Shown here: one piece after another, positions 1 through 40,996 of the stretch | Layout of the letters: each line of letters starts with the position of its first letter | Numbering within the stretch: position 1 is the first letter of the stretch | Made by a program: the position numbers and the translations under genes | IMG/VR virus record: IMGVR_UViG_3300049846_001558 | Span: 1-40,996 of that record | DNA length: 40,996 nt | Origin: a virus | Reading direction: 5' to 3' (one strand) | Notes under the pieces: model-generated | What the model was told of the DNA's origin: nothing | Seen by the model: only the letters and a program-made list of their open reading frames with translations | Database searches by the model: none

Positions 1-178
1 TCGATGTGTCACTGACATCTTGGCTGTCCAAGATCCAAAGATCGTGGTCCCCGTGGTACATGTCAGTGTAATGTCCTTCTGCTCGCGTGGTAAAGACCAC
101 CGGAGAAAGATGCTCACATAACCACTCTAACAAATCAGGCTCATGAGCATCGCCAATGTACAACCGATAAAGGTTCAA
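1..178 (-). CDS. Partial hypothetical protein, N-terminal part, runs off the left edge
   Basis: A minus-strand frame is open from a TTG at 178 to the window edge, about 59 codons. The translation begins LNLYRLYIGDAHEPDLLEW and continues with TTRAEGHYTDMYHGDH; this composition looks like a real protein. No clear Shine-Dalgarno precedes the TTG, and an in-frame ATG lies further in (GACATGTACCAC). I do not recognise a family. It lies downstream of two tRNA genes and would share their promoter near 400. Start and function are uncertain. Confidence 0.5.
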   Translation of the reverse strand, partial: MNLYRLYIGDAHEPDLLEWLCEHLSPVVFTTRAEGHYTDMYHGDHDLWILDSQDVSDTS

Positions 179-195
179 AATACTTCTGCTTTAAT

Positions 196-278
196 TGGTG
201 CCCCCGGGGAGACTCGAACTCCCACGCTCTCGCACTGGCTTCTAAGACCAGCGTGTCTACCAATTCCACCACAGGGGC
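196..278 (-). tRNA. tRNA-Leu(TAG)
   Basis: Acceptor stem GCCCCTG/CGGGGGC, discriminator A and encoded CCA. The anticodon loop CTTAGAA gives TAG, and there is a long class II variable arm. It is the last tRNA of the first array on the minus strand. Confidence 0.95.
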
Positions 279-284
279 ATAACC

Positions 285-377
285 TGGCGGTGAGGGTGGG
301 ATTCGAACCCACGGTACGCTTTTTAGGCGTACGACGGTTTAGCAAACCGCTCCCTTCGGCCTCTCGGGCACCTCACC
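285..377 (-). tRNA. tRNA-Ser(GCT)
   Basis: Acceptor GGTGAGG/CCTCACC, discriminator G, CCA encoded. The GGTTTGCTAAACC anticodon arm gives GCT, and a long variable arm is present as in class II serine tRNAs. Confidence 0.95.
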
Positions 378-386
378 AATAAACTT

Positions 387-423
387 ATTGTAGACTAGTT
401 ATCTCTCTAGGTCAACGATTATT
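387..423 (-). promoter_or_regulatory. sigma70-like promoter with upstream AATAATCG motif
   Basis: On the minus strand TTGACC (410-415), 17 bases, TACAAT (387-392). The -35 box is preceded by AATAATCG. The same upstream motif and -35 box recur near 2555 and 3320. It would drive tRNA-Ser, tRNA-Leu and the partial gene at the left edge. Confidence 0.6.
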
Positions 424-711
424 TGTCTCTAGTCTAGGAATATCTTTTACCGCTTCAAAAATTGTAGTGGCTCTTTTGAGATTAAAATTTTTGTGACGAT
501 ACATGTAAGCTCTTTTGCGTTCCGCTACTTCCAGAGCCTCGGCTAGACGCCATTTAGTATCAAAGTCTGCAGACATTATAAGACGGCTCATGTCTACAAT
601 GTCTAAGGCATACTCCACCCATTTTTCTGTAGCTTTTATTTTGTCATAGGGCTGTATAAACCCTTTACCTCGTGTACCTGTGTACTTTTGCACAAAGTTG
701 GCAGCTCTCAT
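412..711 (-). CDS. Hypothetical phage protein, 99 aa
   Basis: It begins MRAANFVQKYTGTRGKGF at an ATG preceded by AAGGAGC, a good Shine-Dalgarno. The protein is basic, with many Arg, Lys and aromatic residues and a predicted helical centre (EKWVEYALDIVDMSRLIM); there are no membrane segments and no recognisable catalytic motif. It has its own promoter flanked by a 13-base inverted repeat, so it is probably separately regulated. The 3' end overlaps the -35 box of the next promoter. Function unknown. Confidence 0.8.
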   Translation of the reverse strand: MRAANFVQKYTGTRGKGFIQPYDKIKATEKWVEYALDIVDMSRLIMSADFDTKWRLAEALEVAERKRAYMYRHKNFNLKRATTIFEAVKDIPRLETNNR

Positions 712-720
712 AGTTGCTCC

Positions 721-768
721 TTGTATGTAAATGACCTTATATTATAGTACATTTACATACAAGTCACA
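721..768 (-). promoter_or_regulatory. Promoter with 13-base inverted-repeat operator
   Basis: TTGTATGTAAATG (721-733) is repeated inverted at 750-762, with a 16-base centre holding the -10 box TATAAT (741-746). TTGTGA lies 17 bases upstream. One arm overlaps the promoter spacer and the other lies just downstream of the expected start of transcription. This geometry fits a dimeric repressor site controlling the 99-residue gene. Confidence 0.6.
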
Positions 769-802
769 ACGGTTACTGTTGCAAAAAAGCCACAGAGAAA
801 TA

Positions 803-879
803 TGGCCGGCCCTGAGGGACTCGAACCCCCAACCCCCAGTTTCGAAGACTGACGCTCTGATCCATTGAGCTAAGGGCCG
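803..879 (-). tRNA. tRNA-Arg(TCG)
   Basis: Acceptor CGGCCCT/AGGGCCG, discriminator G, CCA encoded. The anticodon loop CTTCGAA gives TCG. Confidence 0.95.
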
Positions 880-947
880 TATTTGTCTACTACTAAAGTA
901 TGATTAATCATTTTCTTATGCTCTTAAATATTTAAGAGGAGATTGTC

Positions 948-1199
948 GTGAGTAGTCAGTTACTGAGAAAATACATTGACATTATAAATGAAACTTCTGT
1001 TGAAGAAAAGTGGGATACAAAGACTACAGTAAGTCCCAGCGAACGCGGAAAGTATGCTGGCAAGACCTTAGAAGAACTACGCAAAGCCTACGATGCACTC
1101 AAAGCATCTGGACCACACTCTGAAGGTAGTGCTGAATATGGTCGTATGCGAGAATTGGCCTTTGCCATCCGTGCAAAAACCGGATGGGGCGGCATTTAA
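948..1199 (+). CDS. Hypothetical phage protein, 83 aa
   Basis: GTG start preceded by AAGAGGAGA, a strong Shine-Dalgarno. The product begins MSSQLLRKYIDIINETS. This RKYIDIINE type of opening is, from memory, common among small proteins of T4-like phages. It is charged and soluble and ends KTGWGGI. It is one of the few plus-strand genes inside the tRNA array, and its stop lies just before the CCA end of tRNA-Leu(CAA). Function unknown. Confidence 0.7.
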   Translation: MSSQLLRKYIDIINETSVEEKWDTKTTVSPSERGKYAGKTLEELRKAYDALKASGPHSEGSAEYGRMRELAFAIRAKTGWGGI

Positions 1200-1200
1200 T

Positions 1201-1283
1201 TGGTGCCCCAGGAGGGACTCGAACCCCCACTCTTTCGAACCTGATTTTGAGTCAGGCGTGTCTACCAATTCCACCACTAGGGC
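1201..1283 (-). tRNA. tRNA-Leu(CAA)
   Basis: Acceptor GCCCTAG/CTGGGGC with one G-T pair, A73, CCA encoded. The anticodon loop CTCAAAA gives CAA. Confidence 0.95.
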
Positions 1284-1288
1284 AACGC

Positions 1289-1364
1289 TGGTACCAAGAG
1301 CTGGACTCGAACCAGCCACACCCAGATTTTCAGTCTGGTGCTCTACCTGATGAGCTATCTTGGC
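1289..1364 (-). tRNA. tRNA-Phe(GAA)
   Basis: Acceptor GCCAAGA/TCTTGGT, A73, CCA encoded. The anticodon loop CTGAAAA gives GAA. Confidence 0.95.
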
Positions 1365-1365
1365 A

Positions 1366-1512
1366 TTAAAAGGTAATTTTTAAAACAGGTATCATTATAT
1401 CTACCTTGGTACAATGAATTTCAGGCTCGTTGTTGCGGCAAGGCCGGATATTTTGCAAGCTTGAACACGCTGTTAAAACCAAGCATATAGTTATTAGTAA
1501 ACAGTTTCGCAT
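1366..1512 (-). CDS. Small lipoprotein, 48 aa
   Basis: The reading frame begins MRNCLLITICLVLTACSS. A short hydrophobic stretch ends in the lipobox LTAC, with Cys16 as the expected lipidation site, followed by about 30 residues with three further Cys. The ATG is very close to an AAGGA, so the ribosome site is imperfect. It sits between tRNA-His and tRNA-Phe. Its size and lipobox recall phage Rz1-type or small periplasmic lipoproteins, but no Rz partner is visible here. Confidence 0.55.
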   Translation of the reverse strand: MRNCLLITICLVLTACSSLQNIRPCRNNEPEIHCTKVDIMIPVLKITF

Positions 1513-1527
1513 TCCTTACTTATAAAT

Positions 1528-1604
1528 TGGGGTGACTAGTGGGGATCGAACCCACGAATACCGGAATCACAACCCGGGGCCTTAACCACTTGGCTATAGT
1601 CACC
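1528..1604 (-). tRNA. tRNA-His(GTG)
   Basis: An eight-pair acceptor GGTGACTA/TAGTCACC includes the extra G-1:C73 pair typical of histidine tRNA. CCA is encoded and the loop TTGTGAT gives GTG. Confidence 0.95.
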
Positions 1605-1621
1605 ATTGTATTAAATATTAG

Positions 1622-1891
1622 ATGGACCGCGATGAAGAAAACAACAAGCGCATACTTGAGTTTATAGACCGGATTAAAAAAGGTCCGCCAAGTAACCTAT
1701 GCTGGTCAGGTCCATGCAGAGAATTTAAACCGGATCCTGTGATTTCAGGGTCGTCAAACAGACAGTTTGTTCCATTGGAGATTTTTAAAACTCCAAAATT
1801 TAAGCCCTTAGATCTATTTGATTGCCCGTCTTCTCAGCAGACTCCACCGGAACAGTCTTCGACTGACGATTGTAGTAATAAGTCTCAGTGA
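1622..1891 (+). CDS. Possible hypothetical protein, 89 aa
   Basis: An open frame beginning MDRDEENNKRILEFIDRIKK has plausible protein composition and a Ser/Pro/Gln-rich tail. It lacks a Shine-Dalgarno and its last 92 bases are antisense to the minus-strand gene at 1800-1997. I favour it only weakly; it may be a spurious frame. Confidence 0.35.
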   Translation: MDRDEENNKRILEFIDRIKKGPPSNLCWSGPCREFKPDPVISGSSNRQFVPLEIFKTPKFKPLDLFDCPSSQQTPPEQSSTDDCSNKSQ

Positions 1892-1997
1892 GAATGTATT
1901 CGTGTTTGGTAACCGGATCGGTTACTTCTTTGATCACTGTCTTCTTCCAACGGTCACGAACAGCTACCACCATTGACGATACAGATTCAACTATCAT
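1800..1997 (-). CDS. Hypothetical protein, 65 aa
   Basis: It starts MIVESVSSMVVAVRDRWKK just downstream of tRNA-Lys. The middle (VTDPVTKHEYILTETYYYN) has alternating hydrophobic and polar residues that suggest beta strands. No clear Shine-Dalgarno is visible, so the start is tentative. An upstream extension would read through the tRNA and is rejected. Function unknown. Confidence 0.5.
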   Translation of the reverse strand: MIVESVSSMVVAVRDRWKKTVIKEVTDPVTKHEYILTETYYYNRQSKTVPVESAEKTGNQIDLRA

Positions 1998-2014
1998 ACT
2001 GTATTTAACAAAAT

Positions 2015-2089
2015 TGGAGGACCCTCTGGGATTTGAACCCAGGGCCAACGGATTAAAAGTCCGATGCTCTACCACTGAGCTAAGGGTCC
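2015..2089 (-). tRNA. tRNA-Lys(TTT), copy 1
   Basis: Acceptor GGACCCT/AGGGTCC, CCA encoded. The anticodon loop CTTTTAA gives TTT. Confidence 0.95.
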
Positions 2090-2105
2090 GCACCAATGTA
2101 AAATA

Positions 2106-2180
2106 TGGTAGGCCGGGTGGGATTCGAACCCACGACTCTCTGATTAAAAGTCAGATACTCTAACCGCTGAGTTACCGGCC
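2106..2180 (-). tRNA. tRNA-Lys(TTT), copy 2
   Basis: Acceptor GGCCGGT/CCGGCC side, CCA encoded, and loop CTTTTAA gives TTT. The body differs clearly from the neighbouring tRNA-Lys, so this is not a recent tandem duplication. Confidence 0.93.
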
Positions 2181-2188
2181 TATAAACT

Positions 2189-2263
2189 TGGTAGCAGCAC
2201 GAGGATTCGAACCTCGACAACACGGCGTATGAGACCGTTGCACTACCATTATGCTATGCTGCC
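2189..2263 (-). tRNA. tRNA-Met(CAT), elongator type
   Basis: Acceptor GGCAGCA/TGCTGCT, A73, CCA encoded. The loop CTCATAC gives CAT. The fully paired first position argues against an initiator; an Ile2 identity cannot be excluded. Confidence 0.85.
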
Positions 2264-2267
2264 AATG

Positions 2268-2504
2268 TTACTGAGGGGGTGACCAATTTGTCTTTGGTCC
2301 GCCAGACTTGGGCTTGACATAAATCCTGTCTAGAACCTGCGCCGACATACACACCCGATCGCTGTGAATATAGCGTGTGGCGTCTACCTCATACTTGAGA
2401 CTGGCCCAACAAGAATTGTAATCCTTGTAGGGCACAACCCCAGAAGCCACGCTGCCATCAGCACCGTACAAAAACATAACCATAACTACCTTGTGTACAA
2501 CCAT
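2268..2504 (-). CDS. Hypothetical protein, 78 aa
   Basis: The chosen ATG follows AGAAGGAGTAACAACA, a strong Shine-Dalgarno, giving MVVHKVVMVMFLYGADGS. The protein contains DYNSCWASLKYEVDA and SDRVCMSAQVLDRIYV and ends in a Gly/Pro-rich tail. The hydrophobic N-terminus is short. It has its own promoter at 2527-2555 and ends just before tRNA-Met. Function unknown. Confidence 0.75.
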   Translation of the reverse strand: MVVHKVVMVMFLYGADGSVASGVVPYKDYNSCWASLKYEVDATRYIHSDRVCMSAQVLDRIYVKPKSGGPKTNWSPPQ

Positions 2505-2526
2505 TGTTGTTACTCCTTCTGTCAGC

Positions 2527-2563
2527 ATCATAACTGAATTATCTGTCAAGGTCAACGATTATT
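2527..2563 (-). promoter_or_regulatory. sigma70-like promoter with AATAATCG motif
   Basis: TTGACC (2550-2555), 17 bases, TATGAT (2527-2532), with AAATAATCG just upstream of the -35 box. It drives the 78-residue gene and the tRNAs behind it. Second of three copies of this promoter type. Confidence 0.65.
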
Positions 2564-2574
2564 TTTAGAATTTT

Positions 2575-2650
2575 TGGAGTGGCAGACAGGACTTGAACCT
2601 GCATATAACGGATTTGCAATCCGCTCCCTAACCGTTCGGGTCACTGCCAC
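2575..2650 (-). tRNA. tRNA-Cys(GCA)
   Basis: Acceptor GTGGCAG/CTGCCAC and the U73 discriminator expected for cysteine. CCA is encoded and the loop TTGCAAA gives GCA. Confidence 0.95.
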
Positions 2651-2658
2651 ATAAAGGA

Positions 2659-2872
2659 TTCGTAAGTAGTAGCGTCCCTCATATCGCTACCATTTTCCCA
2701 TGTAATTAAGCCGGCTGGGTCAAGATACGCCACTTAGGATACTTGTCCAGTATGTGCGCCACCTTGCACCCGGATCTTCCGATCCGTCGGGCATCGAACC
2801 CGCTACCTTCTACTATATCAGTCCTTCGAAGAAACCTTTATAGCGTGACTTTCTCTTGCTGACACTTACGAA
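2659..2872 (-). ncRNA. Candidate structured RNA closed by a 9-bp stem
   Basis: TTCGTAAGT (2659-2667) pairs perfectly with ACTTACGAA (2864-2872), enclosing about 195 bases without a plausible gene. Inside on the minus strand are a GTAGCG/CGCTAC hairpin, GGATC-GGAA-GATCC, and a T-arm-like CGGG-TTCGATG-CCCG. It lies between tRNA-Cys and an aberrant tRNA. No known family is recognised; a degenerate tRNA remnant is an alternative. Confidence 0.4.
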
Positions 2873-2878
2873 ACTGAG

Positions 2879-2973
2879 TTTGCGCTGAGGAATCGAACCT
2901 CATCGGGGCATTTGCTTGCCTACTCCACTTGCGTGTCTCGGACTTCCCTGTGCTACCATTACACTAACGCAAA
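2879..2973 (-). tRNA. tRNA-like gene with enlarged anticodon domain, anticodon not assignable
   Basis: Acceptor TTTGCGT/GCGCAAA, a good D arm (GTGTAATGGTAGCAC) and a five-pair T arm (TGAGG-TTCGATT-CCTCA) are intact. The region between the D and T arms is 46 bases instead of about 22 and contains no normal anticodon stem-loop. CCA is not encoded, unlike its neighbours. It may be a pseudo-tRNA or a tRNA-like RNA with another role. Confidence 0.55.
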
Positions 2974-2976
2974 AAT

Positions 2977-3075
2977 TGGTGCCTCTGGCAGGACTCGAAC
3001 CTGCACACTCAGGCTTATCTGGCCTGTGCTTTGGCGGAGTATAAGGCCGCTTCTTTACCATTAAGCTACAGAGGC
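2977..3075 (-). tRNA. Atypical tRNA-Ile-like gene with ~24 extra bases
   Basis: Acceptor GCCTCTG/CAGAGGC, A73, encoded CCA and T arm GCAGG-TTCGAGT-CCTGC are normal. Two readings are possible. Removing about 24 bases in the D loop leaves an ordinary tRNA with anticodon loop CAGATAA (GAT, but A instead of U33). Alternatively, the inserted hairpin loop CTTATAC is the anticodon arm (TAT), followed by a 29-base variable arm. Both readings give isoleucine. Confidence 0.6.
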
Positions 3076-3080
3076 AAACT

Positions 3081-3154
3081 TGGCTGGGGATGATGGATTC
3101 GAACCACCACAGTCGGAATCAAAATCCGAAGTCCTACCCTTAGACGAATCCCCA
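3081..3154 (-). tRNA. tRNA-Gln(TTG)
   Basis: Acceptor TGGGGAT/ATCCCCA, discriminator G, CCA encoded. The loop TTTTGAT gives TTG. Confidence 0.95.
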
Positions 3155-3161
3155 ATTATTT

Positions 3162-3266
3162 TTACATACAAAGATCTTCATACTTGCAAGTATGCAGCCT
3201 GTGCTGACTTAGATCCTGCCCTGCAAGCTGAGCCTTATTAAAAAGTTGCACAAAAAATGTGAACAT
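3162..3266 (-). CDS. Possible 34-residue peptide
   Basis: ATG at 3266 follows GAGGTAATACG, a usable Shine-Dalgarno, and lies downstream of the promoter at 3293-3320. The product begins MFTFFVQLFNKAQLAGQDL and ends in TCKYEDLCM. It is the first open frame of a transcript that then enters tRNA-Gln. A short untranslated leader is the alternative. Confidence 0.4.
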   Translation of the reverse strand: MFTFFVQLFNKAQLAGQDLSQHRLHTCKYEDLCM

Positions 3267-3292
3267 CGTATTACCTCGTTCGTTCTTCCGCT

Positions 3293-3330
3293 AATATATA
3301 CGAGTATTTTACAAAGTCAACGATTATTTT
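3293..3330 (-). promoter_or_regulatory. sigma70-like promoter with AATAATCG motif
   Basis: TTGACT (3315-3320), 16 bases, TATATT (3293-3298), again preceded by AAAAATAATCG. It starts the run from tRNA-Gln towards tRNA-Cys. Confidence 0.6.
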
Positions 3331-3349
3331 TAATTTTTTTGAATTATTT

Positions 3350-3428
<79 letters not shown>

Positions 3429-3444
3429 AATGAAACTAGTTGTT

Positions 3445-3509
3445 GCTAAGGGACGCCCGGGAGTTCTACGGGTCGTTTAAGAGCGAGCCTCGCGGCAGCT
3501 CTCCCTTGC
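3445..3509 (-). ncRNA. Candidate small stem-closed RNA between tRNAs
   Basis: GCAAGGGA and TCCCTTAGC pair with one bulge and close 65 bases. Inside, AGAGC/GCTCT forms a second stem. It fills the gap between tRNA-Trp and tRNA-Ile2, which holds no gene. Function unknown. Confidence 0.3.
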
Positions 3510-3515
3510 TGAAAT

Positions 3516-3589
3516 TGGCATCCCGGGAGGGACTCGAACCCCCACGAACGGTTTTGGAGACCGTCATGCTGCCATTACACCACCGAGAT
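3516..3589 (-). tRNA. tRNA-Trp(CCA)
   Basis: Acceptor ATCTCGG/CCGGGAT, discriminator G, CCA encoded. The loop CTCCAAA gives the anticodon CCA. Confidence 0.95.
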
Positions 3590-3593
3590 ATAT

Positions 3594-3670
3594 TGGTACC
3601 CGGTGCTGGACTCGAACCAGCGACCCTCGCCTTATCAAGACGATGCTCTAACCAACTGAGCTAACCGGGT
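3594..3670 (-). tRNA. tRNA-Ile(GAT)
   Basis: Acceptor ACCCGGT/ACCGGGT, A73, CCA encoded. The loop TTGATAA gives GAT. Its 5' end overlaps the last codons of the upstream oxygenase gene by 10 bases. Confidence 0.95.
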
Positions 3671-4308
3671 ATATTTTCAAACAAAATCTTTTTAGCATCC
3701 TCAAAGTACATGGATCCAGGATCAACAGCTCTGAATGTTAAAACCACTCTGCTGTTGGTTGATTCACTGTTATTCCATGTATGAAAGATATCTGTGTTAA
3801 ACAAAATGCATTCATTGGGTACTGCAATCATAGTTTTATCAGGCGGCGGCAAAGGACGACCATCATCTGTTATGCGCCGAGATGCTACTTTGATCTCATT
3901 GGGGTCACCCTCTCGAGCCATTAAGTTTTGATCAAAATCTTTCAATGACTCATCTGACCACCATGCAGTCCAACACTTGGAATCATGGATTTCAATGGGA
4001 ATATTGATGCTGAACCTATGATCAACGCTGTCCTTGTGAACAGATGATTTGCCACCAGGATGAGTGCTGAATAGCGTTACTCGCCGACTCATAAGTTTGA
4101 TTTTGGACTTCATTGGTAACTGGCCAATGATTTTCTTTGCAACATCAGCGCCAAAATTTATATGATCATACCCTGTAAAATTAAAAACTTCACACCCGTG
4201 CAGAGAATCTCTAGGTTGATTTTTTACATAGTCAACCAGCTGTTCCAATCCAGCCCAGGTAAATCTAATGTAATAAGGACTACAGTCCTCAATGATTGAA
4301 TAGGTCAT
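3661..4308 (-). CDS. Fe(II)/2-oxoglutarate-dependent oxygenase, 215 aa
   Basis: The double-stranded beta-helix signature is visible: HKD (His91, Asp93), followed by the strand FSINIPIEI, distal His176 in IFHTWNN, and Arg187 (SRVVLTFRA) for the 2-oxoglutarate carboxylate. This arrangement resembles aspartyl/asparaginyl hydroxylase-like families. The start overlaps the stop of the PanD-like gene (ATGA type), so the two are co-translated. The stop codon lies inside tRNA-Ile(GAT). The substrate is unknown. It is one of seven such genes in the window. Confidence 0.85.
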   Translation of the reverse strand: MTYSIIEDCSPYYIRFTWAGLEQLVDYVKNQPRDSLHGCEVFNFTGYDHINFGADVAKKIIGQLPMKSKIKLMSRRVTLFSTHPGGKSSVHKDSVDHRFSINIPIEIHDSKCWTAWWSDESLKDFDQNLMAREGDPNEIKVASRRITDDGRPLPPPDKTMIAVPNECILFNTDIFHTWNNSESTNSRVVLTFRAVDPGSMYFEDAKKILFENIPG

Positions 4309-4664
4309 GTTATCATATCAATCTTGCGCTGGATTGGAGAATTATGCTCGTCAACAAAAACTGTAACATGCTCATGTGTTTCGCCGGGTTCTAAATTAAT
4401 AAAACTCAGCACAACCACAAGATCATCGGGTGCAAACAACCTGCTTGGTGGACCATTTAAAGTAATTTCGCCAGGGCCGCCAGGAATCACATAGGTTTCC
4501 CAGTGTGCGGCATTGCTAAGGTTGTTTACATGAACAAATTCATAGGGCCTTAGGCCTGCGGCTTCCATAAGCTCTGTGCTGATACTGATACTGCCTACAT
4601 AGTTTAAGTTTGCATCGGTGACTTTGGCTCGATGAATTTTTGATTTAATAAATGTCTTGTGCAT
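4305..4664 (-). CDS. panD: PanD-like pyruvoyl aspartate decarboxylase
   Basis: The 119-residue product matches aspartate 1-decarboxylase in length and order: Lys9, HRAKVTDANLNYVGSISI with the self-cleavage pair Gly24-Ser25 at canonical positions, Tyr58, and NGPPS where the family has NGAAA. PanD makes beta-alanine for pantothenate and coenzyme A. The position of E. coli Arg54, which holds the substrate carboxylate, is His here, so activity or substrate may differ. I chose the ATG at 4664 because the longer frame reads through tRNA-Ser; GGA precedes it. Confidence 0.85.
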   Translation of the reverse strand: MHKTFIKSKIHRAKVTDANLNYVGSISISTELMEAAGLRPYEFVHVNNLSNAAHWETYVIPGGPGEITLNGPPSRLFAPDDLVVVLSFINLEPGETHEHVTVFVDEHNSPIQRKIDMIT

Positions 4665-4677
4665 AGTGTTCCAAATT

Positions 4678-4767
4678 TGGCGGAAGCGGTGAGATTCGAA
4701 CTCACGGACCCTTGCGGGTCGACAGTTTTCAAGACTGTTGCAATAAACCGGACTCTGCCACACTTCC
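4678..4767 (-). tRNA. tRNA-Ser(TGA)
   Basis: Acceptor GGAAGTG/CGCTTCC side, discriminator G, CCA encoded, long variable arm. The loop CTTGAAA gives TGA. It lies between the 56-residue gene and panD and is probably cut from their common transcript. Confidence 0.95.
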
Positions 4768-4938
4768 TTAATTTAAATTTTGAAGTTCTTTGATTCTTGT
4801 ATTTAAATATGCTGTAACAATGCCGTGTGCAAGGTTACCCATCTTTAATTTAGCTGCGTCTGTTTGAATTACATTTCTCAATTCATGATCAAATGCTGAT
4901 GCCTTTAATACATTAATCGAAAAGCTATCAGTGCTCAT
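4768..4938 (-). CDS. Small hypothetical protein, 56 aa
   Basis: ATG at 4938 follows AAGGATAATTAAAACA. The product begins MSTDSFSINVLKASAFDHEL and continues as a probable helical protein (GNLAHGIVTAYLNTRIKELQ). The stop codon directly abuts the 5' end of tRNA-Ser(TGA). An upstream extension would cross tRNA-Tyr and is rejected. Function unknown. Confidence 0.65.
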   Translation of the reverse strand: MSTDSFSINVLKASAFDHELRNVIQTDAAKLKMGNLAHGIVTAYLNTRIKELQNLN

Positions 4939-4957
4939 TGTTTTAATTATCCTTAAA

Positions 4958-5044
4958 TGGTGGGGAAGGATGGATTCGAACCAACTCAGCCCTAAGGCAA
5001 CAGATTTACAGTCTGCCGCGACTCTCCAACTTCGCCGCTTCCCC
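4958..5044 (-). tRNA. tRNA-Tyr(GTA)
   Basis: Acceptor GGGGAAG/CTTCCCC, A73, CCA encoded, long variable arm as in bacterial tyrosine tRNA. The loop CTGTAAA gives GTA. Confidence 0.95.
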
Positions 5045-5087
5045 AATTTTTTAATTTTATATTGAAATTGATCTAAGGTCAAGAATT

Positions 5088-6242
5088 TTATATCAACTCA
5101 GATAACTTTGTTTTTCGTATTTCATCTAATAGACCAATGTGTTGCTTGCGTATCATTTCTAATTTAGGTTTGTACACATGAGTCTTAAGAGCTTCCAATG
5201 CAATTTTGGCTGCAGGACTAGAAATTGTTTCTAGTTCATTGGCAAACTGTTGAATTCTTTCCTTAGATACCGAATCCAGCGTTAGGTGCAACGGAGAAAA
5301 CAACGGGGTAAACCTTAGCTCAAGTCCTTGTGCCCGAGTCCATTGAATCAAAGGAATCAATGTCGCAACACTAAATGCTTGAAGAACATGGTTGATCTTT
5401 ATACTGATGTTAGGCAATTCTTTGTAACGGTGTATGTTTTCTACTACACGATTCCAGTCAGAATTAAATCTAACCATATCATTATGATCTTCAATGCCTT
5501 CCAGACTGACTGTAACATTTACATGTTTAAATTTTTTCAGTATTTCTATTAGACGAGTGTTAGTGCTGTTGGCATTGGTTATCATAGTTAGCCGAACATT
5601 TTCAGGGTTAGGAAGGTTAGCCAACAAACGAGTTACATAGGGTATTATTGTTGGTTCTCCTCCAGTTAAGATTATTTCTTTCAGATCGTCTTTGATTAGA
5701 TCAGTGAAACTTTTAAATTCTTCAGATTCGGGCCAATTAAAGTCACTTGTGTTTTGAGACTTGATAAAAATGTTTGAATAACCAGGCTTCATGATGATTT
5801 GATCAAATTTTTCAAATTTTTGCCTGTGCAGTTTGTATTCTGTGGAAATCTGACTTGAATTTTCTCCGTTGCACATGACGCATTTGAGATCACACAAATT
5901 CCCCAGTTTAAATTCCACGCTGGTAAGTTTGGAAGCATCTCTGGTAAGCCATTTGTTGTACATCATGCGCTGACTGGATTGACCTATTTCTTCTTGTCTC
6001 CAACAAAGGCGGCATTGCGGTAATTTTATTCCGCTGTCAAGATCCTGTTTAAATTTTTTTAACTGAGCAGAATTTTTATATTCTTCCAATTGAGTAAATT
6101 TAAATTCTTGATCCAAATCATCCTTTGTCCAAACACAACAAGGTTCTATATACCCGTTTGGTGTTAGATTTATATGATGATGTATTGCCGCACAAAAAGT
6201 TGAAGTCATAAACTTACTTATATAGACCAAAAGTACTGCCAT
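5088..6242 (-). CDS. Twitch-type radical SAM protein, 384 aa
   Basis: The radical SAM [4Fe-4S] motif is GNLCDLKCVMC (Cys117, Cys121, Cys124), followed by the GGEP SAM-binding segment (LTGGEPTIIP). N-terminal FCAAIHHHINLTPNGYIEPCC and CRLCW look like an auxiliary cluster region moved to the front, as in other phage twitch proteins. AGGAG lies six bases before the ATG. An attenuator-like leader (6339-6552) precedes the gene and probably controls it. Substrate unknown; homologous architecture occurs at 15749 and 33273. Confidence 0.85.
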   Translation of the reverse strand: MAVLLVYISKFMTSTFCAAIHHHINLTPNGYIEPCCVWTKDDLDQEFKFTQLEEYKNSAQLKKFKQDLDSGIKLPQCRLCWRQEEIGQSSQRMMYNKWLTRDASKLTSVEFKLGNLCDLKCVMCNGENSSQISTEYKLHRQKFEKFDQIIMKPGYSNIFIKSQNTSDFNWPESEEFKSFTDLIKDDLKEIILTGGEPTIIPYVTRLLANLPNPENVRLTMITNANSTNTRLIEILKKFKHVNVTVSLEGIEDHNDMVRFNSDWNRVVENIHRYKELPNISIKINHVLQAFSVATLIPLIQWTRAQGLELRFTPLFSPLHLTLDSVSKERIQQFANELETISSPAAKIALEALKTHVYKPKLEMIRKQHIGLLDEIRKTKLSELI

Positions 6243-6338
6243 TTATACTCCTGTGTTCTCGCCACAGTTTCATCCGGCAGCCCGCCCGTTTGCCTATTTT
6301 AAAGTGCTGGCTGGGTCCTCGTTACCCGTTGCACTCAT

Positions 6339-6373
6339 AAAAAAACCCTGGAGTCTTGTGTGACATCCAGGGT
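6339..6373 (-). terminator. Rho-independent terminator in leader of radical SAM gene
   Basis: ACCCTGGA and TCCAGGGT form an eight-pair stem followed by seven T. The 5' half can instead pair with CATCCAGG just upstream (about 6396-6405), giving a mutually exclusive antiterminator. Confidence 0.8.
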
Positions 6374-6396
6374 GTAAAGTATATAGGTAGATTACT

Positions 6397-6516
6397 TTAT
6401 CCTGGATGTGCTCCTAGAATATGACGGCTAAAATAGCTGAGTCTCATGGAGTCACAGAAAGACATGCTCTGTTTTGAGCACCACTTTTGCGATCTTGATA
6501 TCAGTTTAGTCATCAT
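6397..6516 (-). CDS. Candidate leader peptide, 39 aa, Ser-rich
   Basis: An ATGATG begins seven bases after the -10 box, and the frame encodes 39 residues starting MMTKLISRSQKWCSKQS, with eight Ser and two Cys. It ends ...HPG-stop exactly over the CATCCAGG segment that can form the antiterminator. No Shine-Dalgarno is present, so translation would be leaderless. The layout is that of a trp-type leader peptide; a non-coding leader is the alternative. Confidence 0.45.
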   Translation of the reverse strand: MMTKLISRSQKWCSKQSMSFCDSMRLSYFSRHILGAHPG

Positions 6517-6523
6517 AGTAATC

Positions 6524-6552
6524 ATTGTATACTTACTTAGCCTCTATGTCAA
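6524..6552 (-). promoter_or_regulatory. sigma70 promoter of attenuator cassette
   Basis: TTGACA (6547-6552), 17 bases, TACAAT (6524-6529). It overlaps the stop codon of the membrane protein gene upstream. Confidence 0.75.
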
Positions 6553-6782
6553 CCTCTGTTAGAGTTTTCGGCAAAATTTTTGCATTTTTCTTCTGCTTCA
6601 AGTTGGCCCAACTTTACTTCGTAGATCCACTTTAGGCCCATAATAATTGCAATACTACAAAAACCAATGCCAATGATGGTCAAGGGTACTGTATTAAGTA
6701 AGATGCCGGTGCCTACACCAATGGTTGCTGCTAGGCCCACCAGTTTGGCTACTTCCCAGGCTGCTCGTTGCTTTAGCGTCAT
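6549..6782 (-). CDS. Small two-helix membrane protein, 77 aa
   Basis: AAGGAGAT precedes the ATG. Two hydrophobic segments, about residues 12-32 (AKLVGLAATIGVGTGILL) and 34-53 (TIIGIGFCSIAIIMGL), are followed by a charged helix (EVKLGQLEAEEKCKNF). It is probably an inner-membrane protein. Function unknown; it is divergently arranged with the deoxynucleotidase gene. Confidence 0.75.
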   Translation of the reverse strand: MTLKQRAAWEVAKLVGLAATIGVGTGILLNTVPLTIIGIGFCSIAIIMGLKWIYEVKLGQLEAEEKCKNFAENSNRG

Positions 6783-6865
6783 TGCTTTAATCTCCTTTTC
6801 GTGCTATATTATAGCGGTGACACAATGCTGTGTCAACCTTTATAAAAACAGTAAATAAGAGCAAG

Positions 6866-7486
6866 ATGAAAATCAAAGAAATTGAAACCCGTGCTGCCGC
6901 ACCTGAAGTATTCCTAGACATGGATGGAGTGCTAGCAGACTTTTTTGCAGAATACGCAGTATTGGCCGGGCTACCTCGTGGCAGTAGTTACCGAGATATT
7001 CCTCCGGCTAAAACAGACCCTACCCTAAACAAAATGGTAGGCACAGACTTCTTTTATCGCCTGCCCAAGTTTGATACTGCGGATCAGCTGGTTGACATGG
7101 TAGTCAGTGAATTTGGCCAGTACAGCATTTGCTCTAGCCCATTGCGTGGCGACCATGAAAACTCGGGTCGTCAAAAAATGCGCTGGATCAAGGAACATCT
7201 TAGCCCGCAGCCAGAGCGTGTACTAATTGAGTCTAGGAAAGAGAAACATGCAGTACAGGCTGATGGTACACCCAACATCCTTATCGACGATCGCGGCAGT
7301 AATATAACCAAGTGGGAGGAAGCCGGCGGCATTGGCATCAAGTATCAAGCAGATGAGGACGGCCTAGATGTTGTTGCTCGTGGACTGCAACGAGCTGCTG
7401 AAATACTGCAAGGTCAGCGCAAACTAGAACCGCAAAAGCTAGTGAGTCTTGATCGCAGTATTCCGGTTGCTACCGGTAGCAAATAA
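6866..7486 (+). CDS. HAD-type 5'(3')-deoxyribonucleotidase-like phosphatase
   Basis: FLDMDGVLADFF holds the HAD nucleophile Asp18 and acid/base Asp20. The later segments CSSPLRG and ILIDDRGSN correspond to the family motifs with Thr/Ser and the metal-binding Asp pair. Relatives dephosphorylate deoxynucleoside monophosphates and would adjust phage dNTP pools alongside the nrdAB genes. The ATG at 6866 is preferred to the GTG at 6830 because homologous sequence begins there. The gene abuts the converging SGNH hydrolase at 7487. Confidence 0.8.
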   Translation: MKIKEIETRAAAPEVFLDMDGVLADFFAEYAVLAGLPRGSSYRDIPPAKTDPTLNKMVGTDFFYRLPKFDTADQLVDMVVSEFGQYSICSSPLRGDHENSGRQKMRWIKEHLSPQPERVLIESRKEKHAVQADGTPNILIDDRGSNITKWEEAGGIGIKYQADEDGLDVVARGLQRAAEILQGQRKLEPQKLVSLDRSIPVATGSK

Positions 7487-7900
7487 TTATTTTGTTTGCT
7501 CGGCAATCACCCGATAGCCTCGGCCAGTGGGATGAATGCCATCGCTGCTCATGTGATCTCGGGGTCTGGGGATAATAACATCCCCATATTCTTTTGCAAT
7601 GCGAACAATGGCATCATGTGGTATCGGTTTACGATCCTGCCCCGGATCAATCCAAAACACACGATCTCCCTTGATTGCTTCACGCATTTTGCGAAGTTCT
7701 GCTTCAGTTTTAACACCCTTGTGATCATTGGCACCTAGGCTAATAATCACAGTACGAGCTGGTTTGCCGCTAGCCGAACTCAAATAATCTCTATTCCATT
7801 GCCATGAATTCCAACCACCACGACTATAACTTACGCACTCGGGTCGTGCTGTGGCCGTACCTACGGCAATACTATCACCAATAATTAAACATTCCAGCAC
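7487..7900 (-). CDS. SGNH/GDSL-family hydrolase, 137 aa
   Basis: All four SGNH blocks are visible: GDS (Ser10), GGW (Gly28-29), GAND (Asn58) and SDGIHP (Asp120, His123). The enzyme is a compact esterase; in phages such proteins often deacetylate polysaccharide or peptidoglycan. There is no signal peptide, so it acts in the cytoplasm, in the virion, or after lysis. The substrate is unknown. Confidence 0.85.
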   Translation of the reverse strand: MLECLIIGDSIAVGTATARPECVSYSRGGWNSWQWNRDYLSSASGKPARTVIISLGANDHKGVKTEAELRKMREAIKGDRVFWIDPGQDRKPIPHDAIVRIAKEYGDVIIPRPRDHMSSDGIHPTGRGYRVIAEQTK

Positions 7901-7909
7901 AACTGCTCC

Positions 7910-8425
7910 TTAGTTTTGTAGGACTCTGGATACCGCAGTGATTACCGCAGCAATACGGCCAATATCGCGTAGCTGTTCCACAGAGTAACCTGCTTTCTTT
8001 AAAGTTTCGTAGTGTGCCTTAACACAGAAGTGACACTTGCCTACAATGGAAGCAGACAATGCGTAAGCTTCAAAACGATCAGCTGTGGTACCACCATGTG
8101 TGGCAATGGCATTCATGCGAAGCTGTGCTGGCAAGCCTTTTAAGTTTTCGTCGTCAGCCATTTCAACATAGGGATACCAAACATTATTCATGGCCATGAT
8201 ACTGGCCGCTGTTAGGGCAGCATCGGCTTCCTTACGGTCGGTGATTTGTCCGTGTAGCCAAGTCCAAAATTTAGCGTTGCCTGTGGCAAAAGCCGCAGCC
8301 AAAGCCACTGACTCTGCTACTTCTGGTGCTAGTGTACTACGCTTTACCACAGCATCAATGTTGAGTCGTGTGTCCTTGGCATAGTCAGGGATGGTTTCTT
8401 TAAGTTGATCTACCCATTGTGTCAT
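7910..8425 (-). CDS. ahpD: AhpD-like alkylhydroperoxidase
   Basis: The 172-residue product has the AhpD core GKCHFCVKAHYE: Cys131, Cys134, His138, with Glu119 upstream. AhpD is a thiol-disulfide enzyme that re-reduces AhpC. Its ATG follows the stop of the aldolase gene by one base, and it is third in an ahpC-aldolase-ahpD operon. The ATG at 8425 was chosen because it has AGGA upstream and family alignment starts there (MTQWVDQLKETIPDYAKD). Confidence 0.9.
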   Translation of the reverse strand: MTQWVDQLKETIPDYAKDTRLNIDAVVKRSTLAPEVAESVALAAAFATGNAKFWTWLHGQITDRKEADAALTAASIMAMNNVWYPYVEMADDENLKGLPAQLRMNAIATHGGTTADRFEAYALSASIVGKCHFCVKAHYETLKKAGYSVEQLRDIGRIAAVITAVSRVLQN

Positions 8426-8426
8426 T

Positions 8427-9047
8427 TTAATATTTTCCTGATGATAAAACGATTTGGCAAATGTGTTCCAATCGTTCAATATGTTCAAAAGCCCTCCATG
8501 GGCTTGTGTCTATAGCAACAACCCCATGACCTTTAATACCCACAATGTCATAAGCAATATTGCCATGGTCATCCAACTGCAAATTATGATGGCATTGATC
8601 AGCCAGTTCTTGACTGATGGGTGCTACATCACCTACATTAGGTGCTACCTTGGTATAGCGACTGAGTTCTGGAAAGCTGTCAGCAAGAGTGCTTAACTCA
8701 ATGCCACGATGCATGGCAGCAACACAGTATGTAGGGTGTAAATGAACTACAACTCTAACATCTGTGCTGTGCTGACCCATTGCCCTTTGTAATCCAAAGT
8801 GTAAGGGGATCTCACCGCTGGGCTTTAGATTTGCACTAATGTCAGTGTAAGGTTCTTCTTGCCATAACAAGCCGTGAATGCTAATCTTCTTAAACTGGTC
8901 AGGCTGTAGTGTCTGCTTACGAACGCCACTGGGTGTGATGTAAAAATGGTCACGGTCGTGATGGCGAATTGAAACATTGCCATCACGACTGGTAATCCAG
9001 TTGCGCCTATATGCTTCAACAAGTGTGTCGCATATAGTTTCAAGCAT
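8427..9047 (-). CDS. Class II aldolase/adducin-family protein
   Basis: It carries the family blocks DGNVSIR (22-28), SGEIPLH with Glu79, HLHPTY with His102 and His104, and GIKGHG with His174, which together make the zinc site of L-fuculose-phosphate aldolase relatives. Such enzymes cleave phosphorylated sugars or act in methionine salvage. The ATG overlaps the ahpC stop (TAATG), so the two are translationally coupled. Why an aldolase sits between two peroxidase genes is unclear. Confidence 0.85.
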   Translation of the reverse strand: MLETICDTLVEAYRRNWITSRDGNVSIRHHDRDHFYITPSGVRKQTLQPDQFKKISIHGLLWQEEPYTDISANLKPSGEIPLHFGLQRAMGQHSTDVRVVVHLHPTYCVAAMHRGIELSTLADSFPELSRYTKVAPNVGDVAPISQELADQCHHNLQLDDHGNIAYDIVGIKGHGVVAIDTSPWRAFEHIERLEHICQIVLSSGKY

Positions 9048-9580
9048 TATAGAGTTTCACCACCAATGGTGCGGTTGCAAGGGCAAAGTTCGCCAGTTTG
9101 CAAGGCATCTAGTACACGCAAGGTTTCTTCTGGGCTGCGGCCAACATTTAGATTATTGACAGTAACATGCTGAATAACATTGTCAGGATCAACAATAAAT
9201 GTGGCACGAAGGGCAGCACCGGCTGGCGCATAGAATACACCCAGCTGATTGATTAGGCTACGCTCATCGCGGGCAGTATCAGCAAATTGAATGTGCTTGA
9301 TCTTCTTGAGATCTTCATGCGCGGCTTGCCATGCCAGCTTGCAGAACTCATTGTCTGTTGAACCTGTGAGCAATACTGCATCACGGTCAGCAAAGTCCTG
9401 TGCCAACTTGTCGTAGGCTACGATTTCAGTAGGACATACAAAAGTAAAATCCTTGGGGTAGTAGACAATTACCTTCCACTTACCATCAAATGATTCATCA
9501 GTAATGGTAAAGAAATCGTCCTTACCTGGATTAACGCCTGTTACGGCAAACGGGGATAGTTGATCACCAACGGTCTTCAT
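9047..9580 (-). CDS. ahpC: Peroxiredoxin, AhpC/Prx1 type
   Basis: DFTFVCPTEI holds peroxidatic Cys49, and the C-terminal LCPCNRTIGGETL supplies resolving Cys166/168, so this is a typical 2-Cys peroxiredoxin of 177 aa. It reduces peroxides and is recycled by AhpD-type partners, encoded two genes on. AAGGAGA lies before the chosen ATG at 9580; the longer frame upstream lacks family similarity. Transcription starts from a sigma70 promoter and possibly a late promoter at 9644-9684. Confidence 0.92.
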   Translation of the reverse strand: MKTVGDQLSPFAVTGVNPGKDDFFTITDESFDGKWKVIVYYPKDFTFVCPTEIVAYDKLAQDFADRDAVLLTGSTDNEFCKLAWQAAHEDLKKIKHIQFADTARDERSLINQLGVFYAPAGAALRATFIVDPDNVIQHVTVNNLNVGRSPEETLRVLDALQTGELCPCNRTIGGETL

Positions 9581-9643
9581 GCTTAGTTCTCCTTTGATTA
9601 AGCGAGTGTGAGCCCAAACTTTCATAAGCTTTGGGTACAGACA

Positions 9644-9684
9644 TATTTATAGCTTATTTTAACTAACTGTGTATATATTGTCAA
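9644..9684 (-). promoter_or_regulatory. Overlapping sigma70 and late-type promoters of ahpC operon
   Basis: TTGACA (9679-9684), 17 bases, TAAAAT (9656-9661). A T4-type late motif TATAAATA lies at 9644-9651. Confidence 0.6.
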
Positions 9685-9703
9685 TTATCGGCTAGCCCAG
9701 TCC

Positions 9704-9711
9704 TATAAATA
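9704..9711 (+). promoter_or_regulatory. T4-type late promoter motif TATAAATA
   Basis: The octamer ends five bases before the ATG at 9717, so transcription would start at or next to the start codon. Confidence 0.5.
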
Positions 9712-9716
9712 TGATT

Positions 9717-10472
9717 ATGGTCAATTATAATTCATGCCCTGAACACCTATCTAAAAAATACATGGGAATTCCTTATGTGTTTTTGGATATACCAAGAATC
9801 GTACCAGATGAGCATTTTGTAGACATGTTTCACGAACGAGCGCAATATGTTCGTAGACTTAAAAAAACTGCTGGATATCCATTTGATCCAGACGAAGCAG
9901 CAGCAAAAACTCTAAGCGATCCATGGTTCCGCAACGAGTATACTGACCAAGGCAGCAACTGGCGAGGTTTCTTTCTAACACCCACCGCAGATGTAACTAT
10001 GAATCACGTGGTCATTGATGGTGAAAAGGAATTCCCCAAGTTGTTTGAACAGCTTCGCACATATTTGCCCATTAATAAAATTGACAAAGTTAGATGCTGG
10101 GAAAACCAATATCCCATTGGGCTACACAGAGACATCGAAGAGCAACATTCTGGTGTGCCAACATCATTGAGAATTATGCTGGACGACGAAAACCCGGAAC
10201 CAACCTTTTGGCTAGCACCAAAACCCACTGATAAAAAAGGTTGGGGGTACGAAAGAATTAATCCTGACAACGGTAATCAAGGTGTCACTGACAATGCCAT
10301 ATTTGTTGACACTACCAATAAAACTGGCAGCAACACTTTTGTTTTCAACAACTATGAATTTTGCCATGCAGCAAAGAAAAATCCCAACTATACCAAAATA
10401 TTAATGTTCATGGTACCTAGTTGGGACTGGATAGGCTTTGAAAAACTGCTAGATCAAAGCCTTGGTCGTTAA
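9717..10472 (+). CDS. Fe(II)/2OG-dependent oxygenase-like protein, 251 aa
   Basis: HRD (His137, Asp139) in IGLHRDIEEQHSG, a following strand LRIMLDD, and distal His217 in FCHAAKKNPNYTK give the 2-His-1-Asp iron site; the 2-oxoglutarate anchor would be a Lys or Arg after it. I chose the second ATG because it has the same five-base spacing from TATAAATA as other genes here. No Shine-Dalgarno is present. Substrate unknown. Confidence 0.75.
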   Translation: MVNYNSCPEHLSKKYMGIPYVFLDIPRIVPDEHFVDMFHERAQYVRRLKKTAGYPFDPDEAAAKTLSDPWFRNEYTDQGSNWRGFFLTPTADVTMNHVVIDGEKEFPKLFEQLRTYLPINKIDKVRCWENQYPIGLHRDIEEQHSGVPTSLRIMLDDENPEPTFWLAPKPTDKKGWGYERINPDNGNQGVTDNAIFVDTTNKTGSNTFVFNNYEFCHAAKKNPNYTKILMFMVPSWDWIGFEKLLDQSLGR

Positions 10473-10918
10473 TCAAGTATTTTAAGTGTACGGTAAAACT
10501 GTGGCAACAGTCCAACTTTTTCAGCTGAACGAATTCTACTGACATTGTCAACATGAATTAAGCTGGCAATTCTTGCGCCGCCAATCTTTTTAACTTCGCT
10601 TTCAAAAAATTCATGTAAGATTCCATTGATTCCGCTGCCGCGGTATTCGGGATCAGTGAAGCTTAGTACAATCCAACCCATGCGTGTTTCTGGCTCGTAC
10701 TCATAACATATACCGCCAACTACCTTGTCGCCAAGCTGAGCCCATACCATGCTGCTCTTGTTACGCCATGCTACATTTGGATTGGCAAAGCCCTGATCTA
10801 AAATTTCTGCGTAGACTTTTAGAAAAAGACTCAGCGCCGGGCACAAGGAAAGACTGTTTGCATGGTACACATCTAGATTTCTTCCTTGACTATCAGTTTG
10901 ACTTCCTATCTTATTCAC
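10469..10918 (-). CDS. GNAT-family acetyltransferase, 149 aa
   Basis: DPEYRGSGINGILHEFF is the acetyl-CoA pyrophosphate loop (Q/RxxGxG/A variant) and VDNVSRIRSAEKVGL is the C-terminal GNAT block. GTG start with AGGA upstream. It follows the TctC gene with a 10-base gap and converges on the oxygenase, overlapping its stop by 4 bases. The acceptor substrate is unknown. Confidence 0.8.
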   Translation of the reverse strand: MNKIGSQTDSQGRNLDVYHANSLSLCPALSLFLKVYAEILDQGFANPNVAWRNKSSMVWAQLGDKVVGGICYEYEPETRMGWIVLSFTDPEYRGSGINGILHEFFESEVKKIGGARIASLIHVDNVSRIRSAEKVGLLPQFYRTLKILD

Positions 10919-10928
10919 AGCACAATTC

Positions 10929-11846
10929 CTAATTTAACAATCTAATGTTGTTGTTGACAACAAAGTTTCTTATGCGACTGTTGTTGTCAAGAGCCGCCTG
11001 TAGATCAGAACGACTTGTACTTGCTACCACAAACAAACCAGCCTTCTTTAATTTTTCTCTCAAGTCAGGATTATCAAATGCTGCGGACAACAGTCGTGTG
11101 TATTTGCTTTTAAGACCTGGTTCTGTTGATCTAGCAATAACCACTCCTAGATAGCTGTCAAAGGGAAATTTTTCTTTGAACACCTGATTCCAAGTTGGCA
11201 ATTGTATTCCATCAAGGTTGGCATGACTGGCCATAACAAAAATCAAATCAGGATGATCCACAAAGCCTCTCACCGTTGGGTAATTGGCAAACATACAGTC
11301 TAGACTACCGCCTAGCATGTCATTGACTGCTGTGGCACCACCGCGGCTGTAAGGCACTATGACATGATTTTGTAATCTTAATCTTTTGACTAGAGCTTCG
11401 GTGGCCAAGTGTTCGCTGCTGCCATAACCAGCAACACCAAAATTCAATTGCATATTTGGTGCAATGTCTGTAATTGATCTTATGTTCTTTTTCTTATTGC
11501 AAACTAGTACACTGGGCATGGAGCCCACTACGCCAATTAATTCTAGGTCTTGGTCTGGATTATATTCCAAATCTTTGCCAAACATTAGAACATTGTTTAC
11601 ATAGATTTGCCCCATGGTAGCAACCATAATTGTTTTGGCTTCCAGCAAGTGTTTGGTTGCCAAACGACCCTGGGCCCCAGGTCTATTAACCACTACAAAT
11701 TCATTGTTCATGGCCTGATTTAAATGACGGGTCACAATATCACTTGGCCCGCCCGGTGCGTGATGAACCGTGAATTCAGCGGGCTGTGACCAACATGCTG
11801 TGGTTGCAAATAAACCAAAAAATAATGCTAATAATCTTGTTTTCAT
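10929..11846 (-). CDS. TctC/Bug-family periplasmic solute-binding protein
   Basis: After a signal sequence (MKTRLLALFFGLFATTACWS) the protein shows Bug-family features: HHAPGGPSDIVTR near the N-terminus, FGVAGYGSSEHLATEAL, VPYSRGGATAVNDMLGGSLDCMF and a C-terminal block. Length 305 aa is typical. In bacteria these proteins deliver carboxylates to TctAB transporters; none is encoded nearby. The end of the leader (TTAC-W) could be a weak lipobox. It is unusual on a phage and probably host-derived. It may feed the host's transporter or act otherwise in the periplasm. Confidence 0.85.
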   Translation of the reverse strand: MKTRLLALFFGLFATTACWSQPAEFTVHHAPGGPSDIVTRHLNQAMNNEFVVVNRPGAQGRLATKHLLEAKTIMVATMGQIYVNNVLMFGKDLEYNPDQDLELIGVVGSMPSVLVCNKKKNIRSITDIAPNMQLNFGVAGYGSSEHLATEALVKRLRLQNHVIVPYSRGGATAVNDMLGGSLDCMFANYPTVRGFVDHPDLIFVMASHANLDGIQLPTWNQVFKEKFPFDSYLGVVIARSTEPGLKSKYTRLLSAAFDNPDLREKLKKAGLFVVASTSRSDLQAALDNNSRIRNFVVNNNIRLLN

Positions 11847-11898
11847 GTTACTGCTAGTTAGCTGTCAAACCACAGGCACATTGGCCAATTAAATACAC

Positions 11899-12540
11899 AT
11901 GATGAATAAACAATACCATATTCCTGTACCAAAACTGGATCCTAACAATTCGGATTGTCAATGGGTCATGGAAAATATTGCTCCTAGACTGTATCCAGCA
12001 TTGGGCATTATCAAAGGCGCATTTGATCGGGTTGACATTCCGCAAACTGCTTTTACAGGATGGCCACAGCGCGATGCTGTATTGGCACATTTTGATGAGC
12101 TTGGAATAAAAGTACGGCGCTTTGCTTGTTTTATTGGACACCCGCACAATGCCACTCGCACAGCTCATATAGATGCTTATGTGCGCGGAGTTCCTATGAT
12201 CGCCAGATTTAACATTCCTATTCAAGGACGCAGTCCGGCCAGTATAAGTTGGTGGAACGACGGTGTAGACAGTGATAAAATTTACATCCGTGAATTCACA
12301 GAACTACGCAATGGTCAAGAGCGCACGGCTTACAGCTATAGTTCTACCGTACCAGATTGGGGAGATGCTCCTGAATACACAGTACACGACCCCGGTGCTT
12401 GCTGGAATCGCACCGAGCTTGCACATCGCCCTTGGGCCGGTGATTGCACCGTGCCACGCATATTAATTACTACCGAGACTGCTGAACAAATTACTTGGTC
12501 AGAGCTGGTCAGTCGTCTAGAACGCCTGGGCTACTGTTAA
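11899..12540 (+). CDS. Fe(II)/2OG-dependent oxygenase-like protein, 213 aa
   Basis: HID (His90, Asp92) in RTAHIDAYV, then ARFNIPIQG, distal His176 in LAHRPWAGD and Arg187 (VPRILI) form the expected site. The ATGATG start is preceded by TTAAATA at 11889-11895 and has no Shine-Dalgarno. The stop overlaps the converging PP-loop gene by four bases. Substrate unknown. Confidence 0.8.
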   Translation: MMNKQYHIPVPKLDPNNSDCQWVMENIAPRLYPALGIIKGAFDRVDIPQTAFTGWPQRDAVLAHFDELGIKVRRFACFIGHPHNATRTAHIDAYVRGVPMIARFNIPIQGRSPASISWWNDGVDSDKIYIREFTELRNGQERTAYSYSSTVPDWGDAPEYTVHDPGACWNRTELAHRPWAGDCTVPRILITTETAEQITWSELVSRLERLGYC

Positions 12541-13751
12541 CGAATCCACAAGGATTCTAGGTCTAAGTTTTTCATAGGACCTAAATTATAGGTATGACTC
12601 ACTACCTGTAGTCCATCAATAAAATTGGTAGTACCTGTTTCAGTTGCATTTTTTCTTAGAAAAGGCGTCAGGTTAGCCTTGACATAGTCAATGCCTTCTT
12701 GCCATACCATACCAGCACGAGTATCCTTATAAAGCTCTAGGAACCACTGATCAAACTCACTGTACCAATCCAGCACGGCTTTTTTAGCCTGATACCATTC
12801 AGGGTTCCAGGATGTGTACAACAACGAACGCAGGAATGGATCATGAACAATTCTATAGGTGTGATTGGTCATTTTGTCTGCTCGCCAATTGATTTGGTTT
12901 TCAGGAAATGTTTCAAGCCATCGCTTGATAACGTGACCTTGTTTAATCAGCAGTTGTGGAAGATCTGGTGTCCAGTAAAAGAACTCAACTGTGCTATTGG
13001 GGTATTCTTTAAGGTGTTCGCTTACAGTAATCATGTTGGCAGTACGATCACTAAAGGTCATATAGAATTCACCGCGTACTATGCAGGTTCTGGGCTTTTC
13101 AATGCCAACTACCACAGCAATTTTGCGATCTTTATCAAACTTTTTACGCACTTCAGAAAAGTGTAAAAAATTAAATCGTGTCATGCCAGCAGGATTCAAA
13201 CCTTCCCGCTTGGTCAACACCCAACTGGCGTCACCTGCGGTTTCCAGTTCATTGAATAGTGCATCACTGCAATCAGTTACTGTGATTTTAGTTTTTGGCA
13301 TCCATGTTGCAATTTCTTTAAGCCTGTGAATTGTGTGCAACTGATGCTCGGCTTCGGGTGCATTGTGTGCGTCAACATTGGTAGGGTCAACAATCATGGC
13401 ACGAGCACTGGCCTTGGTCATTGTGTTGGTGATGATTTCGTCAATGTGTAAGCCTTGACGATAAAAGCTCATTAAAATATTATGGCTGTCTGCGCCGCCG
13501 CTGTAACTTAATACAATATAATCGTAGCTTTCTCTTAGCTGTCTTGCTCTACGATCATAAATTTGATCTAGTGTTTCTTCGGGTTCTGTTTTCCAGTCCC
13601 ACTTGTTAAACTCATCATTGTTGAAGTTCCAGATCACTGGCTTTCTTTGCTGTGTGGCATAGAGACATGCTTGAATCTTTGAATCAAATTCCATGTCGCC
13701 TACAATATAATAACCTAGTTTGCGATTGATATAAGGGTTATGTATTCTCAT
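12537..13751 (-). CDS. PP-loop ATP pyrophosphatase, asparagine-synthase-like, 404 aa
   Basis: SYSGGADSHN (SGGxDS at 84-89) is the ATP pyrophosphatase PP-loop that adenylates a carboxylate or carbonyl. There is no N-terminal glutaminase Cys, so an amide nitrogen would have to come from another source. Rich in Trp and Tyr. The ATG overlaps the stop of a second PP-loop gene upstream (ATGA), which implies joint production. Substrate unknown; amidation, thiolation or tRNA/nucleotide modification are all possible for this fold. Confidence 0.8.
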   Translation of the reverse strand: MRIHNPYINRKLGYYIVGDMEFDSKIQACLYATQQRKPVIWNFNNDEFNKWDWKTEPEETLDQIYDRRARQLRESYDYIVLSYSGGADSHNILMSFYRQGLHIDEIITNTMTKASARAMIVDPTNVDAHNAPEAEHQLHTIHRLKEIATWMPKTKITVTDCSDALFNELETAGDASWVLTKREGLNPAGMTRFNFLHFSEVRKKFDKDRKIAVVVGIEKPRTCIVRGEFYMTFSDRTANMITVSEHLKEYPNSTVEFFYWTPDLPQLLIKQGHVIKRWLETFPENQINWRADKMTNHTYRIVHDPFLRSLLYTSWNPEWYQAKKAVLDWYSEFDQWFLELYKDTRAGMVWQEGIDYVKANLTPFLRKNATETGTTNFIDGLQVVSHTYNLGPMKNLDLESLWIR

Positions 13752-14671
13752 TTTTCTGTCCAGCGCCGTGTGTTGTTTGTACCCCATTGGCTGAGGTGAT
13801 TAATCAGCGTGTTGCGCTCAATTAGTACTCGTTGTTGTTTGTAGTTATGACGCAATCTGCTATCTGCAGGATCGTAAATCCAATCAATTTTCCATTGACT
13901 CGCAAACTTTGGAAAATATTCCAATTCATTTTTCCAGTGCATACCAAATATGATGGGTTTTACATAATGTTCCCACATCACTGTCATGCCCGGCGGTTCT
14001 CCTGTTTCCTTTTCCACAAGAGTATTTCCTCGCAGATAAGAAAAAACATTGATATAACTTTCAGCAACTGGATCTGCTAGATAGGCCAGCGCAAACTCAC
14101 TGAAAGGTGCTCGTCTATCAATGGTTACTATTTTTCCTTTTCTATCTAGCTGCTCTAAGGCTCGTACACGAGCCAAAGCAATAGTATTCCAAGCTTCAAG
14201 GCAATAGCATTTGCCATTAGCAAAAATTAAATCAGGTCCGTCTAATCCTTGTAAAATGTCTCTGTCATCAGGCAACTGGCTGACAAAGTCTTTCATTAAA
14301 TGATGCTCAGGCGGAATTCCTGACTCTATAGCAAGCTGAGTATATCGTTCTTGATCTTTGTAAGGATCAATGGTTACAATGATACATTTAAATCCATACT
14401 TCTGCTCTAGAATCTGCACCTGTTGTAATTCAACATTGTTGACTCCTGGATGATAAAGAAACGCTGCTTCATACGGCAGCTTCAGTGAATGAAAAGTATG
14501 TACAAGTATTTGGCTATCAAGTCCACCACTGAGGCTTACTAATACTTTGCCTTGTTCAGCCAGTCGCCTGCAGGCTGCTTCCATTTCCTGCCTAATGGTC
14601 CCAATGGGTCTATCGCAGGCAGTATACTCTACATAAAATTTTCCGTTGTTGTCAAGCCCATATGAATTCAT
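13748..14671 (-). CDS. PP-loop ATP pyrophosphatase, asparagine-synthase-like, 307 aa
   Basis: VLVSLSGGLDSQILVH carries SGGLDS at 48-53. The spacing and the later LDGPDLIFANGKCYCLEAW region recall asparagine synthetase C-terminal domains and exosortase-associated amidotransferases more than QueC. No glutaminase domain. ATG at 14671, nine bases after the preceding stop, is preferred to a TTG upstream. It is coupled to the next PP-loop gene by ATGA. Confidence 0.8.
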   Translation of the reverse strand: MNSYGLDNNGKFYVEYTACDRPIGTIRQEMEAACRRLAEQGKVLVSLSGGLDSQILVHTFHSLKLPYEAAFLYHPGVNNVELQQVQILEQKYGFKCIIVTIDPYKDQERYTQLAIESGIPPEHHLMKDFVSQLPDDRDILQGLDGPDLIFANGKCYCLEAWNTIALARVRALEQLDRKGKIVTIDRRAPFSEFALAYLADPVAESYINVFSYLRGNTLVEKETGEPPGMTVMWEHYVKPIIFGMHWKNELEYFPKFASQWKIDWIYDPADSRLRHNYKQQRVLIERNTLINHLSQWGTNNTRRWTEK

Positions 14672-14679
14672 AGGAATAC

Positions 14680-14868
14680 TTACCAACGGCCGCTGTCTAT
14701 AACTAGCCGCAGTGATATTGCCAACAACTGTATGTGTAGTTCTTTACGATCGGGTGCTGGCCATTCTAGCGCATAAGGATCTTTGCTAATGGCAAATCTC
14801 CAGTGGAGGGGATTAACAACCAAGGTAATCCATATTCCGCTGTAGCGTATCCAATTATACCACATCAT
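14680..14868 (-). CDS. Small hypothetical protein, 62 aa
   Basis: It starts MMWYNWIRYSGIWITLVVNPLHWRF at an ATG overlapping the end of the psiE gene, and ends nine bases before the PP-loop gene. The N-terminal third is hydrophobic and Trp-rich; the rest (DPYALEWPAPDRKELHIQLL) is amphipathic. It may be membrane-associated. Function unknown. Confidence 0.6.
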   Translation of the reverse strand: MMWYNWIRYSGIWITLVVNPLHWRFAISKDPYALEWPAPDRKELHIQLLAISLRLVIDSGRW

Positions 14869-15289
14869 CTTTTCTATCACTAGGAAATCTTGCACTGGTA
14901 AAGCGCACAATCAGTACACTGATTGCAATTACTAATGTAGCACCAGCCACTGCCAGCATTTCGTCGATCTTAATTGGACTGTGGCTCATGATATCAACCA
15001 TGTGTCTAGTCAATGCTGTAATAGCAATATACAAGAGAAAGCGAACTGGCATATGGTTGGTTTTAAAATAAATGCCAACCATGGCACCAATTTCCAGGTA
15101 GATAAACATCAACAAGAGATCAGCAATGGTGGCATGATGCTTGGCAAACAAATCTAGAAATGTCCATCCAGCGGCCCATGCTGTGGCGGCACCAATGGTA
15201 AACAAGGCCAGCTTGTGAAAGATTGTTACCAAAAGATTGCCAGCACCGTCAATGGTCTTGCTGAAGTCAGTGCTGAAGATTTTATTCAT
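14855..15289 (-). CDS. psiE: PsiE-family membrane protein
   Basis: Four hydrophobic segments (about 24-44, 57-76, 84-100, 112-128) and the conserved block YLEIGAMVGIYFKTNHMPVRFLLYIAITALTR identify the phosphate-starvation-inducible PsiE family, 144 aa. Its biochemical role is not established in bacteria. It overlaps the phosphatase gene upstream by 8 bases, so the two are expressed together. Confidence 0.8.
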   Translation of the reverse strand: MNKIFSTDFSKTIDGAGNLLVTIFHKLALFTIGAATAWAAGWTFLDLFAKHHATIADLLLMFIYLEIGAMVGIYFKTNHMPVRFLLYIAITALTRHMVDIMSHSPIKIDEMLAVAGATLVIAISVLIVRFTSARFPSDRKDDVV

Positions 15290-15698
15290 ATGTCCACCCC
15301 AGCGCCTTCATCATGCGCTTCTTGACCAAAAGATTGGGTTGCCTAAAACGCTCAGTGTCGTTGAATCCCATCATGACACCTACTTCGCAGACTGCGCCGC
15401 TGCGGCAAATGCCTGCAAAACAATGCACAACCACATTCATATGATTGTCCAAGGCATGCTGAAGCAAGCGCACCAGCTCATTGGCCTGCTCTTGGCTACA
15501 GCGCATGGCTTCATCTAGAACTTCATCAGTTTCTTCTACATCAAGGAATTCAAAGTTATGAATTTCTTTGAACTTGTGAGCCGGAATTGGGCGCCAGCTT
15601 GCAGGATCAACTATGCTGATCAGCATACTGTTCTCTCCGGCGTCGTGATGAAAGCGAGTGGGTATGTCAGCGGCTGCTACATTTTCAATCCAAGGCAT
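15282..15698 (-). CDS. Cys-based protein phosphatase, dual-specificity type
   Basis: VVHCFAGICRSG (His92, Cys93, Arg99, Ser100) is the HCx5RS signature loop of tyrosine/dual-specificity phosphatases. Asp53 (FLDVEETD) is a candidate general acid. 138 aa, cytoplasmic. GGAGG lies before the chosen ATG. A sigma70 promoter at 15724-15752 heads this gene, psiE and the two PP-loop genes. The target may be a host phosphoprotein, but this cannot be seen. Confidence 0.8.
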   Translation of the reverse strand: MPWIENVAAADIPTRFHHDAGENSMLISIVDPASWRPIPAHKFKEIHNFEFLDVEETDEVLDEAMRCSQEQANELVRLLQHALDNHMNVVVHCFAGICRSGAVCEVGVMMGFNDTERFRQPNLLVKKRMMKALGWTYE

Positions 15699-15723
15699 GA
15701 TTTCCTCCAATATTAATCTAAGT

Positions 15724-15752
15724 AGTATAGACTAATTCGAATCAATTGTCAA
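15724..15752 (-). promoter_or_regulatory. sigma70 promoter of phosphatase-psiE-PP-loop operon
   Basis: TTGACA (15747-15752), 17 bases, TATACT (15724-15729), overlapping the stop of the radical SAM gene upstream. Confidence 0.75.
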
Positions 15753-16999
15753 GATTCAAGTAGAGGCAAACCAAAGGTTTTTTCAAAGCTTTCGCCGCGG
15801 ATTGTGTCAAGCTCTTGTGTTACTCTAAAAAACTCTTCTGGCAGAAATGGTTTTGGTAAATTAGCAAGGCTTGTTCTAATATTTTCTAGTTCGTTTTTAA
15901 AAACTTTCCAATTATCGGCCGTAAGTATTTCAATGGCTTGATCCAATTGTGTTAATAACCTGTCTTTTAGATATAGCGGAGCATCTCTAAAATTCATGCC
16001 ATGTGCTAAAACAGAGTAACACTTAATAGAAATGTTTTTGTTTTGATCTGATAATTCCATTAGAAACTTGGCCAAGTTAGCAACATCTAACAATGTATAC
16101 ACTGAAATGGCCACTGTTATCTGAGGTTTAAATGGCTCGCCAAGAGCATTGAATTTTCTAACATTTGCACTAACAGTATTCCAACTTACACCATGTCTGA
16201 TATATTCAGCTGTGGGTCCTACTCCGTCTATGCTCATTACTAATTCTACAGATCTGAACTTAGACAGTCTTTCTACAAACAAAGGATTATATACGCTACA
16301 ATTGGTAAATGTTTCAATACGCACCCTAGATTGCATATTGTTTTCCAACAAGAAATCTAGGTAGTCGTAATATTCCTTAATAAGGAAAGGTTCACCGCCA
16401 GTGAAACATACCTTATTGAGATTTTGCAACAGCTCTGGATCTTTAAGCCCTGCAATTTTATCTTCGGTAATTTTTAATAAAGTATGCTCGCGTGTATTAA
16501 ACAAGTCGCCCGGATTCAAATGCTCATGTGCAGGCAGGTTATGTTTTAATTTTTCTTTGGCCCATTCTGAACTAGAAGTTTCATCACACATTCTGCATTT
16601 CATGTTACACAAGTTGCTGAATCTCAACTCGATTCTTCTGGGTCTGGTTGGTGTGTCTATATTAAGTTTGTTGTAAAACCATTGGTGTTCATAGTATGGC
16701 TCTGGACCCATATTGTAGTAATTCCAAAATGCACCACGAGTACTTTTGAGTCCAAGATCTTCTTTGCGTTTACAGTTGCTACAGGCCGAGGGCACTTTGC
16801 CATCCAGTAATTCTTGCTTTAAATTTTTTAGCCAGTCGCTTTTTAAATACTCACTAGGAGTCATATTCAAGTGTGCATTGCGAATAAGGTGACAAGGGCT
16901 AGGAGAGTTAATTTGATAATAAATGTGGCTCCAAGGTGCAGGGCACATAAACTTTTCGCGAAATTTAGTGAGCTTCTTTGTGCTATTTTGATCTTCCAT
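15749..16999 (-). CDS. Twitch-type radical SAM protein, 416 aa
   Basis: FSNLCNMKCRMC (Cys131, Cys135, Cys138) binds the radical SAM cluster and CFTGGEPFLIKEYY is the SAM-binding GGE block. The N-terminal MCPAPWSHIYYQI and CSNCKRKEDLG resemble the other twitch proteins here. GTAAATA at 17005-17011 lies five bases before the ATG. It is nine bases downstream of another radical SAM gene. Substrate unknown. Confidence 0.85.
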   Translation of the reverse strand: MEDQNSTKKLTKFREKFMCPAPWSHIYYQINSPSPCHLIRNAHLNMTPSEYLKSDWLKNLKQELLDGKVPSACSNCKRKEDLGLKSTRGAFWNYYNMGPEPYYEHQWFYNKLNIDTPTRPRRIELRFSNLCNMKCRMCDETSSSEWAKEKLKHNLPAHEHLNPGDLFNTREHTLLKITEDKIAGLKDPELLQNLNKVCFTGGEPFLIKEYYDYLDFLLENNMQSRVRIETFTNCSVYNPLFVERLSKFRSVELVMSIDGVGPTAEYIRHGVSWNTVSANVRKFNALGEPFKPQITVAISVYTLLDVANLAKFLMELSDQNKNISIKCYSVLAHGMNFRDAPLYLKDRLLTQLDQAIEILTADNWKVFKNELENIRTSLANLPKPFLPEEFFRVTQELDTIRGESFEKTFGLPLLES

Positions 17000-17007
17000 G
17001 ATTGTAT

Positions 17008-18474
17008 TTACATCCTTAATAGACGATTATAGTAATCGTCGCGGCGTACCTTAATGCGCTGTTCAATGTCTGCTTTGGTAAATGAGTGTCTGTGCTGCTT
17101 TTCAAAGCGCCACTTGGGAATTCCCAGCTGTAGTAATTGTACTATTTGCCAGGAACCATGTCTGGCATTAAGAGGACCCAAAGCCGGCAACAATTCCTCA
17201 TTGAGGAAAGTCAATGCTTCTCGCTTGTGTCCCCAATCTGGATGATGCCATTGGTCATTGCTCCTAAAGGGAAAAGTATATCCGTATTTTTCAGCATTGC
17301 GATCGAACTCACTGAGATGTGTGCCAGACCCTGCTCGTGGATTGTGTAACCCAAGAATGTGAGGACTCATGTTATACATATCATTCTCGCCAAACCATTT
17401 TATCCAGCTTCTGGCTTCATCCTTGCTGTCACCAGGTAGGCCAACAATAAAGGCCAGGGTTTGGAATACTTCTTTTTTCCAAATATTATTGTATAGTTCT
17501 GGCAAGTATTCTCGACCCGAGTTATAACTCCATCCTTTACCAACTGCTTGTGCGCCTGGACCCAAACTCTCGATACCATGGAAGCAAGAAATTAGGCCTG
17601 ATTCTTTAAGCATGTGAGGAACATCAGGAAACCTATGCAGTAGGTCAGCTCTAAGGTATCCAGTGTACTCAATTTTAAATGGCAGACTAGTTACCATGCG
17701 GTGCCAGGCCTGCATTTTTACTTCAGTGTCGTTAAAGGTATCGCAAATAATGTAGTAGCGAGTTGTACCCCAATTTTCATAATTGTAGATCATCTCCTCG
17801 CGGACTAATTCCATTTCTCGAAGATAATCCAGCTTGCCGCGACCTAGCAGCAAGTGATTACAAAACTTACATTTGAAGATACAGCCACGGCTTATTTCAA
17901 TAGGCAAGGCTTCGCCAGGTAATATAGCGTCATCCTTGTGCCATTTAAAATCGTCATTGACGATGTCGAACCTGTCCCTGTCAGACTGGTACGAGCGTAC
18001 TGGATCACCCTCTCTGTTAAAAATTAATTTATATCGAGGTTCGGGACCTTTCCCTGCAAAAAAGGTAACCAAGTCCATGAAGGTATCTTCGCCGTATTCC
18101 TTGATTACTCCCCAGGCCAGCGGAGTTGTAGGATTATCTACACAGGCCAGTCCATAGCCTCCGTAGATTAACTTCAATCCAGGGAATCGATTTTTAATCT
18201 CATTGAGACAGTTGATCAGTATGTCTGGCATTTTTCTGTAAGGCCAGTCTAGAGTAAATGTTGTGCTTAATCCCAGTACCAGGGTATCAGCATCAACAAA
18301 CTTTTCTAGAAGTTTACTGAGCTCATCTTGAGATAGATAATTGATATGGTCAATTACCTGTGCAGTATAACCATTTTTACGGCATTGGTGGGCAATTTTA
18401 TAAGCACCAATGGTACGGTAAAGGCTCATACCGCCAACGGTGGGACCACTGTTTAATAGAACTATCTGGGACAT
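17008..18474 (-). CDS. Radical SAM protein of the B12-binding-like class, 488 aa
   Basis: IEISRGCIFKCKFCNHLL (Cys198, Cys202, Cys205) is a class B-like radical SAM motif. It follows an N-terminal Rossmann-like region (GGMSLYRTIGAYKIAHQCRKNGY ... LVLGLSTTF ... LIYGGYG) shaped like a cobalamin-binding domain but without an obvious DxHxxG. FHGIESLGPGAQAVGKG and IVGLPGDSKDEA fit the C-terminal half of the barrel. CTAAATA lies four bases before the ATG. Reaction unknown. Confidence 0.8.
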   Translation of the reverse strand: MSQIVLLNSGPTVGGMSLYRTIGAYKIAHQCRKNGYTAQVIDHINYLSQDELSKLLEKFVDADTLVLGLSTTFTLDWPYRKMPDILINCLNEIKNRFPGLKLIYGGYGLACVDNPTTPLAWGVIKEYGEDTFMDLVTFFAGKGPEPRYKLIFNREGDPVRSYQSDRDRFDIVNDDFKWHKDDAILPGEALPIEISRGCIFKCKFCNHLLLGRGKLDYLREMELVREEMIYNYENWGTTRYYIICDTFNDTEVKMQAWHRMVTSLPFKIEYTGYLRADLLHRFPDVPHMLKESGLISCFHGIESLGPGAQAVGKGWSYNSGREYLPELYNNIWKKEVFQTLAFIVGLPGDSKDEARSWIKWFGENDMYNMSPHILGLHNPRAGSGTHLSEFDRNAEKYGYTFPFRSNDQWHHPDWGHKREALTFLNEELLPALGPLNARHGSWQIVQLLQLGIPKWRFEKQHRHSFTKADIEQRIKVRRDDYYNRLLRM

Positions 18475-18481
18475 GCTTTAT

Positions 18482-18676
18482 TTAGCTAGCCGTTAATAGT
18501 GTCAAACTTTCGTTCGTGTGGCATTCAGGTATTACAGCAATTTTGACCTGCGAATATAAATTGTATTGCTTTGCAAATTCTACTGCTTCGTTTTTGCTAC
18601 CAAACTGATAGGTAGCAATTTTGACATTGGAAGGTTTAGAGTTAGGTCTACGCGATTTGATATCAACTTTATACAT
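18482..18676 (-). CDS. Small hypothetical protein, 64 aa
   Basis: It starts MYKVDIKSRRPNSKPSNVKI with CCAGGAAATT before the ATG. The alternation (IATYQFGSKNEAVEFAKQYNLYSQVKIAVIPE) suggests a small alpha/beta fold. It lies between tRNA-Asp and the B12-like radical SAM gene and may be co-transcribed with it. Function unknown. Confidence 0.65.
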   Translation of the reverse strand: MYKVDIKSRRPNSKPSNVKIATYQFGSKNEAVEFAKQYNLYSQVKIAVIPECHTNESLTLLTAS

Positions 18677-18691
18677 AATTTCCTGGATATA

Positions 18692-18768
18692 TGGCGCACC
18701 GTAGGGGACTCGAACCCCTGGCCTTCTGCGTGACAGGCAGACGATCTAACCAACTGATCTAACGGTGC
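18692..18768 (-). tRNA. tRNA-Asp(GTC)
   Basis: Acceptor GCACCGT/ACGGTGC, discriminator G, CCA encoded. The loop CTGTCAC gives GTC. Confidence 0.95.
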
Positions 18769-18772
18769 AAAA

Positions 18773-18847
18773 TGGTTGCAGGGGACGGATTCGCACCGCC
18801 GATCTCCAGGGTATGAACCTGGTGAGTTACTTCTTCTCCACCCTGCG
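18773..18847 (-). tRNA. Initiator-type tRNA-fMet(CAT)
   Basis: The first acceptor pair is C1-A72, unpaired as required for formylation, and the D stem has the A11-U24 pair of initiators. The loop TTCATAC gives CAT; CCA is encoded. The anticodon stem CCAGG/CCTGG has only two of the usual three G-C pairs, and the T loop is TGCGAAT instead of TTCGAAT. Confidence 0.8.
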
Positions 18848-18858
18848 ATAATTTAAAT

Positions 18859-18931
18859 GGTGCCAGTGTTGCTGGCAGGGGAATTCCGGTCCTCGGCACA
18901 TAAGAGAATGCCTACATACCACCCCTCTCTT
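18859..18931 (-). ncRNA. Candidate small RNA ending in CCA
   Basis: On the minus strand TAAGAGA/TCTCTTA pair and are followed by a segment closed by GTGCC/GGCAC (or by GCCAG-CAACA-CTGGC) that ends in ACCA. There is no tRNA cloverleaf and no gene. It lies between tRNA-Asn and initiator tRNA. Function unknown. Confidence 0.35.
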
Positions 18932-18932
18932 A

Positions 18933-19003
18933 CCATATTTGAACACACCGCTCATCTGCTTGTTTAAGGCAATTTGACTGTTCGGCAATGTGTTCAAATA
19001 TGG
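18933..19003 (-). ncRNA. Long hairpin capturing the tRNA-Asn CCA end
   Basis: Perfect 15-base inverted arms at 18933-18947 and 18989-19003 enclose 41 bases. One arm includes the encoded CCA of tRNA-Asn, so the 3' end of that tRNA precursor would be double-stranded. It could be a processing signal, or part of a larger stem-closed RNA. Confidence 0.5.
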
Positions 19004-19076
19004 CTCCCCGACCTGGGTTCGAACCAGGGACAACCTGATTAACAGTCAGGTGCTCTACCAGCTGAGCTATCAGGGA
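19001..19076 (-). tRNA. tRNA-Asn(GTT)
   Basis: Acceptor TCCCTGA/TCGGGGA, discriminator G, CCA encoded. The loop CTGTTAA gives GTT. Confidence 0.95.
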
Positions 19077-19078
19077 AC

Positions 19079-19261
19079 AAAGTGTTTAGCTACTCTCACC
19101 ACAAGAGCCCTAAACTGAGCGGTTGCTCTGTCCACGCATTTTTTGCTTTGGGTTTAAGTTGCGTTCTCCCCCTAGGATATTCTCAAGTCGCCCCTAAAGA
19201 GAGCCTTGCGGTAAGATCCTATGCACCGTGTCTTTTATGGACTAGACAATTGACCCACTTT
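19079..19261 (-). other. Gene-free structured spacer between tRNA-Gly(TCC) and tRNA-Asn
   Basis: About 210 bases without a supportable gene. Short complementary segments (AAAGTG/CACTTT at the ends, AGGAT/ATCCT, GAGC-AACC-GCTC) hint at another folded RNA, but none of the stems is strong. Nothing recognised. Confidence 0.25.
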
Positions 19262-19289
19262 CTTTACGGAAAAGTGTAACCGGGTTACT

Positions 19290-19362
19290 TGGAGCGGGTA
19301 GTCGGATTTGAACCGGCTTCAACAGCTTGGAAGGCTGTGTCCTCTCCCAGGAGAATACCCGC
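19290..19362 (-). tRNA. tRNA-Gly(TCC)
   Basis: Acceptor GCGGGTA/TACCCGC, U73, CCA encoded. The loop CTTCCAA gives TCC. Confidence 0.95.
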
Positions 19363-19367
19363 ATAAG

Positions 19368-19444
<77 letters not shown>

Positions 19445-19453
19445 AATTAAACT

Positions 19454-19816
19454 TTAACCAGCTGACCGAGTAATAAAGTTTACACGAGTCTTGCTAGGTT
19501 TGAAATACTTTTCAATTACATCTTGTGCAACACCAATGTCTACTGGCTTGCACGAAAAAATATCAATGTAAGCATCCCCATTGAGATCAACAAAGTGACC
19601 GCTGATGTTACTGGTCTCAATCATCTGGCAAAAACTGATACCAGCCTTGTCAGGTGCGTGAGTAGCAAAATGCTCAATCATCGGTTCTCCGTAGGCCTTC
19701 ATGTCAATGGCAGGAACCAATTCCTTAATAAAATTATAAACATTTTCTTTGCTTGAAACAAGACTCTTGTCGCAAGCGGCGCAATCAAACATTGCGTGGT
19801 AACCCCAGTAAGCCAT
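19454..19816 (-). CDS. SpeD-like pyruvoyl decarboxylase (AdoMet decarboxylase family)
   Basis: The 120-residue product shows the SpeD pattern IETSNISGHFVDLNGDAYIDIFSCK: Ser69 as the expected pyruvoyl precursor, His74 and Cys89. The residue before the serine is Thr (68) instead of the usual Glu. Family members make decarboxylated SAM for spermidine, but some have been reported as ornithine or arginine decarboxylases. An N-terminal FDCAAC motif is extra. AGGAG is present upstream. It lies between tRNA-Thr and tRNA-Pro. Confidence 0.8.
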   Translation of the reverse strand: MAYWGYHAMFDCAACDKSLVSSKENVYNFIKELVPAIDMKAYGEPMIEHFATHAPDKAGISFCQMIETSNISGHFVDLNGDAYIDIFSCKPVDIGVAQDVIEKYFKPSKTRVNFITRSAG

Positions 19817-19858
19817 CCATATGTACTCCTCTAGTTAGATGATGTTACTTTAGAATTA

Positions 19859-19934
19859 TGGTGCTGGTTGTCGGATTCGAACTGACGACCTGCCGCTTAC
19901 AAGGCGGCTGCTCTACCAACTGAGCTAAACCAGC
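19859..19934 (-). tRNA. tRNA-Thr(TGT)
   Basis: Acceptor GCTGGTT/AACCAGC, A73, CCA encoded. The loop CTTGTAA gives TGT. Confidence 0.95.
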
Positions 19935-19955
19935 ATAGGAACTTTACTTATACTT

Positions 19956-20030
19956 TGGTGGGCGGTGAGAGGGTCGAACTCCCGACATCCTCGGTGTAAA
20001 CGAGGCGCTCTACCACTGAGCTAACCGCCC
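19956..20030 (-). tRNA. tRNA-Val(TAC)
   Basis: Acceptor GGGCGGT/ACCGCCC, A73, CCA encoded. The loop TTTACAC gives TAC. Its 5' end overlaps the stop region of the acetyltransferase gene. Confidence 0.95.
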
Positions 20031-20464
20031 GAAAGATACTCATAGTTTACCGAATCTTCGTTTTGCCTAAAAATAATAGCACCATTCTTGATATGAAACC
20101 TACGAGCTGTTTCTGTTTGTGGGCTCAAAGTCACATACCTTGTGATATGTGGTTTGTTAGCTTGAATGTATTGTACAGCATCATTAATCAGTTGTCTACC
20201 TGCTCCTGGCTTGTAACTCCAGATGGTATAAAAAACTGCACAATTTGGTTCTGCAACATACTCAAACAATTCAGCTTCGCTGGCAGGAATGTGCTGTTGA
20301 TAACTCACACAAGTAATTGCCAGCGCAGTTTTATCTTCTGCTTGAAGAACAAAAACATCTTTGTTAGAGCCAAGGCGTTCCACATAAGGAATGTGTGGGC
20401 GCACTGGATCATCTTTGAGCAGATCCGCTAAACTTTCGCTAAGGTCGCGTAATAGATAAAGCAT
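20021..20464 (-). CDS. GNAT-like acetyltransferase, 147 aa
   Basis: Probable GNAT fold: an N-terminal helix, central strands (VFVLQAEDKTALAITCVSY, AVFYTIWSYKPGAGRQLINDAVQYI with a PGAGRQL loop where acetyl-CoA would bind) and a C-terminal ARRFHIKNGAIIF block. The stop lies 10 bases inside tRNA-Val, so processing of that tRNA would cut this mRNA at its 3' end. Acceptor unknown. Confidence 0.7.
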   Translation of the reverse strand: MLYLLRDLSESLADLLKDDPVRPHIPYVERLGSNKDVFVLQAEDKTALAITCVSYQQHIPASEAELFEYVAEPNCAVFYTIWSYKPGAGRQLINDAVQYIQANKPHITRYVTLSPQTETARRFHIKNGAIIFRQNEDSVNYEYLSGG

Positions 20465-20472
20465 ATGATTAC

Positions 20473-20667
20473 TTATTCTTTATCAGACGGCGATGTATCA
20501 GAATCTTGGCTGTCAAGGTCATAGTATTCATCCTTAAGCCAAGCCTCAGCTTGTTTCTCTTCCTCAGATTTTTTCTTCTTGCCAAAGATTGCGTCCCAGT
20601 TGTCAGTAAAAGTTTTCTGATCAACGCTGAACGGCCTTGGAGAAGAACCTTTACCTCCATGACTCAT
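20473..20667 (-). CDS. Conserved small phage protein, 64 aa
   Basis: MSHGGKGSSPRPFSVDQKTF followed by WDAIFGKKKK and an acidic tail. From memory, short proteins with this GGKGS.PRPFSV...NWDAIFG pattern are common in T4-like phages, without known function. AAGGATAATAT precedes the ATG. It lies between tRNA-Ala and the acetyltransferase gene. Confidence 0.8.
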   Translation of the reverse strand: MSHGGKGSSPRPFSVDQKTFTDNWDAIFGKKKKSEEEKQAEAWLKDEYYDLDSQDSDTSPSDKE

Positions 20668-20682
20668 ATATTATCCTTAAAA

Positions 20683-20758
20683 TGGTGGAGGTGGACGGGA
20701 TCGAACCGACGACATTTAGCTTGCAAAGCTAACGCTCTCCCAACTGAGCTACACCCCC
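20683..20758 (-). tRNA. tRNA-Ala(TGC)
   Basis: Acceptor GGGGGTG/CACCTCC includes the G3-T70 pair read by alanyl-tRNA synthetase; A73, CCA encoded. The loop TTTGCAA gives TGC. Confidence 0.95.
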
Positions 20759-20766
20759 AAATTAAT

Positions 20767-21438
20767 TTACCAAAAAACAGTTCCTTGACTGTTGATTAAA
20801 TTTACATGCATTTGCAATGTAATCCGATGCTCGCCTGGCTCTAGTGTCATTGGTCCAATTGAGTGCATTAAGTCTCCAGACCAAATTGCCATCATACCAG
20901 GCGAATATGTAAAACTTTGATCGTTGTCCATTGCTAGCAAGCGTCGATCTTTACTGGTACGAAATTCGTTAAAAACCAATGTTCCTCCAGTGACTGGCAG
21001 CTCAATGGGAACTATGATTGAATCAATGCGCCCCACTGGCATATAATAATGAATTTCATCAAATGCATCTTTGTGAAAATTAACTCGGTTATAGGTGCTG
21101 GTTGTGTCTTTGGTATTTGAAAACACATGAAATCCTGGCAACTGCAAGTCTGGATGAAAAATAATTGGACGTTGATAATATTCACTTAACCTATTTTTTA
21201 CTTTTTCATACACAGCCGAGAAATTTCTCATCATTACATCATTGCTCTCAGGTATTTCTGCTGAATTATAGTTTTTAGAATACATGCCGGCGGGCAGCAT
21301 GGCTCCTAAGATATGTTCTTCCTGACTTGGAATTACAATTTTCCAACGATCTTTGAGCGCAAGAACTTTGGTTCTAATACCATTGCGCTCGCTTTGATCT
21401 AGAAAATTCTCATCAATGATGGTTGGTTTGATTAACAT
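20767..21438 (-). CDS. Fe(II)/2OG-dependent oxygenase, 223 aa
   Basis: HKD (His122, Asp124) in NFHKDAFDE, distal His192 in DLMHSIGPM and Arg205 in GEHRITLQM make a complete iron/2-oxoglutarate site. GGTLVFNEF supplies a core strand. GATAAATA (21443-21450) ends four bases before the ATG and there is no Shine-Dalgarno. It is flanked by tRNA-Ala and a multi-hairpin RNA. Substrate unknown. Confidence 0.85.
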   Translation of the reverse strand: MLIKPTIIDENFLDQSERNGIRTKVLALKDRWKIVIPSQEEHILGAMLPAGMYSKNYNSAEIPESNDVMMRNFSAVYEKVKNRLSEYYQRPIIFHPDLQLPGFHVFSNTKDTTSTYNRVNFHKDAFDEIHYYMPVGRIDSIIVPIELPVTGGTLVFNEFRTSKDRRLLAMDNDQSFTYSPGMMAIWSGDLMHSIGPMTLEPGEHRITLQMHVNLINSQGTVFW

Positions 21439-21508
21439 GAACTATTTATCTTAAAAATCCAGTGGGCGCAACTTCTTTCTGTCGTTTAAGACTACGCAGC
21501 TTACTTGC

Positions 21509-21587
21509 GCTCCTGACACCAGGAGCCTCTCCAGTACAAGAGCTGGGCACATTGTCCTCCCGACAAGTGCAAGGCGCCGGCGGCGCC
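21509..21587 (-). ncRNA. Array of four back-to-back hairpins
   Basis: Four stem-loops follow each other with gaps of 4, 0 and 2 bases: 21509-21526 (7 bp, GCTCCTG/CAGGAGC), 21531-21546 (4 bp), 21547-21570 (9 bp with one bulge) and 21573-21587 (GGCGCC, GCC, GGCGCC). The rest of the 160-base gap (21439-21600) between tRNA-Leu(TAA) and the oxygenase gene holds no other feature. No known family recognised. Confidence 0.5.
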
Positions 21588-21600
21588 AGTCCCCATTCCT

Positions 21601-21686
21601 TGGTGCCCGGAGCCGGACTCGAACCGGCACACCTAAAAGGCGAGAGATTTTAAGTCTCTTGTGTCTACCTATTCCACCATCCGGGC
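21601..21686 (-). tRNA. tRNA-Leu(TAA)
   Basis: Acceptor GCCCGGA/TCCGGGC, A73, CCA encoded, long variable arm. The loop CTTAAAA gives TAA. Confidence 0.95.
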
Positions 21687-21695
21687 ATTGCGTTT

Positions 21696-21847
21696 GTTAT
21701 TTGTTTAGTGCTATCTGCTCAATTTAGGCGTACGGTGCTTCCGTGCCACAGCGACTAAGCAGTTATCTCAGGACCTGTCCCTCGCCAGTTAGGCCCGCAT
21801 AGTGTTGGCGTCCCAACACGATACCCTGATAACACTAAACAAATAAC
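21696..21847 (-). ncRNA. Candidate RNA closed by a 20-bp stem
   Basis: Arms at 21696-21715 and 21828-21847 pair over 20 bases. The single non-Watson-Crick pair is G-U on the minus-strand RNA but C-A on the plus strand, which supports minus-strand function. The 112-base interior contains GTGTTGG-GACG-CCAACAC and further stems. It lies between tRNA-Glu and tRNA-Leu, downstream of a boxA-like leader. The layout resembles the processing stems around rRNAs, but the interior is not rRNA. Confidence 0.6.
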
Positions 21848-21850
21848 AAA

Positions 21851-21925
21851 TGGTGCTCCGTAGGAGAATCGAACTCCTCTTTCCGGCGTGAAAGGCCAGC
21901 GTCCTAACCGATAGACGAACGGAGC
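21851..21925 (-). tRNA. tRNA-Glu(TTC)
   Basis: Acceptor GCTCCGT/ACGGAGC, A73, CCA encoded. The loop CTTTCAC gives TTC. Confidence 0.95.
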
Positions 21926-21946
21926 ACTTTTGTACTAAACCTATCC

Positions 21947-21980
21947 AAATTGTCAAAGAGCGGTGCTGTGTTTCAACAGC
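21947..21980 (-). promoter_or_regulatory. rrn-like antitermination site: hairpin plus boxA
   Basis: GCTCTTTGACAATTT (21947-21961) differs from the E. coli rRNA boxA GCTCTTTAACAATTT by one base. It is preceded on the RNA by a hairpin GCTGT-TGAAAC-ACAGC (21965-21980) in the place of boxB. It lies between the promoter at 21989-22017 and tRNA-Glu. Confidence 0.6.
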
Positions 21981-21988
21981 ATGTGCGT

Positions 21989-22017
21989 ACTATACGCGGT
22001 TACTGCAATTCTGTCAA
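21989..22017 (-). promoter_or_regulatory. Strong sigma70 promoter of the second tRNA array
   Basis: TTGACA (22012-22017), 17 bases, TATAGT (21989-21994). Transcription would begin near 21982 and pass through the hairpin and boxA-like element into tRNA-Glu. Confidence 0.75.
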
Positions 22018-22045
22018 CATCTTTTTTTTACCAAAAACACAAGTC

Positions 22046-22121
<76 letters not shown>

Positions 22122-22126
22122 ATCAT

Positions 22127-22156
22127 AAAAAAACCCTGGAGTTTTTAATTCCAGGG
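22127..22156 (-). terminator. Rho-independent terminator before tRNA-Gly(GCC)
   Basis: CCCTGGA and TCCAGGG pair over seven bases and are followed by seven T. It stands between a strong promoter and the tRNA array and is nearly identical in stem to the terminator at 6339-6373. Confidence 0.8.
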
Positions 22157-22182
22157 CCGTTGTCTTTGCTTTATGCAGAGGA

Positions 22183-22251
22183 CTACGACCCTAGAGAATC
22201 CTCTGTGGCTGGACCTGTATTACCTGGTAAATTTACAATATTCAACATCAT
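22183..22251 (-). CDS. Candidate leader peptide, 22 aa
   Basis: ATGATG starts five bases after the -10 box and encodes MMLNIVNLPGNTGPATEDSL then GS and a stop. The stop falls inside a CAGAGGA/TCCTCTG hairpin upstream of the terminator. As in the cassette at 6397-6516 there is no Shine-Dalgarno. A small non-coding RNA of about 120 bases is the alternative. Confidence 0.4.
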   Translation of the reverse strand: MMLNIVNLPGNTGPATEDSLGS

Positions 22252-22256
22252 AGTCT

Positions 22257-22286
22257 ATTATATATCCTCTTGAGGCCTTTTGTCAA
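22257..22286 (-). promoter_or_regulatory. Consensus sigma70 promoter of second attenuator cassette
   Basis: TTGACA (22281-22286), 18 bases, TATAAT (22257-22262): both hexamers match the consensus exactly. Confidence 0.8.
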
Positions 22287-22290
22287 CCTC

Positions 22291-23247
22291 TTATGGATTA
22301 TTTAGTGTCTCGCCTCTGAGTCTATTAAGCATTTCGTTGTACTCTACACAATGTTCTGCGTAATGCGAGGAATATTTCTCACTGAGGACCTGACGAATTG
22401 TATTGTCAAGCTGGACCATTCGCTCAAATCCTGTGTATTTTTTGCGAGTTAGAAAATCAGCGTCAGGATAGTGACTCTGATACAACTGTTGTTTGATGCT
22501 GGCGTTATTCAGTGGTTCATTAATTGCAATGTCTGTGCTCTGAACTAGCTTTTGTATCAGTGGATCTGACAGATAGGCCAACATCTGGTCTGGAGTGTAT
22601 TGGTGAAATCCTGCAGTTCCTTTGATACCTGTGAACATCCAAAATTTATGCCAGGAAACAATTAACTCTTTTTCTCTAAACCACCATTTGCCAAACTGTC
22701 TGTACATATAAGGTTCGCCCTGACCCAGTACAATATACCCATTGCCCAGCTGCTTGGCCGCCCACATAGAACAGGCCAGCTGACCACTGCGTGTTTGTGC
22801 AATGTCGGCAATTTCACGAACCTCATCAGAAGCAAAGAATTTAACTGGGTCAAGAACTAGATCTAATTTGTTAACTGAATATTGTTTGCAAAATCTGTCA
22901 GCAAATCTAGATTCGTGAAAGTTCCATGGTCGTTCTTCTGAGTTAGTTTTGTATTTTACCACAACAGCAGTAAACGGTACATCAGCATCGAGAAACGCTC
23001 TAGCAGCTACTTCTGAGTCAAGCCCGCCACTGAGTAAAAGGTAAATTGGTACACCCAGGCGCTCGGCTTCTTCCCAAATTTTTACGGCAGCATCAGCATT
23101 GGCCTGTTTTACAGTATAACTCGGATTTTCAGCAATGCCATAATCGCACATCCAGGTCTGCTTTGGGCTGGAACGATTGATGTACCATTGGTTATCGTAA
23201 CCAAATTTGAAATGATTCTTATGGGTAAAATCAGTGTGGAATTTCAT
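22291..23247 (-). CDS. PP-loop ATP pyrophosphatase, asparagine-synthase-like, 318 aa
   Basis: YLLLSGGLDSEVAAR holds SGGLDS at 73-78. The block GYIVLGQGEPYMYR and the C-terminal helices are like stand-alone asparagine-synthase-type PP-loop proteins, again without a glutaminase domain. The N-terminal part (FKFGYDNQWYINR) is rich in aromatics. Divergent from the plus-strand operon beginning at 23317. Substrate unknown. Confidence 0.8.
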   Translation of the reverse strand: MKFHTDFTHKNHFKFGYDNQWYINRSSPKQTWMCDYGIAENPSYTVKQANADAAVKIWEEAERLGVPIYLLLSGGLDSEVAARAFLDADVPFTAVVVKYKTNSEERPWNFHESRFADRFCKQYSVNKLDLVLDPVKFFASDEVREIADIAQTRSGQLACSMWAAKQLGNGYIVLGQGEPYMYRQFGKWWFREKELIVSWHKFWMFTGIKGTAGFHQYTPDQMLAYLSDPLIQKLVQSTDIAINEPLNNASIKQQLYQSHYPDADFLTRKKYTGFERMVQLDNTIRQVLSEKYSSHYAEHCVEYNEMLNRLRGETLNNP

Positions 23248-23316
23248 TATAAGTATAGTTATCTTAAAAATAACACTGGTGCGAAACCAAACTGTTGATG
23301 CAAATATAGGATTTAT

Positions 23317-24144
23317 ATGTCAGGTCATTTCCTTTGTGACTATTCAAAATTTTTAAAAGCATGGCATTATCGAAGTAATATGGAACTGGTGCCATTGACA
23401 CAGGTGTCTAGAGACATGGCCACCTCCACTGGATTTACAGTAGAATTTGATTTTTCTAGTGTGCCAGATCTTCCATTGATTGAGCTTGCTGCCACTTTAA
23501 TTAAACAGCTTCCAGAAAATTTTGTGTTTATCAATTCGAGATATGGATTGATCACAGAATCAGTTAAAAATTTTTGCAAGCAAGTGGGTCGCAATGACAT
23601 TGGCTTTGTAGAAATTGACGGGGATATTGATGCTACCTGGTGGGAACATGCCAAAGAAAATTATTTTGTCAATGATCCAGTTACTCTGCATGAAATGTCA
23701 ACCGCAGCAAGGCTATGTCAAGAAGGCCGTCAATGTGGAAGGATTGGTCATTTTATCGGATTTCATGATGTTGCCACTGCACTTAAAACCAGCACAGCAT
23801 TCCACGGTGCCACACCAAATTGGCAAATAGTATTTCCATACAATGAATTGCCAGTGCTGAGACAATATAAGGATTTACAGGAAAATTTTATTGCGCCAAA
23901 CTTTTCGTTGCTTTTGCTAAAAGCATTTTTAAAAGAAGTCAGACTTGACACCATGGCTCATGTGTATCGAATGTTTACTGTGAATAAATTTGGTCCAGTA
24001 GGGATCGCCATGCTGTTATCTCCTACCAGTTTACACGATCTGTCAACCTTGAGTGTAAACACGCCACCATTTTATCCAGGGCTGATTGTGAGAGACTTGC
24101 AGGGGTGTTATATTCCTCCTGCTATTATTTTTGAGGGGAACTAA
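23317..24144 (+). CDS. Unrecognised protein, 275 aa
   Basis: It starts MSGHFLCDYSKFLKAWHYRS with AGGA before the ATG. I recognise no family. The protein has mixed alpha/beta character (ENFVFINSRYGLITESVKNF, IGFVEIDGDIDATWWEH) and a Pro-rich C-terminus; no membrane segments. It is first in a four-gene plus-strand operon with a GNAT, another unknown and a PP-loop ATPase, with overlaps between the last three genes, so it probably acts in the same pathway. Confidence 0.75.
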   Translation: MSGHFLCDYSKFLKAWHYRSNMELVPLTQVSRDMATSTGFTVEFDFSSVPDLPLIELAATLIKQLPENFVFINSRYGLITESVKNFCKQVGRNDIGFVEIDGDIDATWWEHAKENYFVNDPVTLHEMSTAARLCQEGRQCGRIGHFIGFHDVATALKTSTAFHGATPNWQIVFPYNELPVLRQYKDLQENFIAPNFSLLLLKAFLKEVRLDTMAHVYRMFTVNKFGPVGIAMLLSPTSLHDLSTLSVNTPPFYPGLIVRDLQGCYIPPAIIFEGN

Positions 24145-24145
24145 G

Positions 24146-24589
24146 ATGGAAATTAGAGAAAGCAGTTATACCGAATGCTATGCGCTCATGAAAGAGCTAT
24201 GGCCCGATAAAGACCCTGTTCCTCCCATCGACAACACACTGGGGATGATAAAGTATTCAGGCGCCGATTATGCAAAAATGAAGCCTAAATTTATGATTGC
24301 TATCAATGATTCGGGTGTTCCTTTTGCCTGTACACATGCCTATGAAACAGGACCAGGCGAACTACGAATCAGAGGCACATATTGTAAGCCAAATTCTAGA
24401 GAAAGCGGAGTTGCAGCGCAGCTGGTGAATGGTGTTATCGATCTCTTTCCGCATTGCAATTATATCTACACCTTCCCCCGCTTTGGTGTAGAAGGGTTCT
24501 ATCAAAAAATTGGATTTACCATTGGCGAACATACTTGGCCCGACATCTACAAGGGCGTGAGATTTGCTTACAAGTATAGAGATGCTTGA
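24146..24589 (+). CDS. GNAT-family acetyltransferase, 147 aa
   Basis: It begins MEIRESSYTECYALMKELWP behind GAGGGGAAC. A central strand (FMIAINDSGVPFACTHAYET), ELRIRGTYCKPNSRESGVAAQLVNG in place of the acetyl-CoA loop, and VEGFYQKIGFTIGE at the end fit the GNAT fold. The stop overlaps the next ATG (TGATG). Acceptor unknown. Confidence 0.75.
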   Translation: MEIRESSYTECYALMKELWPDKDPVPPIDNTLGMIKYSGADYAKMKPKFMIAINDSGVPFACTHAYETGPGELRIRGTYCKPNSRESGVAAQLVNGVIDLFPHCNYIYTFPRFGVEGFYQKIGFTIGEHTWPDIYKGVRFAYKYRDA

Positions 24590-25257
24590 TGGCAAAGGAA
24601 AAGCGTAAAACACTTGAGTCAGGCCGCATCAAATATCCTGGATGCTTCCTCATTGACTTATCAACTCAGGCTGTGTTGTACGCCACTCCTTTGACTCCGC
24701 AGTTTGGTTTACCGGTTATAACTGAGTTGAGAAAAATTACCTTTAATTCAATTACAAGAACTGTACAATTTGATTCACCTGTAGCGAAGTTTGCCACTCC
24801 TTCCTTTACTCTCGAAAATCATCGCAAGTGGAAGGAGGATCGTTGGAACAGACAAGTTGATCTAATAGAAATCATTAATGACACAGAAGCACTTGTGGAT
24901 AAAAAGTTATTGGTAGCTGAAAAAGCGTCGGCTATAAAAAACATGCTGTTTACTTGTTATCTCATACTGGGTGAATATGCAATGGGTTATGGAGACATAG
25001 ACTACGACAGCGCAGTTGAATATGCCCTGACCAACGAAGAACTGCTTCAAGAATATGCTCTTGCCAATGGGTTAACTACGGAACAGGCCCTGCGAGAGTT
25101 AAATTTTGACTATCACGAAAGACAAACAAAAAAGTTTAGGATCTACTCGTATCAAAAAAAGTTTCTTGAGGAAATTAGAGTCGCGCAAACAATTAGAGAA
25201 GTTAAAACTATTAGACAAAGAATCCAAAATCACTTTTGGAAAAACGGATTTGTATGA
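24589..25257 (+). CDS. Unrecognised protein, 222 aa
   Basis: It starts MAKEKRKTLESGRIKYPGCF. The first half suggests beta strands (VITELRKITFNSITRTVQFDS); the second half is helical and charged, with a long basic C-terminal helix (KKFRIYSYQKKFLEEIRVAQ) ending in WKNGFV. No known motif. It overlaps both neighbours by ATGA/TGATG junctions, so its amount is coupled to the GNAT and the PP-loop enzyme. Confidence 0.7.
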   Translation: MAKEKRKTLESGRIKYPGCFLIDLSTQAVLYATPLTPQFGLPVITELRKITFNSITRTVQFDSPVAKFATPSFTLENHRKWKEDRWNRQVDLIEIINDTEALVDKKLLVAEKASAIKNMLFTCYLILGEYAMGYGDIDYDSAVEYALTNEELLQEYALANGLTTEQALRELNFDYHERQTKKFRIYSYQKKFLEEIRVAQTIREVKTIRQRIQNHFWKNGFV

Positions 25258-26354
25258 CACAGCAACTATACGCCTACCACTCCTCAAACTTCAAAGGCGA
25301 CAGCGAAGACATTCGCTTGTGGAAACTTTTGTACAGCTCTATACTGACAGCCAGCTCATCATATATTGATCGCACAGGTACCATTAACTTGCCAATCAAT
25401 GTAGGCTATCCTGAATCATTGGCTTTACCGGACTATGATGAAAAGTTTTCAATGTCATATGTTGAATGCTGCCAAGCCAGAGTCTCGGAACTATTACACC
25501 GCCAGGAAAAAATAGATGGTCCTATTAGGATCATGTACTCTGGTGGCATTGATTCTAGCCTAATACTTTCTAGCTTTATTGAACGACTAGGCATAGAGCA
25601 ATGTGGTCACCGAATTGAACTGGTGATGACTAATCTAAGCCGAGAAGAAAATCCCACAATGTGGGAAAAGTTTATCCGGCGAAGCAACATTAAACTAATC
25701 AATGCGTTTGACTTTGGTATAAAATTAGAAAAAAATGCAATACTAATTTCAGGTGAACTCAATGATCAGCTGTTTCATCCAGCCACCCAAACCTGTCCGC
25801 TATTGCATTGGACTAGCATGGAAGAATTGCTTAAACCGTGGTCAGAAGCAAAGTTGGTCGACTACTTTGTTTGGGCTAAACTAGAATTAAGCGATGCTGA
25901 ATTTTATGCTGATCTGTTGGCCAAGCTAGCTCGACGAGCCAAATTCGAAATCTCTAGCCTCTGGGACTTGTTTTGGTATTTGAACTTAACCGGAAAATGG
26001 ACATCTTGCTTTTTTCAAAATTTGCTTATGTTTAACTCAGGCGAAGTTGGCATTGACGCCGAGATCATGGAGCAAGGACGATTTGATCACTTTTACTCCA
26101 GCAAAGAGTTTCAGCTCTGGGCCATGGTTAACCGGGAACACAAACACAAAGGTACACCAGATTCTACCAAATGGTATCCTAGAAAACTAGTAGCTGACTT
26201 TATGCAAGATTCGGCATACGAACACAAGTCCAAGTATGGAAGCCTATATCACATTGTTAGAGCCAGACATGCTCATGTTGGTATGGATAACGATTTTAAT
26301 TTTGTTGGTGACTTAGATAGCTTTTATAATCCCAACAACTCTTTTAAAAAATGA
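25254..26354 (+). CDS. PP-loop ATP pyrophosphatase, asparagine-synthase-like, 366 aa
   Basis: RIMYSGGIDSSLILSSF carries SGGIDS at 96-101. ILISGELNDQLF is the second asparagine-synthase-like block. No glutaminase domain. The ATG overlaps the stop of the gene before it (ATGA). Last gene of the plus-strand operon. Substrate unknown; partners suggest that the adenylated product is also acetylated or handled by the two unknown proteins. Confidence 0.82.
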   Translation: MTQQLYAYHSSNFKGDSEDIRLWKLLYSSILTASSSYIDRTGTINLPINVGYPESLALPDYDEKFSMSYVECCQARVSELLHRQEKIDGPIRIMYSGGIDSSLILSSFIERLGIEQCGHRIELVMTNLSREENPTMWEKFIRRSNIKLINAFDFGIKLEKNAILISGELNDQLFHPATQTCPLLHWTSMEELLKPWSEAKLVDYFVWAKLELSDAEFYADLLAKLARRAKFEISSLWDLFWYLNLTGKWTSCFFQNLLMFNSGEVGIDAEIMEQGRFDHFYSSKEFQLWAMVNREHKHKGTPDSTKWYPRKLVADFMQDSAYEHKSKYGSLYHIVRARHAHVGMDNDFNFVGDLDSFYNPNNSFKK

Positions 26355-26373
26355 ATCCGGCGACGCCGGATTC
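26346..26373 (-). terminator. Terminator, minus strand
   Basis: GAATCCGGC-GAC-GCCGGATTC, nine pairs, followed on the minus strand by a run of six T. It ends the 103-residue gene transcript and lies at the 3' end of the converging PP-loop gene. Confidence 0.75.
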
Positions 26374-26402
26374 ACATTGGTCTAAGTTAAGTTAAAATTT
26401 AA

Positions 26403-26714
26403 TTAAACAGGATCAGCTTCTTCGTGTGTAGCACGAAGAGTCATGTTAATGCCATTCGCTGTATTATAAGTTTCACGTGCTGCTAAATTCTGCACTACCA
26501 CCGGATCTGCCTTGTACTCATTGAAAGCAGCTTCGCTGGCCCAGCGATTTACTACAATCAGTACTTTATCAACTGCATTGAATTCAGCAGTGGTATCCAG
26601 AAGCTTGTTTGTGCTTCTATAAGTGTTATTAATGTGCGATTGATAATCTGCTGGGAAGCTGTAAAAGGAGCCTTCCTCATCAGGTTTTCTAAAATGTTGA
26701 GTGATTACAAACAT
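26403..26714 (-). CDS. Small protein, possible ABM-like fold, 103 aa
   Basis: MFVITQHFRKPDEEGSFYSF followed by AVDKVLIVVNRWASEAAFNEYKADPVVVQN resembles the beta-alpha-beta pattern of antibiotic-biosynthesis-monooxygenase-like dimers, in which a W.S..AF..Y..DP segment is common. No catalytic residue can be named. TTGGAGAACAGCA precedes the ATG, and a CATAAATA late-type motif lies about 45 bases upstream. It has its own terminator. Confidence 0.7.
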   Translation of the reverse strand: MFVITQHFRKPDEEGSFYSFPADYQSHINNTYRSTNKLLDTTAEFNAVDKVLIVVNRWASEAAFNEYKADPVVVQNLAARETYNTANGINMTLRATHEEADPV

Positions 26715-26835
26715 TGCTGTTCTCCAAATTTATCTCACTAATATGAGACTGTTTCTATGAGTTATTTATGCTGAAGTGTAGTAACTAAATATCTTTGCTC
26801 AGCTACTTATCAAGATTTGGAGAAAAAGAAGCGTT

Positions 26836-27726
26836 ATGTCAAAAAAATACTATGTCAAAGATTGCCCAGACTCTAGCACCATAATAAAATGGCTGTATAG
26901 TCAAAGCGATTGGAAGGACGCTCAACGAGCTGTAAAGCCAGCTCGTGACTACAACAAGTTGCTTTGTTTTAACATTAAAGATTTTGACCCTCAAGTTCTC
27001 ACCAATGACATTTGGGAAGCTACTAAAATCTATGGAGAGCATGGCTGGATTTCCAGCGATGGAATCAGTGACTACTACACCGGTTTCAGCTTGGTACATA
27101 ATCCCAATCACGTTGACTCGCTAGATCAGCACTCAAGTACCCTAGGAACTGCTCTCAACAGCTTACTCAATGGTGGATTTTTTTATGGAGTTACAGTTGA
27201 GCACAAGGTCTTAAAAAATGGTTATTTTGATGGCTACGGGATGAATTCTCCTACCATGGCCAGTGGATTCAAAAGCATAGGTGAGCTAATGGCCAGAAGC
27301 AAGCGCACTCGCATACGCAGTAGACTAAGCATTATCCACGGAGATACTGCTTTTGATCAGCGCAGAAAAGAAGAAGGTGGCTGGCACAAGGATGAGCGCA
27401 TCTTTGAAAATATTAGAATTAACATTCCAATATTAACCAATCAAGATTATCTTTTTGAAATTGAAGGCAAGCCAGCTACGCATTTGCCTGTTGGACATGC
27501 ATACAGCTGGGATACACATATTCCACATAGAGTTTTTGCCAATGCACCGTCGGCGCACCCAAGGATTCATTTTGTATTGGGATTTAGCCCTTGGTGGGAT
27601 TACGATCCTGTTGACCAATGCTGGACACAAAATGAATTTTATGGCAAAAAGCATCCCTTTGATATGCTGGCCGACGGAGACATTTTTAGTGGACTTGAGT
27701 TAGATTCAACCAAGTTTATTCTCTAG
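26836..27726 (+). CDS. Fe(II)/2OG-dependent oxygenase, aspartyl hydroxylase-like, 296 aa
   Basis: GGWHKDERIFENIRINIPI (His184, Asp186) followed by THIPHRVFANAPSAHPRIHFVLGF (His231, Arg243) is a clear match to the aspartyl/asparaginyl beta-hydroxylase-type core. The N-terminal 150 residues are an extra, unrecognised domain. GGAG lies upstream of the ATG at a long distance. The 3' end overlaps the converging oxygenase gene by 21 bases. Substrate unknown. Confidence 0.85.
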   Translation: MSKKYYVKDCPDSSTIIKWLYSQSDWKDAQRAVKPARDYNKLLCFNIKDFDPQVLTNDIWEATKIYGEHGWISSDGISDYYTGFSLVHNPNHVDSLDQHSSTLGTALNSLLNGGFFYGVTVEHKVLKNGYFDGYGMNSPTMASGFKSIGELMARSKRTRIRSRLSIIHGDTAFDQRRKEEGGWHKDERIFENIRINIPILTNQDYLFEIEGKPATHLPVGHAYSWDTHIPHRVFANAPSAHPRIHFVLGFSPWWDYDPVDQCWTQNEFYGKKHPFDMLADGDIFSGLELDSTKFIL

Positions 27727-28251
27727 ACAATCTTTAAATTTATCACGACATTCTTTAAAAGAACCACTGCATCCCCAACTGGCAATAATCCTTGTTTCAG
27801 ATGCATTGGTTCTTTTCACATCATGAGCAACATCATTGCGAATTAGTGCTGGCCTTGTTAGAGAAAATCGATAAACTTCAACCATTTCACCTGAAACTCG
27901 GTAGTGTCGCTCATCTGGCTTGTAAGTTTTAACCCATTCAGTAACTGGTTCGTACCATATGGTATGACTAGTTTCATCACAGCCGCTAATGGGTATATTG
28001 AATGCAGCCAGGCGGTGACCATCAATGTGCAACGGTATATAACCGTTCTGCGGAGTATGATATATGTTCAACCAAGATCCAAGGAAGTCAAAATCTCTCA
28101 TTACAGATGACAAGTACAGATCTTGCGTTGCATCAATACGCACATAACCTTGCCGGACAAAGTCAGTTTCTAGTTTTTGCATAACTAGTTGCTGTATGTA
28201 GGCAAGGTCTAAAAAATCTGGGGTTTCGTAGACAAAATAGTTATCGATCAT
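27706..28251 (-). CDS. Fe(II)/2OG-dependent oxygenase-like protein, 181 aa
   Basis: PLHIDGHRLAAFNIPISG (His75, Asp77), distal His143 in DVAHDVKRT and Arg154 in ETRIIASWG form the site. TATAAATA (28257-28264) ends five bases before the ATG, with no Shine-Dalgarno. A compact member of the family, closest in layout to the protein at 11899. Substrate unknown. Confidence 0.82.
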   Translation of the reverse strand: MIDNYFVYETPDFLDLAYIQQLVMQKLETDFVRQGYVRIDATQDLYLSSVMRDFDFLGSWLNIYHTPQNGYIPLHIDGHRLAAFNIPISGCDETSHTIWYEPVTEWVKTYKPDERHYRVSGEMVEVYRFSLTRPALIRNDVAHDVKRTNASETRIIASWGCSGSFKECRDKFKDCLENKLG

Positions 28252-28273
28252 ACAGATATTTATAGGAGAAGAA

Positions 28274-29083
28274 ATGGACTATTCCTGGCGCAATTTAAAA
28301 AACATCTATGAACACTTGCTAAAGCTTGGTATGCTAAGTCCTCCTGAAGACATCATTGGAAGCTGGATGCTGTTTGGTAGTTTGCCTAAGATTAACAATT
28401 TTTTAGAGCTAGGTTCTTACATTGGCGGCGGCGTTGCTGCATTCAACGAAGCCTTGTATGAAACCGGGCATACTGATGTCAACTTTGTTGGTGTAGATCA
28501 TTTAGAATTCATTGGAGCAAAAACACAGGGGCGTAGTGGAGCCTGGTACACTGACCATTTTAACCGCTGCCTGACACCTGAAGAAATAAATCAGTTAGGA
28601 AAACTTGTTGCACCAGAAGAAGCTGCACAGTGGATCATTGAACGAACCAATCGCCTAACTAACAAGCAGTTGAATTTAACATGCCTGCTGTCAGAATCTG
28701 AACTAGGCAGCGAGCAGAGATTTGATATTATACATCATGATTATGGTGATGGGGTAGAAGAAAACCTAACAACCATGCGTCGGTGTGTTCCTTTGTTATC
28801 CAACAACGGTGTTTATATTGTAGATGATTGGTGTACTGGTGCGCCGCTTCGTACTTGGGCTACTGTTCTTGCCCAACAAGAGAATCTGTTATTCCCCTTT
28901 ATGTGGTGCAAGAACAAGGTGTTCTTTGCCAAATCTTCAGATGCAGCACAGGACATAGTAAAAAAGATATTGTCAAATCCAAATTGCAATCGCTTGCTGT
29001 TTAAGCCCATGCGCGGGTCTGATTATTTTGGAAAAGATTATGTTACTATTAGAATGCATTGGCAGGCTATGCAATGGGCATAA
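28274..29083 (+). CDS. Class I SAM-dependent methyltransferase-like protein, 269 aa
   Basis: FLELGSYIGGGVAAF (about 43-57) is motif I of the Rossmann fold, NFVGVDHLEF is motif II, and FDIIHHDYGDG with LLSNNGVYIVDDW correspond to the later strands. This resembles class I methyltransferases of the Methyltransf_24 type, which often act on sugars or small molecules. AGGAGA precedes the ATG. It overlaps the following oxygenase gene by ten bases, suggesting joint action. Acceptor unknown. Confidence 0.75.
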   Translation: MDYSWRNLKNIYEHLLKLGMLSPPEDIIGSWMLFGSLPKINNFLELGSYIGGGVAAFNEALYETGHTDVNFVGVDHLEFIGAKTQGRSGAWYTDHFNRCLTPEEINQLGKLVAPEEAAQWIIERTNRLTNKQLNLTCLLSESELGSEQRFDIIHHDYGDGVEENLTTMRRCVPLLSNNGVYIVDDWCTGAPLRTWATVLAQQENLLFPFMWCKNKVFFAKSSDAAQDIVKKILSNPNCNRLLFKPMRGSDYFGKDYVTIRMHWQAMQWA

Positions 29084-29646
29084 ACTATCAAGCCATTGAA
29101 TGCCCATGGGCTGTTGATGACAATGGACAGTTTGACTACCTATGGGAATTAACCGACGCAAAACATTTTGGATTTCCTACCAGCAAACTTTCAGCAAAGC
29201 TGTTTGAGTGGGCAGACTCAAAGAACCTGCACATAAGCTTTGCTGAAATATTTTATTTGCCTGCTCATTGTAGTGTGCGTAGAATACACACAGACTTAGA
29301 TCATATTACAGAGTCTTGTAGCAAGATAAATTTTATCATTGGGGGCGAGGATGCGCCAATGCAATGGTTCAGTTTGAAGGAAGGTGCCAAAGGCCACTTT
29401 GACATAAACAAAGCGCCTACTGTGTTAAACAAAAAGCAAGTGTCACCTTATCTCAGCTGGCCAAGAGAAGAATGTATTTTAATAGATGAGGCTGTTCTCA
29501 GTGGCGCCAATTTGATACATGCTGGTATACCGCATGTTGTGTTTACCAAAGAAAAACCTCGCATTGCAATTAGTGTGGTATTGCAATGCAAGGTTAATAG
29601 AACTAGACTAAGTTGCGAGGAAGTTTTACTTAGATTGAGAAACTAA
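29074..29646 (+). CDS. Fe(II)/2OG-dependent oxygenase-like protein, 190 aa
   Basis: RRIHTDLDH (His72, Asp74), KINFIIGG, then NLIHAGIPHVVF (His149 or His154) and Arg163 (KPRIAISVVLQ) form the site. The ATG lies inside the end of the methyltransferase gene. The 3' end overlaps a converging gene by 21 bases. Substrate unknown; the pairing suggests hydroxylation and methylation of one molecule. Confidence 0.78.
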   Translation: MGINYQAIECPWAVDDNGQFDYLWELTDAKHFGFPTSKLSAKLFEWADSKNLHISFAEIFYLPAHCSVRRIHTDLDHITESCSKINFIIGGEDAPMQWFSLKEGAKGHFDINKAPTVLNKKQVSPYLSWPREECILIDEAVLSGANLIHAGIPHVVFTKEKPRIAISVVLQCKVNRTRLSCEEVLLRLRN

Positions 29647-30093
29647 TTTACAAGTGGCTTCAAACTCATCATAAGCTGCTTTTACCATTGGATTTGACAG
29701 CAATTCTTGAGCTTGAGCAACCATTGCATTGACACCTGCTTCAGCAATTTCCCTGGCACTTGGCCAGGCCAGGTATCTTGCACCTTCACCAAACTCATGA
29801 ATGAGATTTTCCCAAGCTTGCTTTTGACTTGGAGTTAATGCTCGCTCTTGCTCGGACCTTTGCATATGAATTTCACTGGCTTTCATAACAGCTTGACTGA
29901 TTTCTTCCTCAGCTACTCGACCAGCCGCAATCATTGGTGCAAGCTTAGGATTAACATTGAACCTCCGCAGACTTCCACCTGGATAACATTGAACCAAGTG
30001 ATCGCCTTTGGGAAAGGCATCGCACAGTTGCGAGTCGTACTCACTTACCGGAACATATCGACGACCAACCTTTTTATAAAATACAGTTTTCAT
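29626..30093 (-). CDS. Hypothetical protein, 155 aa
   Basis: It starts MKTVFYKKVGRRYVPVSEYD at an ATG overlapping the stop of the upstream membrane protein gene (ATGA). FPKGDHLVQCYPGGSLRRFNVNP suggests an N-terminal beta domain; the remainder is helical (AVMKASEIHMQRSEQERALT, AKEIA-like repeats). Last gene of a minus-strand run starting at 31117. Function unknown. Confidence 0.75.
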   Translation of the reverse strand: MKTVFYKKVGRRYVPVSEYDSQLCDAFPKGDHLVQCYPGGSLRRFNVNPKLAPMIAAGRVAEEEISQAVMKASEIHMQRSEQERALTPSQKQAWENLIHEFGEGARYLAWPSAREIAEAGVNAMVAQAQELLSNPMVKAAYDEFEATCKLVSQSK

Positions 30094-30311
30094 TTTTCTT
30101 CGCTGGCTTGAGCAGGTGCTATAGGGTTCCACCTGGTGTTGGCATACTGTTTCCTACATTCTTCCTTGGCCTTTAGTGGAAAGTCAGGACTAATCTCTGC
30201 TATCCTGCAGTCGTATACTCTATAGCTAGGCATTGGAATTGTAAACAACATATACACGCAAACACACAATGCTGTGATTGCACCACACAGTTCCCAATTA
30301 ATTTTACTCAT
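30090..30311 (-). CDS. Small membrane-anchored protein, 73 aa
   Basis: It starts MSKINWELCGAITALCVCVYMLF: one N-terminal membrane helix (about 8-26), then a periplasmic-type Cys-containing domain (YDCRIAEISPDFPLKAKEECRKQY). Overlaps both neighbouring genes. Function unknown. Confidence 0.7.
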   Translation of the reverse strand: MSKINWELCGAITALCVCVYMLFTIPMPSYRVYDCRIAEISPDFPLKAKEECRKQYANTRWNPIAPAQASEEK

Positions 30312-30897
30312 TGTCGTCACCTACAGCAATACCATTGCGTTCTTGATAAGCCTTTTCGTGTTCGTCACAGAGTGTACGGATCCATCCACCACTACGAGTT
30401 TTGCCTTCATTGCCGCAGGTTTCACAGGTTACGGCAGACATCGCTTCGGCCATACGCACTACTCCGTCAACCATGTCATCACCACCGTTGTAGTAAAAAC
30501 GCAAAGTGCCAAATTTTTCTTTGATTTGTGTTGCTACAACTTGTGGACATGCAGGCTTTACCTTACGAAATTTTTTCTCTGCAATTTCTTCTTCAATCTG
30601 ATTCAAAAACCATTCGCTGGGTTTGCGGCCGCCCGTGGAATAAAAACGCATCAAGGCTGCGCGGTTACCAGCAATGGCCTGACGCAGAGCACGATTAAAC
30701 CTCAGTGTACGAGCGCGATCATTTCTAGTCCAGTCAATGTGGCTTTGAATCAGTGAGCAAGCATTTCTAATAATATTATACCAACCATCTCCGTGATCAA
30801 ATCCCCAGCACATACAAGTTTGGGTCATTGGTGCATTTCGATCACGAAAAATTTTAGGAAAGTCAGTACACAATTTTGTATCTAAATCTTGATTCAT
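30304..30897 (-). CDS. Conserved phage protein with zinc-ribbon-like motif, 197 aa
   Basis: CETCGNEGKTRSGGWIRTLCDEH has the spacing of a zinc ribbon (two CxxC-like pairs). It is preceded by KEKFGTLRFYYNGG, a block I associate with a family of uncharacterised phage proteins. MCWGFDHGDGWYNII lies near the N-terminus. Soluble. It overlaps the next gene and sits one base after the preceding stop. Function unknown. Confidence 0.75.
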   Translation of the reverse strand: MNQDLDTKLCTDFPKIFRDRNAPMTQTCMCWGFDHGDGWYNIIRNACSLIQSHIDWTRNDRARTLRFNRALRQAIAGNRAALMRFYSTGGRKPSEWFLNQIEEEIAEKKFRKVKPACPQVVATQIKEKFGTLRFYYNGGDDMVDGVVRMAEAMSAVTCETCGNEGKTRSGGWIRTLCDEHEKAYQERNGIAVGDDNE

Positions 30898-30898
30898 G

Positions 30899-31117
30899 TT
30901 ACGCTCCGTAGTCTTTAATAATCAAATTTAGTGCTTCTATTCTGAGAATGTTACCGCTGACATCTTCTGGGTGCATCCATACACCAGTAGGATTGTCATC
31001 AGAATGAGGATTCTTCTTCCATTCAGACAACTCCTTCTTAAGATAAGAACGATAGTCTTTGAGGTTGAGGACCGTAATGCGGTCCGCTGTTTCTTTGTCA
31101 ATTTCCAACTTCTTCAT
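30899..31117 (-). CDS. Hypothetical protein, 72 aa
   Basis: MKKLEIDKETADRITVLNLK then DYRSYLKKELSEWKKN. Its ATG lies five bases after the -10 box of its promoter and has no Shine-Dalgarno, so the mRNA may be leaderless. First gene of a run of four. From memory, similar short EIDKETADRI proteins occur in many T4-like phages. Function unknown. Confidence 0.75.
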   Translation of the reverse strand: MKKLEIDKETADRITVLNLKDYRSYLKKELSEWKKNPHSDDNPTGVWMHPEDVSGNILRIEALNLIIKDYGA

Positions 31118-31123
31118 ACTAGT

Positions 31124-31152
31124 ATTTTACCCTAAAGAAAAATCATTGTCAA
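31124..31152 (-). promoter_or_regulatory. sigma70 promoter, start codon at expected +1
   Basis: TTGACA (31147-31152), 17 bases, TAAAAT (31124-31129). The ATG at 31117 is where transcription would begin. Confidence 0.7.
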
Positions 31153-31158
31153 CCTAAG

Positions 31159-31184
31159 AAAAAAGCTCGCTGTTGCCAGCGAGC
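31159..31184 (-). terminator. Rho-independent terminator
   Basis: GCTCGCTG-GCAA-CAGCGAGC, eight pairs, then TTTTTT on the minus strand. It ends the DNA-binding protein gene at 31219. Confidence 0.85.
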
Positions 31185-31218
31185 CTTTCTTGTCTAATTA
31201 ATAGCTTGAGCTACTATA

Positions 31219-31497
31219 TTAGACTGTGATGCCCATGCTCTGTGCCTTATAAGCAAGAGCAACCATCTTGCGGCTGGCTTCACCATGACGGTATTCAGTA
31301 ACCTGAACGCCGTTGCCAGCCTTACGGCTGTTAGCATAAACAGCATAACCACGCTGACGAATCTGGCTGATTGTAGCGGTAGGGTTCTTGATGCCAAAAC
31401 GCTTCTGGATAGCGGCTTCGGTGAGAGACTCACCGTTAATTACAAGAGCACGGAACAGCTTATACTGCTTGGTGGTTTCATCGAACTTCTTCAACAT
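31219..31497 (-). CDS. Helix-turn-helix DNA-binding protein, 92 aa
   Basis: LFRALVINGESLTEAAIQKRFGIKNPTATISQIRQRGYAVYANSRK has the pattern of a winged helix: recognition helix around NPTATISQIR and a wing after it. From memory, similar short proteins are common in marine T4-like phages. AAAAGGAAACTAAA precedes the ATG and it has its own terminator, so it is a single transcription unit. Possible repressor for the operator at 721-762, but nothing links them directly. Confidence 0.75.
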   Translation of the reverse strand: MLKKFDETTKQYKLFRALVINGESLTEAAIQKRFGIKNPTATISQIRQRGYAVYANSRKAGNGVQVTEYRHGEASRKMVALAYKAQSMGITV

Positions 31498-31605
31498 TTT
31501 AGTTTCCTTTTCTTATACATCACTTTGTGATGCTGATATCATTATAACATTAGTCTGCTAGGAAGTCTATATGATATGTTACCACATAGACCCCTTATGG
31601 CTACA

Positions 31606-31878
31606 TTACTTTGTGGTTATGAATTGGTACAATTCACTGGCCTTGTTCTTAATTTCTTCTGGCGTTGGAAACGCTGGCAATTCCGGTTGGGTTGGGAATT
31701 CAACATCCGAATAGCCTTGTGCGTTGGCCTTTGCTCGCGCAAAGTCAACGGCCATTTGAAATTGAGATTGGATAACATCTCGCTTGGTGTGGAATTCTTG
31801 TTCAACAATTCCCAGTGCCATCTTTAGCACTTCCAAACGAATCATGTAGCCATTTGTGGCTTGAGTTGAGTTACTCAT
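31606..31878 (-). CDS. Conserved T4-like phage protein, 90 aa
   Basis: MSNSTQATNGYMIRLEVLKM ... FPTPEEIKNKASELYQFITTK. The NGY.IR..VL.MA start and the APT/FPT..I...A..LY.F end match a short protein widely found in T4-like phages, as far as I recall. AGGAGAAATAAA precedes the ATG. Function unknown. Confidence 0.8.
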   Translation of the reverse strand: MSNSTQATNGYMIRLEVLKMALGIVEQEFHTKRDVIQSQFQMAVDFARAKANAQGYSDVEFPTQPELPAFPTPEEIKNKASELYQFITTK

Positions 31879-31947
31879 TTTATTTCTCCTGTGAGTGTGT
31901 TGCACGACTAATGTCTATGCACTATACTTACTGTGCATAAAAAGAAC

Positions 31948-31971
31948 AAAGCCACCAGTTACGGTGGCTTT
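31948..31971 (-). terminator. Rho-independent terminator after the outer-membrane gene
   Basis: AAAGCCACC-GTAACT-GGTGGCTTT, nine pairs, followed by a T-rich stretch. Confidence 0.8.
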
Positions 31972-31998
31972 GGCTAAACTAATCTAATTTAGATTGGC

Positions 31999-32562
31999 TT
32001 AGAAACTACGAGTGTAGTTCAATGCAAAAACATCTTGCTTGGCATCTTGCATGACTCTGTCATAGCGAACACCAATGCTGTCTTGCTTGGTAATGGCATA
32101 AGACAGACCTACGCGAGCTGTACTGGTAGTATCAGCAATGGCGCTATCAAAGGCAGCACGATAGCGATAACCAGCATGGGCCGAAAGGCCAGCACCAAGG
32201 GCAGCACGAACGCCAGGCTCCACAGAATAGTAACTGTAGTTGCCCACAGCTCTAAACGCTTCACCGGCTGCGACTGTTGTGTACCCACTGAATGGACCAA
32301 CAAGCTTGATGGAAGCTGTTAGGCCAGCCTCTAGTCGATTTGTCAGTGCATTTGTAGTGTCAGTCTGTGTGCCACTAGCTTGAACATGTCCACTTAGAAT
32401 AGAGTTGATGTCTCTACGAACAGTCATGTTAAAGTTTTTGGCATCAGCAGCACCATCACGACCCTGAATGGATTGACCTTCCAAGGTAACGGAATCGGCT
32501 GCAATAGCCTGACCACTCAGAGTGGCTACGGCAAGTGCCGCAATTACAAATAGCTTCTTCAT
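31999..32562 (-). CDS. Outer-membrane beta-barrel protein, 187 aa
   Basis: Signal peptide MKKLFVIAALAVATLSGQAIAA, then repeated amphipathic strands (NMTVRRDINSILSGHVQ, LEAGLTASIKLVG, YYSVEPGVRAALGAGL, STARVGLSYAI, DVFALNYTRSF). It ends in Phe, as expected for insertion by the BAM complex. About eight strands. AAAGGAAATTAAACTA precedes the chosen ATG. A phage-encoded porin-like barrel could change the cell surface, for example to block superinfection. It has its own promoter and terminator. Confidence 0.8.
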   Translation of the reverse strand: MKKLFVIAALAVATLSGQAIAADSVTLEGQSIQGRDGAADAKNFNMTVRRDINSILSGHVQASGTQTDTTNALTNRLEAGLTASIKLVGPFSGYTTVAAGEAFRAVGNYSYYSVEPGVRAALGAGLSAHAGYRYRAAFDSAIADTTSTARVGLSYAITKQDSIGVRYDRVMQDAKQDVFALNYTRSF

Positions 32563-32578
32563 TAGTTTAATTTCCTTT

Positions 32579-32613
32579 AAAAAATGCAGTGGAAACTGCA
32601 TACTAGTATTTAC
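32579..32613 (-). promoter_or_regulatory. Late-type promoter and leader hairpin of the outer-membrane gene
   Basis: GTAAATA at 32607-32613 resembles the late -10 box. The leader then forms ATGCAGT-TTCC-ACTGCAT (32584-32601) followed by six T, directly before the Shine-Dalgarno. It could be an attenuator or mRNA stabiliser. Confidence 0.45.
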
Positions 32614-32640
32614 CACGATTTTTGCTGGGTAATTTCCAAA

Positions 32641-33195
32641 CTACCTTGCATAATGTTGGCGTATAGGCTGCTGTAGAGCCTGTTTTACCACATCATCTAA
32701 CAAAAACGGAGTACACCCATTGAGATCCATGCCTACATCCATGATGCGTCCTTGAATTCCATGTGGACGACCATGCAAGTGACCATGAAAGTGTACCGAA
32801 CCTTGATGCATTTGGTCCCATTCCCAAATTGGATAATGGAACATTACTACAAAAGTTCCCTTGTGATTCACAGTTAGGTAATTGTGAATTTGAGAAAAAC
32901 AAGACCTGTAGTTATAGTCATTGAGATTTTTGGTATCATGATTTCCTGTAATTAAAATCTTTTCACCAAAGCACCTGTTGACAATACGAGCAGACCTTTG
33001 AGCATCTGCAAATGCAACATCACCTAGAATGTAAACTCGATCAATAGGACTGATTATAGCATTCCATTGACTAACAATCACCTCATTCATTTCCGTGGCA
33101 TCGCTGTAGGGGCGCGAGTCAGCACAATACTTTAAGATATTGTGGTGATAAAAATGGATGTCGCTGGTGATCCAAGTCTTGCTTTCTATTGCCAT
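32641..33195 (-). CDS. Metallophosphoesterase, 184 aa
   Basis: All calcineurin-like blocks are present: SDIHFYHHN (Asp12, His14), GDVAF (Asp59), GNHD (Asn85, His86), FHYP (His120) and FHGHLHG near 137-142. Two-metal phosphoesterase; the compact form resembles YfcE/phage phosphatases acting on nucleotides or phosphodiesters. Driven by the promoter at 33224-33252. Confidence 0.9.
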   Translation of the reverse strand: MAIESKTWITSDIHFYHHNILKYCADSRPYSDATEMNEVIVSQWNAIISPIDRVYILGDVAFADAQRSARIVNRCFGEKILITGNHDTKNLNDYNYRSCFSQIHNYLTVNHKGTFVVMFHYPIWEWDQMHQGSVHFHGHLHGRPHGIQGRIMDVGMDLNGCTPFLLDDVVKQALQQPIRQHYAR

Positions 33196-33223
33196 AAAAA
33201 ATCCGCTTTACAAGTCATTTTAT

Positions 33224-33252
33224 ATTCTAACACAAGACATTGGCAATGTCAA
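33224..33252 (-). promoter_or_regulatory. sigma70 promoter of metallophosphoesterase gene
   Basis: TTGACA (33247-33252), 17 bases, TAGAAT (33224-33229). Confidence 0.7.
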
Positions 33253-33272
33253 GAAAAAATTGGCAACTTGTC

Positions 33273-34244
33273 TTATTTGAGTTTGGCAGTTATGGCGCGG
33301 CGGCAAGATATCAGTTGATTTCTAAACTGGTTAAAATTTGGTAAAGTAAGAATCTCTAATGCAGCATCAATGCTTTCAACAGTTTTTGGGATTTCGTCTT
33401 TGTCGATGTTAAACACAGACAAGTGTGCTGGCCGGCGTGCTGTATGAATATTAAAAGTGCATGATGGTTTTTTAGTTGCTATATCAAAAAAATACTTTGC
33501 CAAAGAATGAATGTCTGACAATGATATTGTGGTCAGAGTGGTATGGAATTGAATACGGATTGGAAGCTCTAAAAACTTATTGACATTTTCGTTGACTACT
33601 GTCCAGTTGGTCCCAGTTCGTTGTGCAACTGCTGTGTCACCTACTGCGTCAATGCTTAAATGTAGCCTAGTGTTGAACTTCAAAATCTTTTCTATAAAAA
33701 TTGGATTGTATACGCTGGCATTTGTGTATATGCGTAGGTTGAGATCTGGTTTGCCAAGCATTGCTAAATGATCTAATAACTCATAGTAATGCTTTATCAG
33801 CATTGGTTCGCCACCAGTGAGCACTAGAGTTTTTAAATTTTGAGCAATTAGTAATATTTCATTGAAGTTTTCATCTGTTATGTTAAAAACTTCGTTTGCA
33901 ATCAATGAACTTGACTCTGCATTGCACATCTTACATTGAAAATTACAAAGATTGCTGGTCCGTAGTTCCATGTAATCTATAGTAGAAGTTATGTTCTCTC
34001 CATATAGCCCAACCATGTGCTGTCTAACACTTTGTAAACCTGCGTCCTCTAAGCGTTTGCAGGTAATACAGGTGTCGTCAAATTCCTCGTTTAAAAATTT
34101 TTGCCTTAGCTCTTTGAGATAATCACTGTTAACAAATTGCATTGGTGTCATGCTAAATTTCTTAGCACTGACACAACATACTGCTGCTTTGTCAACATGA
34201 TAATAAATTGAACGCCAGGGCGCAGGACAGAAGAATTTTCTCAT
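33273..34244 (-). CDS. Twitch-type radical SAM protein, 323 aa
   Basis: TSNLCNFQCKMC (Cys100, Cys104, Cys107) and LVLTGGEPMLIKHYY give the radical SAM core. N-terminal MRKFFCPAPWRSIYYHVDKAA and CITCKRLEDAGLQS are close to the protein at 15749. GTAAATA (34250-34256) ends five bases before the ATG, which has no Shine-Dalgarno. Directly downstream of the tmRNA terminator. Substrate unknown. Confidence 0.85.
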   Translation of the reverse strand: MRKFFCPAPWRSIYYHVDKAAVCCVSAKKFSMTPMQFVNSDYLKELRQKFLNEEFDDTCITCKRLEDAGLQSVRQHMVGLYGENITSTIDYMELRTSNLCNFQCKMCNAESSSLIANEVFNITDENFNEILLIAQNLKTLVLTGGEPMLIKHYYELLDHLAMLGKPDLNLRIYTNASVYNPIFIEKILKFNTRLHLSIDAVGDTAVAQRTGTNWTVVNENVNKFLELPIRIQFHTTLTTISLSDIHSLAKYFFDIATKKPSCTFNIHTARRPAHLSVFNIDKDEIPKTVESIDAALEILTLPNFNQFRNQLISCRRAITAKLK

Positions 34245-34260
34245 ATAGGTATTTACACTA

Positions 34261-34286
34261 AGAAAGCCCACCGAAGTGGGCTTTCT
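34261..34286 (-). terminator. Terminator of the tmRNA gene
   Basis: AGAAAGCCCAC-TTCG-GTGGGCTTTCT, eleven pairs with a stable UUCG loop. A stem rich in A and T at the base could act in both directions. Confidence 0.85.
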
Positions 34287-34289
34287 TGG

Positions 34290-34564
34290 TTTGTTGGGTT
34301 ACAAGGCCTTTCCTGCCCCGCTGGGTTACGCCGCTAGGCGTAGATCCTCAGAGTAATAATTGTCGTTTGCAATTATTGAGTTTGCTTGATTTAGGGTCAT
34401 CGCCTACCCTGCTGTCCACTTCAATACTCATTGCCCTGTCGATCCTAGTTCAGGCCCATCATAAGCATATTAGTTGTATCCATTTGTCCAATATGCTTAT
34501 GGTGGACCTGGCCGGTACTGCCCCGGCGTCCAGAACACCTTTTTCGTTGCTTCATACAGCAATA
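34290..34564 (-). ncRNA. ssrA: tmRNA, circularly permuted two-piece form
   Basis: Read on the minus strand the acceptor piece comes first: T arm GCCGG-GGCAGTA-CCGGC (34511-34527), then CAGGTCC-A-CCA ending at 34500. After a 42-base spacer folding into a 12-pair hairpin comes the coding piece starting GGGCCTG at 34457. The two ends form a seven-pair acceptor stem with the G3-U70 pair recognised by alanyl-tRNA synthetase. The tag frame (34326-34370), with its resume codon GCA in a hairpin loop, encodes ANDNYYSEDLRLAA and TAA. The T loop is not the usual TTCRANY. The RNA rescues stalled ribosomes with SmpB, presumably the host's. Confidence 0.9.
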
Positions 34565-34570
34565 AAGATA

Positions 34571-34599
34571 TTTATACTACAGTTGCCTAGTATTGTCAA
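34571..34599 (-). promoter_or_regulatory. Promoter of the tmRNA gene
   Basis: TTGACA (34594-34599), 17 bases, TATAAA (34571-34576), which is also part of TATAAATA, so both host sigma70 and a late phage factor could use it. Confidence 0.7.
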
Positions 34600-34643
34600 G
34601 TTAGCTATTTTTCAAAAGGCCAACCAGATAATGTGGGTTAGGG

Positions 34644-36464
34644 TTAAACAAACTTCAGCAATCCAAAAATTGTTCCATCTTCGTTGCTGTAAGCAAGATA
34701 GTTTACATGTGGGTCATTGGCAATATTGCTAGAACCAAACCAGCGGTCTTCGCGTTCCTGTTGTGTGACTTCAACCCATTGGCCGCTGCCATCAATGACA
34801 TCGCCAAATGTGTCTGGGTCGCTGGCATCAGTATATCTATTTAGAACCCATCGTTTAGTCACGCAGGTTATTGGATGGAACCACCACACTTCTTCATTGG
34901 GTGCATTAGGCGGTTCTTCGCCTGTGTAAACTTTATTTTCGGCTTGGAAGTAAATGTTGGTTCCCAATGGGTTGTTTAATCTTCTTTCTAGACCTTCGCT
35001 GCCAGCAATACCATTGGCATCGTCTAATAACTCAAATGTTTCTAGTCTGCTCAGCCCAAGATTAAACTTTACTACTTTGCCGTCTTGTAGTCTAGGCGTT
35101 AGGTCTGCATTGACATAACAAATATAAAATTCAGGGGCTATTGAAGCAGGGTTAACTGTTTCGCCGTTGACTACAAAGCCACCGATGTCAGAACTGGGTA
35201 CGCCAAATGTATGACTATAACCGCGTCTTAATTCAACAGTTGGATTGGCGTTTAGATATGTGTCTTTTCTGCCATTGATAATTTGTTCGCTTTGAACACC
35301 GGTAACACCCCAGCATTGACGATCTTGTATCCAGACAAAATTAAAGTTGGTTACTGGAGGATTTAGTTCTGCATCTAAGATTGGATCACCAACATCGTCA
35401 GCTGGATCACCTGTAATCACTGTGGACTCATAGCCTATTAGTTTTCCGCAGTAATCGTAGATAGGATCTTGCTGAGCAAAGAATGGATCCTGTGGTGTTA
35501 GTGCTGTTACTGCCAAGGCATAAACTTCAGGACCAACTAGCCCTGGCCAAATATTTGTAGTAACAATGCCATCTGTCTTGACAGGATAGCTTGCTGTCTT
35601 CCGTACATTACCTACTATTGCATTGGCTTGATTTGTGGCTTCTTTTAGATTTGGCGTTTCGGATGGTGGATAAGGACCGTTCCATTGATTTGATAAGGGT
35701 GGTGGTGGTGCCATGGTAATGACTGGCACTGGTGTATTTGCATTTGATGCACCAGCAGGTACTAAACCGGCTTGAGCAAAAGTTTGTCCTGGCACATATG
35801 GCTTGCCTGTTACCAAATTTGTTTTGTGTCTAAAGTCAGGGAACAATTGACGATTGATTGACTTGTTTAAGGCAGTTCTAATACCTTTAACTCTGTTTAG
35901 CAATCCGTTGACTTTTTGTCCGGGAATATCTGCCATGCGGCCGCCATGCTTTTGTATGCTACCCAAGATGCTTTCTGGATTATAACTACCAGTGTTAATT
36001 CCACCATCTCCATTTAAGCAAAGTTGCGGCTTGGCCAGTCTTCCAATGTCTTTTAAAATTGAATTCATTTCTGCAAATTCAGCATCAATGATTTGTCCCA
36101 GTACATCTGGTATCTTTGGAGCCTTCATTGGAATTTTACAAAGACCATCAAGTGCCAACAGACTTTGAACTTCAGCAATTGCACCATTGATGCGATTCAG
36201 GGTATCTTTGATTCCTGCCAGATCTTCAGCAGCCTTGAGTTCGTTTTTTAATTCTTTCAGTTCGTTTTGTAAATCTTTAATGCCCGGTAGGCCAGTGTTT
36301 TCTGTGATCAACTTGTCAAGGTCGGCTTGGATACACAAAAGAGGTCCTTTGAGCATGTTTGCCAGGCCACCAAAAAGCAAAGCACAAATAATGTCCTTTA
36401 GTGGCTTATTGAGAATCCCTTTGGTTGCAACTTGTACACCGGGTATAACTGGAATAATTGCCAT
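34644..36464 (-). CDS. Probable virion structural protein, 606 aa
   Basis: A long hydrophobic/helical N-terminus (IICALLFGGLANMLKGPLLC), a coiled-coil-like stretch around residues 60-95 (LQNELKELKNELKAAEDL), a Pro-rich linker (APPPPLSNQWNGPYPPSETP) and a C-terminal half with DYCGKLIGYEST, FVWIQDRQCWGV, VWWFHPITCVTKRW and DRWFGSSNIANDPH. This modular plan fits a baseplate or tail protein. It is transcribed with the lysin and tail-tip genes. No family recognised. Confidence 0.7.
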   Translation of the reverse strand: MAIIPVIPGVQVATKGILNKPLKDIICALLFGGLANMLKGPLLCIQADLDKLITENTGLPGIKDLQNELKELKNELKAAEDLAGIKDTLNRINGAIAEVQSLLALDGLCKIPMKAPKIPDVLGQIIDAEFAEMNSILKDIGRLAKPQLCLNGDGGINTGSYNPESILGSIQKHGGRMADIPGQKVNGLLNRVKGIRTALNKSINRQLFPDFRHKTNLVTGKPYVPGQTFAQAGLVPAGASNANTPVPVITMAPPPPLSNQWNGPYPPSETPNLKEATNQANAIVGNVRKTASYPVKTDGIVTTNIWPGLVGPEVYALAVTALTPQDPFFAQQDPIYDYCGKLIGYESTVITGDPADDVGDPILDAELNPPVTNFNFVWIQDRQCWGVTGVQSEQIINGRKDTYLNANPTVELRRGYSHTFGVPSSDIGGFVVNGETVNPASIAPEFYICYVNADLTPRLQDGKVVKFNLGLSRLETFELLDDANGIAGSEGLERRLNNPLGTNIYFQAENKVYTGEEPPNAPNEEVWWFHPITCVTKRWVLNRYTDASDPDTFGDVIDGSGQWVEVTQQEREDRWFGSSNIANDPHVNYLAYSNEDGTIFGLLKFV

Positions 36465-36474
36465 AGTCTCTTAC

Positions 36475-37140
36475 TTATGCCCATCTAAGGTCAGGAGGCA
36501 GAGCAGATCCAGCACGACCGCCACCATTTTGATAAGGTGCTCTGCCAGTTCTAGTAACCAATACTGCTACACTTGCTGGGCTGGCGCCGTTGTAGGCTAC
36601 ATGAACCCATCTTCCTTCATAAATTAGTTGGCTATATGGTAAACCGCTGCTACCAATAAATTTAAAAAGTTGTTTAGCACCTTCTTCACCACCAAGCTGT
36701 ATGTCTGCAGCCTTGCCGTAAGTATGATCACCGTTTCCGCTTCCGCCTAATTCTCTATCATAAGATGACGGTCTAAACCCTGAACTAATTGTCATGCCCG
36801 GGAACTGTGTTTTAACTTTGTCAAGTATATTTTGGCAAAGCTTTTGCCAGTTACAAGCTACTTCGGCTTCTGAACAGCTACCTCCTTGTGGCTTTCTATT
36901 CATGTGAGCAAACTTGAATTTTTCACTGCATCCTGTGTCCCATTGGGCGTCAGTGTAGGTTGTGCAGTCTGTTAAATCTGTAGGAGGCTGATCACCACCT
37001 GGTGGCTGCGTAGCCTCGCCTGCGCCTGGGCCCATTGCAGCAGTTTCGCCAGCTCGCTGAGCTTTATTGTCAGCATAGTATGGTACACCGCTGGGTGTAG
37101 TTAGTACATTGCCGGATCCGGCTGGTTTTGCATCACACAT
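36475..37140 (-). CDS. Peptidase M15-type lysin (D-Ala-D-Ala carboxypeptidase-like), 221 aa
   Basis: SSGFRPSSYDRELG, GDHTYGKAADIQ (His139, Asp146) and RWVHVAY (His180) are the zinc site of M15 peptidases, which cut peptidoglycan peptides. The N-terminal 60 residues are Pro/Gly-rich and disordered. Position among tail genes suggests a virion-associated lysin. I chose the ATG at 37140, with GGGAGG before it; the Shine-Dalgarno lies inside the 3' strand of the preceding terminator-like hairpin. Confidence 0.82.
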   Translation of the reverse strand: MCDAKPAGSGNVLTTPSGVPYYADNKAQRAGETAAMGPGAGEATQPPGGDQPPTDLTDCTTYTDAQWDTGCSEKFKFAHMNRKPQGGSCSEAEVACNWQKLCQNILDKVKTQFPGMTISSGFRPSSYDRELGGSGNGDHTYGKAADIQLGGEEGAKQLFKFIGSSGLPYSQLIYEGRWVHVAYNGASPASVAVLVTRTGRAPYQNGGGRAGSALPPDLRWA

Positions 37141-37141
37141 T

Positions 37142-37173
37142 AAAAAGCCTCCCATGTATTTATGGAAGGCTTT
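37142..37173 (-). terminator. Terminator-like hairpin hiding the ribosome site of the M15 gene
   Basis: AAAGCCTTCCAT and ATGGGAGGCTTT pair over 12 bases (one G-U) and are followed by TTTTT. The 3' strand contains GGGAGG, the Shine-Dalgarno of the gene starting at 37140. ATAAATAC in the loop region resembles a late promoter. Confidence 0.7.
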
Positions 37174-37175
37174 GT

Positions 37176-38153
37176 TTAACAATCTAAGCGTACCACCTTG
37201 GTAATACCACCTAAACTAGGCACCCAGCCACCTGGGTAACTTATGGTAACATCCCCGTCGTTGTTGGGGTCTCTAACCGGTGGTGTAGCCGCTCGACCAG
37301 GCATTTGATTGCCTCCAACAAAGGTATATCTACCATTATTTGCTGTGTAGCAAAAGCTGACATGACCAGATCCCCATAATACAAGATCTCCTGCTTTCAT
37401 CTCGCTTAATGGTACTGTTTTATAGTTTGGGTCAACGCTACCGCTGCCTAACTTGTTTGCAACACTAAAAGCATTGGCATCTCTAATGTATTTCATTCCG
37501 CTTTGTTTCATGGCAAAGCAAACAAATCCTGCACACCACGGTGTCTGATCACTGGTATAGTATGTTATACCAATGTCTCTCCACATATTGATAATGTTTG
37601 GATTACTTGGACGACCACCTTGCCCAGTTTCCCGCCAGGTTCCATTTTTTGCTTCTTCAAGGCACCTGCTTAGGAAGCCTAGTACATTGGGCTTGCCTGG
37701 TTCGCATTGAGTAACCGGTTGGTCTTGAATAGGAGGTGTGTCTGCAACTCCTGGATTATTGGGCGCAGTACCTGCTTGTACATTCTGGGCTCGTGTAGGA
37801 GGAGGCGCAGTTCTGCGATATGGACTCTGATCGGCTGCTATTGGGGTTGGTGGCTTAACAAACAAAGCCGATCTGGGTGCTCGCGGAGGAGAACCAAAAG
37901 CCGTATCCCCAACAAATACATTTGGACTTCCTTCGGCTCTAGCACAGCCACTTTCGTCCTCGTCGCCTTCTCGGTTAACTGGTATACCGTTTATAAAAAC
38001 AGTTTGGCTTCCATTAGCTGTTTGATCGCTTTCAACATCACTGCCGTCAATACTAACCAAGAGATTATTGGCGTATACGGTGCCTTGTATTACTTCTGTA
38101 ATTTCACCGCCGCACTCGTTGATGTCTCCTAGTCTATGTACTGGCCGTGTCAT
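37176..38153 (-). CDS. PAAR-CHAP fusion, tail-tip cell-wall hydrolase, 325 aa
   Basis: Residues 1-90 have the PAAR pattern (MTRPVHRLGD, YANNLLVSIDGSDVES, VFINGIPVNREGD, EGSPNVFVGD), which sharpens the tip of contractile tails. After a Pro-rich linker the C-terminal part has PWCAGFVCFAM (Cys207), GDLVLWGSGHVSF (His264) and FVGGNQ, a CHAP/NlpC-type peptidoglycan hydrolase. So this is a spike tip carrying an enzyme. It begins four bases inside the end of the gene upstream. Confidence 0.85.
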   Translation of the reverse strand: MTRPVHRLGDINECGGEITEVIQGTVYANNLLVSIDGSDVESDQTANGSQTVFINGIPVNREGDEDESGCARAEGSPNVFVGDTAFGSPPRAPRSALFVKPPTPIAADQSPYRRTAPPPTRAQNVQAGTAPNNPGVADTPPIQDQPVTQCEPGKPNVLGFLSRCLEEAKNGTWRETGQGGRPSNPNIINMWRDIGITYYTSDQTPWCAGFVCFAMKQSGMKYIRDANAFSVANKLGSGSVDPNYKTVPLSEMKAGDLVLWGSGHVSFCYTANNGRYTFVGGNQMPGRAATPPVRDPNNDGDVTISYPGGWVPSLGGITKVVRLDC

Positions 38154-38470
38154 GCATCAAGCCTCAATCCAGCTGGTGCCGCTACTATTCCACTCATTGC
38201 TGAAGAATACTGTGTGGCCAATTCTTTTTCAGTAGTTGCAACGCAAACTACTAAAGATTTATTGAATGCGATATCTCTAGCATTCTGTGGATTAACTGTC
38301 ATAAGATATGGAACCAAAGCTGGTTTTCCATTTGGACCAGCTGTCAATGACACCGGTCTATCAATGATATAGCTGGTAGCATCATCGCCCTTGTATGTTC
38401 CAATAAGTTCTTCACCTGAACTCATTTTTAGTGAAACAGTATCACCTGGTTTTCTAATATTAAGAAGCAT
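38150..38470 (-). CDS. Hypothetical phage protein, possible Sm-like fold, 106 aa
   Basis: MLLNIRKPGDTVSLKMSSGE then ELIGTYKGDDATSYIIDRPVSL: the pattern of strands with SGEELIG is reminiscent of Sm/LSm barrels. The C-terminal helix ends APAGLRLDA. AAAGGAAAACA precedes the ATG. From memory such proteins are frequent in T4-like cyanophages and relatives. It lies between glutaredoxin and the PAAR protein. Function unknown. Confidence 0.7.
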   Translation of the reverse strand: MLLNIRKPGDTVSLKMSSGEELIGTYKGDDATSYIIDRPVSLTAGPNGKPALVPYLMTVNPQNARDIAFNKSLVVCVATTEKELATQYSSAMSGIVAAPAGLRLDA

Positions 38471-38744
38471 TGTTTTCCTTTAAAAATTTATCAATTGCTG
38501 GACTACCGCCTATGTATTGTCCTTTGTACCAAAACTGTGGAACTAAATTTGGATTATGCCCTAGTCGATGCTTCCATACTTCAAACACTCGCCGAGTACC
38601 AATTTTAGTTACATCGTAAATCACAAACTCATAACCAGCTTCGTGTAATTTACGAATAGCAGTCTTGCAAGATTCGCAAAACTGCATGGTATAAAGTTCG
38701 CTTACTTCAGAGTTTGAATCCAGCGAAGGTGTTTCTATTGACAT
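38460..38744 (-). CDS. Glutaredoxin, 94 aa
   Basis: YTMQFCESCKTAIRKL has the CxxC site (Cys23, Cys26), and VPQFWYKGQYIGG is the cis-Pro and glutathione-binding loop. It would reduce ribonucleotide reductase, whose genes lie directly upstream, as NrdC does in T4. GGAGGAATCAAG precedes the ATG at 38744, which lies inside the end of nrdB. Confidence 0.88.
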   Translation of the reverse strand: MSIETPSLDSNSEVSELYTMQFCESCKTAIRKLHEAGYEFVIYDVTKIGTRRVFEVWKHRLGHNPNLVPQFWYKGQYIGGSPAIDKFLKENNAS

Positions 38745-39807
38745 CTTGCTTGATTCCTCCAATGACATAGGACTCAATTTCTGTTTCCTGTGGTGCTACT
38801 TGTAATCCCTTACTACTGGTCCAGTGTTCTGTCCATGGCAAAGGATTATCATTGGCACTACGCTCGTACCTAGCTTCAAGACCTAGCCCTTTGAGTCTAC
38901 GATTAGCTATGTATTCAATGTATTGGTGCAATAGTTTTTCATTTAAGCCAACAATGGCACCACGGCTAAAAAGATAATTAGCCCAATCTTTTTCTTCTTC
39001 AACCACTAGATCATAAATCTCGCCAATGGCAGAAAGATTTTCGTTGGCAATCTTTTCCATTTCAGGATCATCACCTTTGAGCCAATTCTTAATGATGTGA
39101 CTGGTAATGCTTAGATGTTGACTTTCGTCACGAGCAATAAGGCTAATGATCTTGGCCGAACCTTCCATCTTCTTTAGCTCGCCAAAGGCAAAACTACAAG
39201 CAAAGCTTACATAGAATCGAAGTGCTTCTAGAGCGTTAACATTGACCATAGCCAAGAATAGCTTTTTCTTAACATCTTGAAGCGAGCCCTTGCCGGTGAC
39301 TTCATATAGCTGGGCAGCATTGATAAACTCGTCATACGCTTTGGTTACACTTTTGGCTCGAGCAATAATTTTTTCATCGTCGAGCATGGTGTCAAATACT
39401 TCAGTGGGATTTGAATACACATTCTTAATGATATGTGTATAACTGCGGCTGTGAATGTTTTCAAAAAACTGCCAGGCATTCATGCAACCTTCAAGCTCAG
39501 GTAGACTGCAATAAGGCATAAATGCCATTGCCGGTGCTCGTCCTTGAACGCTGTCTAGCAGAATCTGGTATTTGAGGTTAGCAGTAAAGATAAACTTCTG
39601 CTCATCGCGAAAGTCTAGATAGTCACTGCGATCCTTTTGTAAGCTGACTTCCTCAGGACGCCAGAAATAACCAAGCTGAGTTTGAGTCAGCTTGTCAAAT
39701 ACTGGATACTTGAAGGTATCAAACCTTTGGGCATTGAGGGCTTCACCAAAGAACATAGGCTGTTTGGTGAAATCAATTTTTTCTTTGTTAAAAACTGTTA
39801 CGGTCAT
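38707..39807 (-). CDS. nrdB: Ribonucleotide reductase small subunit
   Basis: Class Ia beta subunit of 366 aa. EGCMNAWQFFENIHSRSYTHI and ARDESQHLSITSHII give the Glu/His ligands of the di-iron centre, and the tail NTFAGFKL resembles the C-terminus that docks on NrdA. AGGAAATTTG precedes the ATG at 39807. It converts ribonucleotides to deoxyribonucleotides together with NrdA for phage DNA synthesis. Confidence 0.95.
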   Translation of the reverse strand: MTVTVFNKEKIDFTKQPMFFGEALNAQRFDTFKYPVFDKLTQTQLGYFWRPEEVSLQKDRSDYLDFRDEQKFIFTANLKYQILLDSVQGRAPAMAFMPYCSLPELEGCMNAWQFFENIHSRSYTHIIKNVYSNPTEVFDTMLDDEKIIARAKSVTKAYDEFINAAQLYEVTGKGSLQDVKKKLFLAMVNVNALEALRFYVSFACSFAFGELKKMEGSAKIISLIARDESQHLSITSHIIKNWLKGDDPEMEKIANENLSAIGEIYDLVVEEEKDWANYLFSRGAIVGLNEKLLHQYIEYIANRRLKGLGLEARYERSANDNPLPWTEHWTSSKGLQVAPQETEIESYVIGGIKQDVNRNTFAGFKL

Positions 39808-39818
39808 CAAATTTCCTA

Positions 39819-40996
39819 TTATATGGTACAGGCTTCGCAGGCTTCGTCGTTGTCTACTACTGTGTTGCTTAATTTTAGCATAGGTGCTTGCTCAATTACA
39901 ATAGCTTCTTCATCCTCGCCCTTCATGTCGTAGGTATTATGGTAGTAACTGGTTTTCCAGCCCAACTTGTATGTAGTTAGAAGATCATTGAACATCACGC
40001 TCATTGGTACTTCGTTGTTAGGATAATGTTTTGGATTGTACGACCAGTTACCGGAAATCGATTGATCAAAATATTTCTGCATTGCTGCAACAATACGGAT
40101 ATAGCCTTCGTTGACACCATCTTCGTAGAGATAAGAGTAGTTATTTTTTAAGCTACCGTATTGTGGAACAATTTGCTTTAGAGGTCCTTTCTTGGACTTC
40201 TTGGTGCTCATAGCTGCTCGAGGTGGCTCAATGCCGTTGGTTTCATTAGATACTACCGAACTTGATTCGCTGGGCATCTGTGCGCTCAAAGTGCTATGAC
40301 GCATGCCGTGTGCCAACACTTCCTTGCGTAGTGCTTCCCAATCATAATGCAGTTCATTGCCAAGGAATTCGTCAATGTCACGCTTATAGGTGTCTACTGG
40401 CAGTACTCCATTGGCATATTTTGTACGGCTAAACAATTCACACGGTGCTGTTTCTTTGGCAAGATTGACACTGGCCTTGATCAAATAATACTGAAATGCT
40501 TCTGTCAAACGATTGACTGCGCGAGCAGCATCTGGATCACTATACTTCAATCCTTTCTTAGCAAGATAATGAGCCAACCCAATATAGCCAACACCAAGAC
40601 TACGGCGAGCCTTGGTACTACGCTCTGCTGCCAATACCGGATACCGTTGATAGTCAATGATCTGATCTAGAGCACGAACAGCAAGGTCACATAGGTTTTT
40701 CAAGTCATCCAATTCACGGAGATTGCCAACATTAATGGCGCTGAGAATACACAGAGCAATCTCACCATTGGCATCGTCTAGAGATTGAATAGGATCTGTA
40801 GGCAAAGTAATCTCTTGGCAAAGATTGCTCATACGGACCATGTCAGTAAAACTGCTATGACTGTTGCAGTGGTCAATGTTCATGATATAAACACGACCAG
40901 TTTCTGCCCTTTCTTTTAGTAGTTCGCTAAAGAGGTGCATGGCTTTGACAACCTTTTTAGAAATCTTTGAGTCGTTTTCGTACTTTACATACAGAC
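39819..40996 (-). CDS. nrdA: Ribonucleotide reductase large subunit, partial
   Basis: The frame is open to the right edge. LFSELLKERAETGRVYIMNIDHCNSHSSF, CILSAINVGNL, RSLGVGYIGLAHYLA, LSAQMPSESSSVVSNETNGIEPPR and PQYGSLKNNYSYL are hallmark class Ia NrdA blocks. The C-terminus ends CEACTI, the redox-active Cys pair. About 392 C-terminal codons are in the window. It stops 12 bases before the start of nrdB, in one operon with it and the glutaredoxin. Confidence 0.95.
   Translation of the reverse strand, partial: LYVKYENDSKISKKVVKAMHLFSELLKERAETGRVYIMNIDHCNSHSSFTDMVRMSNLCQEITLPTDPIQSLDDANGEIALCILSAINVGNLRELDDLKNLCDLAVRALDQIIDYQRYPVLAAERSTKARRSLGVGYIGLAHYLAKKGLKYSDPDAARAVNRLTEAFQYYLIKASVNLAKETAPCELFSRTKYANGVLPVDTYKRDIDEFLGNELHYDWEALRKEVLAHGMRHSTLSAQMPSESSSVVSNETNGIEPPRAAMSTKKSKKGPLKQIVPQYGSLKNNYSYLYEDGVNEGYIRIVAAMQKYFDQSISGNWSYNPKHYPNNEVPMSVMFNDLLTTYKLGWKTSYYHNTYDMKGEDEEAIVIEQAPMLKLSNTVVDNDEACEACTI

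What the first reader, a model, noticed from the sequence alone, without database searches (positions are those of the whole stretch)
34290..34599. Phage-borne, circularly permuted two-piece tmRNA with tag ANDNYYSEDLRLAA
The acceptor half with CCA precedes the coding half, and a 42-base hairpin spacer joins them. Ends pair in a seven-base acceptor stem with G3-U70. The tag frame starts ANDN and ends LAA, and the resume codon sits in a hairpin loop. Permuted ssrA is known from alpha/beta-proteobacteria and some cyanobacteria. Its presence on a phage suggests the phage keeps ribosomes free, or redirects tagging, during infection. A promoter with both sigma70 and late features suggests strong expression.
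Basis: partly seen in the sequence, partly recalled or inferred. Interest (0 to 1): 0.9.

Follow-up and report, generated by a model that had tools for sequence, protein, structure and literature searches.

The report
Phage-borne hybrid two-piece tmRNA gene
A large bacterial virus carries its own ribosome-rescue RNA, encoded back to front and made as two pieces; such viral genes were already known, but this one joins loops of the alphaproteobacterial type to a body of the betaproteobacterial type, and relatives in other viruses hide tiny membrane-protein genes inside the part that is cut out.

Summary
A complete circularly permuted (two-piece) tmRNA gene lies on the minus strand (about 34565 to 34259): Rfam tmRNA_permuted 135.7 bits, beta_tmRNA 114.3, alpha_tmRNA 89.8, all above cut-off. 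Acceptor stem, G3-U70, encoded CCA, hairpin spacer, tag frame and terminator-like hairpin are present. The contig is phage: a 177.7 kb viral contig contains it at 100% identity and carries a terminase closest to PA5oct/Paride-like jumbo phages.

Phage-borne two-piece tmRNAs are already known (Melnitz; huge phages, some with SmpB), and I found more than 120 viral matches for each of two T-arm patterns, so 0.9 overrates it. Unusual here: D and T loops of alphaproteobacterial type on a body whose nearest relative has canonical loops, and a 14-aa tag whose pattern is absent from 84,980 genomes. Most likely it works as an ordinary tmRNA using host SmpB during infection; this is inferred.

Two finds in relatives go further: some kin carry smpB beside ssrA, and many viral tmRNA spacers encode a conserved 22-27 aa membrane micropeptide (pN/pS 0.19), for which I found no report. 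The window's 42-nt spacer has none.

The parts
34594..34599 (-). -35-like box TTGACA, 17 nt from the -10-like box
   Evidence: read directly from the sequence; not listed by the pattern scan because of its rule on the -10 box
34569..34576 (-). -10-like / T4-late-like TATAAATA
   Evidence: direct reading; same motif in the 91% relative L015 and in Melnitz
34500..34561 (-). acceptor piece (T arm, 3' acceptor strand, discriminator A, encoded CCA)
   Evidence: RF04321 alignment
34511..34527 (-). T arm GCCGG-GGCAGTA-CCGGC with alphaproteobacterial-type loop GGCAGTA
   Evidence: direct reading; loop type is that of alphaproteobacterial permuted tmRNAs
34458..34499 (-). intervening sequence (spacer), 12-bp hairpin directly after CCA, then TGAT before the mature 5' end
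   Evidence: same layout in viral relatives
34259..34457 (-). coding piece (5' acceptor strand, alpha-type D loop, tag frame, 3' domain, terminator-like hairpin)
   Evidence: RF01850 match to 34259, ARAGORN
34438..34450 (-). D-loop region AACTAGGATCGAC, alpha type
34326..34370 (-). tag reading frame ANDNYYSEDLRLAA plus stop TAA
34259..34287 (-). terminator-like hairpin AAAGCCCACTTCGGTGGGCTTT
   Evidence: direct reading; 3' end of the beta_tmRNA match; not listed by the pattern scan

Best explanation
It is a functional phage-encoded two-piece tmRNA. A precursor starts just downstream of a sigma70-like promoter, the 42-nt spacer hairpin is cut out by tRNA-processing enzymes, and the two pieces stay together through the 7-bp acceptor stem and the helix formed by the 5' leader (TGCTGT) and the coding piece (ACAGCA). 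Alanyl-tRNA synthetase charges it through G3-U70. Host SmpB and EF-Tu carry it to stalled ribosomes, translation resumes at GCA, and the protein receives ANDNYYSEDLRLAA, whose LAA end sends it to host ClpXP-type proteases. The phage gains a supply of free ribosomes while host messages decay, as part of a large translation kit (28 tRNA genes in this 41 kb). The gene is a hybrid: D and T loops of alphaproteobacterial type on a beta/viral-type body. Shown: gene anatomy, conservation of pairing and tag frames in viral kin, phage location, hybrid make-up. Inferred: transcription, processing, charging, SmpB use, degradation, benefit.
For: Three Rfam models above cut-off. In 126 distinct viral permuted tmRNAs all 7 acceptor pairs form; pairs 4-6 vary, with 126/126 paired against 69-79 in shuffles; G3-U70 in 126/126. 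Ten-residue viral tags show pN/pS 0.35, and 117 of 126 viral tags end in AA, 105 in LAA. A viral contig of 177.7 kb contains the window's gene at 100% identity and has a terminase 53.5% identical to that of PA5oct/Paride-like jumbo phages. No SmpB in that contig or in a 285 kb relative that also has a tmRNA, hence host SmpB. Hybrid: nearest relative L369 (bootstrap/SH-aLRT 100/95) shares a 39-nt identical block of the coding piece but has canonical loops.
Against: No expression, processing or charging data. The 177.7 kb twin is linear and may lack the part with smpB. Few close relatives: the 91% relative L015 is cut off by its contig end just after the acceptor piece, so its coding half was not seen. 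The acceptor 5' end in the 126 genes was located by best pairing, which inflates pairing somewhat, though not which pair types occur or the G-U at position 3.
Confidence: 0.82

Rival explanations
1. It is a retuned tagger: a functional tmRNA whose phage-specific tag changes the fate of tagged proteins (other protease, adaptor or partner), rather than merely adding rescue capacity.
For: The tag pattern ANDNYYxED(L) is absent from 84,980 genomes. Of 88 distinct viral tags only one was seen in the bacterial tmRNAs sampled. 24 of 126 viral tags are 23-33 aa, and one group shares an 18-codon extension with pN/pS 0.19.
Against: The window's tag keeps the ordinary LAA end and resembles alphaproteobacterial tags such as ANDNVALVEDVRLAA. 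Tags also drift in bacteria, the bacterial sample is small, and the extension group is not the window's kin.
Confidence: 0.2
2. It is a decoy that titrates SmpB or EF-Tu and shuts off host trans-translation.
For: A tRNA-like-domain-only tmRNA of phage DS6A is discussed as an inhibitor (PMC4131195).
Against: This gene has a complete tag frame, stop codon and LAA end, and 10-aa tag frames in viral kin are under purifying selection. Some kin bring their own SmpB, which a titrating decoy would not need.
Confidence: 0.06
3. It is host DNA: contig contamination, or a remnant of integration at host ssrA.
For: tmRNA genes are common phage integration sites, and several SmpB hits in phage records look like prophage edges.
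Against: It sits inside a 177.7 kb viral contig with terminase, and ribonucleotide reductase and PAAR/tail-lysozyme genes lie around it; relatives keep it near the same 606-aa gene; full-length covariation. I did not look for an integrase.
Confidence: 0.03

Closest known systems
Methylophilales phage Melnitz ssrA (MZ577097.1; PMC9004378)
   Same: phage-borne permuted tmRNA; identical T loop GGCAGTA; nearly the same resume hairpin ATAATTGCAAACGACAATTAT; 14-aa tag starting ANDNY
   Different: Melnitz passes the alpha model only (106.7; beta 25.0), has a 142-nt spacer, tag ANDNYVPVDYALAA, and per the paper a glutamine riboswitch; no such riboswitch in this window
Rfam RF04321 tmRNA_permuted, with RF01849 alpha_tmRNA and RF01850 beta_tmRNA
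   Same: full-length match above cut-off to all three
   Different: passes both clade-specific models; of ten other phage records tested, only G008 also did
tmRNA and SmpB in huge phages (PMC7162821)
   Same: large phages with ribosome-rescue parts
   Different: no SmpB found in this phage's 177.7 kb contig; smpB next to a permuted ssrA occurs only in some kin here
Alphaproteobacterial two-piece tmRNA (Caulobacter type)
   Same: D and T loops, ANDN-type tag
   Different: body of the coding piece and leader group with the beta/viral clade

Membership tests
permuted (two-piece) tmRNA, RF04321 | covariance model match above cut-off over full length | tested here: met
   135.7 bits against 47, model 1-213
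permuted (two-piece) tmRNA, RF04321 | acceptor piece upstream of coding piece, joined by an intervening sequence | tested here: met
permuted (two-piece) tmRNA, RF04321 | 7-bp acceptor stem with G3-U70 and CCA | tested here: met
   direct reading; 126/126 viral genes
permuted (two-piece) tmRNA, RF04321 | tag frame with resume codon, stop, and AA at the C-terminus | tested here: met
   ANDNYYSEDLRLAA*
permuted (two-piece) tmRNA, RF04321 | two mature RNA pieces, alanylated, SmpB-bound | not testable with these tools
   needs RNA from infected cells
alpha_tmRNA RF01849 | score above cut-off | tested here: met
   89.8 against 50
alpha_tmRNA RF01849 | groups with alphaproteobacterial sequences in a tree | tested here: not met
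   falls in the beta/viral clade, sister to L369
beta_tmRNA RF01850 | score above cut-off | tested here: met
   114.3 against 84
beta_tmRNA RF01850 | canonical T loop TTCGAnT with D loop GGTTTCGA | tested here: not met
   GGCAGTA and AGGATCGA
phage smpB-ssrA pair (some kin) | smpB within the same phage | tested here: inconclusive
   no PF01668 hit in 177.7 kb, but that contig may be incomplete
phage tmRNA with spacer-encoded membrane micropeptide | Shine-Dalgarno plus ATG and a transmembrane ORF filling the spacer | tested here: not met
   42-nt spacer, not among the TM-ORF genes

The most novel reading that the evidence does not exclude
Phage permuted tmRNA genes are compound genes. In many viruses the spacer that is cut out encodes a conserved single-pass membrane micropeptide (for example MNDNLNSLAIGVIVVLVVFALVLL): its Shine-Dalgarno site starts right after the CCA, and its stop codon ends one base before the mature coding piece, so one transcript would give both a ribosome-rescue RNA and a membrane peptide. 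Other viruses keep different small genes there (a DUF2061 protein in L229). The window's gene would be a stripped member with the micro-gene absent, or replaced in its 91% relative L015 by another ORF.
Probability: 0.7. Interest if true: 0.75.

Novelty: new variant of a known kind. Interest (0 to 1): 0.5.

Why it matters
It adds a jumbo-phage case in which the tRNA-like loops and the body of a tmRNA look to be of different lineages. Loops of both types recur inside one viral clade and nearly always match each other (122 of 126), a natural test of which D- and T-loop contacts must co-evolve in tmRNA. The comparison also showed that viral tmRNA tags are far more varied than those of the bacterial genes sampled, that some phages carry smpB beside a permuted ssrA, and that the excised spacer is used as coding space in many viruses. 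These make the old question of what phages do with ribosome rescue testable.

Tried and rejected
(1) First viral pattern scan was mis-spaced by one base and found only unrelated loci; not used as evidence. (2) The idea that rare betaproteobacterial two-piece ssrA came from phages, suggested by three bacterial sequences scattered in the viral clade, was dropped: with 16 bacterial betas they need only 2 changes. (3) A glutamine riboswitch as in Melnitz: none. (4) Host from the tag: no bacterial match, so the host stays open; a TctC gene and the beta/viral body hint at Burkholderiales, the loops and ANDN tag at Alphaproteobacteria. (5) The hairpin round the resume codon as a general feature: 7 or more pairs in only 14 of 126. 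(6) Formal test of D/T-loop co-change on a tree built without those loops: 4-5 of 5 independent pairs agree, none disagree, but 5 pairs cannot reach p 0.05. (7) Near-DNA search against phages found no close named relative.

Full report
WHAT IS THERE. The gene is on the minus strand. ARAGORN calls a permuted tmRNA with tag ANDNYYSEDLRLAA. Rfam matches it full length with tmRNA_permuted (135.7 bits, cut-off 47) and beta_tmRNA (114.3, cut-off 84), and alpha_tmRNA also passes (89.8, cut-off 50). The acceptor piece ends in an encoded CCA at 34500; a 42-nt spacer (34499-34458) folds as a 12-bp hairpin (z -6.0) followed by TGAT; the coding piece begins at 34457. The acceptor stem has 7 pairs with G3-U70. 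The tag runs 34370-34326. A TTGACA, 17 nt, TATAAATA promoter-like stretch lies at 34599-34569; a simple scan misses it only because it demands T at the last -10 position.

IT IS ON A PHAGE. An IMG/VR contig of 177.7 kb contains the neighbouring genes and the tmRNA at 100% identity over every stretch compared, up to 13 kb. It has a terminase whose nearest named relatives, at 53.5% identity, are PA5oct/Paride-like Pseudomonas jumbo phages. Neighbours in the window are ribonucleotide reductase, PAAR/tail-lysozyme, endolysin and radical SAM genes, and there are 28 tRNA genes in 41 kb. Relatives of the adjacent 606-aa protein often have a permuted tmRNA near it.

IT IS CONSERVED AS A tmRNA. From pattern scans of viral contigs and ARAGORN I assembled 126 distinct viral permuted tmRNAs (125 from IMG/VR plus Melnitz). 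In all 126 the seven acceptor pairs form; pairs 4-6 vary with full pairing (126/126 against 69-79 in shuffles); G3-U70 is invariant; the spacer closes with a stem directly after CCA far more often than in controls (mean 9.5 against 5.1 pairs). The T-arm pattern was part of the selection, so T-stem counts are biased, and the coding start was placed by best pairing. Ten-residue tags show pN/pS 0.35; 117 of 126 end in AA and 105 in LAA.

IT IS A HYBRID. Loop GGCAGTR is the type found in alphaproteobacterial permuted tmRNAs (most hits are Alphaproteobacteria, including Pelagibacteraceae, with a scatter of others). In trees the window gene nevertheless falls in a clade of viral and betaproteobacterial genes, sister to L369 (ANDAFFGENRLAA; 100/95, 77% identity), which has canonical loops while sharing a 39-nt identical stretch of the coding piece. 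In a tree built without these loops the alpha-type loop still needs 8 changes, at least 5 forced by supported branches. D and T loops match in type in 122 of 126 viral genes. Whether this is recombination of a cassette or repeated co-mutation is not settled; a tree-based test has too few independent pairs.

TAG AND HOST. The tag pattern ANDNYYxED(L) is absent from 84,980 bacterial and archaeal genomes, and the exact DNA occurs only in the 177.7 kb contig among viral contigs. Of 88 distinct viral tags only one is shared with 160 bacterial permuted tmRNAs; most of these are alphaproteobacterial, so sharing with betaproteobacteria is under-counted. In the Burkholderiales order only 15 of 399 genomes have a permuted form above E 1e-20. 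The host is not identified.

SmpB. No smpB was found in the 177.7 kb contig or in a 285 kb relative with a tmRNA. Five viral contigs carry an 85-100% identical smpB: three within about 60 nt upstream of the permuted tmRNA, two further away, one of them on a 105 kb contig with terminase and UvsX. The protein matches solved SmpB structures over nearly its whole length (7ljp, E 3e-33).

SPACER MICROPEPTIDES IN RELATIVES. Viral spacers are longer (median 86 nt) than those of the bacterial genes sampled. Transmembrane ORFs of 20-45 aa start in 15 of 126 viral spacers against 0.6 expected from shuffles and 1 on the reverse strand. A scan for CCA + TAAGGAGAYTNG + TATG found 28 loci; all 28 have a 22-24 aa transmembrane ORF whose stop ends one base before the mature coding piece, with pN/pS 0.19 in frame (24-aa forms) against 0.64 and 3.8 out of frame. 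The scan fixed the SD and ATG, not the peptide. No Pfam or credible PHROG match for the short peptides; one longer spacer ORF is DUF2061. I found no report of this in the papers searched; the tmRNA database paper mentions a tRNA gene in one spacer. Translation is not shown. The window's own spacer has no such ORF.

VERDICT. Observation confirmed; interpretation partly supported; a new variant of a known kind. The precedents are Melnitz (PMC9004378, which lists 53 two-piece phage tmRNAs), huge phages with tmRNA and SmpB (PMC7162821) and 79 phage tmRNA sequences in the current database (PMC11915505). Processing, alanylation, use of host SmpB and degradation by ClpXP-type proteases follow from established knowledge of tmRNA and are inferred here.

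Noticed in passing
L294, L317, L323, L337, L566-L589 (spacers of viral permuted tmRNAs): Conserved 22-24 aa single-pass membrane ORF with Shine-Dalgarno inside the tmRNA spacer, ending one base before the mature coding piece; pN/pS 0.19 among the 24-aa forms. Function unknown.
   Followed up: partly
L021, L023, L020 (smpB close upstream of ssrA), L042, L043: Phage-encoded SmpB of 141 aa next to or near a permuted tmRNA gene.
   Followed up: partly
L304, L307, L319, L342, L345, L348, L354, L360, L368, L375, L392, L393: Very long viral tmRNA tags (28-31 aa) sharing an extension like ANADTFDFSAMSFTGNTV before a tail that in some is host-like (ANDSRFALAA); pN/pS 0.19 over the extension.
   Followed up: partly
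L015:9436-9670: In a 91% relative of the window, the acceptor piece is followed by an ORF (MYRVEYNGGGCYVCIVKSADLETK...) open to the contig end; the coding piece is not seen. Could be a long spacer gene or a split gene.
   Followed up: no
L229, spacer of its tmRNA: Spacer ORF of 69 aa is a DUF2061 membrane protein (PF09834, E 3.7e-21).
   Followed up: no
window 5088-6242, 15749-16999, 17008-18474, 33273-34271 (minus): Four radical SAM ORFs in one 41 kb phage fragment.
   Followed up: no
window 10929-11846 (minus): TctC-family (tripartite tricarboxylate receptor) ORF in a phage.
   Followed up: no
window 2977-3075 (minus): tRNA that ARAGORN gives a four-base anticodon (ctcc), in a cluster of tRNA genes.
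   Followed up: no
L006:8048-8122, L007:4134-4208, L008:4134-4208: Relatives carry a tRNA with CUA anticodon (called tRNA-Pyl by ARAGORN), a possible amber suppressor.
   Followed up: no
L047 (NZ_CP080769.1, Cupriavidus megaplasmid): A permuted ssrA gene (tag ANDEKFALAA) on a bacterial megaplasmid, not annotated in the PLSDB table, which lists no RNA genes.
   Followed up: partly
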